This document shows positions 1-64,000 of a DNA stretch of 64,000 nt, piece after piece. The translations under genes and the position numbers were made by a program. The notes under the pieces are model-generated. The model was not told the origin of the DNA. It saw only the letters and a list, made by a program, of their open reading frames with translations, and made no database searches. The stretch comes from Flavobacterium piscisymbiosum (lineage in GTDB: Bacteria > Bacteroidota > Bacteroidia > Flavobacteriales > Flavobacteriaceae), in the NCBI RefSeq assembly GCF_020905295.1, contig NZ_JAJJMM010000001.1:124001-188000 (forward strand). Direction: 5' to 3'. How positions within the stretch are numbered: the stretch's first letter is position 1; each line of letters starts with the position of its first letter.

Positions 1-575
1 CAGAAATTGGCAATGAGTTTTTTACAAAGAATTTTTCTGTTTCACTAACCACCTATTATAATTCCATCAAAGACTTATTACGCTGGGTTCCAACTGAGGG
101 AAGCGGCGGCGCATGGTCACCCGAAAACACAGATAAAGTAAGGGCTTATGGTGCCGAAATAATATTAGAATGGAGACCAAAAATAGGAAACAACCATTTT
201 ACGGTTAACGGAACTTACGCTTATACAGTTTCTGAAAGTAAACAATTAATAAAAGGAGAATCTGTTTACAAGCAATTGATTTATGTTCCTTACCATAAAC
301 TAACAGGATCTGTTTCTTATAATTGGAAAAAAGTATCTTCTTATTTTCAATATTTATACAACGGAGATGCTTATACAACGCCTTTTAATAATCCTGCAAG
401 TAAAGTAAAAGATTACAATATTGGAAATATTGGTATTGATTACGATTTTGGAAAAAAGAACAGTTATAAACTTGGAATACAGGCTTTAAATATCTGGAAT
501 AAAAATTACCAACCCGTTGCCAGCAGACAAATGCCGGGAAGAAATTATACAATATACATAAACCTTAATTTTTAA
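1..575 (+). CDS. TonB-dependent receptor, C-terminal part (5' end outside window)
   Basis: The reading frame is open from base 3 to the TAA at 573-575 and begins before the window. About 190 residues are visible. They show alternating aromatic/polar strands typical of an outer-membrane beta-barrel and end in Asn-Leu-Asn-Phe, the C-terminal aromatic residue expected for BAM-dependent insertion. The next gene starts 5 bp downstream and is a BtuG-like propeller lipoprotein, so I infer that this receptor is a BtuB-type cobalamin transporter. The substrate cannot be read from this fragment, and the plug domain and any cobalamin riboswitch would lie upstream of the window. Confidence 0.85.
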   Translation, partial: EIGNEFFTKNFSVSLTTYYNSIKDLLRWVPTEGSGGAWSPENTDKVRAYGAEIILEWRPKIGNNHFTVNGTYAYTVSESKQLIKGESVYKQLIYVPYHKLTGSVSYNWKKVSSYFQYLYNGDAYTTPFNNPASKVKDYNIGNIGIDYDFGKKNSYKLGIQALNIWNKNYQPVASRQMPGRNYTIYINLNF

Positions 576-580
576 ATACA

Positions 581-1651
581 ATGAAAAGATTTAACAAACT
601 ATTTTTAACTGTCATACTAAGCTCGGCATTTTTTGTGTCATGTAGCAGTGATAATGATGATACTACACCGGAACCTCGTGGAAATTACGAAGGAGGATTA
701 TTTATTGCAAATGAAGGTCAATTTCTTAAATCTAATGGAAATGTATCTTATCTATCAGATGATTTAAAAATTGAAAACAATGTTTTTTCTTTATTAAATC
801 CTGAAAAAACAACAAACGACATTATTCAATGCATTGGTTTTAATGGAGACTTTGCTTATCTGGTTGTAAATAATTCTAATAAAATTGAGGTAGTAAACAG
901 ATATACTTTCAAGAGCGTTGCTACTATTACTGCAAGTATCAAAAACCCTAGATATATCGCTTTTGCAAATGGAAAAGGATATATTACAAACTGGGGAGTA
1001 GGAGAAGATGCTAATGATGATTACGTAGGGATTCTTGACCTTGCTACAAACACTATAACATCTAAAATTCCTGTAGTTGAAGGACCTGAAAAAATAATTG
1101 AAAACGGTGGTAAACTTTATGTAACGCACAAAGGAGGTTACAACTTCGGAAATTCATTAACTGTAATTAATTCTGCAACTAACTCAGTAGTAACTAACTT
1201 TGTAGTAGGTGATATGCCGTCAGCATTGGTAAAAGATAATGGAAGCTTGTATATTTTATGTGAAGGATATCCTAACTACGCTCCTACCCAAACAGCTGGT
1301 AAATTAGTAAAGGTGAGTTTAAGCAGTAATACTGTTACCTCTACTCTTAGTTTTGAAGGCATAACACATCCTGGATTTTTAGACCTTGAAAACGATAAAT
1401 TATATTACACTATTGATAGTAATATTTACTCTCTTTCTACAAGCGCTACAACTTTACCAACAGCTCCAATTTTCAAAGCTACTGAGGTGACTTCACTTTA
1501 TGGTTTAGCAGTAAAAAACAGCAAAATATATGTTGCAGACAGAGTAAATGGTGTGGATAATGGAGATATTTATATCTATTCTCTAACAGGAAAACTTGCT
1601 AATGATTTTAGCGTAGGTGTTAATCCAAACGGATTTTACTTTAACAACTAA
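581..1651 (+). CDS. YncE/DUF5074-like beta-propeller surface lipoprotein (BtuG-like)
   Basis: A 356-residue protein with a lipoprotein signal (hydrophobic run, then Val-Ser-Cys-Ser-Ser at about residue 19-23, then an Asp/Asn-rich tether). The mature part consists of repeated blade-like units (for example LYVTHKGG, LYILCEG, IYVADRV), as in seven-bladed YncE/DUF5074 propellers. In Bacteroides such proteins (BtuG) sit on the cell surface, bind cobalamin and pair with BtuB. It lies 5 bp behind the TonB receptor, so the two are co-transcribed. Cobalamin as ligand is inferred from family and context. A strong terminator follows at 1685. Confidence 0.8.
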   Translation: MKRFNKLFLTVILSSAFFVSCSSDNDDTTPEPRGNYEGGLFIANEGQFLKSNGNVSYLSDDLKIENNVFSLLNPEKTTNDIIQCIGFNGDFAYLVVNNSNKIEVVNRYTFKSVATITASIKNPRYIAFANGKGYITNWGVGEDANDDYVGILDLATNTITSKIPVVEGPEKIIENGGKLYVTHKGGYNFGNSLTVINSATNSVVTNFVVGDMPSALVKDNGSLYILCEGYPNYAPTQTAGKLVKVSLSSNTVTSTLSFEGITHPGFLDLENDKLYYTIDSNIYSLSTSATTLPTAPIFKATEVTSLYGLAVKNSKIYVADRVNGVDNGDIYIYSLTGKLANDFSVGVNPNGFYFNN

Positions 1652-1684
1652 CCTAAGAATAGAATTAGTTTATTATTTTGGATA

Positions 1685-1716
1685 AAAAAAGGCTTTCACT
1701 TCTGAAAGCCTTTTTT
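1685..1716. terminator. Bidirectional terminator between convergent genes
   Basis: Perfect 8-bp stem GGCTTTCA/TGAAAGCC with a 4-base loop, flanked by A7 on the left and T6 on the right, so it can act for both the + gene ending at 1651 and the - gene ending at 1724. Confidence 0.85.
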
Positions 1717-1723
1717 ATGTTTA

Positions 1724-3199
1724 TTATTTTAATGCTTTTAAAAGTCCCTCCGGAGCATCTTTTACATACATCTGATTTCTTATACCATCCATCGCTTTAG
1801 TATCTGTAAAATTCTTTAGAGCTATACCTTTATCCAGTTGCGCTTTTTTACCCGTTGCTCCTGTAATTTGCGAAATAGCAACACTTAATAACGGTTCTGA
1901 TGTATCACCTAAAACACCCAGATTAGTAATACGCTCCAGTTGCTCATAAGTTGGTTTTAAACCATCTGTATACTCTCCAAAATCAGCAGCATTTACGATT
2001 TTCAATACCAAAGGCTGCATCGCATATTTATGATTTAGATTTCTTTTTGCTTTTCCAAAAGTTGGAGAATCATATAATGTAACAGAACCAACGTTTTTAC
2101 CCACTGTTGTTTCTCCTATCTGAACTACTGAAATATAAGGTACCAAACCATTTATCACTAATTCACTCGCAGAAGCAGTACCAGTGGTTGTTAGAATATA
2201 TACTTTAGATAAATTTAAACTGCTTATTGCTGCTCCGTCTAGCTTATCTACAAAACGATTATTTAGAAATTCCGGATTATCAATTTCAAAAGCTGCATTT
2301 ATCTTAGCATTCCACTTTTCTTTAGCAAAAATCTTATCCGCAAACTGACCCGTAATCATACTTGCCAAACGCGTTGCAGTTTGTATAGAACCACCACCAT
2401 TATATCGTAAATCCAGTACAAGATCTGTAATTCCCTGCGATTTCAATTCGGCAAAAGCAGCATTTAGCTGTGCATCGTAATTCGCATAAAAACCATTATA
2501 CATTAAATAACCTATTTTATGACTTCCTGAAGTAATCACTTTATTGATAAAAATAGGATTTTCATCTAAAGTTGTTTTCACTAACGAAATAGTTTTTCCG
2601 TTAGGCTCAAAACTTGTTCCATTAAAATCAGCCATATTTAGCGTATAACTATCAGCAGCCAAAAGAGATTGATAGTTTGAAACTGTAAGTTGAGTGCCGT
2701 TTATTCCCGTAAAAAGATCACCACGTTTGATTCCTTTTCCTGAAGCATCAGAATTAGGAATAATATAACGTACATAACCAACTAAGTCAGTTGTACTATT
2801 TAGTTTATAACTTAATCTAAGATCGACACCATTATTTTTTGTAGTTCCCTGAAGTTCCTGTTCTAAAACAGTATAATCAGATACTATCCAGCTAAAACGA
2901 TCAATTGCCTGACCTTTTGGGAATTTGCTAATAGGTTTATTCAATAAAGCCTGAAATAAATCTTCCGGTTGAGAATACCCTCGTAAAAAAGAATTTAATG
3001 CTTCCTGATTATTATTAAAACGGTCATCGGCTAAATTAGGCACATCGGCTTGCCACAAATAGTATTGATTTAGCCCTTTCCAAATGAAATCTTTCACCTG
3101 CAAATCAGCCGGAGCGGCAACATCATCCTGATCCTCACAAGATTGCAAAGAAAAGGCAAGCAAAAATAATAACAGTACGCTCTTTAAAATTGTTTTCAT
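1724..3199 (-). CDS. S41 family (CtpA-like) serine peptidase lipoprotein
   Basis: A 491-residue protein with a lipobox (Leu-Gln-Ser-Cys, Cys21). It has an N-terminal helical region, a short PDZ-like segment around 120-210 (GIKRGDLFTGING) and a C-terminal S41 catalytic domain. The motif TASASEL places the catalytic Ser at about 343 with Glu346. Lys368 in VGKNVG lies exactly 25 residues later, matching the Ser/Lys dyad spacing of C-terminal processing peptidases. The GGGSIQTA oxyanion segment is present. It probably cleaves envelope proteins from the periplasmic face of a membrane; the substrate is unknown. It stands alone, convergent with the BtuG-like gene. Confidence 0.85.
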   Translation of the reverse strand: MKTILKSVLLLFLLAFSLQSCEDQDDVAAPADLQVKDFIWKGLNQYYLWQADVPNLADDRFNNNQEALNSFLRGYSQPEDLFQALLNKPISKFPKGQAIDRFSWIVSDYTVLEQELQGTTKNNGVDLRLSYKLNSTTDLVGYVRYIIPNSDASGKGIKRGDLFTGINGTQLTVSNYQSLLAADSYTLNMADFNGTSFEPNGKTISLVKTTLDENPIFINKVITSGSHKIGYLMYNGFYANYDAQLNAAFAELKSQGITDLVLDLRYNGGGSIQTATRLASMITGQFADKIFAKEKWNAKINAAFEIDNPEFLNNRFVDKLDGAAISSLNLSKVYILTTTGTASASELVINGLVPYISVVQIGETTVGKNVGSVTLYDSPTFGKAKRNLNHKYAMQPLVLKIVNAADFGEYTDGLKPTYEQLERITNLGVLGDTSEPLLSVAISQITGATGKKAQLDKGIALKNFTDTKAMDGIRNQMYVKDAPEGLLKALK

Positions 3200-3299
3200 A
3201 TAGTAGGTATCTATGTAGTATTAACGTAAAAATAGTATCTTTAGTTTTAACATTAATTATTTTTTATGTATTTTTTTTATTAAAATTTACATCTGCCCT

Positions 3300-3326
3300 G
3301 TAACAAAAATAATAGTGCCTCGTCTT
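3300..3326 (+). promoter_or_regulatory. ECF-type promoter of the sigma factor operon
   Basis: TGTAAC (ending at 3304), exactly 16 bp, then CGTCTT (from 3321): the AAC-N16-CGTC arrangement of many ECF sigma promoters. It lies about 35 bp before the ECF sigma start codon, and no TAnnTTTG housekeeping box is apparent here. I infer autoregulation by the encoded sigma factor. Confidence 0.6.
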
Positions 3327-3360
3327 GACTATATAAGCTAACGAATAACCAACCAATTTT

Positions 3361-3870
3361 ATGAATCAGAATGTGTTTATAGAATTAATAAATCCTTTTA
3401 AAGACAAAGTTTTTCGTCTGGCAAAAAGATTATTAACCAGTACAGAAGAGGCCGAAGATGCTACGCAGGAAGTAATAGTTAAATTATGGAATAAAAAAGA
3501 AAATTTAGATTCTTATAACAGTGTAGAAGCATTAGCAATGACAATGACAAAAAATTATTGTCTGGATCAGTTAAAATCGAAAAGGGCCGGAAATCTTCAA
3601 ATTGTACATAATAACTATACCGACCGGGAACCTCAGCTGGATAAAAAATTAGAGGATTCGAATAGCTTAGAATGGGTAGAGAAAATTATAAGTCAGTTGC
3701 CCGAACAATTACAAATATTAATTCAGTTACGCGATGTTGAACAATATGAATTTGATGAAATTGCGAAAATTGTCAACATGAATGAAACAGCTATTCGGGT
3801 AGCACTTTCGAGAGCGAGAAAAAAAATTAGAGAATCAATGGTTAACACACACAGTTATGGAATTCAATAA
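3361..3870 (+). CDS. ECF-subfamily RNA polymerase sigma factor
   Basis: A 169-residue sigma-70 family protein with only regions 2 and 4. Region 2 is at about 10-80 (EEAEDATQEVIVKLW, the -10/core-binding helix). Region 4 is at about 110-160 and ends with the helix-turn-helix FDEIAKIVNMNETAIRVALS and a basic RARKKIRE tail. It overlaps the next gene by 14 nt, which implies translational coupling to a membrane-bound anti-sigma protein. The upstream AAC-N16-CGTC element suggests it transcribes its own operon (this gene, the anti-sigma gene and two DUF4252 genes). The inducing signal is unknown. Confidence 0.92.
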   Translation: MNQNVFIELINPFKDKVFRLAKRLLTSTEEAEDATQEVIVKLWNKKENLDSYNSVEALAMTMTKNYCLDQLKSKRAGNLQIVHNNYTDREPQLDKKLEDSNSLEWVEKIISQLPEQLQILIQLRDVEQYEFDEIAKIVNMNETAIRVALSRARKKIRESMVNTHSYGIQ

Positions 3871-4315
3871 AATAGAAAATATATTAGAAAAATACTTTCA
3901 GGGAGAAACAAGTATTGCCGAAGAAAATCAATTAAAAGAATACTTTTCTTCATCAAATGTTGCGCAGCATTTAGAGCAATACAAACCTATGTTTGGTTAT
4001 TTCTCTCAGGTAAAAGAACAAAAATCGACGCAGGACATACCACTAAAAACTAAAAAACGAAATGTGGCTTGGTTATCGATTGCGGCTTCGGTTGTTGTTT
4101 TACTAGGAGTTGGAACCTATTTTTATGTAAGCGAAAAAAATGCAGCTCCGGCTGTGGCGCAAACAGAACTAGGAACCTACGATAATCCGGAAGAAGCATT
4201 AGCAGCAACGCAAAAAGCTTTGGCCTTATTATCAAGCAATGTTAATGTAGGTATTGGAAGTGTACAATACATTAATGAATATGAACAATCAAAAAATAAA
4301 ATTTTTAAACAATAA
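3857..4315 (+). CDS. Putative membrane-anchored anti-sigma factor
   Basis: A 152-residue protein. The N-terminal about 60 residues (MEFNKIENILEKYFQGETS) form a short helical cytoplasmic domain of the kind that precedes the membrane in Bacteroidetes ECF-linked proteins. One transmembrane segment lies at about 70-88 and a conserved-looking extracytoplasmic tail follows (YDNPEEALAATQKALALLS). The start at 3857 overlaps the sigma gene by 14 nt. The role as sigma inhibitor is inferred from position and topology; no zinc-binding HxxxCxxC motif is present. Confidence 0.75.
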   Translation: MEFNKIENILEKYFQGETSIAEENQLKEYFSSSNVAQHLEQYKPMFGYFSQVKEQKSTQDIPLKTKKRNVAWLSIAASVVVLLGVGTYFYVSEKNAAPAVAQTELGTYDNPEEALAATQKALALLSSNVNVGIGSVQYINEYEQSKNKIFKQ

Positions 4316-4328
4316 AACATCAATCAAA

Positions 4329-4856
4329 ATGAAAAATTTCATCATAACACTAGTTTTCGCATTCGTTACCACTACTTTTTATGCACAGGGAGCATTTGAC
4401 AAATTTGATGGTCAGGACGATGTAACCTCTGTAATTGTAAACAAAAAAATGTTTGATTTAATGAGTAAAGTAAAAGCTGATCCCTCTGATAAAGAAACAC
4501 AACAATACATCAATCTCATTAAAAAATTAGACAACTTAAAAGTGTTTACTACTAAAAATCCTAAAATTGAAGCCGACATGAAAGCCTCTGCTGACAAATA
4601 TGTAAAAACGGCAGGATTAGAAGAATTAATGCGAATTAATGATGGCGGCAGAAACGTTAAAATCTCTGTAAAATCAGGAGCTTCAGATTCTCAAATAAGA
4701 GAATTATTAATGTACGTTGATGGTGCTAAAAACGACGAAACTGTTTTATTATCACTAACAGGTAATTTTGATATCAACGAAATTTCAGTACTTACAGATA
4801 AGATGAAACTTCCGGGTGGTGCTGATCTAAAAAAAGCCTCTAAAAGCAAAAAATAA
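4329..4856 (+). CDS. DUF4252 family secreted protein
   Basis: A 175-residue protein from ATG 4329. An upstream in-frame reading to 4254 exists but overlaps the previous gene, and the signal peptide begins at 4329 (MKNFIITLVFAFVTTTFYAQ). No lipobox is present, so it is predicted to be periplasmic. The rest matches DUF4252: paired alpha/beta segments with a C-terminal LLSLTGNFDINEISVL stretch. Third gene of the sigma/anti-sigma operon, so it is probably a target of that sigma factor. The molecular function of DUF4252 is unknown. Confidence 0.8.
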   Translation: MKNFIITLVFAFVTTTFYAQGAFDKFDGQDDVTSVIVNKKMFDLMSKVKADPSDKETQQYINLIKKLDNLKVFTTKNPKIEADMKASADKYVKTAGLEELMRINDGGRNVKISVKSGASDSQIRELLMYVDGAKNDETVLLSLTGNFDINEISVLTDKMKLPGGADLKKASKSKK

Positions 4857-4857
4857 G

Positions 4858-5394
4858 ATGAAAACCAACATTTTTACCTCAGCCCTTTTAGTATTACTGA
4901 CTTTAGTAAGTTGTAATTCTAATCCTTCATTGCAGAAATATTTTGTAGAGAATACAGATAATAAAAACTTTATTGCTCTTGATGTTTCGCCGAGTATTTT
5001 AAACGTAGAGAAAACAAAACTATCTGCAGAACAAACCGAGGCTTTAAAATCATTTGACAAGATGAACATACTGGCTTTTAAAGCAAATGCTACCAATCAG
5101 GTTCAGTTTGAAGCAGAAAGAGCCAAAGTCAAAGCAATTCTAAAAGATCCAAAATACCAGCAATTGATGAGTTTTGGCTCTGGTAAAGATGGAGCATCAA
5201 TAAGTTATGTAGGTTCTGATGACAATATCAAAGAGTTTGTCGTTTTTGCTAACAGAAAAGAAAACGGTTTTGCAGTAGTTCGCGTATTAGGCGAAAACAT
5301 GAACCCGAATAATATCATGACTTTAATGTCGGTTCTAAAAGAATCCAAAATCGACATGGAACAATTGAAGCCTTTGCAGCAATTGATTAAATAA
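4858..5394 (+). CDS. DUF4252 family lipoprotein
   Basis: A 178-residue paralogue of the preceding gene, with one base between the TAA and this ATG. It has a lipoprotein signal (Leu-Val-Ser-Cys, Cys19), so this copy is membrane-anchored while the first is soluble. The C-terminal half (FVVFANRKENGFAVVRVLGENMN) aligns with the DUF4252 core. Last gene of the ECF operon, followed by a terminator at 5419. Function unknown. Confidence 0.8.
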   Translation: MKTNIFTSALLVLLTLVSCNSNPSLQKYFVENTDNKNFIALDVSPSILNVEKTKLSAEQTEALKSFDKMNILAFKANATNQVQFEAERAKVKAILKDPKYQQLMSFGSGKDGASISYVGSDDNIKEFVVFANRKENGFAVVRVLGENMNPNNIMTLMSVLKESKIDMEQLKPLQQLIK

Positions 5395-5418
5395 TACATC
5401 TATCTTACTTTAAACGAG

Positions 5419-5446
5419 AAAGCTCCATATTTTTGGAGCTTTTTTT
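5419..5446 (+). terminator. Rho-independent terminator of the ECF operon
   Basis: Stem AAAGCTCCA / TGGAGCTTT followed by a T run. The same AAGCTCC/GGAGCTT type recurs after 5951, 6664 and 27935. Confidence 0.85.
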
Positions 5447-5514
5447 ATACATTTTTGAAAGATTATACTGTGTAATTTTTATTTGTTTTTACGCTAATCT
5501 GAACTGAATTTAAT

Positions 5515-5522
5515 TATATTTG
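5515..5522 (+). promoter_or_regulatory. -7 element (TATATTTG) of the YiaA-like gene
   Basis: Matches the Bacteroidetes TAnnTTTG consensus. Transcription would start near 5527, which rules out a TTG start at 5520 and supports ATG 5553. No clear TTG lies at the -33 distance. Confidence 0.55.
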
Positions 5523-5552
5523 CGCCTAACCAAAACACGAATTAAAAAAAAC

Positions 5553-5951
5553 ATGGTACAAAAAACTTCGGTCGCTTTTATCGCGGCATCTTGGGTAGCT
5601 CTTGGAGCTGGAACAGTTGGATTTATAGTTGGGCTTGCAAGAGCCGAAATGTTATTAAATGAAAAAGGATATTATTTCACCGTTCTAATGTTCGGTTTAT
5701 TTGGTGTAGTATCATTACAAAAAAGTGTTAGAGACAGACTTGAAAATCTTCCTGTAACAAATATCTATTATGGAATTTGTTGGTTTGGTACATTATTATC
5801 CATTGCTTTATTAACCATCGGATTAATAAATGCGACTATTTTACCAAGCGAAAAAGGTTTCTATGCATTTGCATTTTTATTAGCATTGTTTGGTGCAATT
5901 TCAGTGCAAAAAAATACGCGAGACAATATGGCATTTAGCAAAAATGAATAA
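5553..5951 (+). CDS. YiaA/YiaB family inner membrane protein
   Basis: A 132-residue protein made of two similar halves, each with two transmembrane helices followed by a short basic loop: SVAFIAASWVALGAGTVGF ... VSLQKSVRDR in the first, IYYGICWFGTLLSIALLTIG ... ISVQKNTRDN in the second. This duplicated (F/W)GxxxxQKxxRD unit is the YiaA/YiaB domain. ATG 5553 is chosen because the -7 box lies at 5515. Single gene flanked by terminators. Function unknown. Confidence 0.85.
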   Translation: MVQKTSVAFIAASWVALGAGTVGFIVGLARAEMLLNEKGYYFTVLMFGLFGVVSLQKSVRDRLENLPVTNIYYGICWFGTLLSIALLTIGLINATILPSEKGFYAFAFLLALFGAISVQKNTRDNMAFSKNE

Positions 5952-6001
5952 TCTCATAAAATTATAATCAAGCAAAATAACTTCCAAATTAACAAAATCG
6001 A

Positions 6002-6026
6002 AAAGCTCCTTAATTGGAGCTTTTTT
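6002..6026 (+). terminator. Terminator of the YiaA-like gene
   Basis: AAAGCTCC / GGAGCTTTTTT hairpin with T6 tail. Confidence 0.8.
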
Positions 6027-6109
6027 ATTACGAAATAGTGTATTATAAAATTAAATATTAACAAAAATTAATCTACATTTATCCCTTAATTAACATTTAA
6101 AAATCATTG

Positions 6110-6664
6110 ATGAAAACTACTTTAAAAACCTTCTTATTATTTTTAATTCTTGTATTAAACAGCTGCTCAAGCGATAATAGCAGCGAAGAAAATCCGGAAA
6201 ATCCTACTGTACCAACCTCAAAATTTGCAATGACAGCAAAAGTCGATGGTAAATTATGGGAAGTTAACAACCCATTTAACTCAAATTTTGCTACTAAACC
6301 ATTATTTACTTATTATCCGGAAACAGAATATATTCAGTTAGTAGGAAGAAAAGGATTAGAAGAAATTAGACTTTACATTAAAAGAAGCGATCTTAAAATA
6401 GGCAGCTATACTATTACTAAAAGCACATATGACGCCTCAAAAACACAGATTGAAGTTTCGATGGCTTTGAGTAAAGAAAATATGCAGGAGGTAATTGAAG
6501 GAAATATATCAATAACTTCGATTGACTTAAGTGCAAAAAACCTTGCAGGTACATTTTCATTTAGTTGCGTTGAAGACGACTCAAAACCAGTAAGCACTTC
6601 AAACCCTATTACAACAAAAGTAACAGATGGTACTTTTAATTTTAAATATGATTTTGCTTATTAA
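6110..6664 (+). CDS. Hypothetical lipoprotein (DUF6252-like)
   Basis: A 184-residue protein from ATG 6110 (a TTG three bases earlier is less likely). Lipobox Leu-Asn-Ser-Cys at about residue 20, then a Ser/Glu/Pro tether. The body starts with MTAKVDGKLWEVNN and has the late element NLAGTFSFSC ... VTDGTFNFKY, as in small Bacteroidetes lipoproteins of the DUF6252 type. Predicted all-beta, membrane-anchored, function unknown. Monocistronic. Confidence 0.65.
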   Translation: MKTTLKTFLLFLILVLNSCSSDNSSEENPENPTVPTSKFAMTAKVDGKLWEVNNPFNSNFATKPLFTYYPETEYIQLVGRKGLEEIRLYIKRSDLKIGSYTITKSTYDASKTQIEVSMALSKENMQEVIEGNISITSIDLSAKNLAGTFSFSCVEDDSKPVSTSNPITTKVTDGTFNFKYDFAY

Positions 6665-6732
6665 GAATAAAGATTGAATGTTGTAAAAACTATACCTGAT
6701 CTCTTTTTAAAAAATCAACATACTATAAAACT

Positions 6733-6767
6733 AAAAAAGCTCCAATTTTTCATTGGAGCTTTTTTTA
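6733..6767. terminator. Terminator between convergent lipoprotein gene and carB
   Basis: AAAAAAGCTCCAAT / ATTGGAGCTTTTTT hairpin with A and T runs on either side, so usable from both directions. Confidence 0.85.
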
Positions 6768-6782
6768 TAACAGGATTTGAGA

Positions 6783-9638
6783 TTATTTACTCAAATACAT
6801 TTTTCTTCTAGAATACAATTCGTAGAATTGATCGTCTTTTAAGTCATCAATAAACAAGATGCTTTCTCCTGTCGATTTCATTTCTGGTCCTAATGCTTTA
6901 TTTACATTATGGAATTTACTGAAAGAGAAAACCGGTTGTTTGATCGCATAACCTTTCAATTGCGGATTAAAGTCAAAGTCAGTTACTTTATTATATCCTA
7001 ACATTACTTTTGTAGCGTAGTTTACATAAGGTTCTCCGTAAGCTTTTGCAATAAACGGTACCGTTCTCGATGCTCTAGGATTTGCTTCGATAATATAAAC
7101 TGTATCATCTTTAATTGCAAATTGAATATTGATTAAACCAACAGTTTTCAAAGCTCTTGCAATTTTTATTGTATGATCTTTTATTTGTTGCATTACAAAT
7201 TCCCCTAAGTTAAAAGGAGGCAAAGTAGCATTACTATCTCCAGAATGAACTCCACAAGGTTCGATGTGCTCCATAATTCCTATGATATACACATTACCAT
7301 CAGCATCACAAATTGCATCCGCTTCAGCTTCGATTGCTCCGGCTAAATAGTGATCCAAAAGTAATTTATTTCCTGGAATCGTTTTCAATAAGTTGATAAC
7401 GTGCTCTTCCAATTCTTTTTTGTTGATTACAATTTTCATTCCCTGACCTCCTAATACATAAGAAGGACGAATCAATAACGGAAAGTCAAGAGTATCTGCA
7501 AGAGCAGAAGCTTCGTCAGCCGTTTCAGCGATTCCGAATTGCGGGAAAGGAATATGCAATTCTCTCAATAAATCTGAGAAACGTCCTCTATCCTCGGCCA
7601 AATCAAGTGCATCAAAACTAGTTCCGATGATTTTCACTCCGTATTTAGATAGTTTTTCAGCCAATTTCAAAGCTGTCTGTCCACCTAACTGCACAATAAC
7701 ACCTTCTGGTTTTTCATGCTGAATAATGTCATATATATGTTCCCAGAAAACCGGCTCGAAGTATAATTTATCAGCTGTATCAAAATCAGTCGAAACCGTT
7801 TCAGGATTACAGTTAATCATGATCGTTTCATAACCACATTCTTTAGCAGCTAAAACTCCGTGTACACAAGAATAATCAAATTCAATTCCCTGTCCAATTC
7901 TGTTTGGTCCTGAACCAAGAACTATGATTTTCTTTTTATCGGTTACAACACTTTCGTTATCTACATAACGCTCACCATTTGCTTTTTCGATTTCAGCCTC
8001 AAAAGTTGAGTAGTAATAAGGTGTTTTTGCTTTAAACTCAGCTGCACAAGTATCAACCAGTTTAAACACACGGTTAATATTTTGATCCATACGCAAAGTA
8101 TGTACTTCACTTTCTAAACAATTTACCATATGAGCAATTTGTCTGTCGGCAAAACCTTTTTGTTTCGCTTCAAGCAAAAGTTCTTTTGGAAGATTAGATA
8201 TCTTATAATTCGAAATTTCTTTCTCTAAAGTATAAAGCTCTTCGTATTGTTTAAGGAACCACATATCGATTTTAGTAATTTCATGAATGCGGCTCAACGG
8301 AATTCCCATTGCGATAGCATCATAAATTACAAAAACACGATCCCAACTTGCAAAAGTTAGTTTCTCGATAATCTCTTCGTAGTTTTTATATCCTTTTCCG
8401 TCAGCACCTAAACCATTTCTCTTAATTTCAAGAGATTGAGTTGCTTTGTGTAATGCTTCCTGAAACGAACGTCCAATTCCCATTACCTCACCAACAGATT
8501 TCATCTGAAGACCTAAAGTTCTGTCGGCACCTTCAAATTTATCAAAGTTCCAACGTGGTATTTTTACAATTACATAATCTAAAGTTGGTTCAAAAAGAGC
8601 CGAAGTTGATTTTGTAATTTGGTTTTGCAATTCATCTAAGTTGTATCCTAAAGCCAGTTTAGAAGCAATTTTAGCAATTGGGTAACCAGTCGCTTTAGAT
8701 GCCAATGCAGAAGAACGAGACACACGAGGATTAATCTCGATTGCTACGATATCTTCTTTTTCGTCTGGTGAAACTGCAAATTGCACGTTACAACCTCCTG
8801 CAAAATTACCAATACTACGCATCATCAGGATGGCATAGTCACGTAATTTCTGGAATGTTGTATCTGATAATGTCATTGCTGGAGCAACTGTAATCGAATC
8901 TCCAGTATGAATTCCCATTGGATCCATATTTTCGATCGAACAAATGATCACCACATTATCATTTTTATCTCTTAAAAGTTCTAACTCATATTCTTTCCAC
9001 CCCATCAAAGCTTTGTCGATCAAAACTTCGTGAATTGGCGAAGCTTCAAGTCCGCGAGTTAAAAGCTCATCAAAATCTTCTTTTTTGTAAACAATTGCTG
9101 CTCCGGTTCCTCCAAGCGTAAACGAAGGGCGAATTACAAGCGGAAAACCAAATTCCTGAGCAATTTCTTTTCCTTCTAAGTATGAAGTAGCAGTTTTTGC
9201 AGGCGCAGTTGGTACATTAATTCTTTCTAAAAGTTGTTTAAACTGCTCTCTATCCTCAGTAATATTGATTGCGTTTACATCAACTCCAATTAATTTTACT
9301 CCAAAATCCTGCCAGATTCCTTTTTCTTCAGCTTCCAAACATAAATTCAAAGCCGTTTGCCCACCCATTGTTGGCAAAACAGCATCAATTTGTGGATGTT
9401 CTTTCAGAATCTCAATAATCGATTTTGTAGTTAAAGGTTTCAAATATACATGATCGGCCATTGTTGGGTCGGTCATAATAGTCGCTGGATTTGAGTTTAT
9501 CAAGATAACTTCAATTCCTTCTTCACGAATAGAACGTGCAGATTGAGAACCTGCATAATCAAATTCGCAAGCTTGACCAATAACAATAGGTCCTGACCCT
9601 ATTATTAAAACTGATTTTATTGATGTGTCTTTAGGCAT
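6783..9638 (-). CDS. carB: Carbamoyl-phosphate synthase large subunit, lacking the MGS allosteric domain
   Basis: A 951-residue protein that makes carbamoyl phosphate from bicarbonate, ATP and ammonia supplied by CarA, for pyrimidine and arginine synthesis. Both ATP-grasp halves are present: the first begins VLIIGSGPIVIGQACEFDYAG, the second at about residue 555 begins IIVLGSGPNRIGQGIEFDYS, with the oligomerisation region between. It ends shortly after PEMKSTGESILFIDD, where E. coli CarB (about 1073 residues) continues into its methylglyoxal-synthase-like regulatory domain for UMP, IMP and ornithine. That domain is absent, and the stop codon is followed by a normal terminator. carA is not in the window. 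Confidence 0.95.
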   Translation of the reverse strand: MPKDTSIKSVLIIGSGPIVIGQACEFDYAGSQSARSIREEGIEVILINSNPATIMTDPTMADHVYLKPLTTKSIIEILKEHPQIDAVLPTMGGQTALNLCLEAEEKGIWQDFGVKLIGVDVNAINITEDREQFKQLLERINVPTAPAKTATSYLEGKEIAQEFGFPLVIRPSFTLGGTGAAIVYKKEDFDELLTRGLEASPIHEVLIDKALMGWKEYELELLRDKNDNVVIICSIENMDPMGIHTGDSITVAPAMTLSDTTFQKLRDYAILMMRSIGNFAGGCNVQFAVSPDEKEDIVAIEINPRVSRSSALASKATGYPIAKIASKLALGYNLDELQNQITKSTSALFEPTLDYVIVKIPRWNFDKFEGADRTLGLQMKSVGEVMGIGRSFQEALHKATQSLEIKRNGLGADGKGYKNYEEIIEKLTFASWDRVFVIYDAIAMGIPLSRIHEITKIDMWFLKQYEELYTLEKEISNYKISNLPKELLLEAKQKGFADRQIAHMVNCLESEVHTLRMDQNINRVFKLVDTCAAEFKAKTPYYYSTFEAEIEKANGERYVDNESVVTDKKKIIVLGSGPNRIGQGIEFDYSCVHGVLAAKECGYETIMINCNPETVSTDFDTADKLYFEPVFWEHIYDIIQHEKPEGVIVQLGGQTALKLAEKLSKYGVKIIGTSFDALDLAEDRGRFSDLLRELHIPFPQFGIAETADEASALADTLDFPLLIRPSYVLGGQGMKIVINKKELEEHVINLLKTIPGNKLLLDHYLAGAIEAEADAICDADGNVYIIGIMEHIEPCGVHSGDSNATLPPFNLGEFVMQQIKDHTIKIARALKTVGLINIQFAIKDDTVYIIEANPRASRTVPFIAKAYGEPYVNYATKVMLGYNKVTDFDFNPQLKGYAIKQPVFSFSKFHNVNKALGPEMKSTGESILFIDDLKDDQFYELYSRRKMYLSK

Positions 9639-9731
9639 TTTATTTGTATTGTGTAGTTATTATATGCATTCAAAAACATTCACAGTGCTTTAGAAACTAG
9701 AATGTTACATTTTTTTTTACCGACAAGGTAT

Positions 9732-9763
9732 AAAAAAAGGCGATACTAAAAAAGTAATCGCCT
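9732..9763 (-). terminator. Terminator of rpmH
   Basis: On the minus strand AAGGCGATtAC / GTaTCGCCTT followed by T7. It separates rpmH from carB, so carB probably has its own promoter in 9639-9731, where I see no clear consensus box. Confidence 0.75.
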
Positions 9764-9783
9764 TATGTATGTTTATACAAACA

Positions 9784-9945
9784 TTATTTTTTGTGTCTAG
9801 GTTCGCTAGAAACAGTTAATTTATGTCTTCCTTTAGCTCTTCTACGCGCCAGAACTTTTCTTCCATTCGCAGAAGCCATTCTGTCCATAAATCCGTGCTT
9901 ATTTCTTCTTTTTCTTTTCGATGGTTGAAATGTTCTTTTGCTCAT
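9784..9945 (-). CDS. rpmH: 50S ribosomal protein L34
   Basis: A 53-residue protein found by translating the minus strand: it starts [19 protein letters not shown], continues [20 protein letters not shown] and ends in two lysines. This is the highly basic L34 signature over its full length. The usual dnaA neighbour is not here; the gene stands alone with its own promoter (10018-10047) and terminator (9732-9763). Confidence 0.96.
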
Positions 9946-10017
9946 TGCTTTGTATCTTTAAAATGGTGTCTATTATCTGTTTTTCTGTTTTGTATATCGT
10001 TATTCCAAAACCGAGTG

Positions 10018-10047
10018 CAAATATACAAAGACTTTTTTTTCTGGCAA
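10018..10047 (-). promoter_or_regulatory. Promoter of rpmH
   Basis: On the minus strand TTG (10047-10045), 19 bp, TATATTTG (10025-10018): an exact Bacteroidetes sigma-A promoter, about 75 bp before the start codon. Confidence 0.75.
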
Positions 10048-10081
10048 GTACTTTAATAAAAATATTTTTAATTCATTTTAC

Positions 10082-10089
10082 TATATTTG
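10082..10089 (+). promoter_or_regulatory. -7 element (TATATTTG) of the TPR-like membrane protein gene
   Basis: TAnnTTTG match 22 bp before ATG 10112, giving a very short 5' leader. Divergent from the rpmH promoter. Confidence 0.55.
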
Positions 10090-10111
10090 CAATCACAAAT
10101 ATACATCTATT

Positions 10112-10627
10112 ATGTTTCACAAAAATATTAAACTTATTTTAGCCGGACTTCTTGTAGTTGCTGGCATCTGGCAATTTACCGAAAGCAATATCGGGAACGG
10201 AATCTTCCTTATATTATTGACGGCAATTCCGATTTTTCTTTACTTTAAAAACGAATTTATCCTTTTAGCCTTCCTTAAATTAAGAAAACAAGACTTCGAA
10301 GGTGCCAAAAAATGGCTGGCATACATCAAAAACCCGGAAGCGGCTTTAGTTAGAAAACAACAAGGATACTTTAATTACCTTCACGGAATCATGTTATCTC
10401 AAACGAATATCAACCAGGCCGAGAAACATTTCAAAAAAGCGATCGAACTTGGACTATCAATGGATATGGATTTAGCCGTAGCAAAATTAAACCTTGCCGG
10501 AGTTGCAATGTCAAGAAGAAGAAAACTTGAAGCAACTAATTTATTGAACGAAGCTAAGAAACTTGACAAACAAGGCATGTTGAAAGAGCAAATCACAATG
10601 ATGAAAGATCAAATGAAGAAAATCTAA
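10112..10627 (+). CDS. Small membrane protein with TPR-like repeats
   Basis: A 171-residue protein. Two hydrophobic segments near the N terminus (about 7-22 and 29-45) are followed by a helical cytoplasmic or periplasmic region with TPR-like spacing: QQGYFNYLHGIMLSQ, AEKHFKKAIELGLS, AKLNLAGVAMSRRRKLEATN. This suggests a membrane-bound scaffold. I do not recognise a specific family. It starts 22 bp after a -7 box and ends before a terminator at 10652. Confidence 0.65.
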   Translation: MFHKNIKLILAGLLVVAGIWQFTESNIGNGIFLILLTAIPIFLYFKNEFILLAFLKLRKQDFEGAKKWLAYIKNPEAALVRKQQGYFNYLHGIMLSQTNINQAEKHFKKAIELGLSMDMDLAVAKLNLAGVAMSRRRKLEATNLLNEAKKLDKQGMLKEQITMMKDQMKKI

Positions 10628-10651
10628 ACTTCTTTAAATTACAAATATTTT

Positions 10652-10690
10652 AAAATCCCAAATTCCAATTAATGGTATTTGGGATTTTTT
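10652..10690 (+). terminator. Terminator after the TPR-like gene
   Basis: AAAATCCCAAAT / ATTTGGGATTTTTT, 12-bp stem with a 13-base loop and T6 tail. Confidence 0.75.
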
Positions 10691-11027
10691 ATTTTAGATT
10701 GCAGAGTTTAGATTTTAGATTTTAGATTTTTAAAATTTGGAATTGAATTAGAAGCTATTTCCTGCTATCCGCTTGTATCTTTTCCTTGCTAAAGGAGCAA
10801 GAAAAAGGATACCGCTTCTATCAGGGCTAGGGCACCTGTTTTCAAAAAGAAATTATAGTCTTGTACCTTTGCGTCTAGTTTGTCATTCCTGTGACAAGAT
10901 TTTGCGAAATAACTTTGTGCACAGATTGCGCAACTACCTTTGTCAAAGTTTTAAACTTTGACAAAGGTTTTAACCGACAAACATTTGGAATTTGAAATTT
11001 AAAAAAAAATTGGGATTTTAAAGTTTT
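10691..11027. repeat. Gene-free repeat-rich stretch
   Basis: Contains a TTTAGATTTTAGA simple repeat (10697-10735), copy 1 of the 83-nt dispersed element (10751-10833), and a perfect 16-bp inverted repeat around CCTTTGTCAAAG (10936-10951 with 10953-10968). A reading frame of about 60 codons across 10773-10961 is only the repeat read through. I see no gene here. Confidence 0.7.
10751..10833 (+). repeat. Dispersed 83-nt hairpin element, copy 1
   Basis: Shares with copies at 33100-33182 (reverse) and 57432-57515 the conserved blocks GAGCTA/GAAGCTA, CTATCCG, ATCTTTT, AAAAGGAT and GGGCTAGG. The apical stem TTTTCCTTGCT / AGCAAGAAAAA (one mismatch) closes on AAAGG. Confidence 0.75.
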
Positions 11028-11687
11028 CTAATCCTCCAATATAATCGAAGGCAAATTCTCATTCAGCCATTTGTATTTATTCAGGATCATAATATGGGTT
11101 CCTCCTTTTACGACAATACAACTGTTGATATATTTTATAGGAAAAACATCATCCTGATCACCATGAATATGAATCACTTTGGGATCAATTTCATTTCTGT
11201 CCCATAAAATAACCGATTCTACCGCCCATTGCAAATACTTAAGATCGCGAACGGCTAAAAACTTCTCGTATAATTTAATTCGTTTATTGATTTTTTCTCC
11301 AAAGGAATATTTTGCCAGATTTTCGATATTCAAAATCAACTTCATCGGAATCAGCTTGTAGGCTTTTGTCGTTTTACCAATTTTCATTCTTCTCGGAAAT
11401 TCGACATTACTTCTCACACTCGAAATAATAATTACTTTTCGGGCATTGATATGTTTTGCAATTTCCTGAACCAGAATTCCCCCAAACGAAACTCCAATTA
11501 AAACCGGATTTTCATGTTTGATATTCTTCGAAATCCGAAGCGCATAATCAGATAAAGATTCTTTTGCCTGCGGAATTTCCCATTCTAACAAACAAACCTC
11601 AAAAACAGATTCATCTAATTTGATTCTTTCAAAAATAGCAGGACTAGCTGCTAAACCAGGCATAAAGTATACAGGAATTTTACTCAT
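11028..11687 (-). CDS. Alpha/beta hydrolase
   Basis: A 219-residue cytoplasmic hydrolase. It starts with the strand and oxyanion region IPVYFMPGLAAS. The nucleophile elbow GVSFGG puts the Ser at 67. An Asp lies in HGDQDDVFP (about 176) and the catalytic His in GGTHIMI (about 198), so the triad is complete. No signal peptide is seen. Substrate unknown; it is a short, lid-poor member. Single gene flanked by a repeat region and a divergent N-acetyltransferase. Confidence 0.8.
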   Translation of the reverse strand: MSKIPVYFMPGLAASPAIFERIKLDESVFEVCLLEWEIPQAKESLSDYALRISKNIKHENPVLIGVSFGGILVQEIAKHINARKVIIISSVRSNVEFPRRMKIGKTTKAYKLIPMKLILNIENLAKYSFGEKINKRIKLYEKFLAVRDLKYLQWAVESVILWDRNEIDPKVIHIHGDQDDVFPIKYINSCIVVKGGTHIMILNKYKWLNENLPSIILED

Positions 11688-11870
11688 TTTAATAGAAACA
11701 GATTATGGTTACAGCTTTTAATTTCAAGCTAAAATTACTTTTTTTAGCAATATAGACTGCAAATCTTGCACCATAATTAATTTAAACAAAATAATTTTAC
11801 AAAAAAGCACAGTTAATCCAAGCCTTCACACGACTATCAAAAAATAATTTTATATTGAAAATCAAATGAT

Positions 11871-11878
11871 TACCTTTG
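11871..11878 (+). promoter_or_regulatory. -7 element (TACCTTTG) of the acetyltransferase gene
   Basis: TAnnTTTG match about 100 bp before ATG 11979, implying a leader of about 95 nt. The rest of 11688-11978 is AT-rich, with nothing else that I can identify. Confidence 0.45.
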
Positions 11879-11978
11879 CAGTCATTATAACCAATATCAA
11901 AAGATCCTTCCAAGACCTTTTGCACAATACTATTAACGTTCTTTTTCTATTATTTTTTTAATTCAATCCCCAAAAAAC

Positions 11979-12290
11979 ATGACTAATATGGAACCTATTG
12001 AAACTATGGAAATCAAAGACAATACTTTTGCAAGACAATTTGAAACCATAGTCCCTGAAGGATTACTTTCTGTTGAATATTCGTTTCAGGAAAAGAAAAT
12101 CTTTCTCACCAAAATCAACTCACCAGAAGGTTTTGACAATCAAGCATTAATTGATGTAGTACTTAAAAACATCATGGAACTTATTATAGAAAAGAAATTC
12201 AGATTAATGCCTATTCATCCAAGAATTGTATTATTCATCAAAAAAAATCCTCAATACAAGGAATTACTTCCTCCCGGAATTAGAATTTAA
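11979..12290 (+). CDS. Small GNAT-type N-acetyltransferase (YidJ/NATD-like)
   Basis: A 103-residue protein of the minimal GCN5-related acetyltransferase class. The late motif PIHPRIVLFIKKNPQYKELLP is typical of the NATD subgroup, where the acetyl-CoA loop leads into a final helix. It begins MTNMEPIETMEIKDN; ATG 11988 is a possible alternative. Acceptor unknown. Its stop codon lies 3 bp from the 3' end of the convergent transporter gene. Confidence 0.75.
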   Translation: MTNMEPIETMEIKDNTFARQFETIVPEGLLSVEYSFQEKKIFLTKINSPEGFDNQALIDVVLKNIMELIIEKKFRLMPIHPRIVLFIKKNPQYKELLPPGIRI

Positions 12291-12293
12291 TTT

Positions 12294-13724
12294 TTAAAAG
12301 TAGCCAATAAGTCTTAGCCATAATCCACCGATTACCATGTAAATAAGCAACATTGTTAATCCGGTAATTAACCCTTTGACCCACCAACTTTTTAAATCGA
12401 CGTAGCCGCTCCCAAAGAAAACAGGTGCCGGACCGTGACCATAATGCGTTAAAGTTCCGTAGATTGACCCTACAAAACCAAGCATAAAAGCAAGAAGCAA
12501 ACCCGGAATCCCTAACGAAATACCAACACCAAGTAATGCCGCATACATCGCAGCGACGTGTGCGGTTGCACTTGCAAAAAGATAATGGCTAAAAAAGTAT
12601 ACCAATATAATAATCGGAAAAGCCATTTGCCAACTTAAACCGCCTATTTCTGCTTTTACCAAATTACTAAACCAGCCTATAAAACCTAATTCGTTGAGCG
12701 AACTGGCCATCATGACCAAAACCGAAAACCAAACAATGGTATCCCACGCACCTTTTTCGGCTTTTACATCTTCCCAGGTTAAAACCGAAGTAAGCAATAA
12801 AATTACCAGACCAATAAATGCCGTCGTGGTAGCATCGATAGAAAATAAATCGCCGGTCATCCACAAAAACAATAAGATAAAGAAAGTCAGCAACATCATC
12901 CATTCATCACGTGTTATTGCCCCCATTTCTTTTAGTTTCTGAGCTGCAATTTGCGGAGCATCTCCCGTTTTCTTTAGCTCCGGCGGATAAATTTTATATA
13001 ATACCAAAGGAATTACAAAAAAAGCCACCAAACCCGGAACGATAGCTGCAGTTGCCCACGAAATCCAACTAATTTTGATTCCTAGATTAAGTGCAAATTT
13101 TTGACACATAGGATTACTAGCTGTTCCGGTCAGAAACATAGACGACGCTATTAAGTTGGCATTATAACTGCTTAAAGTAAGATAGGATCCTAATTTTCTA
13201 TGTGTTTCAGGCTGATCAGGCATCGAACCAAAACTCATTGACATCGATTTCATGATAGGATAAATAATCCCTCCTCCCCTTGCGGTATTACTTGGAACAG
13301 CCGGAGCCAAAACTAAATCAGCCAATCCTAAACCATAAGCCAAACCAAGGGAACTTTTTCCGAATATTCTAATAAACAGGAAAGCGATTCTGTTTCCTAA
13401 ACCTGTTTTAATAAATCCTCTTGCGATAAAAAACGAAATTCCGATAAGCCAGATTACTTTATCTCCAAAACCTCTTAATGCCAAAGTAACTGATTTTCCT
13501 GCTTCGCCCGGAGCCAAAACCTGCGAAAAAGCTGTTAATGCAATAGCAATCATACACATGGTTCCCATTGGCGCCGCCTTTAAAATAATCCCTAAAATGG
13601 TGGCGACAAAAATGGCAAATAAATGCCAGGCTTCGATAACTACGCCATCCGGTGCCGGAATTAGCCAAATTGCAATTCCAACTACAAGTGTTATTATGGC
13701 TTGGGGAATTTTTACTTCTTTCAT
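12294..13724 (-). CDS. DASS-family anion:cation symporter (SLC13/CitT type)
   Basis: A 476-residue membrane protein with about 12 hydrophobic segments. It shows the DASS hallmarks: substrate/sodium-site loops PSNTARGGG at about 145 and TGTASNP at about 205 (the paired Ser-Asn-Thr/Pro motifs), and SATAHVAA near 385. It resembles the CitT/YflS malate, succinate or citrate translocators. It follows a phosphate-selective-type porin by 20 bp on the same strand, so the two probably form an outer plus inner membrane uptake route for a carboxylate. Exact substrate inferred only. Confidence 0.88.
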   Translation of the reverse strand: MKEVKIPQAIITLVVGIAIWLIPAPDGVVIEAWHLFAIFVATILGIILKAAPMGTMCMIAIALTAFSQVLAPGEAGKSVTLALRGFGDKVIWLIGISFFIARGFIKTGLGNRIAFLFIRIFGKSSLGLAYGLGLADLVLAPAVPSNTARGGGIIYPIMKSMSMSFGSMPDQPETHRKLGSYLTLSSYNANLIASSMFLTGTASNPMCQKFALNLGIKISWISWATAAIVPGLVAFFVIPLVLYKIYPPELKKTGDAPQIAAQKLKEMGAITRDEWMMLLTFFILLFLWMTGDLFSIDATTTAFIGLVILLLTSVLTWEDVKAEKGAWDTIVWFSVLVMMASSLNELGFIGWFSNLVKAEIGGLSWQMAFPIIILVYFFSHYLFASATAHVAAMYAALLGVGISLGIPGLLLAFMLGFVGSIYGTLTHYGHGPAPVFFGSGYVDLKSWWVKGLITGLTMLLIYMVIGGLWLRLIGYF

Positions 13725-13744
13725 AAGATGAAAATTAAATTAAA

Positions 13745-14893
13745 CTAAAGTCTGCACTGAAACTGAATTATAAATAAGTTGTCACTATAGTACGCTGAAT
13801 TAGGAATATCTTTATCGAATTTATCGATTTCAAATCCCATCTCAATCCTGCCTGTATATGCTTTACCAAATTCCAGACTTATCATTGGCGTATAAGTTGT
13901 CCTTAAATTTGAGTTTGTTTTAAAATTATTATCAAAGGATTCAAATCGGCATGATAGTTCCAGTGAGGTCAGTTTTTTATAGTCGACGAGATATCTTAGA
14001 TTAGGTAAAAAATAAATACCGCGCATTTGGTAATCATCAATTTTCGCCGTTCTGCCTTCCGGAGGCAAAGAAAAATATAAATTTTGGTTTGTTCCCTGTT
14101 TATATTCAATTTGCAAATCAAAAGTAAATTTATCTGTAAGCTTAAAATCACTGGTAATATCTGCCCCTACGGCAAAAACTTTTTGATCAGACCTTTTTCC
14201 AATTCCTCCATTAAGACCCAAATTTATTTTATGCACTTTTGATAATCCAAAAACCCATCTTGTAGCATATTGTTTTCCGTTATCATTGTCCATTTCCTGA
14301 TTTCTTCCATTACCGTTTAAAACAGAAACAGCATAACTCACAGGGATTTTACCAATATCAACAGATCCGGTTGCAGATGCTCCGATTTGAAAACTCGTCC
14401 ATCCGTTTTTTCCAAACTCATAATACTGATTAGAGAAATCAAATGATTTTATAATATCTACCGGAACTAATTCCTCAATACCAAATGCCGGACGAAACTG
14501 ACCTCCGGTTAAAGCTAAATATTTACTAAAAGTATATTTCGCATAAGCATTTTCAAGAACCTTTCCTTTAGGATCTGATTTAAAATCGGCCAGATTTACT
14601 AAAATCACAACTTCTGTAGCTTCACTTAGTTTTGTATTTAGTCCTACACGCATTCTTTTTATATCAAACGAACTTTGAGTAACCTCACCAGTCGAATGAT
14701 GAACTCCCAAAACATCTACATTTTCACCAAAACTTTCTAAATATCTGGCCTGCAAAAGACCTTTAAATTGAAACTGAGGATACTTAACACTACTCTCATC
14801 TGTTGCTGCTGGTGTAGTAAGCGTTTGAGCATTCATGAAAAGTGGTATTATAAAAAAAACAATTATTATGTGTAAATTTTTACTCATAAGCAT
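13745..14893 (-). CDS. Phosphate-selective porin O/P family protein (DASS partner)
   Basis: About 382 residues starting at ATG 14893 (MLMSKN; GTG 14896 and ATG 14887 are alternatives), with a signal peptide ending near FMNAQ. The mature part has FDIKRMRVGLNTKL, GGQFRPAFGIEEL and a C-terminal FIIQFQCRL strand, as in porin O/P barrels. The paralogue at 21670-22824 shares the same motifs in the same order. The gene is first in a two-gene unit with the DASS transporter. The permeating substrate is probably a dicarboxylate rather than phosphate, judging by the partner. Confidence 0.85.
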   Translation of the reverse strand: MLMSKNLHIIIVFFIIPLFMNAQTLTTPAATDESSVKYPQFQFKGLLQARYLESFGENVDVLGVHHSTGEVTQSSFDIKRMRVGLNTKLSEATEVVILVNLADFKSDPKGKVLENAYAKYTFSKYLALTGGQFRPAFGIEELVPVDIIKSFDFSNQYYEFGKNGWTSFQIGASATGSVDIGKIPVSYAVSVLNGNGRNQEMDNDNGKQYATRWVFGLSKVHKINLGLNGGIGKRSDQKVFAVGADITSDFKLTDKFTFDLQIEYKQGTNQNLYFSLPPEGRTAKIDDYQMRGIYFLPNLRYLVDYKKLTSLELSCRFESFDNNFKTNSNLRTTYTPMISLEFGKAYTGRIEMGFEIDKFDKDIPNSAYYSDNLFIIQFQCRL

Positions 14894-14943
14894 CACAACT
14901 AAAAAATTAAGCCAATATTAGCAATTATTAAAAACCTGAATTA

Positions 14944-16182
14944 CTATCTTCTATTTGAACTTCCGTTTGCCGGTCTCGTCGTTGCTGGTCTTGCCGCAGG
15001 ACGAGTTACGGGCTGTGTTGGTCTAACAGCCGGGCGCGTAGTCGGATTAGTTGGCGTAACTGGTCGTGTAGTTGGCCTTGTTGTAGGCTGAGTTGGTCTT
15101 ACAGCAGGTCGCGTTGAAGGATTCGTGGGATTTACCGGACGTGTTACAGGTCTTGTTGTATTTCCTGGTCTTGTTGTATTTCCTGGTCTTGTCGATGGAT
15201 TAGTCGGGCGCGTTACAGGTCTCGCTGTATTTCCCGGTCTTGTCGATGGGTTAGTGGGACGCGTTACAGGTCTTGTTGTATTTCCCGGTCGCGTTGTGCT
15301 CCCTGGTCGCGTTGGTCTTGTAGAAGTAAGCGGAGCTGGTCTTTTATAATCCCTGCCATTGTAGGTCGTATTATAACGTCCGTTAGTTCTGTTATCCCTA
15401 ACGATTACAGATGTATTTCTTCTTGACGCATAATTATTATAATATCTTGGATTTCTTACAACTGCCGTTCTGCGATAATAAGGACTTCTGTAATAATGTC
15501 CGTGATATCCCCAATAATCATGGTAGTAAACCGGACGCCAAGGACGCCAGTAAGAAGGATAATATCCCCAATGCCACGGAGATCTATAAGCGACATATAT
15601 TGGCGAAAATAAAAATAATACTACTGGCCATGCACTTACACTTGTACTTACATAACTTGGATTATTGGTTGTTGTATTATAATTATTGGTCGTGTTATTA
15701 TTTACAATTACAGTACCATCACCTTTATAACCGGGATTTGGCGTGCCTGAAACATTATCCGAAGGTTCTATAATATAATTTTTACCATATAAATCTTCAT
15801 CGCCAATGGCCTGAACATGTATATTATTCTTTTTATCCTTGTCAACTTCGATAACAGCGACATCCTGAGTTTCGTTATTATTTACAGCAACCTGAAGCAC
15901 AATTACATGTGTATTACCTTCTTTATGACTCTCGATCTCGATATAATCGATTTCTCCATCATTATTTAAGTCTAAATTATTTACCTTATTATCCGGATCA
16001 TTTAATGATTTTTCGAAATCCTCTAAAGTTTTAGATTTTTGAAAAATATCCAGTACCGCATACAAATTAAGATTATCGCCCGGTAAACCTAAAGCAACAG
16101 GCTCGTTATCTGTTTGAGAAAATGCAGAAAGGCTAAATAAACCGCTCATTACAATAGCAAAAAATAAGAAGCTCTTTTTCAT
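14944..16182 (-). CDS. Secreted protein with Thr-Arg-Pro repeat tail
   Basis: A 412-residue protein with a signal peptide (SLSAFSQ). The N-terminal domain (25-150) has an EF-hand-like loop DLNNDGEIDYIE and the strongly predicted strands VIVLQVAV and DVAVIEVDKD; the GDEDLYGKNYIIEP ending is shared by other Bacteroidetes proteins. A hydrophobic/aromatic middle (about 185-245, rich in Tyr, Trp, His, Pro) follows. Residues about 285-405 are built from degenerate TRPxNPSTRPGNTTRPV units, very basic and Pro-rich. Such a tail could bind polyanionic envelope polymers. Function unknown. Confidence 0.7.
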   Translation of the reverse strand: MKKSFLFFAIVMSGLFSLSAFSQTDNEPVALGLPGDNLNLYAVLDIFQKSKTLEDFEKSLNDPDNKVNNLDLNNDGEIDYIEIESHKEGNTHVIVLQVAVNNNETQDVAVIEVDKDKKNNIHVQAIGDEDLYGKNYIIEPSDNVSGTPNPGYKGDGTVIVNNNTTNNYNTTTNNPSYVSTSVSAWPVVLFLFSPIYVAYRSPWHWGYYPSYWRPWRPVYYHDYWGYHGHYYRSPYYRRTAVVRNPRYYNNYASRRNTSVIVRDNRTNGRYNTTYNGRDYKRPAPLTSTRPTRPGSTTRPGNTTRPVTRPTNPSTRPGNTARPVTRPTNPSTRPGNTTRPGNTTRPVTRPVNPTNPSTRPAVRPTQPTTRPTTRPVTPTNPTTRPAVRPTQPVTRPAARPATTRPANGSSNRR

Positions 16183-16346
16183 GTTAATATTTAGTTAAGC
16201 CGGATTATGATGACTAAGATATAAAAAAAACGTAAGAATTTAACATCATTAGAAAACTTTCTATAATTGAGATCAAAAACAGTTGCAACATTCTCTGTCT
16301 CTGCCAATTTACTGATCACAAAGCATTTAATGTAAGATTAATATTC

Positions 16347-16354
16347 TAACTTTG
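16347..16354 (+). promoter_or_regulatory. -7 element (TAACTTTG) of the export operon
   Basis: TAnnTTTG match about 90 bp before the TolC-like gene. No clear TTG at -33. Confidence 0.45.
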
Positions 16355-16444
16355 TAAATACTTCTTCAATTAAGATATCTGCCTTTTATAATATCTTACA
16401 AAATACTGTTTAAGATTTATTACAACTTAAGAAACAAAATTACG

Positions 16445-17827
16445 ATGAGAAAACATTTACCTATTTTCATTTTCTTTCTTTCATTGACTTACAGCTACGG
16501 CCAGATCGAAGTTTCGACAACTCTGGAAGAGGCTATAAACAAAGCAATAGAAAAGAGCGTTTCCTTAAAAAACAAAGACCTGGATATTGAGAAATTAAAT
16601 CTTCAGGAAAAAAGCGTCTGGAACAAGTACATCCCAACTTTAGAAGCCAGTGCTCTTTATACTTATTTTGATAATAAACTAACCGTCGATCTTCCTACGG
16701 CTACCATACCTATTGTAAATTATCCATTATTTGATGGAAAAACGGCTTTTAAAAATTATGGAAACATTTTTAACGGAAGTGTCATGGCTAAAACAGTTCT
16801 CTTTAGCGGAATGCAAATCCCGAACGGAGCCAAAGCTATTCACGAAAAAACCAAAGGAACTGAGTTTTTAAAAGAATCTGAGAAAGATCAAATCATAAAA
16901 GATGTCATTAATACATTTGACCAACTTGAGCTCTTAAAACAAATAGACCAACTAATAAAAGATAGCGAAAACCGATTGGAAACAGAAACCAAACGTGTTA
17001 CAAAAGCTATCGAACAAGGACTTGCCGTTCCGTATGACAGAGACAAAATTAAATTAGCATCACTAGAACTGGCTTCTAAAAAAATTGAACTAGACGGAAA
17101 ACGAAGACTAGTTTATAAAAAAATTCAATACCTGACAGGATATTCCACTACCGAAATTGAGCATGTTCAATACAATTTGGTTCCGTATTTAATTACAGAC
17201 GAAAAATTGAGCACGCAAAACAAACAGGAAATAAAAGCTTTGGAGTCTTTTAAAACTGCTTACGAATATTTATTAAAAAAAGAAAAAGGTACATACTTAC
17301 CCACTCTAGGTGCTTTTGGAGGAGTTTCGTATTCAAGCCTATTCGATGCAAATGCTACAACCCCAATCATTACCGGAATAAATCAAGCATTATATTTAGG
17401 ATTAAACGAAGCAACGATTAGCAACAACTGGGTGGTAGGTGCCGCAATGAAATGGGAAGTTTTTTCAGGTTTTGAAAGAAAACATAAAGTGCATGAAGCC
17501 AAAATAAATATAGAACAAGTTCAAAATCAGATTGACGATACCAAAGAAAAACTCGAATTGCTTCTCGAAAAAAACTTTGTCGATTATAGTGTTCTGACTC
17601 AAAAAATTGACATTACGCAACAACAGGAAAAAGTAGCCGGAAACAACTTAAATCTTGCCATAAAACAATATAAAGAAGGCTTGATAAACATATCTGAACG
17701 TCTTGAAGCCGAAAATGATTCGTATAAAGCATCCGTAAATAAAACGACAACTTTAATCGAACAGCGATTATCAGCAATTGAAACTATAATTGCTACCGGC
17801 GATCTATCAAAAAAATTATCTAAATAA
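16445..17827 (+). CDS. TolC family outer membrane efflux protein
   Basis: A 460-residue protein with a signal peptide (FLSLTYSYGQ), followed by the two long coiled-coil repeats of TolC: for example SLKNKDLDIEKLNLQEKS in the first half and LEKNFVDYSVLTQKIDITQQ with NLNLAIKQYKEGLI in the second. It forms the outer-membrane exit duct of a tripartite exporter with the HlyD-like adaptor (12 bp downstream) and the ABC-2 permease after it. Substrate unknown. Confidence 0.9.
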   Translation: MRKHLPIFIFFLSLTYSYGQIEVSTTLEEAINKAIEKSVSLKNKDLDIEKLNLQEKSVWNKYIPTLEASALYTYFDNKLTVDLPTATIPIVNYPLFDGKTAFKNYGNIFNGSVMAKTVLFSGMQIPNGAKAIHEKTKGTEFLKESEKDQIIKDVINTFDQLELLKQIDQLIKDSENRLETETKRVTKAIEQGLAVPYDRDKIKLASLELASKKIELDGKRRLVYKKIQYLTGYSTTEIEHVQYNLVPYLITDEKLSTQNKQEIKALESFKTAYEYLLKKEKGTYLPTLGAFGGVSYSSLFDANATTPIITGINQALYLGLNEATISNNWVVGAAMKWEVFSGFERKHKVHEAKINIEQVQNQIDDTKEKLELLLEKNFVDYSVLTQKIDITQQQEKVAGNNLNLAIKQYKEGLINISERLEAENDSYKASVNKTTTLIEQRLSAIETIIATGDLSKKLSK

Positions 17828-17839
17828 AATTTCTATTTT

Positions 17840-18793
17840 ATGAAAAAAGCAATCATCATAGTCAGTTTAATTTTCATTTTTATAAGCTGTCAAAAAGCCA
17901 AAAAAGAAAATGTAATTCAGGGAAAAATAGAAAAAGAACAAATTGCCGTTGTGAGCAAAATTCCGGGCAAAATTTTAAAAATCTTTGTCAAGGAAGGCGA
18001 TATTGTACAAAAAGGAGATACACTTGCTATTCTCGATATTCCGGAAGTTGATGCAAAAAAAAGTCAGGCCGAAGGAGCCGTAATATCAGCCAAGGCACAA
18101 TATAAAATGGCTGTAAAAGGAGCAACCGAAAACCAAATTAAACAGCTTGAAGCCAAAAAAATGGGATTAAAGGAACAATATGAATTTGCACAAAAATCAA
18201 TTAAACGATTGACGAATATGCTGAAAGACTCTTTAATATCGCAGCAAACATACGATGAAACTTTTGCCAAATACCAAGGAGCTCAGGCACAATACAATGC
18301 TGTTGTTGCCGAATTAGATGATGCTAAAAAAGGCGCCAGAATCGAGCAGCAAACAATGGCTCTTGGACAACAAGACAGAGCTCTTGGTGCTTTGCAGGAA
18401 GTAGAAACTGCAGATAAAGAACGTTACATAATTGCACCCCAAAATATGAGTATCGAAACCATTACTTTAAATCTTGGCGAACTGGCCTTACCGGGTTATA
18501 CTTTATTTAATGGATATATTGCCAACAGTACTTATTTTAGATTTACGATACCGGAAAATCAATTGGCACAATTTAAAAAAGGTCAGGAAATAACGGTTCA
18601 TGTTCCGTATAAAAAAGAAGATATAAAAGGAACGATTTCTACAATAAAACAACTTGGCGCTTACGGTAATATCGCAACGGCATATCCTGATTATGAAATG
18701 CAGGAAAGTTTATTCGAAATAAAAATAACACCTTCTAACATAGACGAAACAAAAGATCTTATCACCAAAACAACTGTTACTTTATCTCTTTAA
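17840..18793 (+). CDS. HlyD family membrane-fusion lipoprotein
   Basis: A 317-residue periplasmic adaptor with a lipobox (Phe-Ile-Ser-Cys, Cys17). The biotinyl-lipoyl-like half-motif IPGKILKIFVKEGDIVQKGD is at about 45-65, an alpha-hairpin of coiled coil at about 75-190 (AEGAVISAKAQYK ... AELDDAKKGAR), and the beta-barrel domain follows. It bridges the TolC-like protein and the inner membrane permease in the same operon. The short hairpin resembles YbhG-type adaptors. Confidence 0.88.
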   Translation: MKKAIIIVSLIFIFISCQKAKKENVIQGKIEKEQIAVVSKIPGKILKIFVKEGDIVQKGDTLAILDIPEVDAKKSQAEGAVISAKAQYKMAVKGATENQIKQLEAKKMGLKEQYEFAQKSIKRLTNMLKDSLISQQTYDETFAKYQGAQAQYNAVVAELDDAKKGARIEQQTMALGQQDRALGALQEVETADKERYIIAPQNMSIETITLNLGELALPGYTLFNGYIANSTYFRFTIPENQLAQFKKGQEITVHVPYKKEDIKGTISTIKQLGAYGNIATAYPDYEMQESLFEIKITPSNIDETKDLITKTTVTLSL

Positions 18794-18796
18794 ACT

Positions 18797-19954
18797 ATGC
18801 AAAATTTCTTTTCATTGCTTAAACGGGAATTCAGATTATTCTGGAGCAATAAAGTCCTGAGATTGCTTTTTATTGGAGCACCAATTCTTTATGGCGTTTT
18901 ATTGGGTTATGTCTACGGAAAAGGCAAAGTGACCGATTTACCGATCATTATTATTGATCAGGATCGATCTGAATTAAGTTCGAAAGCCATTCAGATGTTT
19001 GAGGACAATGAAGTTCTTCACATTGCTTCAATCTTATACGATCAGAACAATCTTTCGCAGATTGCTATCGAAAAAGAAGCAACTTGCGTTGTTATTATTC
19101 CGAAGGATTTTGAAAAAATGACACTTACCAAGAAGTATCCGGAGATTACAACTATAGTAAATACTTCGAATGTTTTGACCGCCAATTATGCCTCAACAGC
19201 AATTCAGGTTTGTCTTGGAACAATGAAAGCCGGAGTTCAAATTGAAACATTAAGAAAACAAGGTGTTCCTGAAAATTTACTGGCATCGCAATACGAACCT
19301 TTCAAAACTACTTTCATAAAAAAATACAACCGAAGCACCAATTATATGTATTTTCTTTGGCCAGGCGTTTTGGCGACTGTTTTGCAACAAGTTCTTTTAT
19401 TAGGATTAGCGCTTTCGTTTGCTTCAGAATTTGAAAACGGAACTTTTAAAGATTTAGTTAAAAGATGCCCTTCACTTTTAAACTTGTTAGCTGTAAAAAT
19501 AATTCCTTATATGATTATGAGTTTTGGTATTTGGATTATTTACTGGCTTTTTACTTTATGGTTCAGATTGCCTTTTTATGAAAATTTATTACCACTTACT
19601 TTCATTGCCGGCATATTTGTGCTATCGGTTTCTTTTATAGGTATTCTGGTCAGTATTTTAGTTCCTAGCCAATTAAAAGCTACAGAGATTTTAATGGTCA
19701 TTGCAACTCCAAGTTTTATCCTTAGCGGTTTTACCTGGCCTTTAAGTCAAATGCCGCAAGCTGTTCAGGCAATTGCAAACGTAATTCCGTTGACTCATTT
19801 CCTAAAAGCTTTTAGAATTTTAATTATAGAAAACGGTAGTTTTTCTCAAACTACAAAACCTATTTGGAACATGGTTATTATAGGGATAGTTTGTTTTGTT
19901 GCCGCCTATATCGCTTTACATTTTAAAAAGAAAAGTGTTTTAAAAGAAGCCTAA
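18797..19954 (+). CDS. ABC-2 type transporter permease (YbhR/S-like)
   Basis: A 385-residue permease: one N-terminal transmembrane segment (LLFIGAPILYGVLLGYVYG), a large extracytoplasmic domain (about 45-175), then five or six helices including TPSFILSGFTWPLSQMPQAV, the ABC-2 signature near the C terminus. It starts 3 bp after the HlyD gene. No ATP-binding subunit is encoded in the operon or elsewhere in the window as a standalone ABC-2 ATPase, which is unusual because YbhF-type ATPases are normally adjacent. Followed by a terminator. Confidence 0.88.
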   Translation: MQNFFSLLKREFRLFWSNKVLRLLFIGAPILYGVLLGYVYGKGKVTDLPIIIIDQDRSELSSKAIQMFEDNEVLHIASILYDQNNLSQIAIEKEATCVVIIPKDFEKMTLTKKYPEITTIVNTSNVLTANYASTAIQVCLGTMKAGVQIETLRKQGVPENLLASQYEPFKTTFIKKYNRSTNYMYFLWPGVLATVLQQVLLLGLALSFASEFENGTFKDLVKRCPSLLNLLAVKIIPYMIMSFGIWIIYWLFTLWFRLPFYENLLPLTFIAGIFVLSVSFIGILVSILVPSQLKATEILMVIATPSFILSGFTWPLSQMPQAVQAIANVIPLTHFLKAFRILIIENGSFSQTTKPIWNMVIIGIVCFVAAYIALHFKKKSVLKEA

Positions 19955-19969
19955 TCATTCATCTGAAAA

Positions 19970-20003
19970 TAAAAAAGCACAAGATCTCTCTTGTGCTTTT
20001 TTA
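19970..20003. terminator. Terminator between export operon and Dcu transporter gene
   Basis: AAAAAGCACAAG / CTTGTGCTTTTT with a 6-base loop, A and T runs on both sides, placed between convergent genes. Confidence 0.85.
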
Positions 20004-20036
20004 TTAGAATTAAACCCTTTTAATAATAATTAAATC

Positions 20037-21605
20037 TTATAACAATTCAACCAATCCAAAACCTACAATAACTGCTGTCCAGACCGCAATCATACCCGGA
20101 ATCATAAAACTATGATTTAATATCCATGAACCGGCTTTAGTAGTTCCTGATCTGTCAAAATTGATTGCTGCCAAATCACTTGGATAAAAACAGAAGAAAA
20201 AATAGGCATATGAAGCGGGAATACAAGCTATCAATACCGGCGTTGGAATACCTAAAGAAATTCCCAAAGGCATAATAACTAATAATGTTGCAGCCTGACT
20301 TTTCAGGAATGCAGAAGCGCAAAACATTGCCAGAGCAAAAGTCCACGGATGAGCCGTAACAGTTTCGCTAATAAGTGATAAAATATAAGGCTTATTGTTT
20401 TCTATTACTGTATCACTCATCCAGGCAATACCAAAAATCATAATAGCTGCGACCATACCTGCATTGAAAACTTTTGTATCAGAAATACTTTTTGCTGATA
20501 TTTTTGTAGCAAAAAGTATGATTGCACCAACCGCTAACATTACAAATTGCAATACGATACTCATTTTTAAAGGATTTCCTTCTTTATCTAATGGAAGTAT
20601 GGCTTCGGGAAAAATAGCAATAATTACAATTCCTAAAATTCCAAGCAGGAACAGCGCTAAAGCAGTTTTAGATTTTTTTCCGAATTTGTTAGTTTGTGCT
20701 TCCAGATCTCCAAAAATATATTTTCTCTGTTCTTCATCTTTTATTTTTTCCTGGAAAATTGGATCATTTTCTAGATCTTTTCCTCTTTTTAAACTCCAAA
20801 GTGCCGCAAGAAGCAAACCAGCAAGACAAGACGGAATTGTAATTTTTAGGATATCGATAAGACTAACATGCAGATTTGCTGCTGCAAAAATCCCGACCAA
20901 AGCTGCCGCGGCTGCCGAAATTGGACTCGCCGTAATCCCTAACTGACTACAAATTGCCGCCATCGCCATTGGACGTTCCGGACGAATTTTATTCTTAATC
21001 GAAACATCATAAATAACCGGCAATAACGGGTAAACCGCATGACCTGTACCTACCAGCATGGTAAGCGTAAAACTTGTTAAGGGTGCCAGGAAAACAATTT
21101 TATTCGGATTTTTACGAAGCAATTTTTCAGCGTAACTCACAATTAAATTTAATGCTCCCGTCGCTTCTAAAGATGATGATGTTGTAACTACGGCTAGAAT
21201 AATCAGCATCACTTCTATTGGAGGTTTTCCCGGTTCTACTCCATATAAAAACACTAATAAGGTAACTCCTAAACCACCAAGCATTCCCAACGCGATACCT
21301 CCATATTTTATTCCGAAATAAATAATTACCAGAAGCAAGACTAATTGACTCCAAAACAAAAACGGAGCATTTGCCGGTATTGCTTTTTCGGAATCTGTCG
21401 AAGCTTTTTTGACAGTTTCATTTTGTGCCTTTGAAGGTGTTGCAATCTCTTTTTGAACAGTTATTTTTGAATCTGAAGGAACTGAAACCTGAGCTATGGT
21501 TTGCTCTGCAATAATCTCTTTTTTGTCTGTTCTATTTGCAAAAGAAAGATTGATTCCTGCAATTGCAAAAAAGAGACAAAGTACTATTTTGATACTTGTT
21601 TTCAT
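20037..21605 (-). CDS. Dcu-family C4-dicarboxylate transporter with N-terminal extension
   Basis: A 522-residue protein. From about residue 83 it matches DcuA/DcuB (about 440 residues): hydrophobic helices, TSFTLTMLVGTGHAVYPLLP, QLGITASPISAAAAALVG and the FYPSDLAAINFDRSGTT end motif. These carriers exchange fumarate, malate, aspartate and succinate. The first 82 residues are extra: a signal-peptide-like segment (residues 1-24, ending SFAN) and a Lys/Glu/Thr-rich hydrophilic stretch. It follows a porin gene by 64 bp, the same layout as the DASS module. Confidence 0.88.
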   Translation of the reverse strand: MKTSIKIVLCLFFAIAGINLSFANRTDKKEIIAEQTIAQVSVPSDSKITVQKEIATPSKAQNETVKKASTDSEKAIPANAPFLFWSQLVLLLVIIYFGIKYGGIALGMLGGLGVTLLVFLYGVEPGKPPIEVMLIILAVVTTSSSLEATGALNLIVSYAEKLLRKNPNKIVFLAPLTSFTLTMLVGTGHAVYPLLPVIYDVSIKNKIRPERPMAMAAICSQLGITASPISAAAAALVGIFAAANLHVSLIDILKITIPSCLAGLLLAALWSLKRGKDLENDPIFQEKIKDEEQRKYIFGDLEAQTNKFGKKSKTALALFLLGILGIVIIAIFPEAILPLDKEGNPLKMSIVLQFVMLAVGAIILFATKISAKSISDTKVFNAGMVAAIMIFGIAWMSDTVIENNKPYILSLISETVTAHPWTFALAMFCASAFLKSQAATLLVIMPLGISLGIPTPVLIACIPASYAYFFFCFYPSDLAAINFDRSGTTKAGSWILNHSFMIPGMIAVWTAVIVGFGLVELL

Positions 21606-21669
21606 TTTTATTTTAAATTATTGATTAGTTAATATTTGTGTAGCAAAACACTACGCAATAGTTTAATTT

Positions 21670-22824
21670 CTAGAAAAATCTTCCTTGAAATTGTATGATA
21701 AATAAGTTGTTATCGTATGCTGTAGTATTGGCGACGTTTCGTTTGTAATTATCGAACTGCATTCCCATTTCGATACGTCCCGTGTACCCTTTTCCAAATT
21801 CCAGACCTGCCATTGGTGTATAAGTTTGTCTGGCATTTGAATTGACTTTAAAACTTCTGTCAAAATATTCATAACGACATGAAAATTCTATGGCGGTTAA
21901 TTTTTGGTATTTAATTTCATACCTTAAATTGGGTAAGAAATAAGCGCCACGCATTTCATAATCATTAATGTTTCCTGTTCTGTATTCTGCTGCTAAAGAA
22001 TAATATAAGTAGTGATTTATTCCTTGTTTGCCTTCAAGCTGAGTTTGCAATATTAATTTATCTGCCAATCTAAAATCGGCTGTAAGATCTAAGGCAACCG
22101 CAAAAACTTTGGTATTAAAAACTTCACCGATACCACCATTAATACCAAAATTGATATTGTGTTTTTTATTCAATTCGAAAGCAAAACGCGAAGAGTATTG
22201 TTTACCATCGTCTTTGTCTGATACCTGATTTCTGCCATTTCCGTTTACGACAGAAAATGCATAACTAACAGGAAGCTTTCCTAAATTAAACCCTCCAAAT
22301 ACAGAAGCTCCTGTTTGAAAACTTGCCCAGCCATTATTACCAAACTCTGTGTATTGATTAGAATAATCGAATGATCTAAGGATATCAGCAGGATTTAGTT
22401 CCTCAAGTCCAAAAGCGGGTCTAAACTGACCTGCCATAAGACCAATATTTTTATTAAAAATATATCTTGCAAAGGCATTTTCAAGAATCTTGTTTTTAGG
22501 ATCTGATTTTACGTCTGCAAAATTTGCCAGAACAACAATATCAAATCCATCGCTTAATTTGGTTGTAAGCCCCAGACGCATTCTTTTTATATCGAATGTA
22601 TCTTCGACCCCTTCACCATCTGAATGCTGTAGTCCGGTGGCAGCATCTATACCAGGTGTAAAACCACTTAGATAACGCCCCTGAAAAAGTCCCTGAACTT
22701 TAAATTGAGGATATTTTACTTCGCTTTGGGCATTTGAATCTGTAGTTTGCCCATTCGAGAAAAAGGGAAATAAAAAGATTAGAAGTGCAATCTTTTTTGA
22801 GAAAAACTTATTTAAAATGTTCAT
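21670..22824 (-). CDS. Phosphate-selective porin O/P family protein (Dcu partner)
   Basis: A 384-residue outer membrane barrel with a signal peptide (PFFSNGQ). Motifs FDIKRMRLGLTTKL, AGQFRPAFGLEELNPADIL and NNLFIIQFQGRFF parallel the porin at 13745-14893 almost segment by segment, so the two are recent or strongly constrained paralogues. First gene of a unit with the Dcu-type transporter; substrate inferred to be a C4-dicarboxylate or related anion. Confidence 0.87.
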   Translation of the reverse strand: MNILNKFFSKKIALLIFLFPFFSNGQTTDSNAQSEVKYPQFKVQGLFQGRYLSGFTPGIDAATGLQHSDGEGVEDTFDIKRMRLGLTTKLSDGFDIVVLANFADVKSDPKNKILENAFARYIFNKNIGLMAGQFRPAFGLEELNPADILRSFDYSNQYTEFGNNGWASFQTGASVFGGFNLGKLPVSYAFSVVNGNGRNQVSDKDDGKQYSSRFAFELNKKHNINFGINGGIGEVFNTKVFAVALDLTADFRLADKLILQTQLEGKQGINHYLYYSLAAEYRTGNINDYEMRGAYFLPNLRYEIKYQKLTAIEFSCRYEYFDRSFKVNSNARQTYTPMAGLEFGKGYTGRIEMGMQFDNYKRNVANTTAYDNNLFIIQFQGRFF

Positions 22825-22982
22825 GATAAAAGTTTAGACTTATTTTACTTTAATAAAAATTAAGCTACATATAGCTCTGTTTTGCTCTATTAAAATTATC
22901 TAATCCTTACAGCTACAATTCTGATTTATATCATGTTTTTAACATTTATTTAATAATCATTTTTCCATATTTTTTAACAAAA

Positions 22983-23013
22983 AAAAGGCGCTAGATTTAA
23001 CTAACGCCCTTTA
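22983..23013 (-). terminator. Terminator of the ABC-F gene
   Basis: Minus strand GGCGTTAG / CTAGCGCC (one G-U pair) with T7 tail. Confidence 0.75.
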
Positions 23014-23035
23014 TATTATTATATTTTTAACTAGA

Positions 23036-24670
23036 TTACTTCTCGATCTCTCTCATAGAATCCATTTTTTTATGTGCAAGGAAACCTGCTACATCTTCAA
23101 AATGCTCTTTAACACGTTTGTTTCCAAATTCAAAAACTTTAGTTGCTAGTCCGTCAAGGAAATCACGATCGTGAGAAACCAGGATCAAAGTTCCATCGAA
23201 ATCACGTAAAGCATCTTTTATGATATCTTTTGTCTTCATATCTAAGTGATTCGAAGGCTCATCCAGAATCAATAAATTCACAGGCTCCAACAATAGTTTG
23301 ATCATAGCCAAACGCGTTTTTTCTCCTCCCGAAAGCACTTTTACTTTCTTTGTTATATCATCACCCTGAAACATAAAGGCTCCAAGAATATTTTTTATTT
23401 GCGTACGAACATCTCCAACCGCAATTGCATCGATAGTTTCAAAAATCGTAGCATTTTCATCTAATAAAGAAGCCTGATTTTGAGCAAAATATCCAATTTG
23501 AGAGTTGTGTCCAATTTCAACACTTCCTTCATCGATACCAATTTCTTTCATGATCGCTTTGATCATAGTCGATTTTCCTTCACCATTTTTACCTACAAAG
23601 GCCACTTTTTCACCTCTTTCGATTACAACATTAGCATCTTTAAAAACCACATGATCTCCGTAAGACTTAGAAAGTTCTTTTACCACAACAGGATATTGTC
23701 CTGAACGGGCCGCTGGTGGGAATTTTAATTTTAATGCAGAATTATCTACTTCATCAACCTGTACGATAACTAACTTTTCAAGCATCTTAACACGAGATTG
23801 TACAGCATCTGTTTTAGAGAATGTACCTTTAAAACGATCAATAAAAGCTCTGTTATCTGCAATCATTTTTTGTTGCTCATCGTATGCTTTTTGTTGGTGC
23901 ACGCGACGGTCTTTTCGTAATTCTAAGTAATGAGAATACTTGGCTTTATAATCGTAAATTCTTCCCATTGTAACTTCGATAGTACGATTGGTAATATTAT
24001 CTACGAATGCTCTATCGTGCGAAATTACCACAACAGCTTTTGCTGAATTTATTAAAAACTCTTCTAACCATTGAATACTTTCGATATCCATGTGGTTGGT
24101 AGGCTCATCCAGTAAAATTAAGTCTGGTTTTTGTAATAGAATTTTAGCCAATTCAATACGCATTCTCCATCCTCCTGAAAATTCTGAAGTTTGACGTGTA
24201 AAATCTTCACGCTCGAAACCTAAACCAACTAATATTTTCTCTACTTCGGCTTCGTAATTTACTTCTTCGATTGCATAAAATTTTTCGCTCAAATCAGAAA
24301 CTCTTTCGATCAATTTCATGTAAGCATCACTTTCGTAATCTGTACGAACTGTTAATTGTTCGTTGATTTCATCGATTTCAGCTTTCATTTTAAAAATTTC
24401 ACCAAAAGCTTTCGATGCTTCTTCCATTACAGTCGAACCATCTTTTGTCAATAAGTGTTGAGGCAAATAAGCAATAACAGCTTCTTTTGGAGCCGAAATA
24501 CTTCCTGTAGAAGGTTTGCTCTGACCTGCAATAATTTTTAAAAGTGTCGATTTTCCCGCACCATTTTTACCCATAAGGGCAATTTTATCATTTTCATTTA
24601 TAGCAAAAGAAACATCGCTAAATAATGTAGTTCCACCAAACTGAACCGAAATATCGTTAACTGTAATCAT
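23036..24670 (-). CDS. ABC-F family ATPase
   Basis: A 544-residue soluble protein with two fused ABC domains and no membrane helices. Walker A motifs are GKNGAGKST (about 35) and GKNGEGKST (about 365); signatures are FSGGWRMR and LSGGEKTR; Walker B segments are LILLDEPTNH and LLILDEPSNH. The two are joined by a charged linker around 250-310. ABC-F proteins act on ribosomes (translation factors EttA/YbiT type) or give antibiotic protection; this length and a short linker fit the housekeeping type. Monocistronic with its own promoter. Confidence 0.92.
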   Translation of the reverse strand: MITVNDISVQFGGTTLFSDVSFAINENDKIALMGKNGAGKSTLLKIIAGQSKPSTGSISAPKEAVIAYLPQHLLTKDGSTVMEEASKAFGEIFKMKAEIDEINEQLTVRTDYESDAYMKLIERVSDLSEKFYAIEEVNYEAEVEKILVGLGFEREDFTRQTSEFSGGWRMRIELAKILLQKPDLILLDEPTNHMDIESIQWLEEFLINSAKAVVVISHDRAFVDNITNRTIEVTMGRIYDYKAKYSHYLELRKDRRVHQQKAYDEQQKMIADNRAFIDRFKGTFSKTDAVQSRVKMLEKLVIVQVDEVDNSALKLKFPPAARSGQYPVVVKELSKSYGDHVVFKDANVVIERGEKVAFVGKNGEGKSTMIKAIMKEIGIDEGSVEIGHNSQIGYFAQNQASLLDENATIFETIDAIAVGDVRTQIKNILGAFMFQGDDITKKVKVLSGGEKTRLAMIKLLLEPVNLLILDEPSNHLDMKTKDIIKDALRDFDGTLILVSHDRDFLDGLATKVFEFGNKRVKEHFEDVAGFLAHKKMDSMREIEK

Positions 24671-24733
24671 TACTTTCTGTGAATTTGTTTTATCGGTTCA
24701 TCGTTTATTTGACAACCCATTTTTTTCGTGGTG

Positions 24734-24764
24734 CAAAGATAGATTTAATTAGAGAATGTGCCAA
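24734..24764 (-). promoter_or_regulatory. Promoter of the ABC-F gene
   Basis: Minus strand TTG (24764-24762), 20 bp, TATCTTTG (24741-24734), about 65 bp before the start codon. The -33 TTG lies inside the left arm of the long inverted repeat. Confidence 0.6.
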
Positions 24765-24912
24765 TTAGAAAATTAGATAATTTCAGAATTAGAAAATGTG
24801 GTAATTTGATAATGGGATAATGTAAAACGATGGTTACTAGAAAATTATGTAATTCCTTTTAAAATAGCAGCATTTCATTTTCTAATTTTCTAATTGGCAC
24901 ATTTTCTAATTA
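24746..24912. repeat. 32-bp inverted repeat pair between ABC-F and response regulator genes
   Basis: Arms 24746-24777 and 24881-24912 are reverse complements with one mismatch in 32 (core AATGTGCCAATTAG). The 103 bp between them hold further partial copies such as AGAATTAGAAAATGTGG. The whole gap 24671-24993 contains this, the ABC-F promoter on its left and the regulator box on its right, but no gene. Confidence 0.8.
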
Positions 24913-24918
24913 GAGAAA

Positions 24919-24953
24919 TTCCTAAATGTTTCCAGAAACAAAGCTTTATTTTG
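24919..24953 (+). promoter_or_regulatory. Putative response-regulator box A and promoter
   Basis: Direct repeat TTCCTAA-N4-TTCCAGA (TTCC at 24919 and 24930, 11-bp period), with TTATTTTG placed so that its TTTG is at the same offset (31-34) as in box B. A second possible -7 (TACATTTG) lies at 24966-24973. Located 56 bp before the response regulator start. Confidence 0.6.
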
Positions 24954-24993
24954 AGCCCATATTCTTACATTTGAATTACATAACAAACGAAAC

Positions 24994-25665
24994 ATGAAAA
25001 TCTTAATAATAGAAGATGAAGCTGGTTTGCGTGAAGTGGTACAGCAATCACTTGAAAAAGAAAAATATATAGTCGAAACCGCGCATGATTACATTTCAGG
25101 TTCTGACAAACTTGGATCGTATGACTATGATTGTATACTCATTGATATTATGCTTCCAAACGGCAGTGGGCTAGACTTACTGAAAGAAATAAAAAGACAA
25201 AAGAAGCAAAGTGCCGTTATTATCATTTCGGCAAAAGATGCTGTTGATGACAAAGTGAAAGGCTTAGATCTGGGAGCTGATGATTATTTGAGCAAACCTT
25301 TTCATTTATCTGAATTACATGCCCGAATCAAATCGGCGATTAGAAGAAATAATCATAACGGAGATAATCTAATCGTTTGGAAAAATACTACTCTTTCTCC
25401 AGAGCAACGAACAGTTTCTATTGATGGCAAAGAATTAGTTTTAAACCGAAAAGAATTTGATTTACTCTATTATTTTATCATTAATCCAAATCGCTTAATA
25501 AACAAAACTGCTATTGCAGAATATGTTTGGGGCGATCATACAGATCAGGCCGACAATCTGGACTTTGTATATTCGCAGATTAAAAATTTACGCAAAAAAC
25601 TAAAAGAAAGTAATGCCGAAATTGATATTCAGGCAGTTTATGGTATTGGATACAAAATGAGTTAA
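24994..25665 (+). CDS. OmpR-family response regulator
   Basis: A 223-residue protein. The receiver domain (1-115) has the acidic pair Glu7/Asp8, phospho-acceptor Asp51 in LIDIMLPNGSG, and a conserved Lys in LSKPF at about 101. A winged-helix DNA-binding domain follows (about 130-222; NRKEFDLLYYFIINPNRLINK and VYGIGYKM). Its stop overlaps the kinase start by one base. OmpR-type regulators bind direct repeats one helical turn apart, which fits the TTCC boxes upstream of this gene and of two PepSY-like genes. Confidence 0.93.
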   Translation: MKILIIEDEAGLREVVQQSLEKEKYIVETAHDYISGSDKLGSYDYDCILIDIMLPNGSGLDLLKEIKRQKKQSAVIIISAKDAVDDKVKGLDLGADDYLSKPFHLSELHARIKSAIRRNNHNGDNLIVWKNTTLSPEQRTVSIDGKELVLNRKEFDLLYYFIINPNRLINKTAIAEYVWGDHTDQADNLDFVYSQIKNLRKKLKESNAEIDIQAVYGIGYKMS

Positions 25666-26936
25666 TGAAATTACAAAATTATACCCTTCGTTATCTTGCA
25701 ATAACATTGCTAGTAGTGATCCCAATTTGGGCAGGAATCTTTTATGCCCATATTCTGGACGAAGTGCATGATAATATTGATGATGATTTGAAAAACTCAA
25801 AAATCATAATCATGAGACATGTGTTTACAGATAAGAAAATCCTGAATTCACCTGAATTTGGAATTAATAAATTTACCATAAAACCGCTGCCAAAAGGTAA
25901 TTACTCTCATAAAGACAAGCTTTTTACTTCGTCTGAATTCATGGAATACGATAATGAAGATGAACCTATCCGGGTTTTAAAAACAATTTTTAATGATGAT
26001 AACGGAAACTCTTATGAACTAATTATAAAAGCATCAATAGTCGAAGAAGATGACCTTCTGGCAGATTTACTCTTGTCCTTAATTGCGTTATATGTTATGC
26101 TGGTAATTAGTATATTGGCTGTCAACCATTTGCTTTTAAAGAAGATATGGAAATCTTTTTATATCATTCTGGAAAACATTAAACAAATAAAACTTGGAAC
26201 AGGCAGCAAATTAGTCCCTGTTAACTCCTCTATTGATGAATTTAATGTTTTAGCAAGCGAAGTAGAAACAATGCTTAGCCGTAATGAAACCATCTATTCA
26301 AGTCAGAAACAATTTATAGAAAATGCATCTCATGAGCTGCAGACTCCTCTGGCGATAAGTATTAATAAATTAGAATTATTTGCAGAAAACTCAACCCTTT
26401 CAGAAGAACAAATGATCGAAATTGGCAAGATAACCGATACATTAAACAGATTAACACGATTGAACAAATCTTTGCTAATGCTGTCAAAAATCGAAAACCA
26501 ACAATATCCGGAAGAAGAAGAGATCAACTTTAATAAACTTATCTCAATATTAACAGAGGACTATTCTGATCTTGCCGATTTTAAAAAAGTAAAAATTACT
26601 ATCATCGAAAACGATACTTTACATTTTACTATGAACAAAGGATTGGCAATTGCATTAATCAGTAATTTATTAAAAAATGCTTTGATTCATAATCATCCCG
26701 AAGGTTTTGTCAATTTTACAATAAATAAAAACAATATTTCAATCTCTAATAGTGGAAGTAATTATCCATTAAATCCAGAACTTATCTTCAATAGATTTTA
26801 CCGTAATACTACAACAAATGAATCTACTGGTTTAGGTCTTCCTCTTGTAAAATCGATCATTGCCAATTATTCGGTTACTATTGAATATCTATTTAATGAC
26901 GGACATACCTTCAAAATTAATTTTCCTAAAAAGTAG
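25665..26936 (+). CDS. Membrane histidine kinase
   Basis: A 423-residue sensor kinase. Transmembrane segments at about 9-30 and 132-157 enclose an extracytoplasmic sensor domain of about 100 residues rich in charged residues (Asp, Glu, Lys, His). The H-box ASHELQTPLAI gives His223; N-box LISNLLKNALIHN and the GTGLGL-like STGLGLPLVKSI complete the ATPase domain. Coupled to the regulator by a 1-base ATG/TAA overlap. The PepSY-like secreted proteins next to it may report on, or change, its signal. Confidence 0.92.
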   Translation: MKLQNYTLRYLAITLLVVIPIWAGIFYAHILDEVHDNIDDDLKNSKIIIMRHVFTDKKILNSPEFGINKFTIKPLPKGNYSHKDKLFTSSEFMEYDNEDEPIRVLKTIFNDDNGNSYELIIKASIVEEDDLLADLLLSLIALYVMLVISILAVNHLLLKKIWKSFYIILENIKQIKLGTGSKLVPVNSSIDEFNVLASEVETMLSRNETIYSSQKQFIENASHELQTPLAISINKLELFAENSTLSEEQMIEIGKITDTLNRLTRLNKSLLMLSKIENQQYPEEEEINFNKLISILTEDYSDLADFKKVKITIIENDTLHFTMNKGLAIALISNLLKNALIHNHPEGFVNFTINKNNISISNSGSNYPLNPELIFNRFYRNTTTNESTGLGLPLVKSIIANYSVTIEYLFNDGHTFKINFPKK

Positions 26937-26952
26937 TCTTTTTATTATATTT

Positions 26953-26987
26953 TTCCTAATTGTTTCCAAATTCAGGTTATAGGTTTG
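26953..26987 (+). promoter_or_regulatory. Putative response-regulator box B and promoter
   Basis: TTCC at 26953 and 26964 (11-bp period) followed by AAATTCA and TAGGTTTG at 26980-26987, a good -7 element. Located 24 bp before the first PepSY-like gene. The half-sites and the spacing to the -7 are nearly identical to box C. Confidence 0.7.
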
Positions 26988-27010
26988 TATCAAATTAAAA
27001 ACTTATAATT

Positions 27011-27448
27011 ATGAAAACGAAATTAAAACTGGCCGCATGCCTGCTTGTAGGATTGACTTTTTCTGCAAACGCTCAAAAAACAGTTATAACAAAAACAGAC
27101 CTGCCTGCAAATGCTCAAACTTTTCTAAAAACCCATTTTGCAGGACAAGAGCCTTCTTATATAATTAAGGACAAAGAAACTTTCGCTACAGATTACAAAG
27201 TTCAGTTTACGAACAACATCGAAGTAGAATTTGATGCAAAAGGAAATTGGGAAGAAGTTGACGGAAACCACACTTCAATTCCTGTGGCCATAGTTCCTAA
27301 AACAATTGCTTCTTATATAAAAACAAATTTTGCTAATACATCAGTAACCAAAATAAGCAAAGATTACAAAGGTTATGAAGTAGATATAAATAATGGCTTA
27401 GAATTAGAGTTTAACTCTAAAGGCAGTTTTTTAAGAATCGACAATTAA
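27011..27448 (+). CDS. PepSY-like (DUF2874) secreted protein 1
   Basis: A 145-residue periplasmic protein with a signal peptide ending SANAQ. One PepSY-like unit of two halves: LPANAQTFLKTHF ... VEFDAKGNWEEVDGN, then IPVAIVPKTIASYIKTNF ... LELEFNSKGSFLRID. This BLIP-like fold is common in Bacteroidetes near two-component systems. It starts 24 bp after box B and is co-transcribed with the next gene (28 bp gap, no terminator). It is most similar to the fourth paralogue at 29051. Confidence 0.85.
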   Translation: MKTKLKLAACLLVGLTFSANAQKTVITKTDLPANAQTFLKTHFAGQEPSYIIKDKETFATDYKVQFTNNIEVEFDAKGNWEEVDGNHTSIPVAIVPKTIASYIKTNFANTSVTKISKDYKGYEVDINNGLELEFNSKGSFLRIDN

Positions 27449-27476
27449 AACAATCATTTATTAAATTATTACAATC

Positions 27477-27935
27477 ATGAAAAAAATAATTTTAACAGGC
27501 TTTATTGCCTTATCACTTTTATTCTCCACAACATCCTGCGATAACGATGATGATCACGAATCTGTAATTAATGCCAGCGAGTTACCAGCATCGGCTAGTG
27601 CATTTGTTACAACTTATTTTCCAGGTGTTAATTACCAAATAATAAAAAAACAGAATCAAGCTGATGCAGATGGATCTATTTATGATGTTTACCTCACAAA
27701 TGGTTTCGAGATTGATTTTGATGCTAATGGAAATTGGGTTGATATTGACGGAAATCATCAGGCGATTCCTGCAGAATTAATTCCAGAGAAAATTCAAACT
27801 TACATAACAGTGAATTATCCTAATCAATTTGTGATCGCTATTGACAATGAAAAAACTTTTATTGAAATTGATCTTTCTAACAACTTGGAATTAATATTTG
27901 ATACTCAGGGAAATTTTGTACGCATAGATCATTAA
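27477..27935 (+). CDS. PepSY-like (DUF2874) lipoprotein 2
   Basis: A 152-residue protein with a lipobox (Thr-Thr-Ser-Cys) and an acidic Asp-rich tether (DNDDDH). One PepSY-like unit: FEIDFDANGNWVDIDGN and IPAELIPEKIQTYITVNYP. Second gene of the box B operon, ended by a terminator at 27949. The acidic linker and Asp-rich core suggest divalent cation contacts, but this is inference only. Confidence 0.85.
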   Translation: MKKIILTGFIALSLLFSTTSCDNDDDHESVINASELPASASAFVTTYFPGVNYQIIKKQNQADADGSIYDVYLTNGFEIDFDANGNWVDIDGNHQAIPAELIPEKIQTYITVNYPNQFVIAIDNEKTFIEIDLSNNLELIFDTQGNFVRIDH

Positions 27936-27948
27936 ATATCTAAACACC

Positions 27949-27981
27949 AAAAGCTCCAAATATTTAAATTGGGGCTTTTTT
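27949..27981 (+). terminator. Terminator after PepSY-like gene 2
   Basis: AAAAGCTCCAA / TTGGGGCTTTTTT, with G-U pairs and a T tail. Confidence 0.8.
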
Positions 27982-28008
27982 ATTTTTAAATTTAAAAAAA
28001 TAAGAAAA

Positions 28009-28043
28009 TTCCTAAATGTTTCCAAATTCACATTATAATATTG
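28009..28043 (+). promoter_or_regulatory. Putative response-regulator box C and promoter
   Basis: TTCC at 28009 and 28020 (11-bp period), then AAATTCA and TAATATTG at 28036-28043. The distance from first TTCC to -7 is 27 bp, identical to box B. Located 40 bp before PepSY-like gene 3. Confidence 0.7.
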
Positions 28044-28082
28044 CACTATAATACAAACTTAAAATTTTAAATACACTAGATT

Positions 28083-28940
28083 ATGAAAAAGACATTCTTA
28101 ACAAGTTTGATGGCATTATCAATTTTACTATCTACAGTTTCTTGCGACAGCAATGACGATGCAACTGCTGATAAAACTGTAATCGAACCAACAACACTTC
28201 CAACTACAGCAAAAACATTTACAGAAACTTACTTTCCTAACGCAGTATATAAAGCTGTAAAACTAAATATCCCAAGTTACAACGGAACGGTTTATGATGT
28301 TTCTCTTGCAAATGGTTTTGAAATTGATTTTGATGCTAACGGAAACTGGACAGAAATTGATGGAGGAAACAACCCAATTCCTACTGCTTTGATTCCGGAA
28401 AAAATCAATGCTTATATAGCTGCAAATTATCCTGGTTTGTTTGTAGTTCAAATTGAAAACGAAAAAACAAAATATGATGTAGAACTTTCTAACGACTTAG
28501 ATTTAGTTTTTACGATGCAGGGAGATTTTGTTAGAATTGATCACGACGGAGATAATCATAATGAAGTTGTAGTAAACCCAACTACTTTACCTGCAGCAGC
28601 AACAACATTAATAAGTACGCATTTTCCTGATGCAGTTATCAGATTGGTAGAGAAAAAAAATATTGCAGCTCTAAATGGTGCTATCTACGATGTTTCTCTT
28701 TCAAATGGTTTCGAAATTGATTTTGATGCGAACGGAAACTGGACCGAGATTGACGGAGGCCGCCTGGCTATTCCAAATGCTTTAGTACCAGAAAAAATCG
28801 CTGCTTATGTAACTGCAAATTATCCTGCTTTACTATTAACAGCTATCGACAAAGAAAGAACTTATTATGATGTAGAACTTTCTAATGATTTGGATTTAGT
28901 TTTTGATCTTCAGGGAAATTTTCTGAGAATTGATAAATAA
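28083..28940 (+). CDS. Two-domain PepSY-like (DUF2874) lipoprotein 3
   Basis: A 285-residue lipoprotein (Thr-Val-Ser-Cys) with two complete PepSY-like units in tandem. Each has DVSLxNGFEIDFDANGNW, then IDGG and xPEKIxAYxxANYP, then the DVELSNDLDLVF ending. The internal duplication is clear at the protein level, the second unit starting near residue 160 after a DHDGDNHNE linker. Preceded by box C and followed by its own terminator at 28962, so it is a separate transcript of the same regulon. Confidence 0.87.
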   Translation: MKKTFLTSLMALSILLSTVSCDSNDDATADKTVIEPTTLPTTAKTFTETYFPNAVYKAVKLNIPSYNGTVYDVSLANGFEIDFDANGNWTEIDGGNNPIPTALIPEKINAYIAANYPGLFVVQIENEKTKYDVELSNDLDLVFTMQGDFVRIDHDGDNHNEVVVNPTTLPAAATTLISTHFPDAVIRLVEKKNIAALNGAIYDVSLSNGFEIDFDANGNWTEIDGGRLAIPNALVPEKIAAYVTANYPALLLTAIDKERTYYDVELSNDLDLVFDLQGNFLRIDK

Positions 28941-28961
28941 TCTTTAATTAAAATAAAACCT

Positions 28962-28990
28962 AAGCTCTGATTCCAACATCAGGGCTTTTC
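28962..28990 (+). terminator. Terminator after PepSY-like gene 3
   Basis: AGCTCTGAT / ATCAGGGCT stem followed by TTTCTTTTT. Confidence 0.75.
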
Positions 28991-29050
28991 TTTTTCAATA
29001 TATCTTTCAAAATTTAGTCTTATCTTGTATAACAATTAAAATCAGCAAAT

Positions 29051-29494
29051 ATGAGAACGAAATTAAACTTGGTAGTCTGCCTAATTGCAGGATTACTATT
29101 TGGACTTTCTGCAAATGCACAAAAAACCGTTATTAAAAAAGAAGCTTTACCCGCAAATGCACAAACTTTTTTAAAGGCTCACTTTGGATCTAAAAAGCCC
29201 AGCTATATATTAGAAGATAAAGAAATTCTTTCTACAGAATACAAAGTGCAGTTTGATAATAAAATTGAAATAGAATTTGACAAAAAAGGAAACTGGAAAG
29301 AAGTTGATGGTAATGGAGATAAAATTCCTTCTTCTATTATCCCGAAAAAAATCGCTTCGTATGTAAAAACCAACTTTCGTAAAGAGAAAATAACCAAAAT
29401 CGAGATAGGAACTTTTGGCTATGAAGCTAAACTAACAAACGGTTTAGAATTAAAATTTAACCTAAAAGGAGATTTTACTAAAATTGATAAGTAA
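29051..29494 (+). CDS. PepSY-like (DUF2874) secreted protein 4
   Basis: A 147-residue paralogue of the gene at 27011 with the same signal peptide pattern (SANAQKTVI) and the same LPANAQTFLKxHF and ASYxKTNF segments. It is more basic than the others (many Lys: KLTNGLELKFNLKGDFTKIDK). Upstream there is only a degenerate match to the TTCC box (TTTC at 28993 and 29005, 12-bp apart), so its membership of the regulon is uncertain. Terminator at 29514. Confidence 0.85.
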   Translation: MRTKLNLVVCLIAGLLFGLSANAQKTVIKKEALPANAQTFLKAHFGSKKPSYILEDKEILSTEYKVQFDNKIEIEFDKKGNWKEVDGNGDKIPSSIIPKKIASYVKTNFRKEKITKIEIGTFGYEAKLTNGLELKFNLKGDFTKIDK

Positions 29495-29513
29495 CATTTA
29501 ATTTTAAAAACAA

Positions 29514-29548
29514 AAAAGCCCACAAGTTTCTAAAAACCTGTGGGCTTT
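29514..29548. terminator. Terminator between PepSY-like gene 4 and GlmU-like gene
   Basis: AAAGCCCACAAG / CTGTGGGCTTT hairpin between convergent genes. Confidence 0.75.
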
Positions 29549-29592
29549 ACTAAATTATCTCATGATCAAATTGACTAATTATCTAATTAAAA

Positions 29593-30768
29593 TTAGTCTT
29601 TTCTCCATTTTTTAGTTTCCTCAAAAATGTGTTCTAAGATGGCAGATTCTGTTTCGTCGAAATCTATGTTTCGTCTTCCCATTACTAGTTTTGCAGTTTC
29701 AAAAGCTTTTTTGGTTACATAAGTGGTAAAACCTGCAGCTCCTCCCCATGAAAAACTCGGAACAAAATTGCGAGGAAAACCACTCCCAAAAATATTGGTA
29801 CTAACTCCTACTACAGTTCCGGTATTAAACATCGTATTGATTCCGCATTTACTGTGATCTCCCATCATCAAACCACAAAACTGAAGTCCGGTTTTAGCAA
29901 AGCCTTCGGTTTCGTAACTCCATAATTTTACTTCTTCGTAGTTATTTTTCAGGTTCGAATTATTACTGTCGGCTCCAATATTACACCATTCGCCTAAAAC
30001 AGAATCACCTAAAAATCCGTCGTGTCCTTTGTTTGAATTCGCAAAAAGAACCGAATTTTTAACCTCTCCTCCTATTCTTGATCCTGGGCCAACTGTTGTA
30101 GCTCCGTAAACTTTAGCATTTAGTTTTACCTGAGCATTTTCGCATAAAGCAAAAGGGCCACGAATTACGGTTCCCTCCATAATTTCGGCATTCTTACCTA
30201 TATATATAGGACCCGTTGAAGCATTTAGTGTAACGAACTCTAATTTTGCTCCTTCTTCGATAAAAACATTCTCAGGCGCAATAACATTTACACTCTTCGG
30301 GATAGATTGCGATTTTCTGTCTTCGGTTAAATAAATAAAATCTTCACGAATGGCAGCATCATTTTTAGAAAAGATATCCCATGTATGTTCTACAGTCAGA
30401 GCATCTCCGTTATATTGAATGATTTCGTAAGAATCAAAATCTACTTCTTCCTGATTTTCTGTTGTAAAAAAAGCGATCACATCATCACCTTTAAAGATCG
30501 CCTGGTTTTCTTTTAAATCAGAAACCAGTTCTGCAAGCGTATCATTTGGTAAATATGCTGCATTGATCATCACGTTTTCTTCCATTTCCACCATCGGGAA
30601 TTTGGTTGATAGGTAATCTTCGGTAATAGTAGTTATGGTCGAACCTAAACGCGCCTCCCACTTTTGGCGAATCGTCATGATTCCGATTAATATATCAGCA
30701 ACAGGTCTTGTAAAAGTAAAAGGTAGTAAAGCATTCCGGACGGGACCGTCAAAAAGAATGTAGTTCAT
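29593..30768 (-). CDS. GlmU-like sugar nucleotidyltransferase family protein
   Basis: A 391-residue protein. The N-terminal half (1-150) is a shortened nucleotidyltransferase-like domain (MNYILFDGPVRNALLPFTF) without the usual GxGTRM loop. The C-terminal half is a left-handed beta-helix of hexapeptide repeats (VIAPENVFIEEGAKL, IYIGKNAEIMEGTVIRG, GPGSRIGGEVKNSV). Known in Bacteroidetes as a GlmU family protein; probably acts on hexose phosphates or acetylates a sugar nucleotide, but the altered N-terminal loop makes activity uncertain. Monocistronic next to rpmE2. Confidence 0.75.
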   Translation of the reverse strand: MNYILFDGPVRNALLPFTFTRPVADILIGIMTIRQKWEARLGSTITTITEDYLSTKFPMVEMEENVMINAAYLPNDTLAELVSDLKENQAIFKGDDVIAFFTTENQEEVDFDSYEIIQYNGDALTVEHTWDIFSKNDAAIREDFIYLTEDRKSQSIPKSVNVIAPENVFIEEGAKLEFVTLNASTGPIYIGKNAEIMEGTVIRGPFALCENAQVKLNAKVYGATTVGPGSRIGGEVKNSVLFANSNKGHDGFLGDSVLGEWCNIGADSNNSNLKNNYEEVKLWSYETEGFAKTGLQFCGLMMGDHSKCGINTMFNTGTVVGVSTNIFGSGFPRNFVPSFSWGGAAGFTTYVTKKAFETAKLVMGRRNIDFDETESAILEHIFEETKKWRKD

Positions 30769-30810
30769 AAAATAAATTTATATTGTTAAAATTGATTTGG
30801 TTATCGAGAT

Positions 30811-30818
30811 CAAAGTTA
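30811..30818 (-). promoter_or_regulatory. -7 element (TAACTTTG) of the GlmU-like gene
   Basis: Minus-strand TAnnTTTG match 43 bp upstream of the start codon. Confidence 0.5.
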
Positions 30819-30937
30819 CAAATATTTATGCGTTTTCATTAAATGCACATTAATTCAAAGCAAAAAATAGCTGCTTTTTTTTAGAGCTACTACTAAAATA
30901 TTGTCCAGAATCATATTTTTTTATATTGGTAATCATT

Positions 30938-31014
30938 TAACCGCAAAGCCCGCAAAGGTCTTGCGCAAAGGTTGCAAAGTCATTATTTACAAAGCGTTGC
31001 GGACTTTTCGGTTA
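30938..31014. repeat. Dispersed GCAAAG-type inverted repeat
   Basis: TTAACCGCAAAG at the left pairs with CTTTTCGGTTAA at the right; between them GCAAAG units recur. Related to the element at 61644-61712. The rest of 30769-31087 holds the GlmU-like promoter and the rpmE2 terminator, and no gene. Confidence 0.65.
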
Positions 31015-31039
31015 AATTTTATAACAGAAAATTGTGCAT

Positions 31040-31069
31040 AAAAAAAGCCTTCCGATTGGAAGGCTTTTG
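31040..31069 (-). terminator. Terminator of rpmE2
   Basis: AAAAGCCTTCC / GGAAGGCTTTT hairpin with a 4-base loop and T run on the minus strand. Confidence 0.85.
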
Positions 31070-31087
31070 TATAAATTAAAACAGTTA

Positions 31088-31342
31088 TTAGTTTTTAACG
31101 TGTTTTGCATATTTAGTTTTGAATTTATCAATACGTCCTGCAGTATCGATAAGTTTAGATTTACCAGTATAAAAAGGGTGAGATGTTCTAGAAATCTCCA
31201 TTTTTACAACTGGATACTCAACTCCGTCAACTTCAATTGTTTCTTTTGTATCTGCAGTAGATTTAGTGATAAAAACTTCGTCATTTGACATGTCTTTAAA
31301 TGCAACTAATCTGTAATTTTCTGGGTGAATTCCTTTTTTCAT
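31088..31342 (-). CDS. rpmE2: 50S ribosomal protein L31 type B
   Basis: An 84-residue protein starting [17 protein letters not shown], with [20 protein letters not shown]. It has no cysteines, so it is the zinc-free type B form. Full length. Preceded by a strong promoter (31460-31488) with a leader of about 110 nt. Confidence 0.96.
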
Positions 31343-31459
31343 CTTTTATTTTTATTTATTGTTTAGAGCATTTTTATTTTGAAGCTTTTTCATGGTTAGA
31401 AAAAGGTGTAAACAAAGGATACTCTTTTTTTGTTTAAAACTTTTAATTATTTCAGTTTG

Positions 31460-31488
31460 CAAATTTACAATTCTTTTTTAATCTACAA
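31460..31488 (-). promoter_or_regulatory. Promoter of rpmE2
   Basis: Minus strand TTG (31488-31486), 18 bp, TAAATTTG (31467-31460). Confidence 0.65.
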
Positions 31489-31555
31489 ATGTTTATCCCA
31501 CTTTTTTTTAGTTAAATTCAAAAAGCTTTTTTATCTCTCATATATTGGGAATTGC

Positions 31556-31563
31556 TATATTTG
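31556..31563 (+). promoter_or_regulatory. -7 element (TATATTTG) of the DUF4199 gene
   Basis: TAnnTTTG match 23 bp before ATG 31586. Transcription would begin near 31568, so an upstream in-frame extension to 31430 cannot be the start. Confidence 0.6.
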
Positions 31564-31585
31564 TGGATTAATAAATCATCGTTTT

Positions 31586-32128
31586 ATGGAAAAAAATACT
31601 TCTCCTGCTAAATCATCAGTTATATATGGTGTTTTGTTTGGTGTTATCATGGTTTTAGAATTCGTTATTATGTACGTAATTGGCATGAAATCACTAGTAA
31701 ATTCTAGTGCCGGCTCAATTGTAAACATAGCAAACTATCTTATACTACCAATCCTGTTTATATATATAGGTTGTAATAATTATAAGAAAAACATCAATAA
31801 CGGTTTCATTTCTTTTAGTGAATGCTTAAAAATTGGAATTTCGATCACTTTTGTTGCTGCTTTTGTCTATGCGACTTTCAGTGTTATTTTTAATTTCATT
31901 TTCCCGGAGTTCATAAACGAAATGATCGACATTTCGAAAGAAGGAATGCTGGCTAAGAATCCTCAAATGGCAGCCAAAGAAATGGAGATGGGAATCACGA
32001 TGATAAAAAAATTCATGAACCCGTTTATTGTTTTTCCTGTAACGCTTGTTATGTACTCATTTTTTGGGTTATTGTATTCATCGCTTATAGGGGCAATTAT
32101 AAAGAATAACAATCCTCAAAGTTTATAA
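31586..32128 (+). CDS. DUF4199 domain membrane protein
   Basis: A 180-residue protein with four transmembrane segments (about 10-30, 42-60, 80-102, 145-168) and a Met-rich loop between the last two (KEGMLAKNPQMAAKEMEMG), the DUF4199 layout. ATG 31586 is set by the -7 box at 31556. It is 8 bp upstream of a glycosyltransferase; this DUF4199/glycosyltransferase pairing is frequent in Bacteroidetes. Function unknown, perhaps an accessory to lipid-linked sugar synthesis. Confidence 0.85.
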   Translation: MEKNTSPAKSSVIYGVLFGVIMVLEFVIMYVIGMKSLVNSSAGSIVNIANYLILPILFIYIGCNNYKKNINNGFISFSECLKIGISITFVAAFVYATFSVIFNFIFPEFINEMIDISKEGMLAKNPQMAAKEMEMGITMIKKFMNPFIVFPVTLVMYSFFGLLYSSLIGAIIKNNNPQSL

Positions 32129-32136
32129 AAAATTAA

Positions 32137-33093
32137 ATGAATTTATCTATACTTATACCGCTTCTTAATGAAGAGGAATCACTAAAAGAACTCTACTCGT
32201 GGATTATTAAAGTGATGCAATCTAATAATTACTCTTATGAAATCATTTTTGTAGATGATGGAAGTACAGATGATTCTTGGAATATTATCGAAAGTTTTTC
32301 TAACGAAAACCCTAATGTAAAAGGAATTCGTTTCATGAAGAACTTTGGAAAATCACAGGCACTGCATGCTGGTTTTGCAAAAGCACAAGGAGACGTTATT
32401 ATTACTATGGATGCCGATTTGCAGGATAGTCCGGATGAGATTCCGGGATTGTACGAAATGATCACGGCTCAGAAATTTGATTTGGTTTCGGGATGGAAAA
32501 AGAAACGTTACGACTCTGTTGTAGCAAAAAATCTTCCGTCTAAACTTTTTAACTGGGCGGCCAGAAAAACTTCGGGAGTTGAATTGAATGATTTCAATTG
32601 CGGATTAAAAGCTTACAAAAATACGGTGGTAAAAAACATTGAAGTTTCGGGCGAAATGCACCGATATATTCCTGTTTTGGCCAAAAATGCCGGTTTTAAT
32701 AAAATTGGCGAAAAAGTGGTGATTCACCAGGCTCGTAAATACGGCGAAACCAAATTTGGAATGGAGCGTTTTATAAACGGTTTCCTGGATTTAATTACAA
32801 TTTGGTTCTTGTCAAGATTCGGAAAAAGACCTATGCACTTATTTGGCGCAATGGGTTCGGTAATGTTTATTATCGGTTTTTTATCTGCCGCATATATTGG
32901 TATTTCTAAATTATACCATATGTATAACGGAATGAAATATAGCCTGGTAACAAGCAATCCCTGGTTTTTTATTGCTTTAACAACTATGATTTTAGGAACT
33001 CAATTGTTTCTTGCAGGTTTTCTTGGAGAAATTATTTTGAGAACTAAAAACAACGAAGCGCGTTACAAAGTAGCCCGAGAGGTTAATTTTTAA
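32137..33093 (+). CDS. Family 2 glycosyltransferase, polyprenyl-phosphate sugar synthase type
   Basis: A 318-residue protein with a GT-A domain: LIPLLNEEESL, VDDGSTDDSW and the metal-binding DADLQDS at about residue 89, GLKAYKN in the acceptor region. Two C-terminal transmembrane helices follow (about 232-255, 268-290). This is the DPM1/GtrB layout, transferring a hexose from a nucleotide sugar to undecaprenyl phosphate for cell-surface glycans. Copy 2 of the dispersed element begins 7 bp after the stop codon. Confidence 0.87.
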   Translation: MNLSILIPLLNEEESLKELYSWIIKVMQSNNYSYEIIFVDDGSTDDSWNIIESFSNENPNVKGIRFMKNFGKSQALHAGFAKAQGDVIITMDADLQDSPDEIPGLYEMITAQKFDLVSGWKKKRYDSVVAKNLPSKLFNWAARKTSGVELNDFNCGLKAYKNTVVKNIEVSGEMHRYIPVLAKNAGFNKIGEKVVIHQARKYGETKFGMERFINGFLDLITIWFLSRFGKRPMHLFGAMGSVMFIIGFLSAAYIGISKLYHMYNGMKYSLVTSNPWFFIALTTMILGTQLFLAGFLGEIILRTKNNEARYKVAREVNF

Positions 33094-33099
33094 CTTGAA

Positions 33100-33182
33100 G
33101 CCCTAGCCCTGATGGGAGTGACATCCTTTTATGGCGGGGTTCGCCATAAAAGATATAACGGACAGCAGGAAATAGCTCCTGA
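33100..33182 (-). repeat. Dispersed 83-nt hairpin element, copy 2 (reverse orientation)
   Basis: Same conserved blocks as copy 1. The apical stem here is TTTTATGGCG / CGCCATAAAA with a 5-base loop, a perfect 10-bp stem of different sequence from copy 1. Confidence 0.78.
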
Positions 33183-33221
33183 AAATTATTATTATTTTAA
33201 ATTAAATATAAAAATATACGA

Positions 33222-34952
33222 ATGATGAATATAGCACCTAATATCCTGAATGCTGTAAACGAATGGTTAACACCTACATTTGACAACGATACACAAGCTG
33301 CGGTTAAAGAATTAATGACTACGTCGCCAAAGGAACTTGAGGAAAGTTTTTATAAAAATCTTGAATTTGGAACTGGCGGAATGCGTGGTGTTATGGGCGT
33401 TGGAAACAACAGAATCAACAAATATACGCTTGGAAAAAATACTCAGGGTTTATCTGATTATTTACACGAAGTTTTTCCAAACCAGCCTTTAAAAGTGGTT
33501 ATTGCTTATGATTGTCGTCATAATAGTAATACTTTGGCTAAAGTTGTGGCTGATGTTTTCTCGGCAAACGGAATTCACGTTTATTTATTCTCTGACTTAC
33601 GACCAACTCCTGAATTATCATTTGCACTTAAACATTTAGGCTGCCAATGCGGAATCGTACTTACGGCTTCTCATAATCCGCCGGAATACAACGGATACAA
33701 AGTATATTGGGAAGATGGCGGGCAGATTGTTCCTCCTCAGGATGCTGCAATTATTAATGTAATCGAAAATTTAAGCTACGATAAAATTAAATTCAATGCT
33801 AACGAAAGTCTGATTGAATATATTGATACTGAAATTGACAAAGCATTTATAAAATCATCTATCGACAACGCAAGTTTTAATACTCCGGCTGAAGCCAAAG
33901 ATAATTTACATGTTGTCTTTACTTCATTGCACGGAACTTCTATAAAATCTATTCCGGATACTTTAGCTCAAGCGGGGTATAAAAACGTTCATATTGTACC
34001 GGAACAAGCAATTCCTGACGGAGATTTCCCAACGGTTAAATCTCCAAATCCTGAAGAGCCTGAGGCTTTGACTATGGCTTTGGCTTTGGCCGATAAAACC
34101 AATTCTGATATTGTTGTAGGAACAGATCCTGATTGCGACCGTCTTGGTGTTGCGGTGAGAAACAACGATGGCAAAATGATTTTGCTTAACGGAAATCAGA
34201 CGATGATTTTAATGACCTCTTTCTTATTGAAACAATGGAAAAAAGCAGGTAAAATAAACGGTAAACAATTTGTAGGTTCTACAATTGTTTCGACTCCGAT
34301 GATGATGGAACTGGCTACAAGTTATGGCGTTGAATGTAAAGTTGGCTTGACCGGTTTTAAATGGATTGCCAAAATGATCAAAGATTTTCCGGAACTTGAA
34401 TTTATTGGCGGTGGTGAAGAAAGCTTTGGTTTTATGGTGGGTGACGCCGTGAGAGATAAAGATGCTGTTGCAGCTACTTTATTAATATGCGAAGTTGCGG
34501 CTCAGGCAAAAGCGGCAGGAAGCAGCGTTTACAATGAACTTTTACAACTTTATGTAGAAAATGGTTTCTATAAAGAATACCTGGTTTCATTAACCAAAAA
34601 AGGTATGGAAGGCTTACAGGAAATTAATCAAATGATGATTGATTTGCGCCAAAATCCTTTGAAAGAAATCAGCGGACAAAGAGTAATTATGGTCGAAGAT
34701 TATCAATCATCGATTGCTTTGAATTTATTGTCTGGCGAAGAATCTACAATGGATATTCCGAAATCGAATGTATTGATTTATTATACAGAAGATGGTTCTA
34801 AAATTTGTGCAAGACCAAGTGGAACTGAGCCTAAAATTAAATTCTACATTAGTGTTAATGCAGAATTAGATTCGGTTTCTAATTTTGATGCTGCGGAAAG
34901 TTATTTAGACGAAAAAATACAAAACATCATTGCAGGAATGCAATTGAAATAA
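33222..34952 (+). CDS. Phospho-sugar mutase (phosphoglucomutase/phosphomannomutase family)
   Basis: A 576-residue four-domain alpha-D-phosphohexomutase. Catalytic phosphoserine loop TASHNP at about 148-153 (Ser150), metal loop GTDPDCDRLG at about 300, sugar-binding GGGEESFG at about 398, phosphate-binding RPSGTEPK near the C terminus. The length (over 550) fits the PgcA-type phosphoglucomutase group, interconverting hexose-1-phosphate and hexose-6-phosphate for glycan precursors. ATG 33225 is an alternative start. Preceded by the dispersed repeat, so probably transcribed separately from the glycosyltransferase. Confidence 0.92.
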   Translation: MMNIAPNILNAVNEWLTPTFDNDTQAAVKELMTTSPKELEESFYKNLEFGTGGMRGVMGVGNNRINKYTLGKNTQGLSDYLHEVFPNQPLKVVIAYDCRHNSNTLAKVVADVFSANGIHVYLFSDLRPTPELSFALKHLGCQCGIVLTASHNPPEYNGYKVYWEDGGQIVPPQDAAIINVIENLSYDKIKFNANESLIEYIDTEIDKAFIKSSIDNASFNTPAEAKDNLHVVFTSLHGTSIKSIPDTLAQAGYKNVHIVPEQAIPDGDFPTVKSPNPEEPEALTMALALADKTNSDIVVGTDPDCDRLGVAVRNNDGKMILLNGNQTMILMTSFLLKQWKKAGKINGKQFVGSTIVSTPMMMELATSYGVECKVGLTGFKWIAKMIKDFPELEFIGGGEESFGFMVGDAVRDKDAVAATLLICEVAAQAKAAGSSVYNELLQLYVENGFYKEYLVSLTKKGMEGLQEINQMMIDLRQNPLKEISGQRVIMVEDYQSSIALNLLSGEESTMDIPKSNVLIYYTEDGSKICARPSGTEPKIKFYISVNAELDSVSNFDAAESYLDEKIQNIIAGMQLK

Positions 34953-35042
34953 AAAATTATTACCCGAAATAGTAATCAGTTTTATTATCAAGTTAAAATT
35001 GCATAACGATAAAAATCAAAACACTCTATTTCAACAAATTAT

Positions 35043-35069
35043 AATTGTGCACACATTGTGTGCACAATT
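35043..35069. promoter_or_regulatory. Perfect 12-bp palindrome upstream of the ABC exporter
   Basis: AATTGTGCACAC, 3 bp, GTGTGCACAATT, centred 106 bp before the start of the exporter gene. No T run follows, so it is a better operator than terminator. The intergenic gap 34953-35161 also contains a short open frame (see findings). Confidence 0.5.
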
Positions 35070-35161
35070 TCAGCTAAAATTCTAAGCAAATCACTTTAGA
35101 ATTATTGCTAGAAAAACTGGAAAAAGCCATTGCTATAGCAGAAAACAACATCTATAAATAA

Positions 35162-36991
35162 ATGAGTAACATAAAAAAAATAATCCCTTTTATATATCCG
35201 TATAAAAAATATGCATTCTTAAACATTTTTTTCAATGTTTTGTATGCGCTTTTTAGCACTCTTTCGTTTGTTGCTTTAATACCGATGCTTCAGGTATTAT
35301 TTGATAAAAACAAGCAAATTACGGTAAAACCAGTATATCAGGGAATTTTAAAAATTCAGGACTATGGTCAGGATTATTTAAGCTATTACATTACCACCAC
35401 AAAAGGCACACATGAATCCGGGTATGTTTTATCGATAATGGTCGCGATTATTATTTCGATCTTTTTACTTAAAAACTTAGCTGATTATGCCGCTATGTTT
35501 TTTATCACTTTTTTGCGAAATGGCGTTTTAAGAGACATGCGAAATGCAATGTACAAGAAAACACTTGAACTGCCTTTGGCTTTTTATTCTGAAAAAAGAA
35601 AAGGAGATGTTATTTCGAGAATTTCTGCTGATGTAAATGAGGTACAAAACTCATTTTTGGCCATTCTGGAACTTATTGTAAAAGAACCTCTGACTATCAT
35701 TTTCACCATAACCACAATGTTGATTATAAGTCCTAAGCTAACACTTTTTGTTTTTATTTTTATTCCTGTTTCCGGTTATATCATTTCATTAATTGGAAAA
35801 CAGCTTAAAAAACAATCTACTAAAGCGCAGCAGGAACAAGGTACTTTTTTATCGACTATAGAAGAAACAATTGGAGGCTTGAAGGTTGTAAAAGGATACA
35901 ATTCTGAAAATTACTTTAACAATGTTTTTCAAAATTCTACAGAACGTTTTTTCAACTTATCAAATAGTATTGGTAATCGCCAGAACTTAGCTTCTCCTGC
36001 AAGTGAATTTATGGGAATCACTGTAATTGCTATATTATTGTGGTACGGAGGTCAAATGGTTTTAATAGACAAAAGCTTAGATGGCGCTGCTTTTATCGCC
36101 TATATGGGATTAGCTTACAACATCCTGACTCCTGCAAAAGCAATCTCTAAAGCTTCTTACGGAGTAAAAAGAGGGAATGCAGCAGCTGAACGTGTTCTTG
36201 AAATTTTAGATCAGGAAAACCCTATTACTTCTAAACCTGATGCTATTGTAAAAACATCTTTTGATGATAGTATCGAGGTTAAAAATATCAATTTTAAATA
36301 TCAGGACGAAACGGTTTTAAAAGACTTTTCTCTTAGTATTAAAAAAGGTCAAACCGTAGCACTAGTTGGACAATCAGGAAGCGGAAAAAGTACTATTGCC
36401 AACTTAATGACTCGTTTTTATGATGTAAATGACGGTACTATTTCTATTGACGGAATCAACATAAAAGACATGAACTTACAATCTCTTCGTGGTTTAATGG
36501 GATTGGTTACTCAGGATAGTATTTTATTTAATGATACTATAAAAGCAAATATTTCGTTAGGAAAATTAGATGCTACAGATGATGAAATTATTGAAGCTCT
36601 AAAAATTGCGAATGCTTTTGAATTTGTAAATGAATTGCCTTTAGGAATCTACACTAACATTGGAGATAGCGGAAACAAACTTTCAGGAGGACAAAAACAG
36701 CGTTTATCGATTGCACGTGCGGTACTGAAAAACCCTCCTATTATGATTTTGGATGAAGCAACATCTGCTTTGGATACAGAGAGCGAAAAATTTGTTCAGG
36801 TGGCTTTAGAGAACATGATGCAAAACAGAACTTCGATTGTAATTGCACACCGTCTTTCGACCATTCAAAAAGCAGACCTTATAGTAGTGATGCAAAAAGG
36901 AAAAATCGTTGAGCAGGGAACGCATGAGGAATTAATTACGCACAACGGAACTTACAATAAGCTGGTAACGATGCAGTCTTTTGAATCCTAA
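35162..36991 (+). CDS. ABC exporter, fused permease and ATPase (MsbA-like)
   Basis: A 609-residue half-transporter. Six transmembrane helices in residues about 15-330 (ABC type I exporter fold), then the ATPase: Walker A VGQSGSGKST at about 402, signature LSGGQKQRL at about 505, Walker B IMILDEATSALD, and the H-loop IVIAHRLST. It acts as a homodimer, probably flipping lipid A or another lipid or drug from the inner leaflet. Substrate assignment is family-level only. ATG 35162 directly follows a TAA at 35159. Confidence 0.9.
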   Translation: MSNIKKIIPFIYPYKKYAFLNIFFNVLYALFSTLSFVALIPMLQVLFDKNKQITVKPVYQGILKIQDYGQDYLSYYITTTKGTHESGYVLSIMVAIIISIFLLKNLADYAAMFFITFLRNGVLRDMRNAMYKKTLELPLAFYSEKRKGDVISRISADVNEVQNSFLAILELIVKEPLTIIFTITTMLIISPKLTLFVFIFIPVSGYIISLIGKQLKKQSTKAQQEQGTFLSTIEETIGGLKVVKGYNSENYFNNVFQNSTERFFNLSNSIGNRQNLASPASEFMGITVIAILLWYGGQMVLIDKSLDGAAFIAYMGLAYNILTPAKAISKASYGVKRGNAAAERVLEILDQENPITSKPDAIVKTSFDDSIEVKNINFKYQDETVLKDFSLSIKKGQTVALVGQSGSGKSTIANLMTRFYDVNDGTISIDGINIKDMNLQSLRGLMGLVTQDSILFNDTIKANISLGKLDATDDEIIEALKIANAFEFVNELPLGIYTNIGDSGNKLSGGQKQRLSIARAVLKNPPIMILDEATSALDTESEKFVQVALENMMQNRTSIVIAHRLSTIQKADLIVVMQKGKIVEQGTHEELITHNGTYNKLVTMQSFES

Positions 36992-37009
36992 ATAAAAGAA
37001 GTAACTTTT

Positions 37010-37099
37010 AGCCACAGATTACACAGATTAACACGGATTATTTTTCTACTACTGAATTAAAATCATATATTTATCTGTATAATCTGTGGCTTTTTTTTT
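37010..37099. repeat. Dispersed CCACAGATT inverted repeat ending in a T run
   Basis: AGCCACAGATT...ACAGAT at 37010-37028 pairs with ATCTGT..AATCTGTGGCT at 37073-37091, followed by T9. A related half appears at 37869. Its position after the exporter gene suits a terminator. Confidence 0.7.
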
Positions 37100-37123
37100 A
37101 GAATAAATCTTAAAACTCAAAAA

Positions 37124-37825
37124 ATGTATCTCAACAATCCGAACATAACGCTTCCTGATGATCCGGATACTATTGTTTGGAAATACTTAGACTTATCTAA
37201 ATTTCTTGATTTATTATTGTCGAAGAAATTATTCATGTCCCGATCTGATAAATTTGAAGATCAGTATGAAGGCACTTTTAGCGAACCTACTTTTGAAGAA
37301 ATTAAAAAACTGGCGGCAGACAACCCTGAATTTTTAGATTACTACAAAACACATCGCGAAAAAGTAGCCATCAGCAGTTGGCATATTAACGAATACGAAT
37401 CGTTTGCCATGTGGCAGATTTTTACCCAAAACAGCGAAGGATTAGCCATTCAGTCTACTATTGGAAGATTACAAAAAGCAGTTCGACGCGAAAATAATTT
37501 TAACCAGTACATTGGCGAAGTCAATTACATCGATTACAAAAAAGAATACATTCCGTTTGATGACTTGTTCTTTCCGTTTTTGTTTAAACGAAAAAGTTTT
37601 CAGTACGAACGTGAAGTACGCATTCTTACCGATACTTCAAAAAGCGATATCAAATTAAATGACGGAATAAAAATAAACGTTGACCTGAAACAATTAATTG
37701 AAAAGATATACATTCATCCAAAATCTGAAAACTGGTATAAAAAGCTGGTTATTGAGCTCGTAGAACGCTTAGGATTTGGTTTCGAGATTGAAAAATCTGA
37801 TTTGGAAAGTGATATATTGATCTAA
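37124..37825 (+). CDS. DUF2971 family protein
   Basis: A 233-residue protein with the DUF2971 features: LYKYxxL-like start (IVWKYLDLSKFLDLLLSKKLF), MSRSDKFEDQYEG, an ISSWHINEYESFAMWQIF core and the later FKRKSFQYEREVRIL. No signal peptide or membrane helix. DUF2971 proteins are widespread and sometimes found with defence or toxin genes, but here the neighbours are repeats and lipoproteins. Function unknown. Confidence 0.8.
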   Translation: MYLNNPNITLPDDPDTIVWKYLDLSKFLDLLLSKKLFMSRSDKFEDQYEGTFSEPTFEEIKKLAADNPEFLDYYKTHREKVAISSWHINEYESFAMWQIFTQNSEGLAIQSTIGRLQKAVRRENNFNQYIGEVNYIDYKKEYIPFDDLFFPFLFKRKSFQYEREVRILTDTSKSDIKLNDGIKINVDLKQLIEKIYIHPKSENWYKKLVIELVERLGFGFEIEKSDLESDILI

Positions 37826-38008
37826 AGGCACTAAGCTACTAAGGTTCTAAGGTACTAAGTTTTTTTTTGCCACAGATTATATAGATTAAAAGGATTTTAT
37901 CCGTTTTAAAAGAAAAAGCCCTTTAAAAATTAATTGATTTAATTTTTAAAGGGCTTTTTCTTTTGATTCCAAATCTTAGCAACTTAGAACCTTAGTAACT
38001 TAGAATCT
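37826..38008. repeat. CTAAG repeat pair around a 23-bp perfect hairpin
   Basis: Left arm 37828-37860 has CTAAG units every 8-9 bp; right arm 37977-38005 has the complementary CTTAG units. Between them are a CCACAGATT half-repeat (37869) and a perfect 23-bp stem (37911-37933 with 37939-37961, loop TTGAT) ending in T5, which acts as a terminator for both flanking genes. Confidence 0.75.
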
Positions 38009-38731
38009 TTAAATCGGCTTATAACTCTTCACTTCCCATTTTTTAGATCCTAAATCAATATAATTGTAATGCAAAACGTCATTTTTATCGAATTGTCCGT
38101 TTTGGTTAGTATCTTCTATTGTTCTAAAGTATAAACGGCTTTTAGATTCTACTAAACTCCAGTCTATTAATTCCTGAAAATCTTCGGAAATCTTTGTGAA
38201 ATTTTCACCGCTTATATTACTCAAATACAAAGTTTTGATATCACTGGAATCTATTTTCCCATCTTTATTGGTATCCGCATCAGCCAATGTATATACCATA
38301 ATTTGGTTTTGAGTTTTGTCTGCAACCGATTTCAAATAAGTAGCCGTTAAGATCAAAGCCGGTTTATCTGTTAAAGGTCGAATAGAATCTGAATCGACTT
38401 TTTGAAACTTCAGGTTTTGCAAATATCCCGTAATTTCATATTCGCCTAAATTCGAAATTGTAAAGCTCACATCGTTTACACTCGAAGATCCATAACGTGA
38501 TTTGGTTCCTTTTTCGAAAACGCGTAAATCACCAACAGGATGAATTAAATAACTCGTTCCTTCCATCTGAATAGGCAAATCGGCTATTTCAATCTGCGTT
38601 GAATCTGTTTTGGACACAACATTTGATTTGCTGGCAGCATCATAAATCACTTTCGGTTTCTGAACTTCGTCTTTACAACTCACTAATGTTCCGACGATTG
38701 CCAAGGCTATATATGTTAAGGATTTTTTCAT
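38009..38731 (-). CDS. Hypothetical lipoprotein with calcium-loop motifs
   Basis: A 240-residue protein with a lipobox (Leu-Val-Ser-Cys, Cys19). It carries two EF-hand/dockerin-like loops: DADTNKDGKIDSSDI at about 150 and DTNQNGQFDKNDV at about 208, both with Asp/Asn at positions 1, 3, 5 and an acidic residue at 12. The rest is predicted beta-rich. Possibly a calcium-stabilised surface lipoprotein. I do not recognise the family. Monocistronic. Confidence 0.7.
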   Translation of the reverse strand: MKKSLTYIALAIVGTLVSCKDEVQKPKVIYDAASKSNVVSKTDSTQIEIADLPIQMEGTSYLIHPVGDLRVFEKGTKSRYGSSSVNDVSFTISNLGEYEITGYLQNLKFQKVDSDSIRPLTDKPALILTATYLKSVADKTQNQIMVYTLADADTNKDGKIDSSDIKTLYLSNISGENFTKISEDFQELIDWSLVESKSRLYFRTIEDTNQNGQFDKNDVLHYNYIDLGSKKWEVKSYKPI

Positions 38732-38777
38732 GTATGCTAATTATATTATGATATCAAATATAGTATTTTTGATTGTA

Positions 38778-39413
38778 TTATTTCGTTTTATTGAATTTTA
38801 CTAAGGCAAAGATGTTGAGAACTACGATTCCCAGATAAGCTAGAAAAAGATACCAATACTTTTTATACAGCGCTAAAACATATTGAAATTGCTTTTCTTT
38901 CCGTTCTTTTAAGATGAACTCTTTATTAGCTTCCCAATAACCACATGTAATGGGAGTTATTTCTCGTAAATTTTTATCAGCCTTCGGTTTTGGCAACATT
39001 AAAACAAAAAAATCATTGTTATATTGTTGGTAAGTAGGCATTTGTTCAATTGCTAAAATATCCAAAATTCTAACATAAACTTCATAAGCCATTTTATTTC
39101 CCATATGAATCTGAACACCATTTATAGTGTCATTTTCACGATTTAACTTCCTTAAAACAGCCTGAAGATTTTTTAAGCCTTTAGATTCTAAAATTTCAGA
39201 ACTATTAAAGCTAAAAACCTGATAATTTCTTTTAATAGATTGCAAATTTGACTTGGCAATAAACTTTTCAGGAAAATAGATATCAATACATCCTTCGCTC
39301 TTAAAGACACCTGCTTTATACCAAGAATACAAACACAACAACGGAATAAAAACCAAAGATATTATTCCCGGCACGTAAAAAATTCGTTTTCTTTTTTCAC
39401 GCTTATTTATCAT
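38778..39413 (-). CDS. Hypothetical membrane protein behind the TonB receptor
   Basis: A 211-residue protein with transmembrane segments at about 12-32 and 184-205 enclosing a periplasmic domain of about 150 residues. Basic N terminus (INKREKRKRIF) puts the ends in the cytoplasm. The start overlaps the receptor stop by 4 bases, so it is translated from the same transcript (M23 peptidase, receptor, this protein). No recognised domain. It may be an energy-coupling or sensor partner of the receptor, which is inference from position. Confidence 0.65.
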   Translation of the reverse strand: MINKREKRKRIFYVPGIISLVFIPLLCLYSWYKAGVFKSEGCIDIYFPEKFIAKSNLQSIKRNYQVFSFNSSEILESKGLKNLQAVLRKLNRENDTINGVQIHMGNKMAYEVYVRILDILAIEQMPTYQQYNNDFFVLMLPKPKADKNLREITPITCGYWEANKEFILKERKEKQFQYVLALYKKYWYLFLAYLGIVVLNIFALVKFNKTK

Positions 39414-41869
39414 AATCTTGCATTCAGCTTTACATTAAAAACTCTTGAAGTCATATAATTCGGAATCGCGTATTGATTTTTAGAGTACACATCACGAACC
39501 CATGTATTGGTTATCGCATTTTGATTATTAAAAAGATTAAAAATCTCTACTCCAACAGATAATTCTTTAAAGTTTTTCAACCATTTTGCCTTAGCTACTT
39601 TTGTGCTGCTATCTACAAAAACTTTAGCAAAACCAACATCTACTCTACGATAATCATTCAATCGGTTTTGATACAAATACGGATCTGAATATGCCGGAGC
39701 TCCACCTGGCAAACCTGTATTGTAAACCAGATTAAGATATAATTTCACACTCGGAATATTAGGCATATAATCCTGAAACAACATTGCAAATTTCAAACGC
39801 TGATCCGTTGGTCTGGCGATATATCCTTTATCTGCATAATTCTCTTCAGTTCTTAAATACCCAAAACTGATCCACGATTCAGTTCCCGGAACAAATTCTC
39901 CGTTCAACCTAAAATCAAGACCTTGCGCGTACGCTTTTGCATTATTATTGGCGACATAACGAATTCTCACATTATCGATCGAATATACATTGACATCAGA
40001 AAGTGATTTATAATACAATTCCGTTACCCATTTAAAAGGGCGGTTCCACATCTTGAAATTATAATCATTACTCAAAACAATATGTACAGATTCCTGTGCT
40101 TTTACATTCGGATTCACAACGCCATCCAGATCACGAAGTTCTCTGTAAAAAGGCGGCTGATGATACAATCCTCCCGAAAGTCTGAAAACCATATCCATAT
40201 CCCAATCCGGTTTAATGGCAAACTGAGCACGCGGACTAAAAACAATCTGATTTTTTCCTTCAACGGCCGCACCGGAAACATCCCAACTCTGGAAACGAGC
40301 TCCTATATTATACCAAACCTGATTAGATCCCAGTTCTGATTTTTTATTGTATTGGGCGTAACCCGAAATCCTGTTGATCGTATTAAAATTGGTAGCTCGA
40401 ACATCCTGATAAGGCAAAAGCGGTCCTGTATAAGGTTGATACGGTTGATTATTTTTAGGCAAAATAACAATTGGAGGATTAATAGAAAATCCAGCCGAAT
40501 CGATCATTTCCCATTCTACAATTCTGTCGCGAATAGATTCTCTGGTATATTTTAAACCAAACTCTAACTGACTGTCATTTTTCCATTCCTTAAACCCTTT
40601 AATTTCTGCATTTGCGATCAACGCATCAAGATCGTTTCTGGCGTGATTGAGCTGCGAACCAATTCCTCTTGTAAAATCTACTTGAGTCGACCCTTCCTCG
40701 CCCACATTTCCTAAACGATATTGTGCCAAAATATCAAAATGCTCCTCCTCTTTTGTATGAAACAGCGAGCCGATAAATTTTAAAGTTAAACTTGGCGAAA
40801 CCTTATAAGTTGTTTTTAAAGCCCCAAAATAGGTATCGTATTGATCGCGTTCTTTTCCTTCGTAATACACCGCCAGTGACATGGGCTGATCTATTGTTCC
40901 AAATTTTGTTTCGCGCGTTAATGGTTCATACAGATATTTATTCTGAGATATATTTCCCAAAAAACTCACCTGCCACTTATCCGAAATATCATAATTTACA
41001 TTCGTCTGAATATCAGCGAAAGTTGGTGTATAATTGGTTTGTGTATCCTGACTATTTACGAGTAAACTATTGTTTCGATAACGAACACCAGTCACCGCTG
41101 ACCATTTTTTATTTTTAGAAACGGCATCAACAGAAATGCTTCCGCCCAATAAACTAGCTTCTAGCGAAGCACCAAACTGAGTTGGTTTTCTATACGTAAT
41201 ATCCAAAACCGAGGATAATTTATCGCCAAATTTAGCCTGAAATCCTCCTGCCGAAAAATCAACATTCTGAACCAAATCGGTATTGGTAAAACTCAATCCT
41301 TCTTGTTGTCCGGAACGAATTAAAAACGGACGATAAACTTCGACTTCGTTTACATACACTAAATTTTCGTCGTAATTACCACCACGAACCGCATATTGTG
41401 TACTGAGCTCATTGTTGGAATTTACTCCCGGTAATGTTTTTAGAATATTTTCGATTCCTGCGTTTGCTCCCGGAATTTTCTTAATGGTAGCCGCATCAAC
41501 AGTAGCAATTCCCTGAACGCGTTTTCTATTTTTAGTAGAAACAAAAACTTCCCCCATTTGCTCTTCTGAACTGCTCATAACGGGATTAAAAACAAAAACT
41601 TCATTAGGTTTTAAACTCACCGTAAGACTCATCATTTTTAATGAAATATGAGTAAAAATCAGTGAAGTTTTTTTATTTGAAGGTACATTGATTTCAAAAA
41701 ATCCATTGGCATCAGATTGTTTTGTAATACCCAAAGAGGTAATATTCACATCTGGAACAGGACGATTACGATCATCTAAAATAACACCTTTAACATGAGC
41801 ATTTTGAGCAAATGAAAAACACGTAATACATAAAAAAAGAAAAACGAATAGTTGCTTATTATGGTTCAA
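39410..41869 (-). CDS. TonB-dependent receptor with carboxypeptidase-like N-terminal domain
   Basis: An 819-residue outer membrane receptor. Signal peptide (ITCFSFAQ), CarboxypepD_reg-like beta-sandwich at about 25-100 (KGVILDDRNRPVPDVNITS), plug at about 115-225 (IENILKTLPGVNS, YAVRGGNYDENLVYVNEVEV), then the barrel. No SusD-like partner is present. It lies 11 bp after an M23 peptidase gene, and a small membrane protein gene overlaps its end. Substrate unknown. Confidence 0.92.
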   Translation of the reverse strand: MNHNKQLFVFLFLCITCFSFAQNAHVKGVILDDRNRPVPDVNITSLGITKQSDANGFFEINVPSNKKTSLIFTHISLKMMSLTVSLKPNEVFVFNPVMSSSEEQMGEVFVSTKNRKRVQGIATVDAATIKKIPGANAGIENILKTLPGVNSNNELSTQYAVRGGNYDENLVYVNEVEVYRPFLIRSGQQEGLSFTNTDLVQNVDFSAGGFQAKFGDKLSSVLDITYRKPTQFGASLEASLLGGSISVDAVSKNKKWSAVTGVRYRNNSLLVNSQDTQTNYTPTFADIQTNVNYDISDKWQVSFLGNISQNKYLYEPLTRETKFGTIDQPMSLAVYYEGKERDQYDTYFGALKTTYKVSPSLTLKFIGSLFHTKEEEHFDILAQYRLGNVGEEGSTQVDFTRGIGSQLNHARNDLDALIANAEIKGFKEWKNDSQLEFGLKYTRESIRDRIVEWEMIDSAGFSINPPIVILPKNNQPYQPYTGPLLPYQDVRATNFNTINRISGYAQYNKKSELGSNQVWYNIGARFQSWDVSGAAVEGKNQIVFSPRAQFAIKPDWDMDMVFRLSGGLYHQPPFYRELRDLDGVVNPNVKAQESVHIVLSNDYNFKMWNRPFKWVTELYYKSLSDVNVYSIDNVRIRYVANNNAKAYAQGLDFRLNGEFVPGTESWISFGYLRTEENYADKGYIARPTDQRLKFAMLFQDYMPNIPSVKLYLNLVYNTGLPGGAPAYSDPYLYQNRLNDYRRVDVGFAKVFVDSSTKVAKAKWLKNFKELSVGVEIFNLFNNQNAITNTWVRDVYSKNQYAIPNYMTSRVFNVKLNARL

Positions 41870-41880
41870 TCGCTTTGGTT

Positions 41881-43563
41881 TTATTTTGGTTGACTTCTAA
41901 AAAAACGAGTTTCAAAGATAGCAGAATTACCCACATTATCAATCACTTCTATTTTTAAATCGTTTTCTCCTTCCAGCAAAAATTCATTATCAAAAGTATG
42001 CGTAATTCTTCTGGCTTTATTTTCATATTCAAATAAAACCCATTTTCCGTTCAGATATCCATTATAAGATTTTATGCCGGATGCAGCATCGCTAGTTGTA
42101 AAATCGATTTTTTTCTGGTCGCTGATCCATTTTCCCTCAACAGGTTTTGTAATTTTTATGACTGGAGCAATTGTATCGAGAACCAAACCGTATTGGCCCA
42201 ATATCTTAGCTTTTGCAGTAAAAGTATCCCCTTTTCTAATGGTTCCGTTATAACTTGTACCTTTCCCGATATACAATTTATCACGCAAAGATTCAGGATA
42301 AGTACTGTCCTTAATAGTAATGGTAAAGTTTGAATGTACCGGAACGGTATCATCATGAATGTAAATTCGGTTATTTTTTACATCAAAATTCATATTAAAA
42401 TCTTCGTAGAAAGTTCCTGCAGGAAAGAAAACCGACATATTATCTTTCTCGAAATTGGAGTCCTTATTATATTTAATAAAAAATTTTGACGTAACAGGTT
42501 CTGCCTGCACAAGCGGTGTTGCGGTATCATACTCAATTGGAACTGTAATTGAATTTTGATTTCCGTAAAAATCAGAAACTTCAATTCTGTAAGTAGAAGC
42601 CAGATTTGGCTGAGCCGAAATTATACCACGTTCTGAATCTGTTTTAACAATACTTAATGCAAAAGGCGTTTTCATGAAAAGTTTCTGAACACGCTGACTT
42701 GTCTTTTTATATCGCGAATAATCAATAAAGGCATTGATGTAACGCATTTCGTCAAACGAATAGGTATTAAACTGATAATTGTAATTTTGATTTCCGTTTA
42801 AAAAACTGGAAACATTAAAAACACCGTTTTTGTTATGAGAAACATCATCGGTATCAACAGCATTAATTCCAAAACCAATTTTTCCGTTTGTTTTTACTTT
42901 TCCTGCCAGATAAGTTCCGTCTTTTTGAAGCGTCATATTCACCAACAAAGGCTGTTTCGACTGATTCACCGTTGCATTGTCTAAAGGATAAACATACAAA
43001 CCAGAAAGCGTAGGTTTTTTAGTATCCTTAATATCTTTATCAAATCCAAAAAACATCGGATTGATCACAAATTCTGTTTTACTATCGCGAATTTCAAAAT
43101 GCAAATGTGGCCCTTCAGATGAACCTGTATTTCCGGAAAGTCCAATTATTTGCCCTTTTGTAACAGGCAATTCGTTTGGCTTAAGAAACATTTCGATTTC
43201 ATAAGCTTTTTCTTTATAATGCGTTTTTTTTACATAATCCAGAATTTCACCAACAGGAGTTTGTAAATGTCCATAAACTGAAGTATACCCATTTGAATGC
43301 GTAATATAAATACATTTTCCGTTTCCAAAAGTCGAAATTTTTATTCTTGAAACATATCCGTCAGCAATTGCGTGTACACTTAATCCTTCTCTTTGATTTG
43401 TTTTTAAATCGAAACCTGCATGAAAATGATTGGGCCTTAACTCTCCAAAATTACCGGAAAGCTGCATCGGGATATCAAGCGGTGCGCGGAAATCATTCTT
43501 TGGATATTGCGTTTGAGCAAAAATAAAAGGGCAAAAAAACAGGGCAAGTAGTGAGAATTTCAT
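41881..43563 (-). CDS. M23 family metallopeptidase
   Basis: A 560-residue protein from ATG 43563 (ATG 43572 and a TTG further upstream are less likely; the signal peptide LLALFFCPFIFAQ fits 43563). The LytM/M23 zinc domain is at about 45-195: HFHAGFDLK and HLHFEIRD supply the His/Asp ligands and catalytic His. The C-terminal 350 residues are beta-rich (Ig-like). It probably cuts peptidoglycan crosslinks or other peptides. First gene of an operon with a TonB receptor. Confidence 0.87.
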   Translation of the reverse strand: MKFSLLALFFCPFIFAQTQYPKNDFRAPLDIPMQLSGNFGELRPNHFHAGFDLKTNQREGLSVHAIADGYVSRIKISTFGNGKCIYITHSNGYTSVYGHLQTPVGEILDYVKKTHYKEKAYEIEMFLKPNELPVTKGQIIGLSGNTGSSEGPHLHFEIRDSKTEFVINPMFFGFDKDIKDTKKPTLSGLYVYPLDNATVNQSKQPLLVNMTLQKDGTYLAGKVKTNGKIGFGINAVDTDDVSHNKNGVFNVSSFLNGNQNYNYQFNTYSFDEMRYINAFIDYSRYKKTSQRVQKLFMKTPFALSIVKTDSERGIISAQPNLASTYRIEVSDFYGNQNSITVPIEYDTATPLVQAEPVTSKFFIKYNKDSNFEKDNMSVFFPAGTFYEDFNMNFDVKNNRIYIHDDTVPVHSNFTITIKDSTYPESLRDKLYIGKGTSYNGTIRKGDTFTAKAKILGQYGLVLDTIAPVIKITKPVEGKWISDQKKIDFTTSDAASGIKSYNGYLNGKWVLFEYENKARRITHTFDNEFLLEGENDLKIEVIDNVGNSAIFETRFFRSQPK

Positions 43564-43684
43564 AAGCAACATTTTTGCTAAGATAAAAAAATAAGAGGCC
43601 AAAACCGAGTAAAAAGCTACAAAAATACAATTGATTGAATTTCATTTAATTGGTTATTTTTAATGTAAAAAAATCGATAAAAAA

Positions 43685-43714
43685 TTGCATTAATAAAAAG
43701 GAATACTAACTTTG
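43685..43714 (+). promoter_or_regulatory. Promoter of the coiled-coil/zapA/6S/rny unit
   Basis: TTG (43685-43687), 19 bp, TAACTTTG (43707-43714): exact consensus, 28 bp before the first start codon. Confidence 0.8.
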
Positions 43715-43742
43715 TATGATTAAGTAATGAATAGGATTTACA

Positions 43743-44033
43743 ATGAGTGTAATTGCAGAAATAATTGATACTCTTGAATATAAAGTCGAAAAGCTTTTTG
43801 AGAAGTCAAAAGCTCTAGAAAAAAATAATCAGGTATTACGATTAGAACTAGCCAAAGCTGCGCAAATTATCCAGAAACAATCTGAAGAAATGGACGCTTT
43901 GAAAAAGCAATATGAAACACTTAAAATAGCCAATTCGTTGCTCGGCAGCGACAATAACAAGAGAGAGACAAAGCTTAAAATAAATTCATTAATTCGCGAA
44001 ATTGATTACTGTATAGCACAACTATCAGACTAG
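43743..44033 (+). CDS. Small coiled-coil protein upstream of ZapA
   Basis: A 96-residue, almost entirely helical protein with heptad spacing (EKLFEKSKALEKNNQVLRLELAKAAQ). It is separated from zapA by 6 bp and shares its promoter. The size, coiled coil and position recall ZapB, which partners ZapA at the FtsZ ring, but I cannot claim homology from sequence alone. Likely a division-site accessory. Confidence 0.7.
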   Translation: MSVIAEIIDTLEYKVEKLFEKSKALEKNNQVLRLELAKAAQIIQKQSEEMDALKKQYETLKIANSLLGSDNNKRETKLKINSLIREIDYCIAQLSD

Positions 44034-44039
44034 AAAGAC

Positions 44040-44333
44040 ATGGACGGAAAGCTAAGAATTAAAATATCAATTGCAGACAGAGTTTACCCATTAACGGTAG
44101 AACCTACTCAGGAAGAAGGACTTAGGAGTGCTTCAAAAAAAATTGATGCTATGATCAAGCAATTCGAAGAAAGTTACGCGGTTCGTGACAAACAAGATGT
44201 TCTGGCTATGTGTGCCTTGCAATTTGCATCACAAGTAGAACAAAAACAAATTGATAACGCAATCGATGGCGAAGAAACCATCGAAAGAATTAAAAGATTA
44301 AATTCGCTATTAGATCAATATCTCGAAAATTAA
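44040..44333 (+). CDS. zapA: Cell division protein ZapA
   Basis: A 97-residue protein that cross-links FtsZ filaments. The N-terminal globular part (LRIKISIADRVYPLTVEPTQ) is followed by a long helix (EEGLRSASKKIDAMIKQF ... QDVLAMCALQFASQ) and a C-terminal coiled coil, the ZapA layout. Located between a ZapB-like coiled-coil gene and a 6S-like RNA, a synteny also seen with ssrS in other phyla. Confidence 0.9.
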   Translation: MDGKLRIKISIADRVYPLTVEPTQEEGLRSASKKIDAMIKQFEESYAVRDKQDVLAMCALQFASQVEQKQIDNAIDGEETIERIKRLNSLLDQYLEN

Positions 44334-44353
44334 ACGTTCTTTACAGAAACTAA

Positions 44354-44521
44354 GATACTGCCTACATTAGTTCACAATTGGTAAACTCAACACTAACAAA
44401 TTAAAGTGAGTGAATCTTCGCTACTATAGTATGCCATGCTTCGGCAAGGAAACTTGAACAGTGAGTTAGCTCAAAACTTGTCTTTACGAGTTTATTCAAG
44501 CAATTAATGTAGGCTTTTTTT
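44354..44521 (+). ncRNA. ssrS: 6S-like RNA
   Basis: About 160 nt between zapA and rny. The ends pair perfectly (GCCTACATT 44360-44368 with AATGTAGGC 44506-44514), and the 3' arm runs into T7, forming closing stem plus terminator. The middle contains a weakly paired bubble and a small apical hairpin (TGCC / GGCA around 44433-44450). Length, overall rod shape and location downstream of zapA match 6S RNA, which binds RNA polymerase in stationary phase. No open frame covers it. A covariance search would settle it. Confidence 0.7.
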
Positions 44522-44541
44522 ATATATAAATTTTAACAAAC

Positions 44542-46104
44542 ATGGACATAATAACGATCATTATTTCAGGTATTATAGGGATTGCGGCAGGTTTTGCAAT
44601 CGCTAAAATTATCGAAAAAAGCAATATTTCTAATCTAATCAAGAACGCAAAAAAAGAAGCTTCTTCAATTTTAAAAGATGCTAATTTAGAAGCCGAAAAC
44701 ATTAAAAAAGATAAAATTCTTCAGGCAAAAGAAAAATTCATTGAATTAAAATCTGAGCACGAACAAGTAATTTTAGCCAGAGATAAAAAAGTAGCCGAAG
44801 TAGAAAAAAGAGTTCGCGATAAAGAATCTCAAATTTCTAACGAACTTTCTAAAGCCAAAAAAGTTAACGACGATTTTGAAGCTAAAACAAACGAGTACAA
44901 TAACAAAATTGAAGTTTTAGATAAAAAACAAGCTGAAGTTGACAAATTACACAAAAGTCAACTGCAACAACTTGAAGTAATTTCAGGGCTTTCTGCCGAA
45001 GAAGCAAAAGAACAATTGGTTGAAGGCTTAAAAGCTGAAGCTAAGAGTAAAGCAATGTCTCATATTCAGGACACTATTGAAGAGGCAAAACTTACAGCGC
45101 AACAAGAAGCTAAGAAAATCATCATCAACACTATTCAAAGAGTTGGAACTGAAGAAGCAGTTGAGAATTGCGTATCAGTTTTCAACATTGAATCTGATGA
45201 TGTAAAAGGTAGAATTATTGGTCGTGAAGGTCGTAACATTAGAGCGCTTGAAGCTGCAACGGGAGTAGAAATCATTGTTGACGATACACCGGAAGCTATT
45301 ATTCTTTCTTGTTTTGATCCGGTTCGTAGAGAAATTGCACGTTTGTCATTGCACAAATTGGTAACTGACGGACGTATTCACCCGGCAAGAATTGAAGAAG
45401 TTGTGGCTAAAACGGCTAAACAAATCGATGATGAAATTATCGAAGTTGGTAAACGTACGGTTATTGACTTAGGAATTCACGGTTTACATCCAGAATTGAT
45501 AAAAGTAGTGGGTAGAATGAAATACCGTTCTTCTTACGGACAAAACTTATTACAACACTCAAGAGAAGTTTCTAAACTTTGTGGTATCATGGCAGCCGAA
45601 TTAGGGCTTAACGTAAAACTGGCAAAAAGAGCAGGTTTACTACATGATATTGGTAAAGTACCGGATACCGAAAGTGATTTACCTCACGCATTGTTAGGTA
45701 TGCAATGGGCGGAGAAATATGGTGAAAAAGAAGAAGTTTGTAACGCCATTGGAGCTCACCACGACGAGATCGAAATGAAATCATTACTTTCTCCTATTGT
45801 TCAGGTTTGTGATGCTATTTCAGGAGCAAGACCAGGTGCAAGACGTCAGGTTTTAGATTCTTACATTCAACGTTTGAAAGATCTTGAAGAAGTAGCTTAC
45901 GGTTTCAGCGGTGTAAAAAATGCATACGCAATTCAGGCTGGTAGAGAACTTCGTGTAATTGTAGAAAGCGAAAAAGTTTCTGATGATAACGCAGCAAACT
46001 TATCTTTCGAAATTTCACAAAAAATTCAAACTGAAATGACTTATCCAGGTCAGGTAAAAGTTACTGTAATTAGAGAAACAAGAGCAGTTAATATTGCGAA
46101 GTAA
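44542..46104 (+). CDS. rny: Ribonuclease Y
   Basis: A 520-residue membrane-anchored endoribonuclease that initiates mRNA decay. One N-terminal transmembrane segment ([19 protein letters not shown]), a long coiled coil (about 30-200), a KH domain ([19 protein letters not shown] at about 222-240), and an HD domain ([21 protein letters not shown] with the HD pair, then GAHHDEIE). Full length. Followed by a strong terminator. Confidence 0.95.
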
Positions 46105-46120
46105 TCTCGAAACTCTATAA

Positions 46121-46159
46121 AATAATAAAGGCTATCTTCTACAGATAGCCTTTATTATT
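46121..46159. terminator. Terminator between rny and the PAS kinase gene
   Basis: Perfect 17-bp stem around AAAGGCTATCT / AGATAGCCTTT with a 5-base loop, between convergent genes. Confidence 0.88.
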
Positions 46160-46176
46160 TATATCAATTTAGGATT

Positions 46177-47700
46177 TTAAACATCGTTAAAGATGATTTT
46201 AAAACTAGTCCCTACTCCAACCTCACTTTCAACAGAAATAGTCCCTTTCATAGCTTCAATTTGATTTCTGGTTATGTATAAACCAATTCCGCGGGCTTCC
46301 TGGTGTTTATGAAATGTTTTATACATGCCAAATAATAAATCACCGTATACATTCAAATCGATACCTAATCCGTTATCTGTAATTTTTAAGGATTTATGTC
46401 CTTCGGGTTCAATCGAAAAATCAAACACAATAACAGGGTCCCGATCCGGATGGGCATATTTTATTGCATTTGTGGCAAAATTCAACAAAACACTTTCCAT
46501 ATAAGCCGGATTAAAATTAATCGTCAAATACTTCGGAACGTTATTTATTATCGTAACATTCTTTTGTTTATCAAATCCTTTAATAGTCGAGATTGTTTTG
46601 TCAATATATTCGCAAAGCTTCAATGGTACAACAGCAATATTGATGTTGCTTTGCGTTTTTACAATCTGAGTTAAATTTGAAATTGTATCATTCAAATCGT
46701 TAGAAACGGTTCTTAAATGCTCTAGCATTTCATTGACAGTTTGTCTTTCGATATCAGCATCAATAAAGTCCAAAATCGATTTTATATTGCCGGCTTGCGT
46801 ATTTAAGTTATGCGAAACGATATGCGAAAAATTCACCAGTCGGCTATTTTGATCGCTGTATAATTTCATGGTTTTTAAAAGTTCTAACTCTTTTTCCTTT
46901 TGCAAAGAAACATCGGTATGCGTACCAATAACACGTAATGGTTTTCCGTTTTCATCCCTTTTGATCACTTTTCCGCGATCGAGAATCCATTTATAATTAC
47001 CGCTCGACGTCATGACACGATGGTAATTTTCGTAATACGGAATCTTATTATCAAAGTGTTCCTGAATATCCGAATAATATTTAGGCAAATCATCAGGATG
47101 CACAATTTTATCCCAGCGTTCCGGATCATCAAAAATATCAGTCGATTCGAGTTCCAGAATTTTAAGCGATAAAGAAGAATAAAAAACATTATTGGTCACC
47201 ATATCCCAATCCCAGATTCCGGCAGTTGATGCGTCTAAAGCGAATTGAAAACGCTCTTCGGATATCCGCAGTTTTTCTTCCTTATCTTTTAGTTCTGTAA
47301 TATCAGAGACATGACCGTAAAAACTAACACAACCATCTGAAGGAGATAATTCGGTTTTAGAAGAAATTTTAAACCAACGCAATCCTTTTTTCGGAAGAAC
47401 AGCCCTAAATTCAATCTCCCACGGCTTTACTTCTCTTCGCGCTTTGACTAAGGAATCAAAAAAGAAATCACGATCCTGAGGGAAAATTCTATCGTAAATA
47501 ATGAGTTTTGGATCACTTGAAAACATTTCGGCGGTAAGCTCAAAAATTTCATCAGCAGATTTACTGACAAGTGGAAAAGAATAATTGTTATCACAATCAA
47601 TGACAAACTGAAAAAGCAAATCAGGCATTTCTGCAAATAACTTCTTATAAAAATTATTCACCTCTAAGCAGTCCTCATTTCCATATAAATCAAAAACCAT
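46177..47700 (-). CDS. Soluble PAS-domain histidine kinase (orphan)
   Basis: A 507-residue kinase with no membrane segment. Two PAS/PAC units at about 18-140 and 150-275 (second one PAS_3 type: WDWDMVTNNVFYS, IVHPDDLPKYY, VIGTHTDVS). H-box VNFSHIVSHNLNTQAGNI at about 291-308 (phospho-His in SHNLNT), N-box LLNFATNAIKYA and G-box GIGLYITRN. No response regulator is nearby, so its partner is elsewhere. Senses a cytoplasmic cue, type unknown. Confidence 0.9.
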   Translation of the reverse strand: MVFDLYGNEDCLEVNNFYKKLFAEMPDLLFQFVIDCDNNYSFPLVSKSADEIFELTAEMFSSDPKLIIYDRIFPQDRDFFFDSLVKARREVKPWEIEFRAVLPKKGLRWFKISSKTELSPSDGCVSFYGHVSDITELKDKEEKLRISEERFQFALDASTAGIWDWDMVTNNVFYSSLSLKILELESTDIFDDPERWDKIVHPDDLPKYYSDIQEHFDNKIPYYENYHRVMTSSGNYKWILDRGKVIKRDENGKPLRVIGTHTDVSLQKEKELELLKTMKLYSDQNSRLVNFSHIVSHNLNTQAGNIKSILDFIDADIERQTVNEMLEHLRTVSNDLNDTISNLTQIVKTQSNINIAVVPLKLCEYIDKTISTIKGFDKQKNVTIINNVPKYLTINFNPAYMESVLLNFATNAIKYAHPDRDPVIVFDFSIEPEGHKSLKITDNGLGIDLNVYGDLLFGMYKTFHKHQEARGIGLYITRNQIEAMKGTISVESEVGVGTSFKIIFNDV

Positions 47701-47845
47701 ACGCTACTTATTTTACTTAAATTTAGTGATCAAAATAACATTTAACACAATAAAAGCGCTGTTTATCGATCTTATCTGCCTTTAGTAGAAAATACATCAC
47801 AATATATTAAATTTTCACTTAAAATAACTGGTCATCGCAAAAAAA

Positions 47846-48742
47846 TTATTTTCGAGGATGATAAGAATGCATTACTTCTTTTAGAAAACTTCGATCCAGA
47901 TGCACATAAATTTCAGTAGTTGTGATAGACTCATGTCCCAACATTAATTGAATCGATCTTAAATCGGCTCCATTTTCAAGTAAATGAGTAGCAAACGAAT
48001 GCCTCAAAGTATGCGGACTAATACTTTTATGCAAATTTATTTTTACTGCCAGATCTTTGATAATCGTAAAAATCATGGCACGAGTAAGCTGGTTACCTCT
48101 TCGGTTCAGGAACAAAGTATCTTCGTGACCTTTTTTTATCGTTAGATTTACGCGAACTTCTTTGTGATAAATCTGTATGTATTTTTGAGTCAATTTCCCA
48201 ATAGGCACAAAACGCTCTTTGTTTCCTTTTCCGGTGATTTTTATAAACCCTTCATCAAAAAACAAATCGGAAATTTTGAGCGAAACCAGTTCCGAAACCC
48301 TAAGTCCGCAACCGTATAAAGTTTCTAACATGGCTCGATTTCGTTCGCCTTCATTAGAACTTAAATCAATAGCCGCAATAAGCGCATCAATTTCTTGTAC
48401 CGATAAAGTATCGGGTAATTTACGGCCTGTCTTTGGTGTTTCGATTAATTCCAGCGGATTGTCATTTCTGTAATCTTCAAAAACCAGGTAATTAAAAAAA
48501 CTTTTTAAGCCTGAAATAATCCGGGCTTGCGAACGCGGATTAACTTCTTTAGCAACAGCATATATAAATTGCTGAATCGTTTCGTCATTAATTTTTAAAG
48601 GAGAAACTTCAATTTGATTGGTTTCTAAAAAAAGACACAATCGTTCGATATCAAAACCATAATTTTCGATAGTGTTTTTAGACAGTCCTCTTTCGATCCT
48701 TAAATACGATTGATAATCTTTGATGTATCGGTTCCAATTCAT
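47846..48742 (-). CDS. xerD: Tyrosine recombinase XerD
   Basis: A 298-residue site-specific recombinase. N-terminal SAM-like domain (YLRIERGLSKNTIENYGFD), catalytic domain with Arg in YGCGLRVSEL, Lys in GKGNKERFVP, HTLRHSFATHLL, and nucleophile Tyr in TTTEIYVHLD. With XerC (not in window) it resolves chromosome dimers at dif. No dif-like site or integrated element is visible next to it. Confidence 0.92.
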   Translation of the reverse strand: MNWNRYIKDYQSYLRIERGLSKNTIENYGFDIERLCLFLETNQIEVSPLKINDETIQQFIYAVAKEVNPRSQARIISGLKSFFNYLVFEDYRNDNPLELIETPKTGRKLPDTLSVQEIDALIAAIDLSSNEGERNRAMLETLYGCGLRVSELVSLKISDLFFDEGFIKITGKGNKERFVPIGKLTQKYIQIYHKEVRVNLTIKKGHEDTLFLNRRGNQLTRAMIFTIIKDLAVKINLHKSISPHTLRHSFATHLLENGADLRSIQLMLGHESITTTEIYVHLDRSFLKEVMHSYHPRK

Positions 48743-48776
48743 ACTTACAAAGTAAAAACATTTTTAGACATAAAAA

Positions 48777-48800
48777 AACCTTCCTGAATCAGGAAGGTTT
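48777..48800 (-). terminator. Terminator of barrel protein gene 1
   Basis: AAACCTTCCTG / CAGGAAGGTTT, loop AAT. Nearly the same hairpin is used at 49545 and, shorter, at 51238. Confidence 0.8.
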
Positions 48801-48823
48801 ATAAAATTATGTCGTTGTAAATT

Positions 48824-49411
48824 TTAAAATTTATAGGCTAATGATAAGGCAAAATTGCTGTTTTTAAAGCTTGCATTATAGAAATCAGGATAATCATCGT
48901 AATCATCAGGAACATCTGCGATATCAGAAAGCCCAATGGTATAACGAAAACCTACAGAAAGATCTTCTGTAAAATTATACCCCAAACCTAGATTAAGACC
49001 AAAGTCTGACGATTTATACAAATCACCAATGTCTTCGCCTCTACTTTTAGCTGATAATAAAAGCCCAATCTGTGGCCCGGCTTCGACACTAAAAGCATCT
49101 GTAATATAATATTTAGCTAAAACCGGAATGTTTAAATAATTGAGTTTGACATTGGTATTCGAATCTCCATCATACCCTTCAACAGTAGTACCTTGTGTAG
49201 AAAACAAAAACTCAGGTTGAATTGCAAATTTTTTCGAAACTTTTATTTCTGCAAATCCCCCAATATGAAAACCGGCTAAGGATTTAACATCTTCCTGATA
49301 ACCCGTAAAATTTGAAATATTCAAACCTCCTTTTACTCCAAATCTGGTTGATTGCGCATTCGCAAATACAAATACCATGCATGTTACAATTGATAAAGTA
49401 ATTTTTCTCAT
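48824..49411 (-). CDS. Outer membrane beta-barrel protein 1 (PorT-like)
   Basis: A 195-residue protein from ATG 49411, where the signal peptide MRKITLSIVTCMVFVFANAQ begins (an in-frame extension to 49447 lacks support). Eight-strand type barrel with FGVKGGLNISNFTGYQ, FAIQPEFLFSTQGT, AGPQIGLLLSAKSRG, GLNLGLGYNFTEDLSVGFRYTIGLSDIADV and C-terminal ALSLAYKF. Closest relative in the window is the protein at 51976-52551. Function unknown. Confidence 0.85.
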   Translation of the reverse strand: MRKITLSIVTCMVFVFANAQSTRFGVKGGLNISNFTGYQEDVKSLAGFHIGGFAEIKVSKKFAIQPEFLFSTQGTTVEGYDGDSNTNVKLNYLNIPVLAKYYITDAFSVEAGPQIGLLLSAKSRGEDIGDLYKSSDFGLNLGLGYNFTEDLSVGFRYTIGLSDIADVPDDYDDYPDFYNASFKNSNFALSLAYKF

Positions 49412-49544
49412 TTCTATAAATTTAAAATTAATGAACAAAAACAACAATAAAAAACAGAATATTCTTATACAAATATAAAGATTTATCTTTAACCTACTTT
49501 TTTAAGTAATTAATTTTCAAAACCATAACAAGTACAAATAAAAA

Positions 49545-49571
49545 AAACCTTCCTGGATCAGGAAGGTTTTA
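49545..49571 (-). terminator. Terminator of the 520-residue lipoprotein gene
   Basis: AAAACCTTCCTG / CAGGAAGGTTTT with loop GAT. Confidence 0.8.
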
Positions 49572-49586
49572 TCTAAAAATATAAAT

Positions 49587-51149
49587 TTATTGAACTCTTG
49601 TTGGCTCAACACTTATAGAATACAAACCAGAATTATATTGTCTAGTTGTATAAGCGGTTCCCGTAGTTCCTATAATAACATTATCAGCAAAATTAACTAT
49701 TACATCACCAAGCATATCATTTCCTTGGGTGAAGGTTCTTTGAACAGTACTTGTTTTAACAACTTTTTGACTTGTACCATATTTAAGACCAACTTTTACT
49801 AATTCACCAAAAAAACTGCCACTTGCTTCTACACTAAAATTAGATGCAAACTCAACACTTCTTGATTCGGTTAAAATAGTTGTTTCAGTAAGATCCACCT
49901 CCTCAATATCTATTTTAATTGTAGATGCATATTGATCCAAATCCCAATTAAAAATTGGAATATTTAAATTAACATTTTTCAAACTATTAATTTGTCTGTA
50001 ATAAAAATAATGACCAAACCCAGTTCTTTCACCTCTTATAAAAGTACAATCAAATAAATCATTTCCTGTTGCAGTAAAATATTTTATTATTTCACTACCA
50101 ATACCATTTTTACCATTAACAATAGTGCGTATTTTAAATTCAAAATTCCCACCAGTCCACGAGCCACCTGATAAAATATTACCTGTTGAATTACCAAGTG
50201 CCTTTTCACCTAATGTTGGATCCCCCGTTTGATCTGCAATTGTATTGTAAGCCGCAGTTGGATTTCCTTGCAATGAAAAAGACGTAATAGTCTCTTGAAA
50301 GTCATATTTGAATGGCCCCTTAGGCGTTCCTGGCGTTATATTATAATAAATATAATCTCGTTGCCAGCCATCAACATTTGATCCCGTGTATGTATTATAA
50401 GCCGTAATAACTTTTGGATCTAATACTGCCGAACTAACTGTCCTTAAAAACCCATTTTTAGAATTCTTAGATTTATCAAAACAATCATCTAAAAATTTAT
50501 ACTCTACACCATTAACTCGACTAACCAAACTAGTTTTTATATTTTTATTATTAGAAATGTTATTAGAAACTATTCTTTCGTTGTTTTTTAATACAATTAC
50601 TGGAAAAGCAGGAGTATATTTTGCTTCAATAATTTCTTCAGAACCATCTTGATTAATAACAGGAACATCATTTGAAGTAGTAAGTCTAATTGCAACTGCC
50701 GGAATTTGAGTTTGAGTATCCCATATTTCAGCAGAAAAAGAATTCTCCGGTAATTCAGGAACAAAAATTGTCAATGTTGGATTATTAATTTCTATTTGAT
50801 TTAAAAGAGCTTCACTACCCAAATTTTTAATTAAACTTTGTCGTACCGTTATATTATTCTCTAATTTCTCATCTTTAATAGTTTGATACAATACATCATA
50901 ATCATTATCAAACATTTTTAAAGATTCACTTTTAATTAAATCTCGCAACGCTTTACTTTCATTTAACGATTTTACTAACGCTTTTCCAAACTCTCTTTTA
51001 AGATTTGAATCTGCATCGTATAATTTTTCAACCGTTAATTCATTCTTTTCCTTAGTTGTTGGATCAACATTTTCATTTTGATTGTCGCAGCTGGAAAAAG
51101 CTAATAAATAAAAAAAACTAAATAATGATAATTTAAAACTTCTGTTCAT
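49587..51149 (-). CDS. Hypothetical lipoprotein, possibly beta-pore-forming
   Basis: A 520-residue protein from ATG 51149 (lipobox Phe-Ser-Ser-Cys at about residue 21). An N-terminal helical part (50-120) is followed by a beta-rich region. Residues about 430-500 alternate polar Ser/Thr and hydrophobic residues in long strands (VEFASNFSVEASGSFFGEL, KVGLKYGTSQKVVKTSTVQ) around a Gly-rich turn, resembling the insertion hairpin of aerolysin/ETX-MTX2 toxins. That is inference by pattern only; I recognise no family. AT-rich relative to its neighbours and set inside a barrel-protein cluster. Confidence 0.6.
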   Translation of the reverse strand: MNRSFKLSLFSFFYLLAFSSCDNQNENVDPTTKEKNELTVEKLYDADSNLKREFGKALVKSLNESKALRDLIKSESLKMFDNDYDVLYQTIKDEKLENNITVRQSLIKNLGSEALLNQIEINNPTLTIFVPELPENSFSAEIWDTQTQIPAVAIRLTTSNDVPVINQDGSEEIIEAKYTPAFPVIVLKNNERIVSNNISNNKNIKTSLVSRVNGVEYKFLDDCFDKSKNSKNGFLRTVSSAVLDPKVITAYNTYTGSNVDGWQRDYIYYNITPGTPKGPFKYDFQETITSFSLQGNPTAAYNTIADQTGDPTLGEKALGNSTGNILSGGSWTGGNFEFKIRTIVNGKNGIGSEIIKYFTATGNDLFDCTFIRGERTGFGHYFYYRQINSLKNVNLNIPIFNWDLDQYASTIKIDIEEVDLTETTILTESRSVEFASNFSVEASGSFFGELVKVGLKYGTSQKVVKTSTVQRTFTQGNDMLGDVIVNFADNVIIGTTGTAYTTRQYNSGLYSISVEPTRVQ

Positions 51150-51237
51150 AATGTAATTACTTTTTAAGTTAATATTACACAATTATAAGTTTTTTTTCAC
51201 AATAAACAATATTAAATTAAATATTTTCTTATAAATA

Positions 51238-51266
51238 AAAAAACCTTCCAATTTAGGAAGGTTTTT
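51238..51266 (-). terminator. Terminator of barrel protein gene 2
   Basis: AAACCTTCC / GGAAGGTTT stem, T run on minus strand. Confidence 0.75.
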
Positions 51267-51287
51267 AAAATATGTTATCTATTCTAA

Positions 51288-51794
51288 TTAGAATTTATAG
51301 TTAAATCCAAGGTTTATAGAAGAAAGTGTTAAATCATCTGAAATACCTTTGTAAGAAGCAAATATTTCTATTTTCTCATTTTGGTAACCAAATTTTGGTT
51401 GGTAAAGAACACCACCATCACCCTCACCACTTCCAACATAAATTGCATATCCTAAATCTGCACCTACAAATAAATTGTCAGTTAAAGAATATTGAGCAGT
51501 TGCAGCAACTGGAATAAAACCAGCATTATCGCCTTCAATTTCGAAAGAACCAAAAGGAGTATCAACAGTAGTCTTTTTTGACAAATAAGTTGTATACCCT
51601 GTAGTTGCTCCTACACTAAATTTATCAGCAACATTCCAAAGATAAGCTGCATCTACACCTAAATTTACAGAGTAAGAATCTTTTAGATCACCTAAAATAA
51701 AACCTGTGTGCGCACCTACTTTAAAGTGTCCTTCTTGTGCATTTGCAAAACCAAATGCCATAACTGCAATTGCAGATAAGATAATTTTTTTCAT
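51288..51794 (-). CDS. Outer membrane beta-barrel protein 2
   Basis: A 168-residue protein with signal peptide MKKIILSAIAVMAFGFANAQ and a barrel ending INLGFNYKF. Motifs VGAHTGFILGDLKDSY, FSVGATTGYTTYLSKK and LFVGADLGYAIYVGSG alternate strands and loops. Its signal peptide and 5' leader (TTTGTTTTGGTTAAAT, then a -7 box at 51838-51845) nearly match those of the gene at 51976-52551, so the upstream parts are duplicated even though the barrels have diverged. Confidence 0.82.
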   Translation of the reverse strand: MKKIILSAIAVMAFGFANAQEGHFKVGAHTGFILGDLKDSYSVNLGVDAAYLWNVADKFSVGATTGYTTYLSKKTTVDTPFGSFEIEGDNAGFIPVAATAQYSLTDNLFVGADLGYAIYVGSGEGDGGVLYQPKFGYQNEKIEIFASYKGISDDLTLSSINLGFNYKF

Positions 51795-51837
51795 TTTTAA
51801 TTTGTTTTGGTTAAATTAATTCGAGGGCAAATATAGA

Positions 51838-51845
51838 AATATACT
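51838..51845 (-). promoter_or_regulatory. -7 element (TATATTTG) of barrel gene 2
   Basis: Minus-strand TAnnTTTG match 44 bp upstream of the start codon, within a leader shared with the gene at 52551. Confidence 0.55.
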
Positions 51846-51927
51846 TACCAAAAAATTATTTGTATTTTAACATTTTTTGTAGTAACTAGGCGCAAAATCT
51901 TATTAAAAATGTATTTTTCCTACAAAA

Positions 51928-51954
51928 AAAGCCTTTCTGATTAAGAAAGGCTTT
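51928..51954 (-). terminator. Terminator of barrel protein gene 3
   Basis: AAAGCCTTTCT / AGAAAGGCTTT hairpin with a 5-base loop and T run on the minus strand. Confidence 0.8.
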
Positions 51955-51975
51955 CAAACATTTTATGGTAATTAC

Positions 51976-52551
51976 TTAGAATTTGTAAGCCAATGTCAAT
52001 GCTAAAACACTGTTTTTTGGGCTATCTAAATACTCTTGTGTATCATCTACTTCGTAGTCAGCAATATTTGACAAACCTACAGTATAACGAAGACCAACTC
52101 CTAGATTCTCTGTAAAATTATACCCAAGACCAAAATTGAATCCTGTATCTACTGATTTATAAGAATCCTTAACATCACTATCATCTCTTTTAGCAGATAC
52201 TAAAAAACCTAATTGAGGCCCAGCTTCAGCAGTAAATTGTTTAGTAATATAAAATTTAGCTAAAACAGGAATATTTATATAATTCAATTTAGTATTAAAA
52301 TCAGTATTACCAAATTCAAGCTTTGCTCCTTGAGTAGAGAACAAAACCTCAGGCTGAATAGATAATCTTTCGATAATTTTAATTTCAGCAAAACCTCCAA
52401 CCTGAAAACCTACCAAAGATTTAGCATCGTAATAATTTCCACCAGCAAAAGAAGTAACGTTAAGACCTCCTTTTATTCCAAATCTTGTTTGTTGTGCATT
52501 AGTAAATCCAAATGCCATTACTGCTATAGCAGCGAAAATAATTTTCTTCAT
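51976..52551 (-). CDS. Outer membrane beta-barrel protein 3 (PorT-like)
   Basis: A 191-residue protein from ATG 52551 (signal peptide MKKIIFAAIAVMAFGFTNAQ; the extension to 52584 runs through the promoter). Barrel motifs FGIKGGLNVTSFAGG, LSIQPEVLFSTQGA, AGPQLGFLVSAKRD, GFNFGLGYNFTENLGVGLRYTVGLSNIADY and ALTLAYKF match protein 1 (48824-49411) position by position. Clear paralogues, probably from local duplication. Confidence 0.85.
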   Translation of the reverse strand: MKKIIFAAIAVMAFGFTNAQQTRFGIKGGLNVTSFAGGNYYDAKSLVGFQVGGFAEIKIIERLSIQPEVLFSTQGAKLEFGNTDFNTKLNYINIPVLAKFYITKQFTAEAGPQLGFLVSAKRDDSDVKDSYKSVDTGFNFGLGYNFTENLGVGLRYTVGLSNIADYEVDDTQEYLDSPKNSVLALTLAYKF

Positions 52552-52581
52552 CTTAATTTGTTTTGGGTTAAATTTAATAAT

Positions 52582-52589
52582 CAAATATA
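52582..52589 (-). promoter_or_regulatory. -7 element (TATATTTG) of barrel gene 3
   Basis: Minus-strand TAnnTTTG match 31 bp upstream of ATG 52551, which also argues against a start at 52584. Confidence 0.55.
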
Positions 52590-52710
52590 AAAATATTCTT
52601 CATAAAAACTAACTTGTATTTTAAGAAAAAAAGTGGTAATTAGACAGTTAACGCTACTAAAAGCAAATAAACACTTTATAATTCACAATAATTAAAATAT
52701 CCTTAAACAA

Positions 52711-52744
52711 AAAAAAGCCCTCCTAATATTTAGGAAGGCTTTTG
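52711..52744 (-). terminator. Terminator of barrel protein gene 4
   Basis: AAAAGCC-TCCTAA / TTAGGA-GGCTTTT with a small internal mismatch, A/T runs on both sides. Confidence 0.75.
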
Positions 52745-52763
52745 AAAATTATTAGAATTCTAA

Positions 52764-53324
52764 TTAGAATTTGTAAACAACTCCAAAGCTTACATCTCTT
52801 AAATCAGTACCAAAACCAAAAGTATTTGTTTTCTCAGCACCATGTCCACCATTATTATTTACGCTATAACCTAAACCAAGCCAAGTAGCTTCAATAGCAA
52901 AATGACTAGATAAGAAATAACTTAAACCTAAACCAACATTTGCACCAATTTCATTTGATTTTGCATCACTAGGTTTGAATTTATGATTAGTAAAATCAAT
53001 ACCAGCCTGACCATAAATAGAAAACTGAGAAGCAGGCGTAAAGTAGTATCTACCAAAAGCTCCAGCAGTAAATGTGTTATCTTTTAAATCATTGTCTTTC
53101 TCTGAACCAAAACCTAATTTTGCTCCAATCGCAATATTTTCAGTTACAAAATAACCTACTTTAGGCTCAATAGTAAATCCGCTTGTTTTGTTATCCCCTG
53201 TTTTTTGAGAACCTACATTTAAAGCTCCAGAAGCAAATACATCTCCTTTAGAAAATCCTCCTGTTTGTGCGCTGGCAAAACCCACTGTCATTACTGCAAT
53301 AGCAGCTAAAATAATTTTTTTCAT
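52764..53324 (-). CDS. Outer membrane beta-barrel protein 4
   Basis: A 186-residue protein, signal peptide MKKIILAAIAVMTVGFASAQ, then a barrel (FTIEPKVGYFVTENIAIGAK, FTAGAFGRYYFTPASQFSIY, GANVGLGLSYFLSSHFAIEA, FGVVYKF) of the OmpW/Omp_b-brl type. The signal peptide again resembles its neighbours, but the mature sequence is of a different subfamily from proteins 1 and 3. Function unknown. Next to it, 53325-53611 is AT-rich with no feature I can name. Confidence 0.83.
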   Translation of the reverse strand: MKKIILAAIAVMTVGFASAQTGGFSKGDVFASGALNVGSQKTGDNKTSGFTIEPKVGYFVTENIAIGAKLGFGSEKDNDLKDNTFTAGAFGRYYFTPASQFSIYGQAGIDFTNHKFKPSDAKSNEIGANVGLGLSYFLSSHFAIEATWLGLGYSVNNNGGHGAEKTNTFGFGTDLRDVSFGVVYKF

Positions 53325-53611
53325 GTTTACAATTTTTATTTATTATTAAATCATAAAACTAAACTTATACTTGTTAAAATAAGTCCACAAGAAGTTTATA
53401 AAATGATAAAATAAGACAGAATTCAATTACAAATAATAGACTGATCATCAATGCCTTAGATTAATAAAACAAAAAAGGAAGGCTGGATAATTAAAATTGA
53501 GTGCGAATTTTATTAATTATTTAAAGTAAAATGCAAAACAATAAAATCAAAATAATGTAGTTTTGACTAATAGATAACGTTAAAAAACACCAAATTTTAA
53601 AAAACACTTTT

Positions 53612-54169
53612 ATGAAAAAAATAATTTTAGCAGCTGTTTTGTTCCTGGCAACATCAGCTACAATTCAGGCACAATTATTAAAACTTGGAGTTAAAGCAGG
53701 GGTTAACTTTGCAAGTCAAACCGGAGATTTTCCAGATCAAATTGACAAAGAAGGTATAACTAGCTATCATGCTGGTCTAGTTGCCGAAATAAAATTACTA
53801 GACAAATTTTCTATTCAACCAGAGCTTTTATACTCAACAACAGGTGCGTCTTATAAATTTGATGATGTGAGTGGAGATATTAAAAATGAGCTAGGATATA
53901 TTTCTATTCCTGTAATGGCTAAATTTTATTTAAACAATACATTTAGTTTAGAAGTTGGTCCACAGGCTTCGTTCTTAGTAAGTGAAAGAAATGATTTTGA
54001 TGTCAAAAATGGTGAAACTTTTGAATTTGGTGTAAATGCCGGATTAGGAGTAAAACTTACAGAAAACTTCTTTTTACAAGGGCGTTATGGTTTAGGACTG
54101 ACAGAAGCTTCTAAAAATGCAGATGTTAAAAACTCTGTATTCCAGATTTCAGCAGGATTTATGTTCTAA
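53612..54169 (+). CDS. Outer membrane beta-barrel protein 5 (PorT-like)
   Basis: A 185-residue protein on the opposite strand from barrels 1-4, signal peptide MKKIILAAVLFLATSATIQAQ. The mature sequence (LGVKAGVNFASQTGDFP, FSIQPELLYSTTGAS, EVGPQASFLVSERND, FGVNAGLGVKLTENFFLQGRY) has the same motif order as proteins 1 and 3. Ends the barrel cluster; followed by a terminator. Confidence 0.85.
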   Translation: MKKIILAAVLFLATSATIQAQLLKLGVKAGVNFASQTGDFPDQIDKEGITSYHAGLVAEIKLLDKFSIQPELLYSTTGASYKFDDVSGDIKNELGYISIPVMAKFYLNNTFSLEVGPQASFLVSERNDFDVKNGETFEFGVNAGLGVKLTENFFLQGRYGLGLTEASKNADVKNSVFQISAGFMF

Positions 54170-54190
54170 AAAATATATCACATACTTTTA

Positions 54191-54224
54191 TAAAAACCGT
54201 TCTATTAATTAGAACGGTTTTTTT
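54191..54224 (+). terminator. Terminator of barrel protein gene 5
   Basis: AAAAACCGTTCTA / TAGAACGGTTTTTTT hairpin. Confidence 0.85.
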
Positions 54225-54384
54225 ATTTTTACCAAGTTCAATGACAATTACAAAAGTCAATGTCAAAAATCAATTGCAATATCAATCACTAAAAAAAAAT
54301 CAACAAACAGTAACCTAGATTAAATGAACTTATATTACTTATATGGTTTAAAAAAATCTAAATACTTTTCAAAATAACTTAAAT

Positions 54385-54798
54385 ATGAAAATCGCTATAA
54401 TCAACGGACCCAATTTGAATCTTTTAGGCAAAAGAGAACCGGAAGTTTACGGAAGCCAAACTTTTGAAGATTATTTTGAAACGTTGCAAAAAACATATCC
54501 AAATATCGAACTGTCCTATTATCAAAGTAATATCGAAGGCGAACTGATTGGAAAGATTCAGGAATTTGGTTTTACCTATGACGGGATCATTTTGAATGCC
54601 GGCGCTTATACACACACTTCAATAGGTTTGGGAGATGCGATAAAAGCGGTGACAACACCCGTAATCGAAGTACACATTTCTAACACTTATGCACGTGAAA
54701 GTTTCAGGCACCAATCGTATTTATCGGGCAATGCAAAAGGCGTAATTTTAGGCTTTGGACTAAAAAGTTATAATCTCGCGATTCAATCTTTCTTGTAG
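54385..54798 (+). CDS. aroQ: Type II 3-dehydroquinate dehydratase
   Basis: A 137-residue shikimate-pathway enzyme converting 3-dehydroquinate to 3-dehydroshikimate. It starts IAIINGPNLNLLGKREPEVYG, which holds the Asn/Arg/Tyr active-site loop, then YYQSNIEGELIGKIQ, LNAGAYTHTSI and EVHISNTYARESFRHQS with the catalytic His. Full length, type II (dodecameric). It lies 70 bp before the DUF5686 gene. Confidence 0.95.
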   Translation: MKIAIINGPNLNLLGKREPEVYGSQTFEDYFETLQKTYPNIELSYYQSNIEGELIGKIQEFGFTYDGIILNAGAYTHTSIGLGDAIKAVTTPVIEVHISNTYARESFRHQSYLSGNAKGVILGFGLKSYNLAIQSFL

Positions 54799-54868
54799 GT
54801 CTTTATTTAACAAATTTTTAATAAGCTCATTTTTAACTTATTCTATTTTTGTTAGAGAAACCACTTCC

Positions 54869-57358
54869 ATGAAAAACTATACTTTACTTGCCTTTTTATT
54901 TTTTTCAATTTCAAATTTTGCCCAAATAAAGGGAACTATAACCGACGAAAAAGGAAATCCGCTGCCTTTTGTTTCTGTATTTGAAGAAAACACTTATAGC
55001 GGAACCACTTCGAACGAACAAGGAAAATATCAGCTAAACATAAAGGAAGTTGGTAAAAACAAAATTGTTTTTCAATATCTGGGTTTCAAAACTCAAAAGA
55101 TATCCCTTTCCGGAGATTCAAAGAGCATTGTTTTAGATGTAAAAATGGCTGAAGAAAGCTTTGCTCTAAATGAAGTTGTAATTGATCCTAAAAAAAATCC
55201 TGCTGATGCCATTATAAGGAGTGCTATAGGGGAGAAAAAAGACAACTCGGACAAAACCGGAAGATATACTGCCGATTTTTATTCGAAAGGAATGTTTAAA
55301 GTTAAGGATTTGCCTAAAAAAATTCTGGGCAAAAAAGTAGATCTTGGTCAGGATATGGCATCCAATCTGGATTCTACCGGAACCGGAATTTTGTATTTAT
55401 CTGAAACTATTTCTAAAATTACTTTTGAAAAACCCGACAAATTAAAAGAGAAAATTATTGCTTCTAAAATTTCCGGAAACAATAAAGGATATAGCTATAA
55501 CACCGCTTCGTTATCGACTTATGATTTTTATGATAACACGCTTGACTTTGATGTTAAGCTCATCTCTCCTATTGCCGACAATGCTTTTAGTTATTACAAA
55601 TACAAACTCGAAGGAACATTTTACGACGACAACAAACAACAGGTTTATAAAATTAAAGTCATACCAAAACGCGATAAAGAACCTGTTTTTGAGGGTTATA
55701 TTTATATTGTCGACGATAGTTTTGCCATTTATGCCCTTGATTTAGATATAAAAGGGTATCGAATGAAGAATGAGTTTACCGAAGTGATGACCCTAAAACA
55801 AAGCTTTAGTTACAATACAAAAAATAAAATCTGGACAAAAAATGCGCAAACACTCGATTTTAACGCTGGTATATTTGGTGTAAAATTCTCCGGAAAATTT
55901 AATTATGTATACTCTAATTATGAGTTTCCCGCTTCGTTTGAGAAGAAAACCTTTGGCAATGAAATTGTTGCATTTGAAGCCAATGCCAACAAAAAAGACG
56001 ATGCTTTCTGGAATCAGATCAGACCAATTCCGTTGACGATTGAAGAAAGCACGGATTATACCAAAAAAGACAGCTTGCAAACGATTAGAAAATCTCAAAA
56101 ATATATGGATTCGGTAGACGCAAAAAACAATAAGTTTAAAGTCACCGATATTTTGATGGGGTACGATTATAAAAACACTTTCAAAAAATATTCATTTGAT
56201 TATAAAGGATTATTAAACATCGCTTCTTTAAGTTTTAATACCGTTCAGGGTTTTAACTTAGATTCTGGGTTTTCCTTCAAAAAATGGAATGAAGACGAAG
56301 GAAAAAGCACTTCGATAAGTACGACTTTTAATTATGGTTTCTCGGATGAGCGCTTTCGTATTACAGGAGATTTTACACATAAATTCAACAACATAAATTT
56401 TGCAACTATTAATGTTTCGGGAGGAACAAAAGTGACTCAATTTAATGGTGCTCAACCCATAACTAAGCTCATCAATTCTGTAAGTTCTTTGTTTTTTAAG
56501 GATAATTATATGAAATTGTATAATCTGGAATATGCCCAGATTGGCTATTCGCAAAACATTTTAAATGGCGTGAATTTATTTGGAAAAGTGGGTTATGAGC
56601 AACGAAAACCTCTCTTTAACACCACTGATTATTCTTTCTTTAAAAAGGATGATATTTATTCTTCTAATAATCCATTGGCGCCAAATGATTTTACAACGCC
56701 GGCTTTTGATCCTCATCATTTATTTAAAGCCTCAATAAATGCCCGAATTAACTTTGGCAACAAATACATTTCACGACCTGACGGCAGATACAATATTAAA
56801 AATGATAAATATCCAACCCTATTTTTAGCTTTCGAAAAAGCATTTGCCGCCAGCGAGAAAAAATACGAATTTGAACGCATTGGAGCTTCTGTTGTTTACG
56901 ATTTATCATTAGGCAATAAAGGAACTCTGGGAATGAATTTCAAAGCAGGAAAGTTCTTTAATGCCGAAAACATTTCGTTTATCGATTACAGACATTTTAA
57001 CGGAAATCAAACTCATATAGGAACAAGCGATCGTTATTTAAATGTTTTTAATTTAATGCCATATTATTCAAACAGCACAAACGACAGTTATTTTGAAAAC
57101 CATTTCGAGTATAACGATACCGGATTTATTATGAATAAAATCCCGTTATTAAACCTTTTAAAATCTACCATGAATCTTGGGTTTCATTCTCTGGCAATTC
57201 CAGATAGAAAGCCCTACACAGAATTTACGGCTGGCTTAGACAATTTAGGATTCGGGAAATTTAAATTGTTCAGAGTAGATTATGTTCATTCTTATCAAGG
57301 CGGAATTCAGCAAAACGGCGTTGTGTTTGGATTGAAGATTTTGAATGTATTAGACTAA
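54869..57358 (+). CDS. DUF5686 outer membrane protein with carboxypeptidase-like domain
   Basis: An 829-residue protein: signal peptide (FSISNFAQ), CarboxypepD_reg-like domain at about 20-100 (GTITDEKGNPLPFVSVFEEN), then the DUF5686 region, a large beta-barrel with many aromatic strands and a final VVFGLKILNVLD. It lacks a plug, so it is not a standard TonB receptor. DUF5686 proteins resemble outer-membrane barrels of Bacteroidetes with unknown substrate. Monocistronic or after aroQ. Confidence 0.87.
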   Translation: MKNYTLLAFLFFSISNFAQIKGTITDEKGNPLPFVSVFEENTYSGTTSNEQGKYQLNIKEVGKNKIVFQYLGFKTQKISLSGDSKSIVLDVKMAEESFALNEVVIDPKKNPADAIIRSAIGEKKDNSDKTGRYTADFYSKGMFKVKDLPKKILGKKVDLGQDMASNLDSTGTGILYLSETISKITFEKPDKLKEKIIASKISGNNKGYSYNTASLSTYDFYDNTLDFDVKLISPIADNAFSYYKYKLEGTFYDDNKQQVYKIKVIPKRDKEPVFEGYIYIVDDSFAIYALDLDIKGYRMKNEFTEVMTLKQSFSYNTKNKIWTKNAQTLDFNAGIFGVKFSGKFNYVYSNYEFPASFEKKTFGNEIVAFEANANKKDDAFWNQIRPIPLTIEESTDYTKKDSLQTIRKSQKYMDSVDAKNNKFKVTDILMGYDYKNTFKKYSFDYKGLLNIASLSFNTVQGFNLDSGFSFKKWNEDEGKSTSISTTFNYGFSDERFRITGDFTHKFNNINFATINVSGGTKVTQFNGAQPITKLINSVSSLFFKDNYMKLYNLEYAQIGYSQNILNGVNLFGKVGYEQRKPLFNTTDYSFFKKDDIYSSNNPLAPNDFTTPAFDPHHLFKASINARINFGNKYISRPDGRYNIKNDKYPTLFLAFEKAFAASEKKYEFERIGASVVYDLSLGNKGTLGMNFKAGKFFNAENISFIDYRHFNGNQTHIGTSDRYLNVFNLMPYYSNSTNDSYFENHFEYNDTGFIMNKIPLLNLLKSTMNLGFHSLAIPDRKPYTEFTAGLDNLGFGKFKLFRVDYVHSYQGGIQQNGVVFGLKILNVLD

Positions 57359-57853
57359 AGGTGCTAAGGTTCTGAGGTTCTAAGTTGCTGAGTTTTTTTA
57401 ATCTTCACAATCCCTATTTCTATGATAATTTTCAGGAGCTAATCCCGCTATCCGTTGCAATCTTTTGCTCCATTTCATTACACAAAAGGATTTCCACTTC
57501 TATCGGGGCTAGGACAATCGTTTTCATAAGAATGTTCTAGTTTAGTATTTCATTTCGAAAAGATTTAACCACAATCTTGTCAATCCCGAAGATTGCGTTA
57601 GGGATAGAAGCTACATCTCCCAATTAATAAAAACTACGGCTAAAAATCCTTGTTTTTCTACATCGGAAATATAGCGGATAGCCCGCTCGCCGCAACGAAA
57701 AACCCCCAAATAAAAAATCCGCTTACTCTATAAAGAATAAGCGGATTTTAGTATGCAATTTGATATTCTTTGCGTGGGCTTCGACTTCGCTCAGCCTGAC
57801 AAAACTGTCAAAAACCTTAGAAACTTAGCATCTTAGAACCTTAGCCTCTTTCC
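57359..57853. repeat. Gene-free stretch bounded by CTAAG repeats
   Basis: Ends 57358-57392 (CTAAGGTTCTGAGG units) and 57813-57848 (CTTAG units) are inverted relative to each other. Inside: copy 3 of the 84-nt element (57432-57515), a TTCGACTTCGCTCAGCCTGACA-like repeat split around 57780, and a terminator-like hairpin ATCCGCTTA / TAAGCGGAT (57718-57746). No gene. Confidence 0.75.
57432..57515 (+). repeat. Dispersed 84-nt hairpin element, copy 3
   Basis: Blocks GGAGCTA, CTATCCG, ATCTTTT, AAAAGGAT and GGGCTAGG match copies 1 and 2. The tip (TTTTG ... CACAAAA) pairs only weakly, so this copy may be decaying. Confidence 0.75.
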
Positions 57854-58729
57854 TCAGTGATAATCATCCGGCTCGATATGAATCAGAACATTGCCCAATT
57901 CCGGAATTCTTTCTTTTAAGGTATCTTGTAGTTTGTGTGACAAATCGTGGCCTTCTTTTACCGAAATTTTTGCCGATACAATGGCATGAAGATCGACATG
58001 ATATTTCATTCCGGCTTTACGGATAAAGCATTTTTCAGTTCCAAGGATACCAACTACTTTTAGGGATTCAATTCTGATTTCTTCGACTAAATCATCGTTC
58101 AGATTTTCATCCATAATTTCGCCAAGCGCAGGTCTGAAAATTTTATAGCTGTTATACAGGATAAAAAAAGCAGCAAAAAGCGCCGCCCAGTCATCTGCAG
58201 ATTCAAAACCTTTTCCCATAATTAGCGCAATCGAAATCCCGATAAACGCCGCCACCGATGTTATAGCATCACTACGATGGTGCCAGGCATCAGCTGCCAG
58301 AGACGAACTATTGGTTTCTTTACTACGTTTCATTACCAGTCTATATGAATACTCTTTCCAGACAATAATTACGCCCAGCACATACAATGTCCATGATTTT
58401 GGCAATCCGTGCGGAGTTTGAATATTAGCAATACTTTCGTATCCAATAATAGTTGCCGAGGTAATTAAAAAACCTACTACCAAAAAAGTAATTAATGGCT
58501 CTGCACGACCATGACCGTAAGGATGATTTTCATCTGCCGGTTTATTAGAATATTTGATTCCGAATAAAACCAAACAAGACGAAAATATATCTGCAGTAGA
58601 CTCGATCGCATCTGCAATTAAGGCGTATGAATTGCCAAAAAAACCTGCCAAACCTTTTACCAAGGCTAAGCAGGTGTTTCCAACTATACTAAATATAGTA
58701 GCTTTTACAGCTTTTTGTTCATCTGTCAT
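57854..58729 (-). CDS. Cation diffusion facilitator family transporter
   Basis: A 291-residue CDF protein with six transmembrane helices and a C-terminal cytoplasmic domain (about 205-290) ending in histidines. Metal-site helices: TM2 ALIADAIESTADIFSS and TM5 AADAWHHRSDAITS; loop motif NHPYGHGRAEPL. It exports divalent metal ions in exchange for protons. TM2 carries Glu-x-x-x-Asp where many zinc CDFs have His or Asp first, so metal preference may differ. Monocistronic. Confidence 0.9.
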   Translation of the reverse strand: MTDEQKAVKATIFSIVGNTCLALVKGLAGFFGNSYALIADAIESTADIFSSCLVLFGIKYSNKPADENHPYGHGRAEPLITFLVVGFLITSATIIGYESIANIQTPHGLPKSWTLYVLGVIIVWKEYSYRLVMKRSKETNSSSLAADAWHHRSDAITSVAAFIGISIALIMGKGFESADDWAALFAAFFILYNSYKIFRPALGEIMDENLNDDLVEEIRIESLKVVGILGTEKCFIRKAGMKYHVDLHAIVSAKISVKEGHDLSHKLQDTLKERIPELGNVLIHIEPDDYH

Positions 58730-58761
58730 TTCCGTTTCTTTTAGCTGAGCTATATTTTTTC

Positions 58762-58873
58762 GCCACGAATTACACCAATTATCACCAATTATTTTGTTTT
58801 GAATTGAGGAAAATCAATTTAAAAATTTTTAAAAATTAAATAAAAATTCGTGTAGATTCGTGTAATTCGTGGC
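58762..58873. repeat. Dispersed GCCACGAATTACAC inverted repeat
   Basis: Arms 58762-58775 and 58860-58873 are exact reverse complements (14 bp), with inner partial copies (ATTCGTGTAGATTCGTG). Related degenerate copies lie at about 61545-61620. Confidence 0.75.
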
Positions 58874-58888
58874 TAACTTTTATTTTTT

Positions 58889-60202
58889 TTACGCTCTTAC
58901 GATTTTTGCGCCAATTGCTCTTAAACGTTCGTCGATACGCTCGTATCCACGATCGATTTGTTCTATATTCTGAATTGTGCTTGTTCCTTTTGCTGATAAC
59001 GCAGCAATTAATAATGAAATCCCCGCACGAATATCAGGAGATGACATTGTTGTTGCTTTTAGTTGAGATTCAAAATTATGTCCCATAACCACGGCTCTGT
59101 GCGGATCGCATAACATAATTTTTGCTCCCATATCGATTAATTTATCTACGAAAAACAAACGGCTTTCGAACATTTTCTGGTGAATTAAAACATCTCCTTT
59201 TGCTTGTGTTGCCACAACCAAAACAATGCTCAATAAATCAGGTGTAAATCCTGGCCAAGGCGCATCGGCAATTGTCAAAATAGAACCATCGATATCGGTT
59301 TTTACTTCGTACCCATTTTTATGAGCAGGAATATAAATATCGTCATTACGTTTTTCGATAGTGATACCTAATTTTCTGAAAGTATTTGGGATCAAACCTA
59401 AGTTTTCCCAGCTTACATTTTTGATCGTAATTTCACTTTTTGTCATAGCCGCAAGACCAATCCACGAACCAATTTCGATCATATCAGGCAAGATCCTGTG
59501 CTCACATCCTCCAAGGCTTTCAACACCTTCGATAGTCAATAAGTTAGATCCTACACCTGTAATGTTAGCTCCCATAGAGTTTAACATTTTACACAATTGC
59601 TGTAAGTAAGGCTCACAAGCTGCATTGTAAACGGTAGTTCTTCCTTTTGCCAAAACAGCTGCCATAACAATGTTTGCTGTTCCGGTTACAGATGCTTCGT
59701 CAAGCAACATATCTGTTCCCTGAAGTCCTTCTGCAGGAGTTTCTACTCCGTAAAAGTGATCTTCTCTGTTGTATCTGAATTTTGCTCCAAGGTTAATAAA
59801 ACCTTCAAAGTGAGTATCTAATCTACGACGACCAATTTTATCTCCTCCCGGTTTAGGAATATATCCTTTTCCGAAACGGGCCAAAAGTGGTCCAACAATC
59901 ATAATAGAACCACGAAGCGCTCCACCTTCTTTTTTGAAAGCTTCTGTTTCTAAATATCCAACGTTAACTTCATCAGCCTGAAACGTAATCGAACCCGGTT
60001 CATTGCGTTGAATTTTAACTCCTAAATTACCCAACAAAGTGATTAATTTATTGATGTCAATAATATCGGGAATATTATTAATTTTTACTTTATCCCCCGT
60101 TAGAAGCACGGCACATAAAATTTGTAATGCCTCATTTTTTGCTCCTTGCGGAGTGATTTCTCCTTTTAAAGGAGTTCCTCCTTCGATTTTAAAAATTCCC
60201 AT
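58889..60202 (-). CDS. murA: UDP-N-acetylglucosamine 1-carboxyvinyltransferase (Cys-to-Asp active site)
   Basis: A 437-residue enzyme making UDP-GlcNAc-enolpyruvate, first committed step of peptidoglycan synthesis. Conserved NEALQILCAVLL (with the catalytic Lys in GAKNEA), LLARFGKGYIPKPGG, DKIGRRRLDTH, DMIEIGSWIG, RAGISLLIAAL. The loop that normally reads PGGC(T/A)IG reads PGGDKIG: Asp121 replaces the Cys alkylated by fosfomycin. Next upstream gene on the same strand is DUF4290, separated by CTAAG repeats. Confidence 0.95.
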   Translation of the reverse strand: MGIFKIEGGTPLKGEITPQGAKNEALQILCAVLLTGDKVKINNIPDIIDINKLITLLGNLGVKIQRNEPGSITFQADEVNVGYLETEAFKKEGGALRGSIMIVGPLLARFGKGYIPKPGGDKIGRRRLDTHFEGFINLGAKFRYNREDHFYGVETPAEGLQGTDMLLDEASVTGTANIVMAAVLAKGRTTVYNAACEPYLQQLCKMLNSMGANITGVGSNLLTIEGVESLGGCEHRILPDMIEIGSWIGLAAMTKSEITIKNVSWENLGLIPNTFRKLGITIEKRNDDIYIPAHKNGYEVKTDIDGSILTIADAPWPGFTPDLLSIVLVVATQAKGDVLIHQKMFESRLFFVDKLIDMGAKIMLCDPHRAVVMGHNFESQLKATTMSSPDIRAGISLLIAALSAKGTSTIQNIEQIDRGYERIDERLRAIGAKIVRA

Positions 60203-60399
60203 AGATTTTTTTTAAGATTCTGAGTTACTAAGGTTCTAAGATTCTGAGTTTTTTTTCTTTGCAAAAAAGCTTAGTAACTTAGATGCTTAGCAACTTTTAT
60301 TTTTGTTTTTGTTTTTAGGGCTTTGAGTTACTAAAATTATAAGATCCTGAGCTAAAAACCTTAGCCTCTTAGCATCTTAGAACCTTAGTACCTTTTTTT
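60203..60399. repeat. CTAAG repeat cluster
   Basis: Two nested inverted pairs: 60211-60252 with 60271-60297, and 60328-60343 with 60355-60391, built from CTAAG/CTTAG units 8-9 bp apart with long T runs at 60251 and 60392. No gene. Confidence 0.75.
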
Positions 60400-61119
60400 T
60401 TACTTTTGATTATTTTTCTGAAAAGGTTTCGGTTTTCCCAGACCTTTATTGTTTTTGTTGCTTTGGATTTTTGGTTGTCCCGGTGGTGTTATTTTGTTCG
60501 ACATGCGTTTGTTGGTGCGCAATAAATCAGTAGTATTCAAAAGCTCTTCTGTACTTTGTAATAAATTGATTTTTCCTCCAGACAATTCAAATAAATGCTC
60601 AAAAATCACATCATCTTTTACTGTGTCTTTGTTCCAGCTTAAGTATGATTTTTTCATGTGGTTGGCAATTACCAATACCAATGCATTTTTCATTTCTCCA
60701 TCTTCCCATTTGTTGGCAACATCAATCATATACTTGATATTGTTACCATAAAATCTGTATTTAGGAAAATTTTGCGGATACTGTAAAACATCCGGTTTTA
60801 ACTGTAATACATCTCTTGACGGAATTGGATATGGTGATTCTACATTCAATTTAAAATCAGACATGATAAAAAGCTGATCCCATAATTTATGTTGAAAATC
60901 CGGCACATCACGCAAATGCGGATTCAGACTTCCCATTACCTGAATGATGTATTTCGCTGCTTTATTACGCGTTTCAGCATCTTCGATAATAGTAGCCTGA
61001 TCGATCAGTTTTTGTAAATGACGACCATATTCCGGAATAAGTAAGCGCTGTCTTTCAGAATTGTATTCTAAATTAAAAACAACGTCATTTGCGACTTCTT
61101 TTTTATATTTTTCGACCAT
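60400..61119 (-). CDS. DUF4290 domain protein
   Basis: A 239-residue soluble protein of the DUF4290 family: FNLEYNSERQRLLIPEYGR, IIQVMGSLNPHLRDVPDF, KLWDQLFIMSDFKLNVESPYP are its conserved blocks. The C-terminal 40 residues are basic and disordered (Asn/Lys/Pro-rich). Starts 3 bp after the DUF493 gene stop and precedes murA, a gene order typical of Bacteroidetes. Function unknown. Confidence 0.87.
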   Translation of the reverse strand: MVEKYKKEVANDVVFNLEYNSERQRLLIPEYGRHLQKLIDQATIIEDAETRNKAAKYIIQVMGSLNPHLRDVPDFQHKLWDQLFIMSDFKLNVESPYPIPSRDVLQLKPDVLQYPQNFPKYRFYGNNIKYMIDVANKWEDGEMKNALVLVIANHMKKSYLSWNKDTVKDDVIFEHLFELSGGKINLLQSTEELLNTTDLLRTNKRMSNKITPPGQPKIQSNKNNKGLGKPKPFQKNNQK

Positions 61120-61122
61120 AAT

Positions 61123-61419
61123 TTATAATGAAACTATACCTTCTATAGTAGAAACTTCTTTGTATTTGCTAATCACCTGGTCAGCACTATGCATTGTAAC
61201 ATCTATAGAAACACTGGTAAATTTACCTGTTTTAGATTTTGTTGTTTTAATAACGGCGCCCATACTGTCAAAAGCTTTTTCAACCCGTTCGACATTATCA
61301 TCGACCGAAGGCACTATAAATTTATACAAATATTCTGCAGGCCAAGTATTTGAGTTATCTAACTCTACCTTTAATCTTTCGTAAAATTCGGCTGTGTTTT
61401 TTTCTTTATCGTTCTCCAT
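61123..61419 (-). CDS. DUF493 (YbeD-like) protein
   Basis: A 98-residue protein from ATG 61419 (a GTG two codons earlier is less likely). Ferredoxin-like fold of YbeD: WPAEYLYKFIVPSVDDNVERVEKAF, then TGKFTSVSIDVTMHSADQVISKYKEVSTIEGI. Possibly an ACT-like regulatory protein. First gene of an operon with DUF4290; -7 box at 61440. Confidence 0.87.
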   Translation of the reverse strand: MENDKEKNTAEFYERLKVELDNSNTWPAEYLYKFIVPSVDDNVERVEKAFDSMGAVIKTTKSKTGKFTSVSIDVTMHSADQVISKYKEVSTIEGIVSL

Positions 61420-61439
61420 TTGCACATTAAAATAGAAGG

Positions 61440-61447
61440 CAAATATA
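61440..61447 (-). promoter_or_regulatory. -7 element (TATATTTG) of the DUF493/DUF4290 operon
   Basis: Minus-strand TAnnTTTG match 21 bp upstream of ATG 61419. Confidence 0.55.
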
Positions 61448-61643
61448 CGTTTTTGATTTCAGATTTCAGATTTTAGATTTTAGATTTTTCAGGATGTTTT
61501 TTTGCGACAAATTTCACAAATTTTCATAAATTAAAATGACTTAGAAAAATCGTGAATTTCATATAGCTTAAATTAAAAATTCGTGTAAATTAGTGAAACT
61601 CCTCACTAACTTTTATATTTGAGAAACATTGCACAGAAATAAT

Positions 61644-61712
61644 CTTGCAAAGATGCAAAGTCGCCTAGTTTTATTTTTAAACTTTTTAAATTTGACTTTG
61701 CATCTTTGCGAG
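61644..61712. repeat. Dispersed GCAAAGATGCAAAG inverted repeat
   Basis: Arms 61644-61662 and 61694-61712 pair at 18 of 19 positions. It ends 18 bp before ATG 61731, so the hydrolase mRNA would begin with, or follow, this hairpin. An in-frame extension of the hydrolase to 61629 is only this repeat translated. Confidence 0.75.
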
Positions 61713-61730
61713 ATTAAAAAACATATTATT

Positions 61731-62648
61731 ATGAAAAACCAAATTCTTCTTTTTGTTATCGTATTTACATTCAACTCGATGAAGGCTCAGGAAATCAAAA
61801 CGATGACTTATTTCCAGAATGACACCATCAAACTCGATCTTGATTTGTATTTGCCTCAAAAGAAAACTAACGAAAAAATTCCGTTAATCATTTTTGCTTT
61901 TGGAGGAGGATTTTCAGGCGGAGAACGCACAAGCGAAAAAGAATTCGGACTTTTTATGGCCAAAAATGGTTATGCGGTTGCCAGCATTTCATATTCTTTA
62001 TATATGAAAGGAAAAGATTTTGGCTGCAAAGGAACTTTAACCGAAAAAATAAAAGCAATACAAATTGGTGTAAGCGATATGTGGCAGGCTACTTCTTTTT
62101 TGATCGAAAATGCCAATAAATACAATCTCGATTCTTCTAAAATATTTATTTCAGGAATCAGTGCGGGAGCCGAAATTGGTTTTCATGCTTCTTTTTGGGA
62201 TTATAAACTTATGAATTTATACAAAAACAATCTTCCTGAAAACTTTAAATACAAAGGTTTCATTGGAGGCTCCGGAGCGATTCAGGATATTAATTTAATT
62301 ACGAAGGAAAAAGCAATTCCGATGTTATTGGCACACGGAAATAATGATGATACAGTTCCGTACGCAGCTGGTTCACATCGCTCCTGCCCAACAAATGCTT
62401 CGGGCTGGCTGATTCTTTTTGGTTCTTATGCAGTTTATAATCATATGAATGAGTTACATAAAGACATCGAACTGATCACTTTTTGTGGCGGCGGACATGA
62501 GTTCTCGGGCTACCTTTTTCATCAGGGGCAACAATATGTTCTGGATTTTGTGAATGATGTTTTGAAAGGAAAAAGATTCGAATCGCATATTATTATTCCT
62601 TCTGGGAAGAAGGGTGCGAGTTCTGGAAAATATTTGTTTTGTGAATGA
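61731..62648 (+). CDS. Secreted alpha/beta hydrolase (carboxylesterase type)
   Basis: A 305-residue protein from ATG 61731 (signal peptide FTFNSMKAQ). Esterase_D / HSL-like fold: oxyanion segment FAFGGGFSGGERTSEKEFG, nucleophile SGISAGAEIG with Ser at about 144, Asp in HGNNDDTVPY, His in GGGHEFSG. Probably hydrolyses acetyl or other esters in the periplasm, for example on glycans. Followed after 17 bp by a lipoprotein gene. Confidence 0.82.
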   Translation: MKNQILLFVIVFTFNSMKAQEIKTMTYFQNDTIKLDLDLYLPQKKTNEKIPLIIFAFGGGFSGGERTSEKEFGLFMAKNGYAVASISYSLYMKGKDFGCKGTLTEKIKAIQIGVSDMWQATSFLIENANKYNLDSSKIFISGISAGAEIGFHASFWDYKLMNLYKNNLPENFKYKGFIGGSGAIQDINLITKEKAIPMLLAHGNNDDTVPYAAGSHRSCPTNASGWLILFGSYAVYNHMNELHKDIELITFCGGGHEFSGYLFHQGQQYVLDFVNDVLKGKRFESHIIIPSGKKGASSGKYLFCE

Positions 62649-62665
62649 TACAATAAAATAGGATT

Positions 62666-63448
62666 ATGAAAGTAAAAATAACATTATCATTAGTTGTTTT
62701 AGGATTATTTATTCAATGTAAAGAAGATAAAACTAAAAAATCTGTGCAAAAAGTAGAAAAACTATCGGCTCTTAACAGCTATAATTTTATTGAAAAATCA
62801 AGCATAAAGTTTCAATTCTTCTCTGATAGTTCTTATATTTTTACAATTATAGAAAAAGGTAAAAATCACAACAAAAGAGAAACATTTAATGATTTCTGTT
62901 ATTCAAAAAATGATACCATTTATTTCAGTCCAACAAGATTTCCTTATAATAGAAGTGAAAAAGCAGTAATTAAAAATAATTTTATTGAATTTATTGGAGG
63001 AGAGTTTCCGTTAAAAATTGAAATTCAAAAAAACCTGCTTCAAACAAAAAACAAATTGAATCTTCAAAAATATAATAATTATGCGTTTTTCTCTTTTGAA
63101 GAAGAATTCCATAAAAATTACTTTAATTACAAACCAAATACTATAAAAGCATCCGATTTAAACCAAAAGGAATTAGTTGAAATGGATCAAATTTTAAAAA
63201 AATCTTTTTCTGATAACGCTTCAAAGCTCAGGAAATTTGATAAATATGTATACCAATGTATTGTCATAATAAACGAAAACCAAGAAAAAGAAATTTTGAT
63301 AAATAGTTACTGCAAGGATCCACGTGATGAAAAAGGTTTTAAATATTCTTTAATTCAAATGAATGATGGAGGAAATTGTAATATAAGTTTAAAAATAAAT
63401 TTAACGAAGCACAATTACTCAGATCTGAATATTTCGGGTAGCGCATAA
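62666..63448 (+). CDS. Hypothetical lipoprotein
   Basis: A 260-residue protein with a lipobox (Phe-Ile-Gln-Cys, Cys18). Beta-rich and Lys/Asn-rich, lower in GC than its neighbours, with cysteines at FNDFCYSK, YVYQCIVI, NSYCKDP and GGNCNIS. I recognise no domain. 17 bp behind the esterase gene on the same strand, probably co-transcribed. Confidence 0.65.
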   Translation: MKVKITLSLVVLGLFIQCKEDKTKKSVQKVEKLSALNSYNFIEKSSIKFQFFSDSSYIFTIIEKGKNHNKRETFNDFCYSKNDTIYFSPTRFPYNRSEKAVIKNNFIEFIGGEFPLKIEIQKNLLQTKNKLNLQKYNNYAFFSFEEEFHKNYFNYKPNTIKASDLNQKELVEMDQILKKSFSDNASKLRKFDKYVYQCIVIINENQEKEILINSYCKDPRDEKGFKYSLIQMNDGGNCNISLKINLTKHNYSDLNISGSA

Positions 63449-63468
63449 AAATAAAAATCATCAAAATA

Positions 63469-63728
63469 TTCGGCTAAAGCCGAAATCTTCAAATTCATAA
63501 ACCCGTTGGTTAAAACCAACGGCTAGTCAAAATAGAATTCTATTTTTATCTCCTACAAGTTTTTTCCGAAACTTGTAGCTATTTCATAACCAACTTAGCA
63601 ATAACATAATTATCCTCGATAAACTGGACCAAAGTCCAGCCCTACAATATTAGCCGAGTCTACGGCTCTTTTTCGTTTTAGTTCCGTAGGAACGATTCAT
63701 TTTTTAGGGCTGGACTTTAGTCCAGTTT
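63469..63728. repeat. String of palindromic repeats in the last gene-free stretch
   Basis: In order: TTCGGCT/AGCCGAA (63469-63484), CCGTTGGTT/AACCAACGG (63503-63522), CTACAAGTTT/AAACTTGTAG (63553-63578), then a 108-bp unit with inverted ends built on CTGGAC/GTCCAG (63621-63644 with 63705-63728) enclosing AGCCG/CGGCT and GTTCC/GGAAC hairpins. The gap 63449-63839 holds these, the next promoter and no gene. Confidence 0.78.
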
Positions 63729-63814
63729 TAGCCAAAAGCAGCAGTGATATCGCATAAAATTGCGAAATCATTCGCTCAAGGCAAAATAATCTTTTTAAAT
63801 ACAATAAGTTTAGG

Positions 63815-63822
63815 TAAATTTG
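63815..63822 (+). promoter_or_regulatory. -7 element (TAAATTTG) of the P-loop protein gene
   Basis: TAnnTTTG match 17 bp before GTG 63840; supports that start. Confidence 0.5.
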
Positions 63823-63839
63823 CGCTTTATTTTAAGAAA

Positions 63840-64000
63840 GTGCAAAAACAAATCATAGTTTTAATTGGTGGCCCGGGAACGGGAAAATCTACTCTTATTA
63901 ACGAATTGGTAGCTCGTGGCTACTGCTGTTATCCTGAAATTTCAAGACAAGTTACACTCGAAGCACAGCAACGGGGTATCGACCAATTGTTTCTTGAACA
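63840..64000 (+). CDS. P-loop ATPase, N-terminal part (3' end outside window)
   Basis: Open from GTG 63840 to the window end (53 residues visible). It begins QKQIIVLIGGPGTGKST, a Walker A motif, followed by LINELVARGYCCYPEISRQV and EAQQRGIDQLFLE. This matches AAA_28-type (PF13521) ATP-binding proteins. The -7 box 17 bp upstream makes the GTG start plausible. Function undetermined. Confidence 0.75.
   Translation, partial: MQKQIIVLIGGPGTGKSTLINELVARGYCCYPEISRQVTLEAQQRGIDQLFLE

Follow-up and report, generated by a model that had tools for sequence, protein, structure and literature searches.

A TTCC tandem repeat as the predicted operator of an OmpR-family regulator at its own gene and at PepSY-like genes in Flavobacterium piscisymbiosum

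The locus lies in a 64,000-nucleotide stretch of the F. piscisymbiosum genome (contig NZ_JAJJMM010000001.1, positions 124,001 to 188,000), which we call the window and whose numbering is used throughout. It consists of a two-component pair followed by four PepSY-like genes, with three copies of a short repeat (boxes A, B and C) in the upstream regions; the features are listed below. All four Pfam domains of the regulator/kinase pair scored above cut-off, as did PF11396 in 4/4 of the PepSY-like genes, one of which carries two domains. PepSY-like genes 1 and 2 probably form one operon. PepSY-like gene 4, like the second genes of operons, has no box.

Features of the locus (positions in the window)
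Feature	Position	Strand	Remarks
Box A, TTCCTAAATGTTTCC	24919..24933	+	5' of response regulator gene; second repeat unit extends to about 24939
-7 element of regulator gene in the sequence-only reading, TTATTTTG	24946..24953	+	imperfect
Perfect -7 element, TACATTTG	24966..24973	+	20 bp beyond the TTATTTTG element
OmpR/PhoB-family response regulator, 223 aa	24994..25665	+	Response_reg and Trans_reg_C
Codons S194 and Q195 of the recognition helix	25573..25578	+	N and H, respectively, in most of the sister clade
Histidine kinase, 423 aa	25665..26936	+	HisKA and HATPase_c; start overlaps regulator stop
Box B, TTCCTAATTGTTTCC	26953..26967	+	5' of PepSY-like gene 1
-7 element of PepSY-like gene 1, TAGGTTTG	26980..26987	+	
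PepSY-like gene 1, 145 aa	27011..27448	+	PF11396; signal-peptide-like start, by eye
PepSY-like gene 2, 152 aa	27477..27935	+	PF11396; lipobox-like start, by eye; without own box; 28 bp past gene 1
Box C, TTCCTAAATGTTTCC	28009..28023	+	5' of PepSY-like gene 3
-7 element of PepSY-like gene 3, TAATATTG	28036..28043	+	
PepSY-like gene 3, 285 aa	28083..28940	+	two PF11396 domains; lipobox-like start, by eye
PepSY-like gene 4, 147 aa	29051..29494	+	PF11396; without TTCC-N7-TTCC box upstream

A previous reading of the sequence alone had proposed that an 11-bp direct repeat, TTCC-N7-TTCC, marks a regulon of the two-component system. We confirmed the repeat at 24919, 26953 and 28009, all on the + strand. 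The 11-bp period stood, but the repeated unit proved longer than TTCC: the full motif is a tandem of two imperfect copies, about 22 bp in all, TTCCYAAWTST-TTCCaRAWTC. Boxes B and C had been described as agreeing almost throughout, and 29 of the 35 positions through the -7 element do match; the identical 15-mer, however, joins A and C, with B off by one base. Exact copies of the 15-mer TTCCTAAWTGTTTCC (TTCCTAAwTGTTTCC) occurred only at these three positions in the whole 6.49 Mb genome. The bare TTCC-N7-TTCC pattern was weakly above chance in the 64-kb window (six matches versus 2.53 expected; 3 of 100 shuffles reached six). Allowing up to two mismatches yielded 68 genomic matches (the three locus copies included) versus 67 for the reversed control, that is, no genome-wide excess of near-matches beyond the locus, and the four one-mismatch matches all fell within open frames of 208 to 585 codons, stop to stop. 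On these two counts a wide regulon in F. piscisymbiosum is not supported.

The three promoters had also been said to share a 31-bp offset from the first TTCC to the -7 element. A WTTG was indeed found 31 bp from each first TTCC (24950, 26984 and 28040), and among the 87 sites collected, of which L154 +4175 is spurious and L205 -61 non-consensus, the offset was 31 in 70, 30 in 10 and 29 in one, with no -7 element in six. For the regulator's own promoter the shared offset is doubtful. A perfect TANNTTTG was present at the far position (the 24966 type) in 23/32 boxed regulator promoters versus 0/46 boxed PepSY promoters. The near position (the 24946 type) had it in 3/32 and 13/46, respectively, and a looser -7 element in 26/32 and 37/46. 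The -7 element of the regulator's own promoter is ambiguous between near and far.

At the PepSY promoters, about 6 bp separate the end of the box from the -7 element downstream, and the -33 position falls within the box. A repressor bound to the same operator, its dimer covering the -33 region and blocking RNA polymerase until a signal relieved the block, might use such a position as well; the overlap with the -33 position, the proximity of the box end to the -7 element and the presence of a TTG 15 to 24 bp 5' of the -7 element in 29/81 sites are consistent with it. The other 52 of the 81 sites have no such TTG, as expected for activator-dependent promoters, and from this and the position of the box we infer that the regulator activates its targets. 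Regulators of the OmpR/PhoB family usually activate at tandem sites of this type. One of them, BqsR, activates from TTAAG-N6-TTAAG (PMC4682146). We therefore regard repression as unlikely.

Conservation of the repeat in relatives that keep the locus, a check set beforehand, was borne out. In clade A, defined as 49 loci whose regulators form one clade and are 58 to 100% identical to that of the window, predicted autoregulation is less conserved than predicted control of the PepSY genes: the box lay within 150 bp 5' of the regulator gene in 32/49 loci (one of them, L205, non-consensus), whereas 47/49 genomes had a boxed PF11396 gene, the latter count being based on 220 bp of upstream sequence and, for five genomes, on a search throughout. 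Since the strict box pattern is missing from the 150 bp upstream of 17/49 clade A regulator genes (two loci offered little upstream sequence, L176 136 bp and L197 2 bp), autoregulation would not be universal. Among PepSY ORFs of clade A, 46/83 carried the box within 150 bp, and the chance expectation, from first-order Markov resampling, was 0.0025 per region. A boxed PepSY ORF was found in 42/44 loci having a PepSY ORF in the fetched stretch; in the remaining five genomes the boxed genes were unlinked (G157, G302), on another contig (G298) or diverged PF11396 genes (L178, L179). PepSY genes that are displaced or unlinked from the regulator keep the box. It persists in relatives with regulators down to about 58 to 59% identity, another family of the order included, even as the flanks diverge. 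In the named Flavobacterium loci, the box preceded both regulator and PepSY1 in 10/10 (eight of these genomes are also counted in the clade A survey).

The box might instead belong to another transcription factor, with the two-component genes merely co-regulated neighbours, and the genome does encode many further regulators of the same family (at least 29 matches; 29 scored of 74 candidates). The box is nevertheless tied to the presence of this regulator. The strict box-plus--7 pattern, which is insensitive (it detects 25 of 46 clade A genus genomes, and its absence elsewhere is correspondingly weaker), occurred in 26/70 genus genomes with the regulator versus 2/328 without it, both of the latter inside long ORFs; the reversed control gave 0/398 (Fisher test of co-occurrence, p about 8e-20, with relatedness of the genomes ignored). 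In G010, which is among the 26 positives, the match lies inside an ORF. No strict pattern was found in the 102 genus genomes that have PF11396 but lack this regulator, and on that ground the idea that the box is a general property of PepSY genes is not supported. Neither the TTCC box nor the sister-clade box described below was present in any of 19 paralogous regulator regions, a few of which were measured as 150 bp from a match start inside the gene.

The TTCC box was absent from a sister clade of 24 regulators. Here we found another repeat with an 11-bp period, AGAWTT-N5-AGAWTT, mostly near the regulator gene; manual merging of overlapping rows reduced 41 rows to 35 sites, with the control left unmerged, and a looser form of this repeat was counted without a control. 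Two adjacent residues of the recognition helix also differ in the sister clade, S194N and Q195H. That box and recognition helix of this very regulator both differ there adds to the evidence against a different owner, which we consider very unlikely. Both differences map to one long branch; they therefore count as one event and could be a coincidence. Finally, chance, or recent duplication of PepSY genes together with their upstream regions, is highly improbable: the PepSY genes of the locus are paralogues and boxes B and C may be copies, but the same box precedes the regulator gene, which is no PepSY paralogue, its conservation while the flanks diverge contradicts duplication as the sole explanation, and the strict pattern is missing from the 102 genomes with PF11396 but no such regulator.

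Tandem direct half-sites with an 11-bp period, as expected of an operator of the OmpR/PhoB family, are thus present in clade A, and the sister clade has an 11-bp tandem of its own. Very probably, the OmpR-family regulator encoded in the locus uses the repeat as its operator, and its phosphorylated dimer would activate the PepSY genes and feed back on the regulator gene. The prediction from these comparisons, an OmpR-family regulator that controls both itself and PepSY-like genes, is well supported. The earlier proposal of a single regulator reading the repeat in front of its own gene as well as of the PepSY-like genes gains from the displaced and unlinked genes, from the lack of the strict pattern in PF11396 genomes without the regulator and from the joint difference in the sister clade; its autoregulatory half is tempered by the 32/49 own-gene boxes. 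We envisage that the kinase senses an envelope signal and phosphorylates the regulator, a dimer of which would occupy the two 11-bp units in head-to-tail arrangement. At the PepSY promoters the dimer would most likely recruit RNA polymerase, switching on secreted and lipoprotein PepSY-like proteins, and at the regulator gene the box would give feedback, perhaps from a place about two helical turns farther 5'. The PepSY-like proteins may have a role in the envelope, perhaps in handling cations, metals or haem or in feedback on the kinase. The locus offers a concrete candidate operator, a tiny predicted regulon that is conserved, and a way to put PF11396 proteins to the test.

It is quite possible, if somewhat short of probable, that the same orthologous regulator swapped its operator within one genus, from TTCCYAAWTST-TTCCaRAWTC to AATAGAWTTnn-AATAGAWTT, via S194N and Q195H, keeping the 11-bp period, the rough distance to the -7 element and the PepSY targets. 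If true, an OmpR-family regulator would have switched its specificity in nature, with the protein and all of its operators changing together; the two clades with their different boxes are a ready natural experiment on the change of DNA specificity in such regulators. A further comparison is with PmrA (BasR), of the same domain family, whose DNA-binding domains are described as dimerising head to tail on a tandem imperfect repeat, with Asn196 reading a base (PMC4660055). The equivalent residue, N198, is kept in both Flavobacterium clades. Half-site and targets differ from those described for PmrA. In our alignment Q195 faces PmrA H193 and S194 lies in a gap; read without the gap, S194 would face V192, given in that source as a base-touching residue.

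Among the matches listed, no publication described this TTCC operator or a PepSY regulon in Flavobacterium. Two other systems come close. HaeSR (PG0719/PG0720) of Porphyromonas gingivalis is likewise a Bacteroidota kinase-regulator pair beside a PF11396 gene, the lipoprotein gene PG0717 with four DUF2874 (= PF11396) domains, and its regulator bound its own promoter in EMSA (PMC3764172). HaeR sites, however, lie 5' of 57 genes, 17 with transport functions, compared with three exact box sites in the F. piscisymbiosum genome; neither "direct repeat" nor "consensus" appears in the main text of PMC3764172. BqsRS/CarRS of Pseudomonas aeruginosa likewise has a tandem repeat with an 11-bp period, one TTAAG unit also serving RNA polymerase, and its kinase senses periplasmic Fe2+ (PMC4682146, PMC12666569). 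It differs in the half-site (TTCCnAAWTC in Flavobacterium) and in its hundreds of potential sites. The window's kinase has EFME at residue 91, and ExxE stands at that place in only 25/48 examined kinases more than 40% identical to it, or 25/64 of the kinases examined (those passing length filters). Ferrous iron sensing by an ExxE motif was considered, but the motif is not conserved at one place.

Outside the locus, 11 box sites were listed in relatives, and seven of them were examined (all but G421, G412 at 2875612, G115 and G088); G323 has a second locus copy, probably the two ends of one assembly, whose sites were counted twice in that survey. No haem genes lay beside the off-locus sites examined, a search in which degenerate sites would be missed. 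In G033, the box precedes a CzcA/CusA-like RND operon. A metal efflux function based on this operon was not upheld: nine homologues of its first gene were found in 7/19 genomes, and only that of G033 has the box. In some relatives, another envelope gene is also boxed.

The genome holding the window is 6.49 Mb, and its closest named relatives are Flavobacterium species. A tandem repeat, TTCC-N7-TTCC (the box), had been read from the sequence upstream of the response regulator gene and of PepSY-like genes 1 and 3. It is present at all three positions, each time with WTTG 31 bp on. In its loose form the repeat is hardly above chance in the window (6 matches versus 2.53 expected). A whole-genome scan found exactly three copies of TTCCTAAWTGTTTCC, all at this locus; allowing up to two mismatches gave 68 genome matches versus 67 for the reversed pattern, and all four one-mismatch copies lie inside ORFs. 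Judged by eye, PepSY-like genes 1 and 4 have secreted-protein-like starts, and genes 2 and 3 lipoprotein-like starts.

Features of the two-component locus and its boxes (window positions)
Feature	Position	Remark
Dispersed element	24746-24912	stops 6 bp short of box A
Inverted arms of the element	24746-24781 and 24877-24912	36 bp, 94% complementary
Box A	24919	regulator gene
OmpR-family response regulator gene	starts 24994	
Histidine kinase gene	25665-26936	overlaps regulator stop codon
Four PF11396 (PepSY_like) genes		after kinase; third gene with two domains
Box B	26953	PepSY-like gene 1
Box C	28009	PepSY-like gene 3

Elsewhere in the genome, stretches resembling the arms of the dispersed element match at some 18 sites (26 further rows, 84-96% identity); the regulator promoter therefore has a REP- or MITE-like repeat as its neighbour.

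We searched 398 genomes of the genus and found a close regulator (E to 1e-70) in 70. The loci of the other 69 were fetched, along with three belonging to a different family within the order. In a tree, the 73 regulators fell with full support into two groups, one of 49 (clade A, which includes the regulator of the window) and one of 24 (the sister clade). Alignment of the sites of the 49 gave TTCCYAAWTST-TTCCaRAWTC, then ~6 bp and TANNNTTG. The box lies at most 150 bp from the regulator start in 32/49 clade-A loci and ahead of 46/83 clade-A PepSY ORFs; the Markov control expectation was 0.0025 boxes per region. The repeat is conserved in relatives that keep the locus, the check proposed in the sequence-only reading: of the 44 clade-A loci whose fetched stretch contains a PepSY ORF, 42 have a boxed one, and the remaining two (L174 and L176) are one base off, with TTAC for TTCC. 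The other five clade-A genomes each have a boxed PepSY gene too, which is unlinked to the regulator in two (G157 and G302), carried by another contig in one whose regulator contig stops ~160 bp past the kinase (G298), and diverged, yet above the Pfam cut-off, in two (loci L178 and L179). Four loci (L150, L151, L153 and L157) have additional PepSY_like genes, unboxed, immediately upstream of the regulator.

The box travels with the PepSY gene rather than with the kinase end. Five loci (L154, L166, L169, L172 and L173) have other DNA between kinase and PepSY gene, with the box beside the latter, and in the loci from the other family (L204-L206) PepSY gene and box are both upstream of the regulator.

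The strict pattern (box plus -7 element) was found in 28/398 genus genomes. Of these, 26 belong to the 70 regulator-bearing genomes and 2 to the 328 that lack it, both of the latter matches lying within long ORFs. The reversed control gave no match in the 398 genomes. One of the 26, in a sister-clade genome (G010), likewise lies within an ORF; the strict pattern therefore recovers 25 of the 46 clade-A genus genomes. At that recovery, it was found in 0/102 of the regulator-free genomes among the 163 with PF11396. A looser scan of the 49 clade-A genomes gave 51 sites versus 2 control matches. Forty of these are within 6 kb of the regulator, three more are ahead of PepSY genes elsewhere, and four, with 47 of the 51 inspected, are ahead of one family of outer-membrane-like proteins.

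A head-to-tail regulator dimer on the box would cover the -33 region. TTG at -33 is missing from 52 of the 81 sites having a -7, which fits an activator-dependent promoter. The common -7 spacing proposed in the sequence-only reading held mainly in a looser form at boxed PepSY promoters (perfect TANNTTTG at the near position in 13/46, looser form in 37/46) and is doubtful at the regulator gene, where a perfect -7 lies 20 bp further on in 23/32. Three boxless relatives (L153, L204 and L206) retain TATATTTGA at the regulator promoter. At the regulator gene, therefore, the box may act from an upstream position, or two promoters may be present.

In the sister clade, whose regulators are 51-56% identical, the TTCC box precedes neither the regulator gene (0/24) nor PepSY ORFs (0/12). 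A different repeat, AGAWTT-N5-AGAWTT, precedes 13/24 of the regulators and 5/12 PepSY ORFs, and is absent from the corresponding clade-A regions (0/49 and 0/83); neither box was found upstream of any of 19 paralogous regulators. Scanning the 24 sister-clade genomes gave 35 AGAWTT sites versus 5 control matches, 30 of the 35 within 6 kb of the regulator, and a scan without control found a looser form in 23/24 loci. None of the 398 genus genomes has regulators of both clades above threshold. Comparing the two units, an ARAWT core seems to be common to both, TTCC seems to have become AAT, and the sister-clade register relative to the -7 appears shifted by one base.

Clade-consistent differences (at least 90% in each clade) affect 8 of 223 regulator positions, six of them beyond residue 120. 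Two adjacent ones, S194N and Q195H, are in the recognition helix. Aligned with PmrA, Q195 is opposite H193 and S194 falls in a two-residue gap; a gapless alignment to 1kgs suggests that S194 is opposite V192, a base-contacting residue in the structure of PmrA bound to DNA (PMC4660055). Because this is one change on one branch, the link between box and helix differences is suggestive only. Overall this is a system of an ordinary type with unusually strong comparative support; its most novel side is a possible natural specificity switch. At residues ~91-100 the kinase has, within its probable sensor region, an acidic stretch (like FMEYDNEDEP), which in the kinase table is common to many clade-A kinases and absent from the sister-clade rows.

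PF11396 proteins are proposed to be inhibitors of partner proteins (structure paper, PMC2954215), the PepSY-like genes BT0922-0923 are listed among iron-regulated genes (PMC10434189), and a similar cluster, HaeSR with PG0717 of Porphyromonas gingivalis, governs haem genes (PMC3764172). No haem genes were seen next to the inspected box sites. One genome (G033, L211:3283-6501) has a box ahead of an RND efflux operon, in which a small gene precedes a CzcA/CusA-like pump; the 8 further homologues of this small gene that were found are all unboxed. Outside the locus, the box sites of relatives, this RND operon among them, suggest a link to envelope proteins. The outer-membrane-like protein, which has no Pfam match and carries the motif HAEPLYxDLxRDLGA (L270-L273, L178), is boxed in 4 of the 7 genomes having a homologue (19 searched), and in G146 a boxed gene for such a protein directly follows the kinase. 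Further boxed genes encode a Porin_O_P protein and a DUF2490 protein. Two genomes with no box at their own regulator promoter (G301 and G245; L107 and L115) share an identical box-promoter ahead of the DUF2490 gene.
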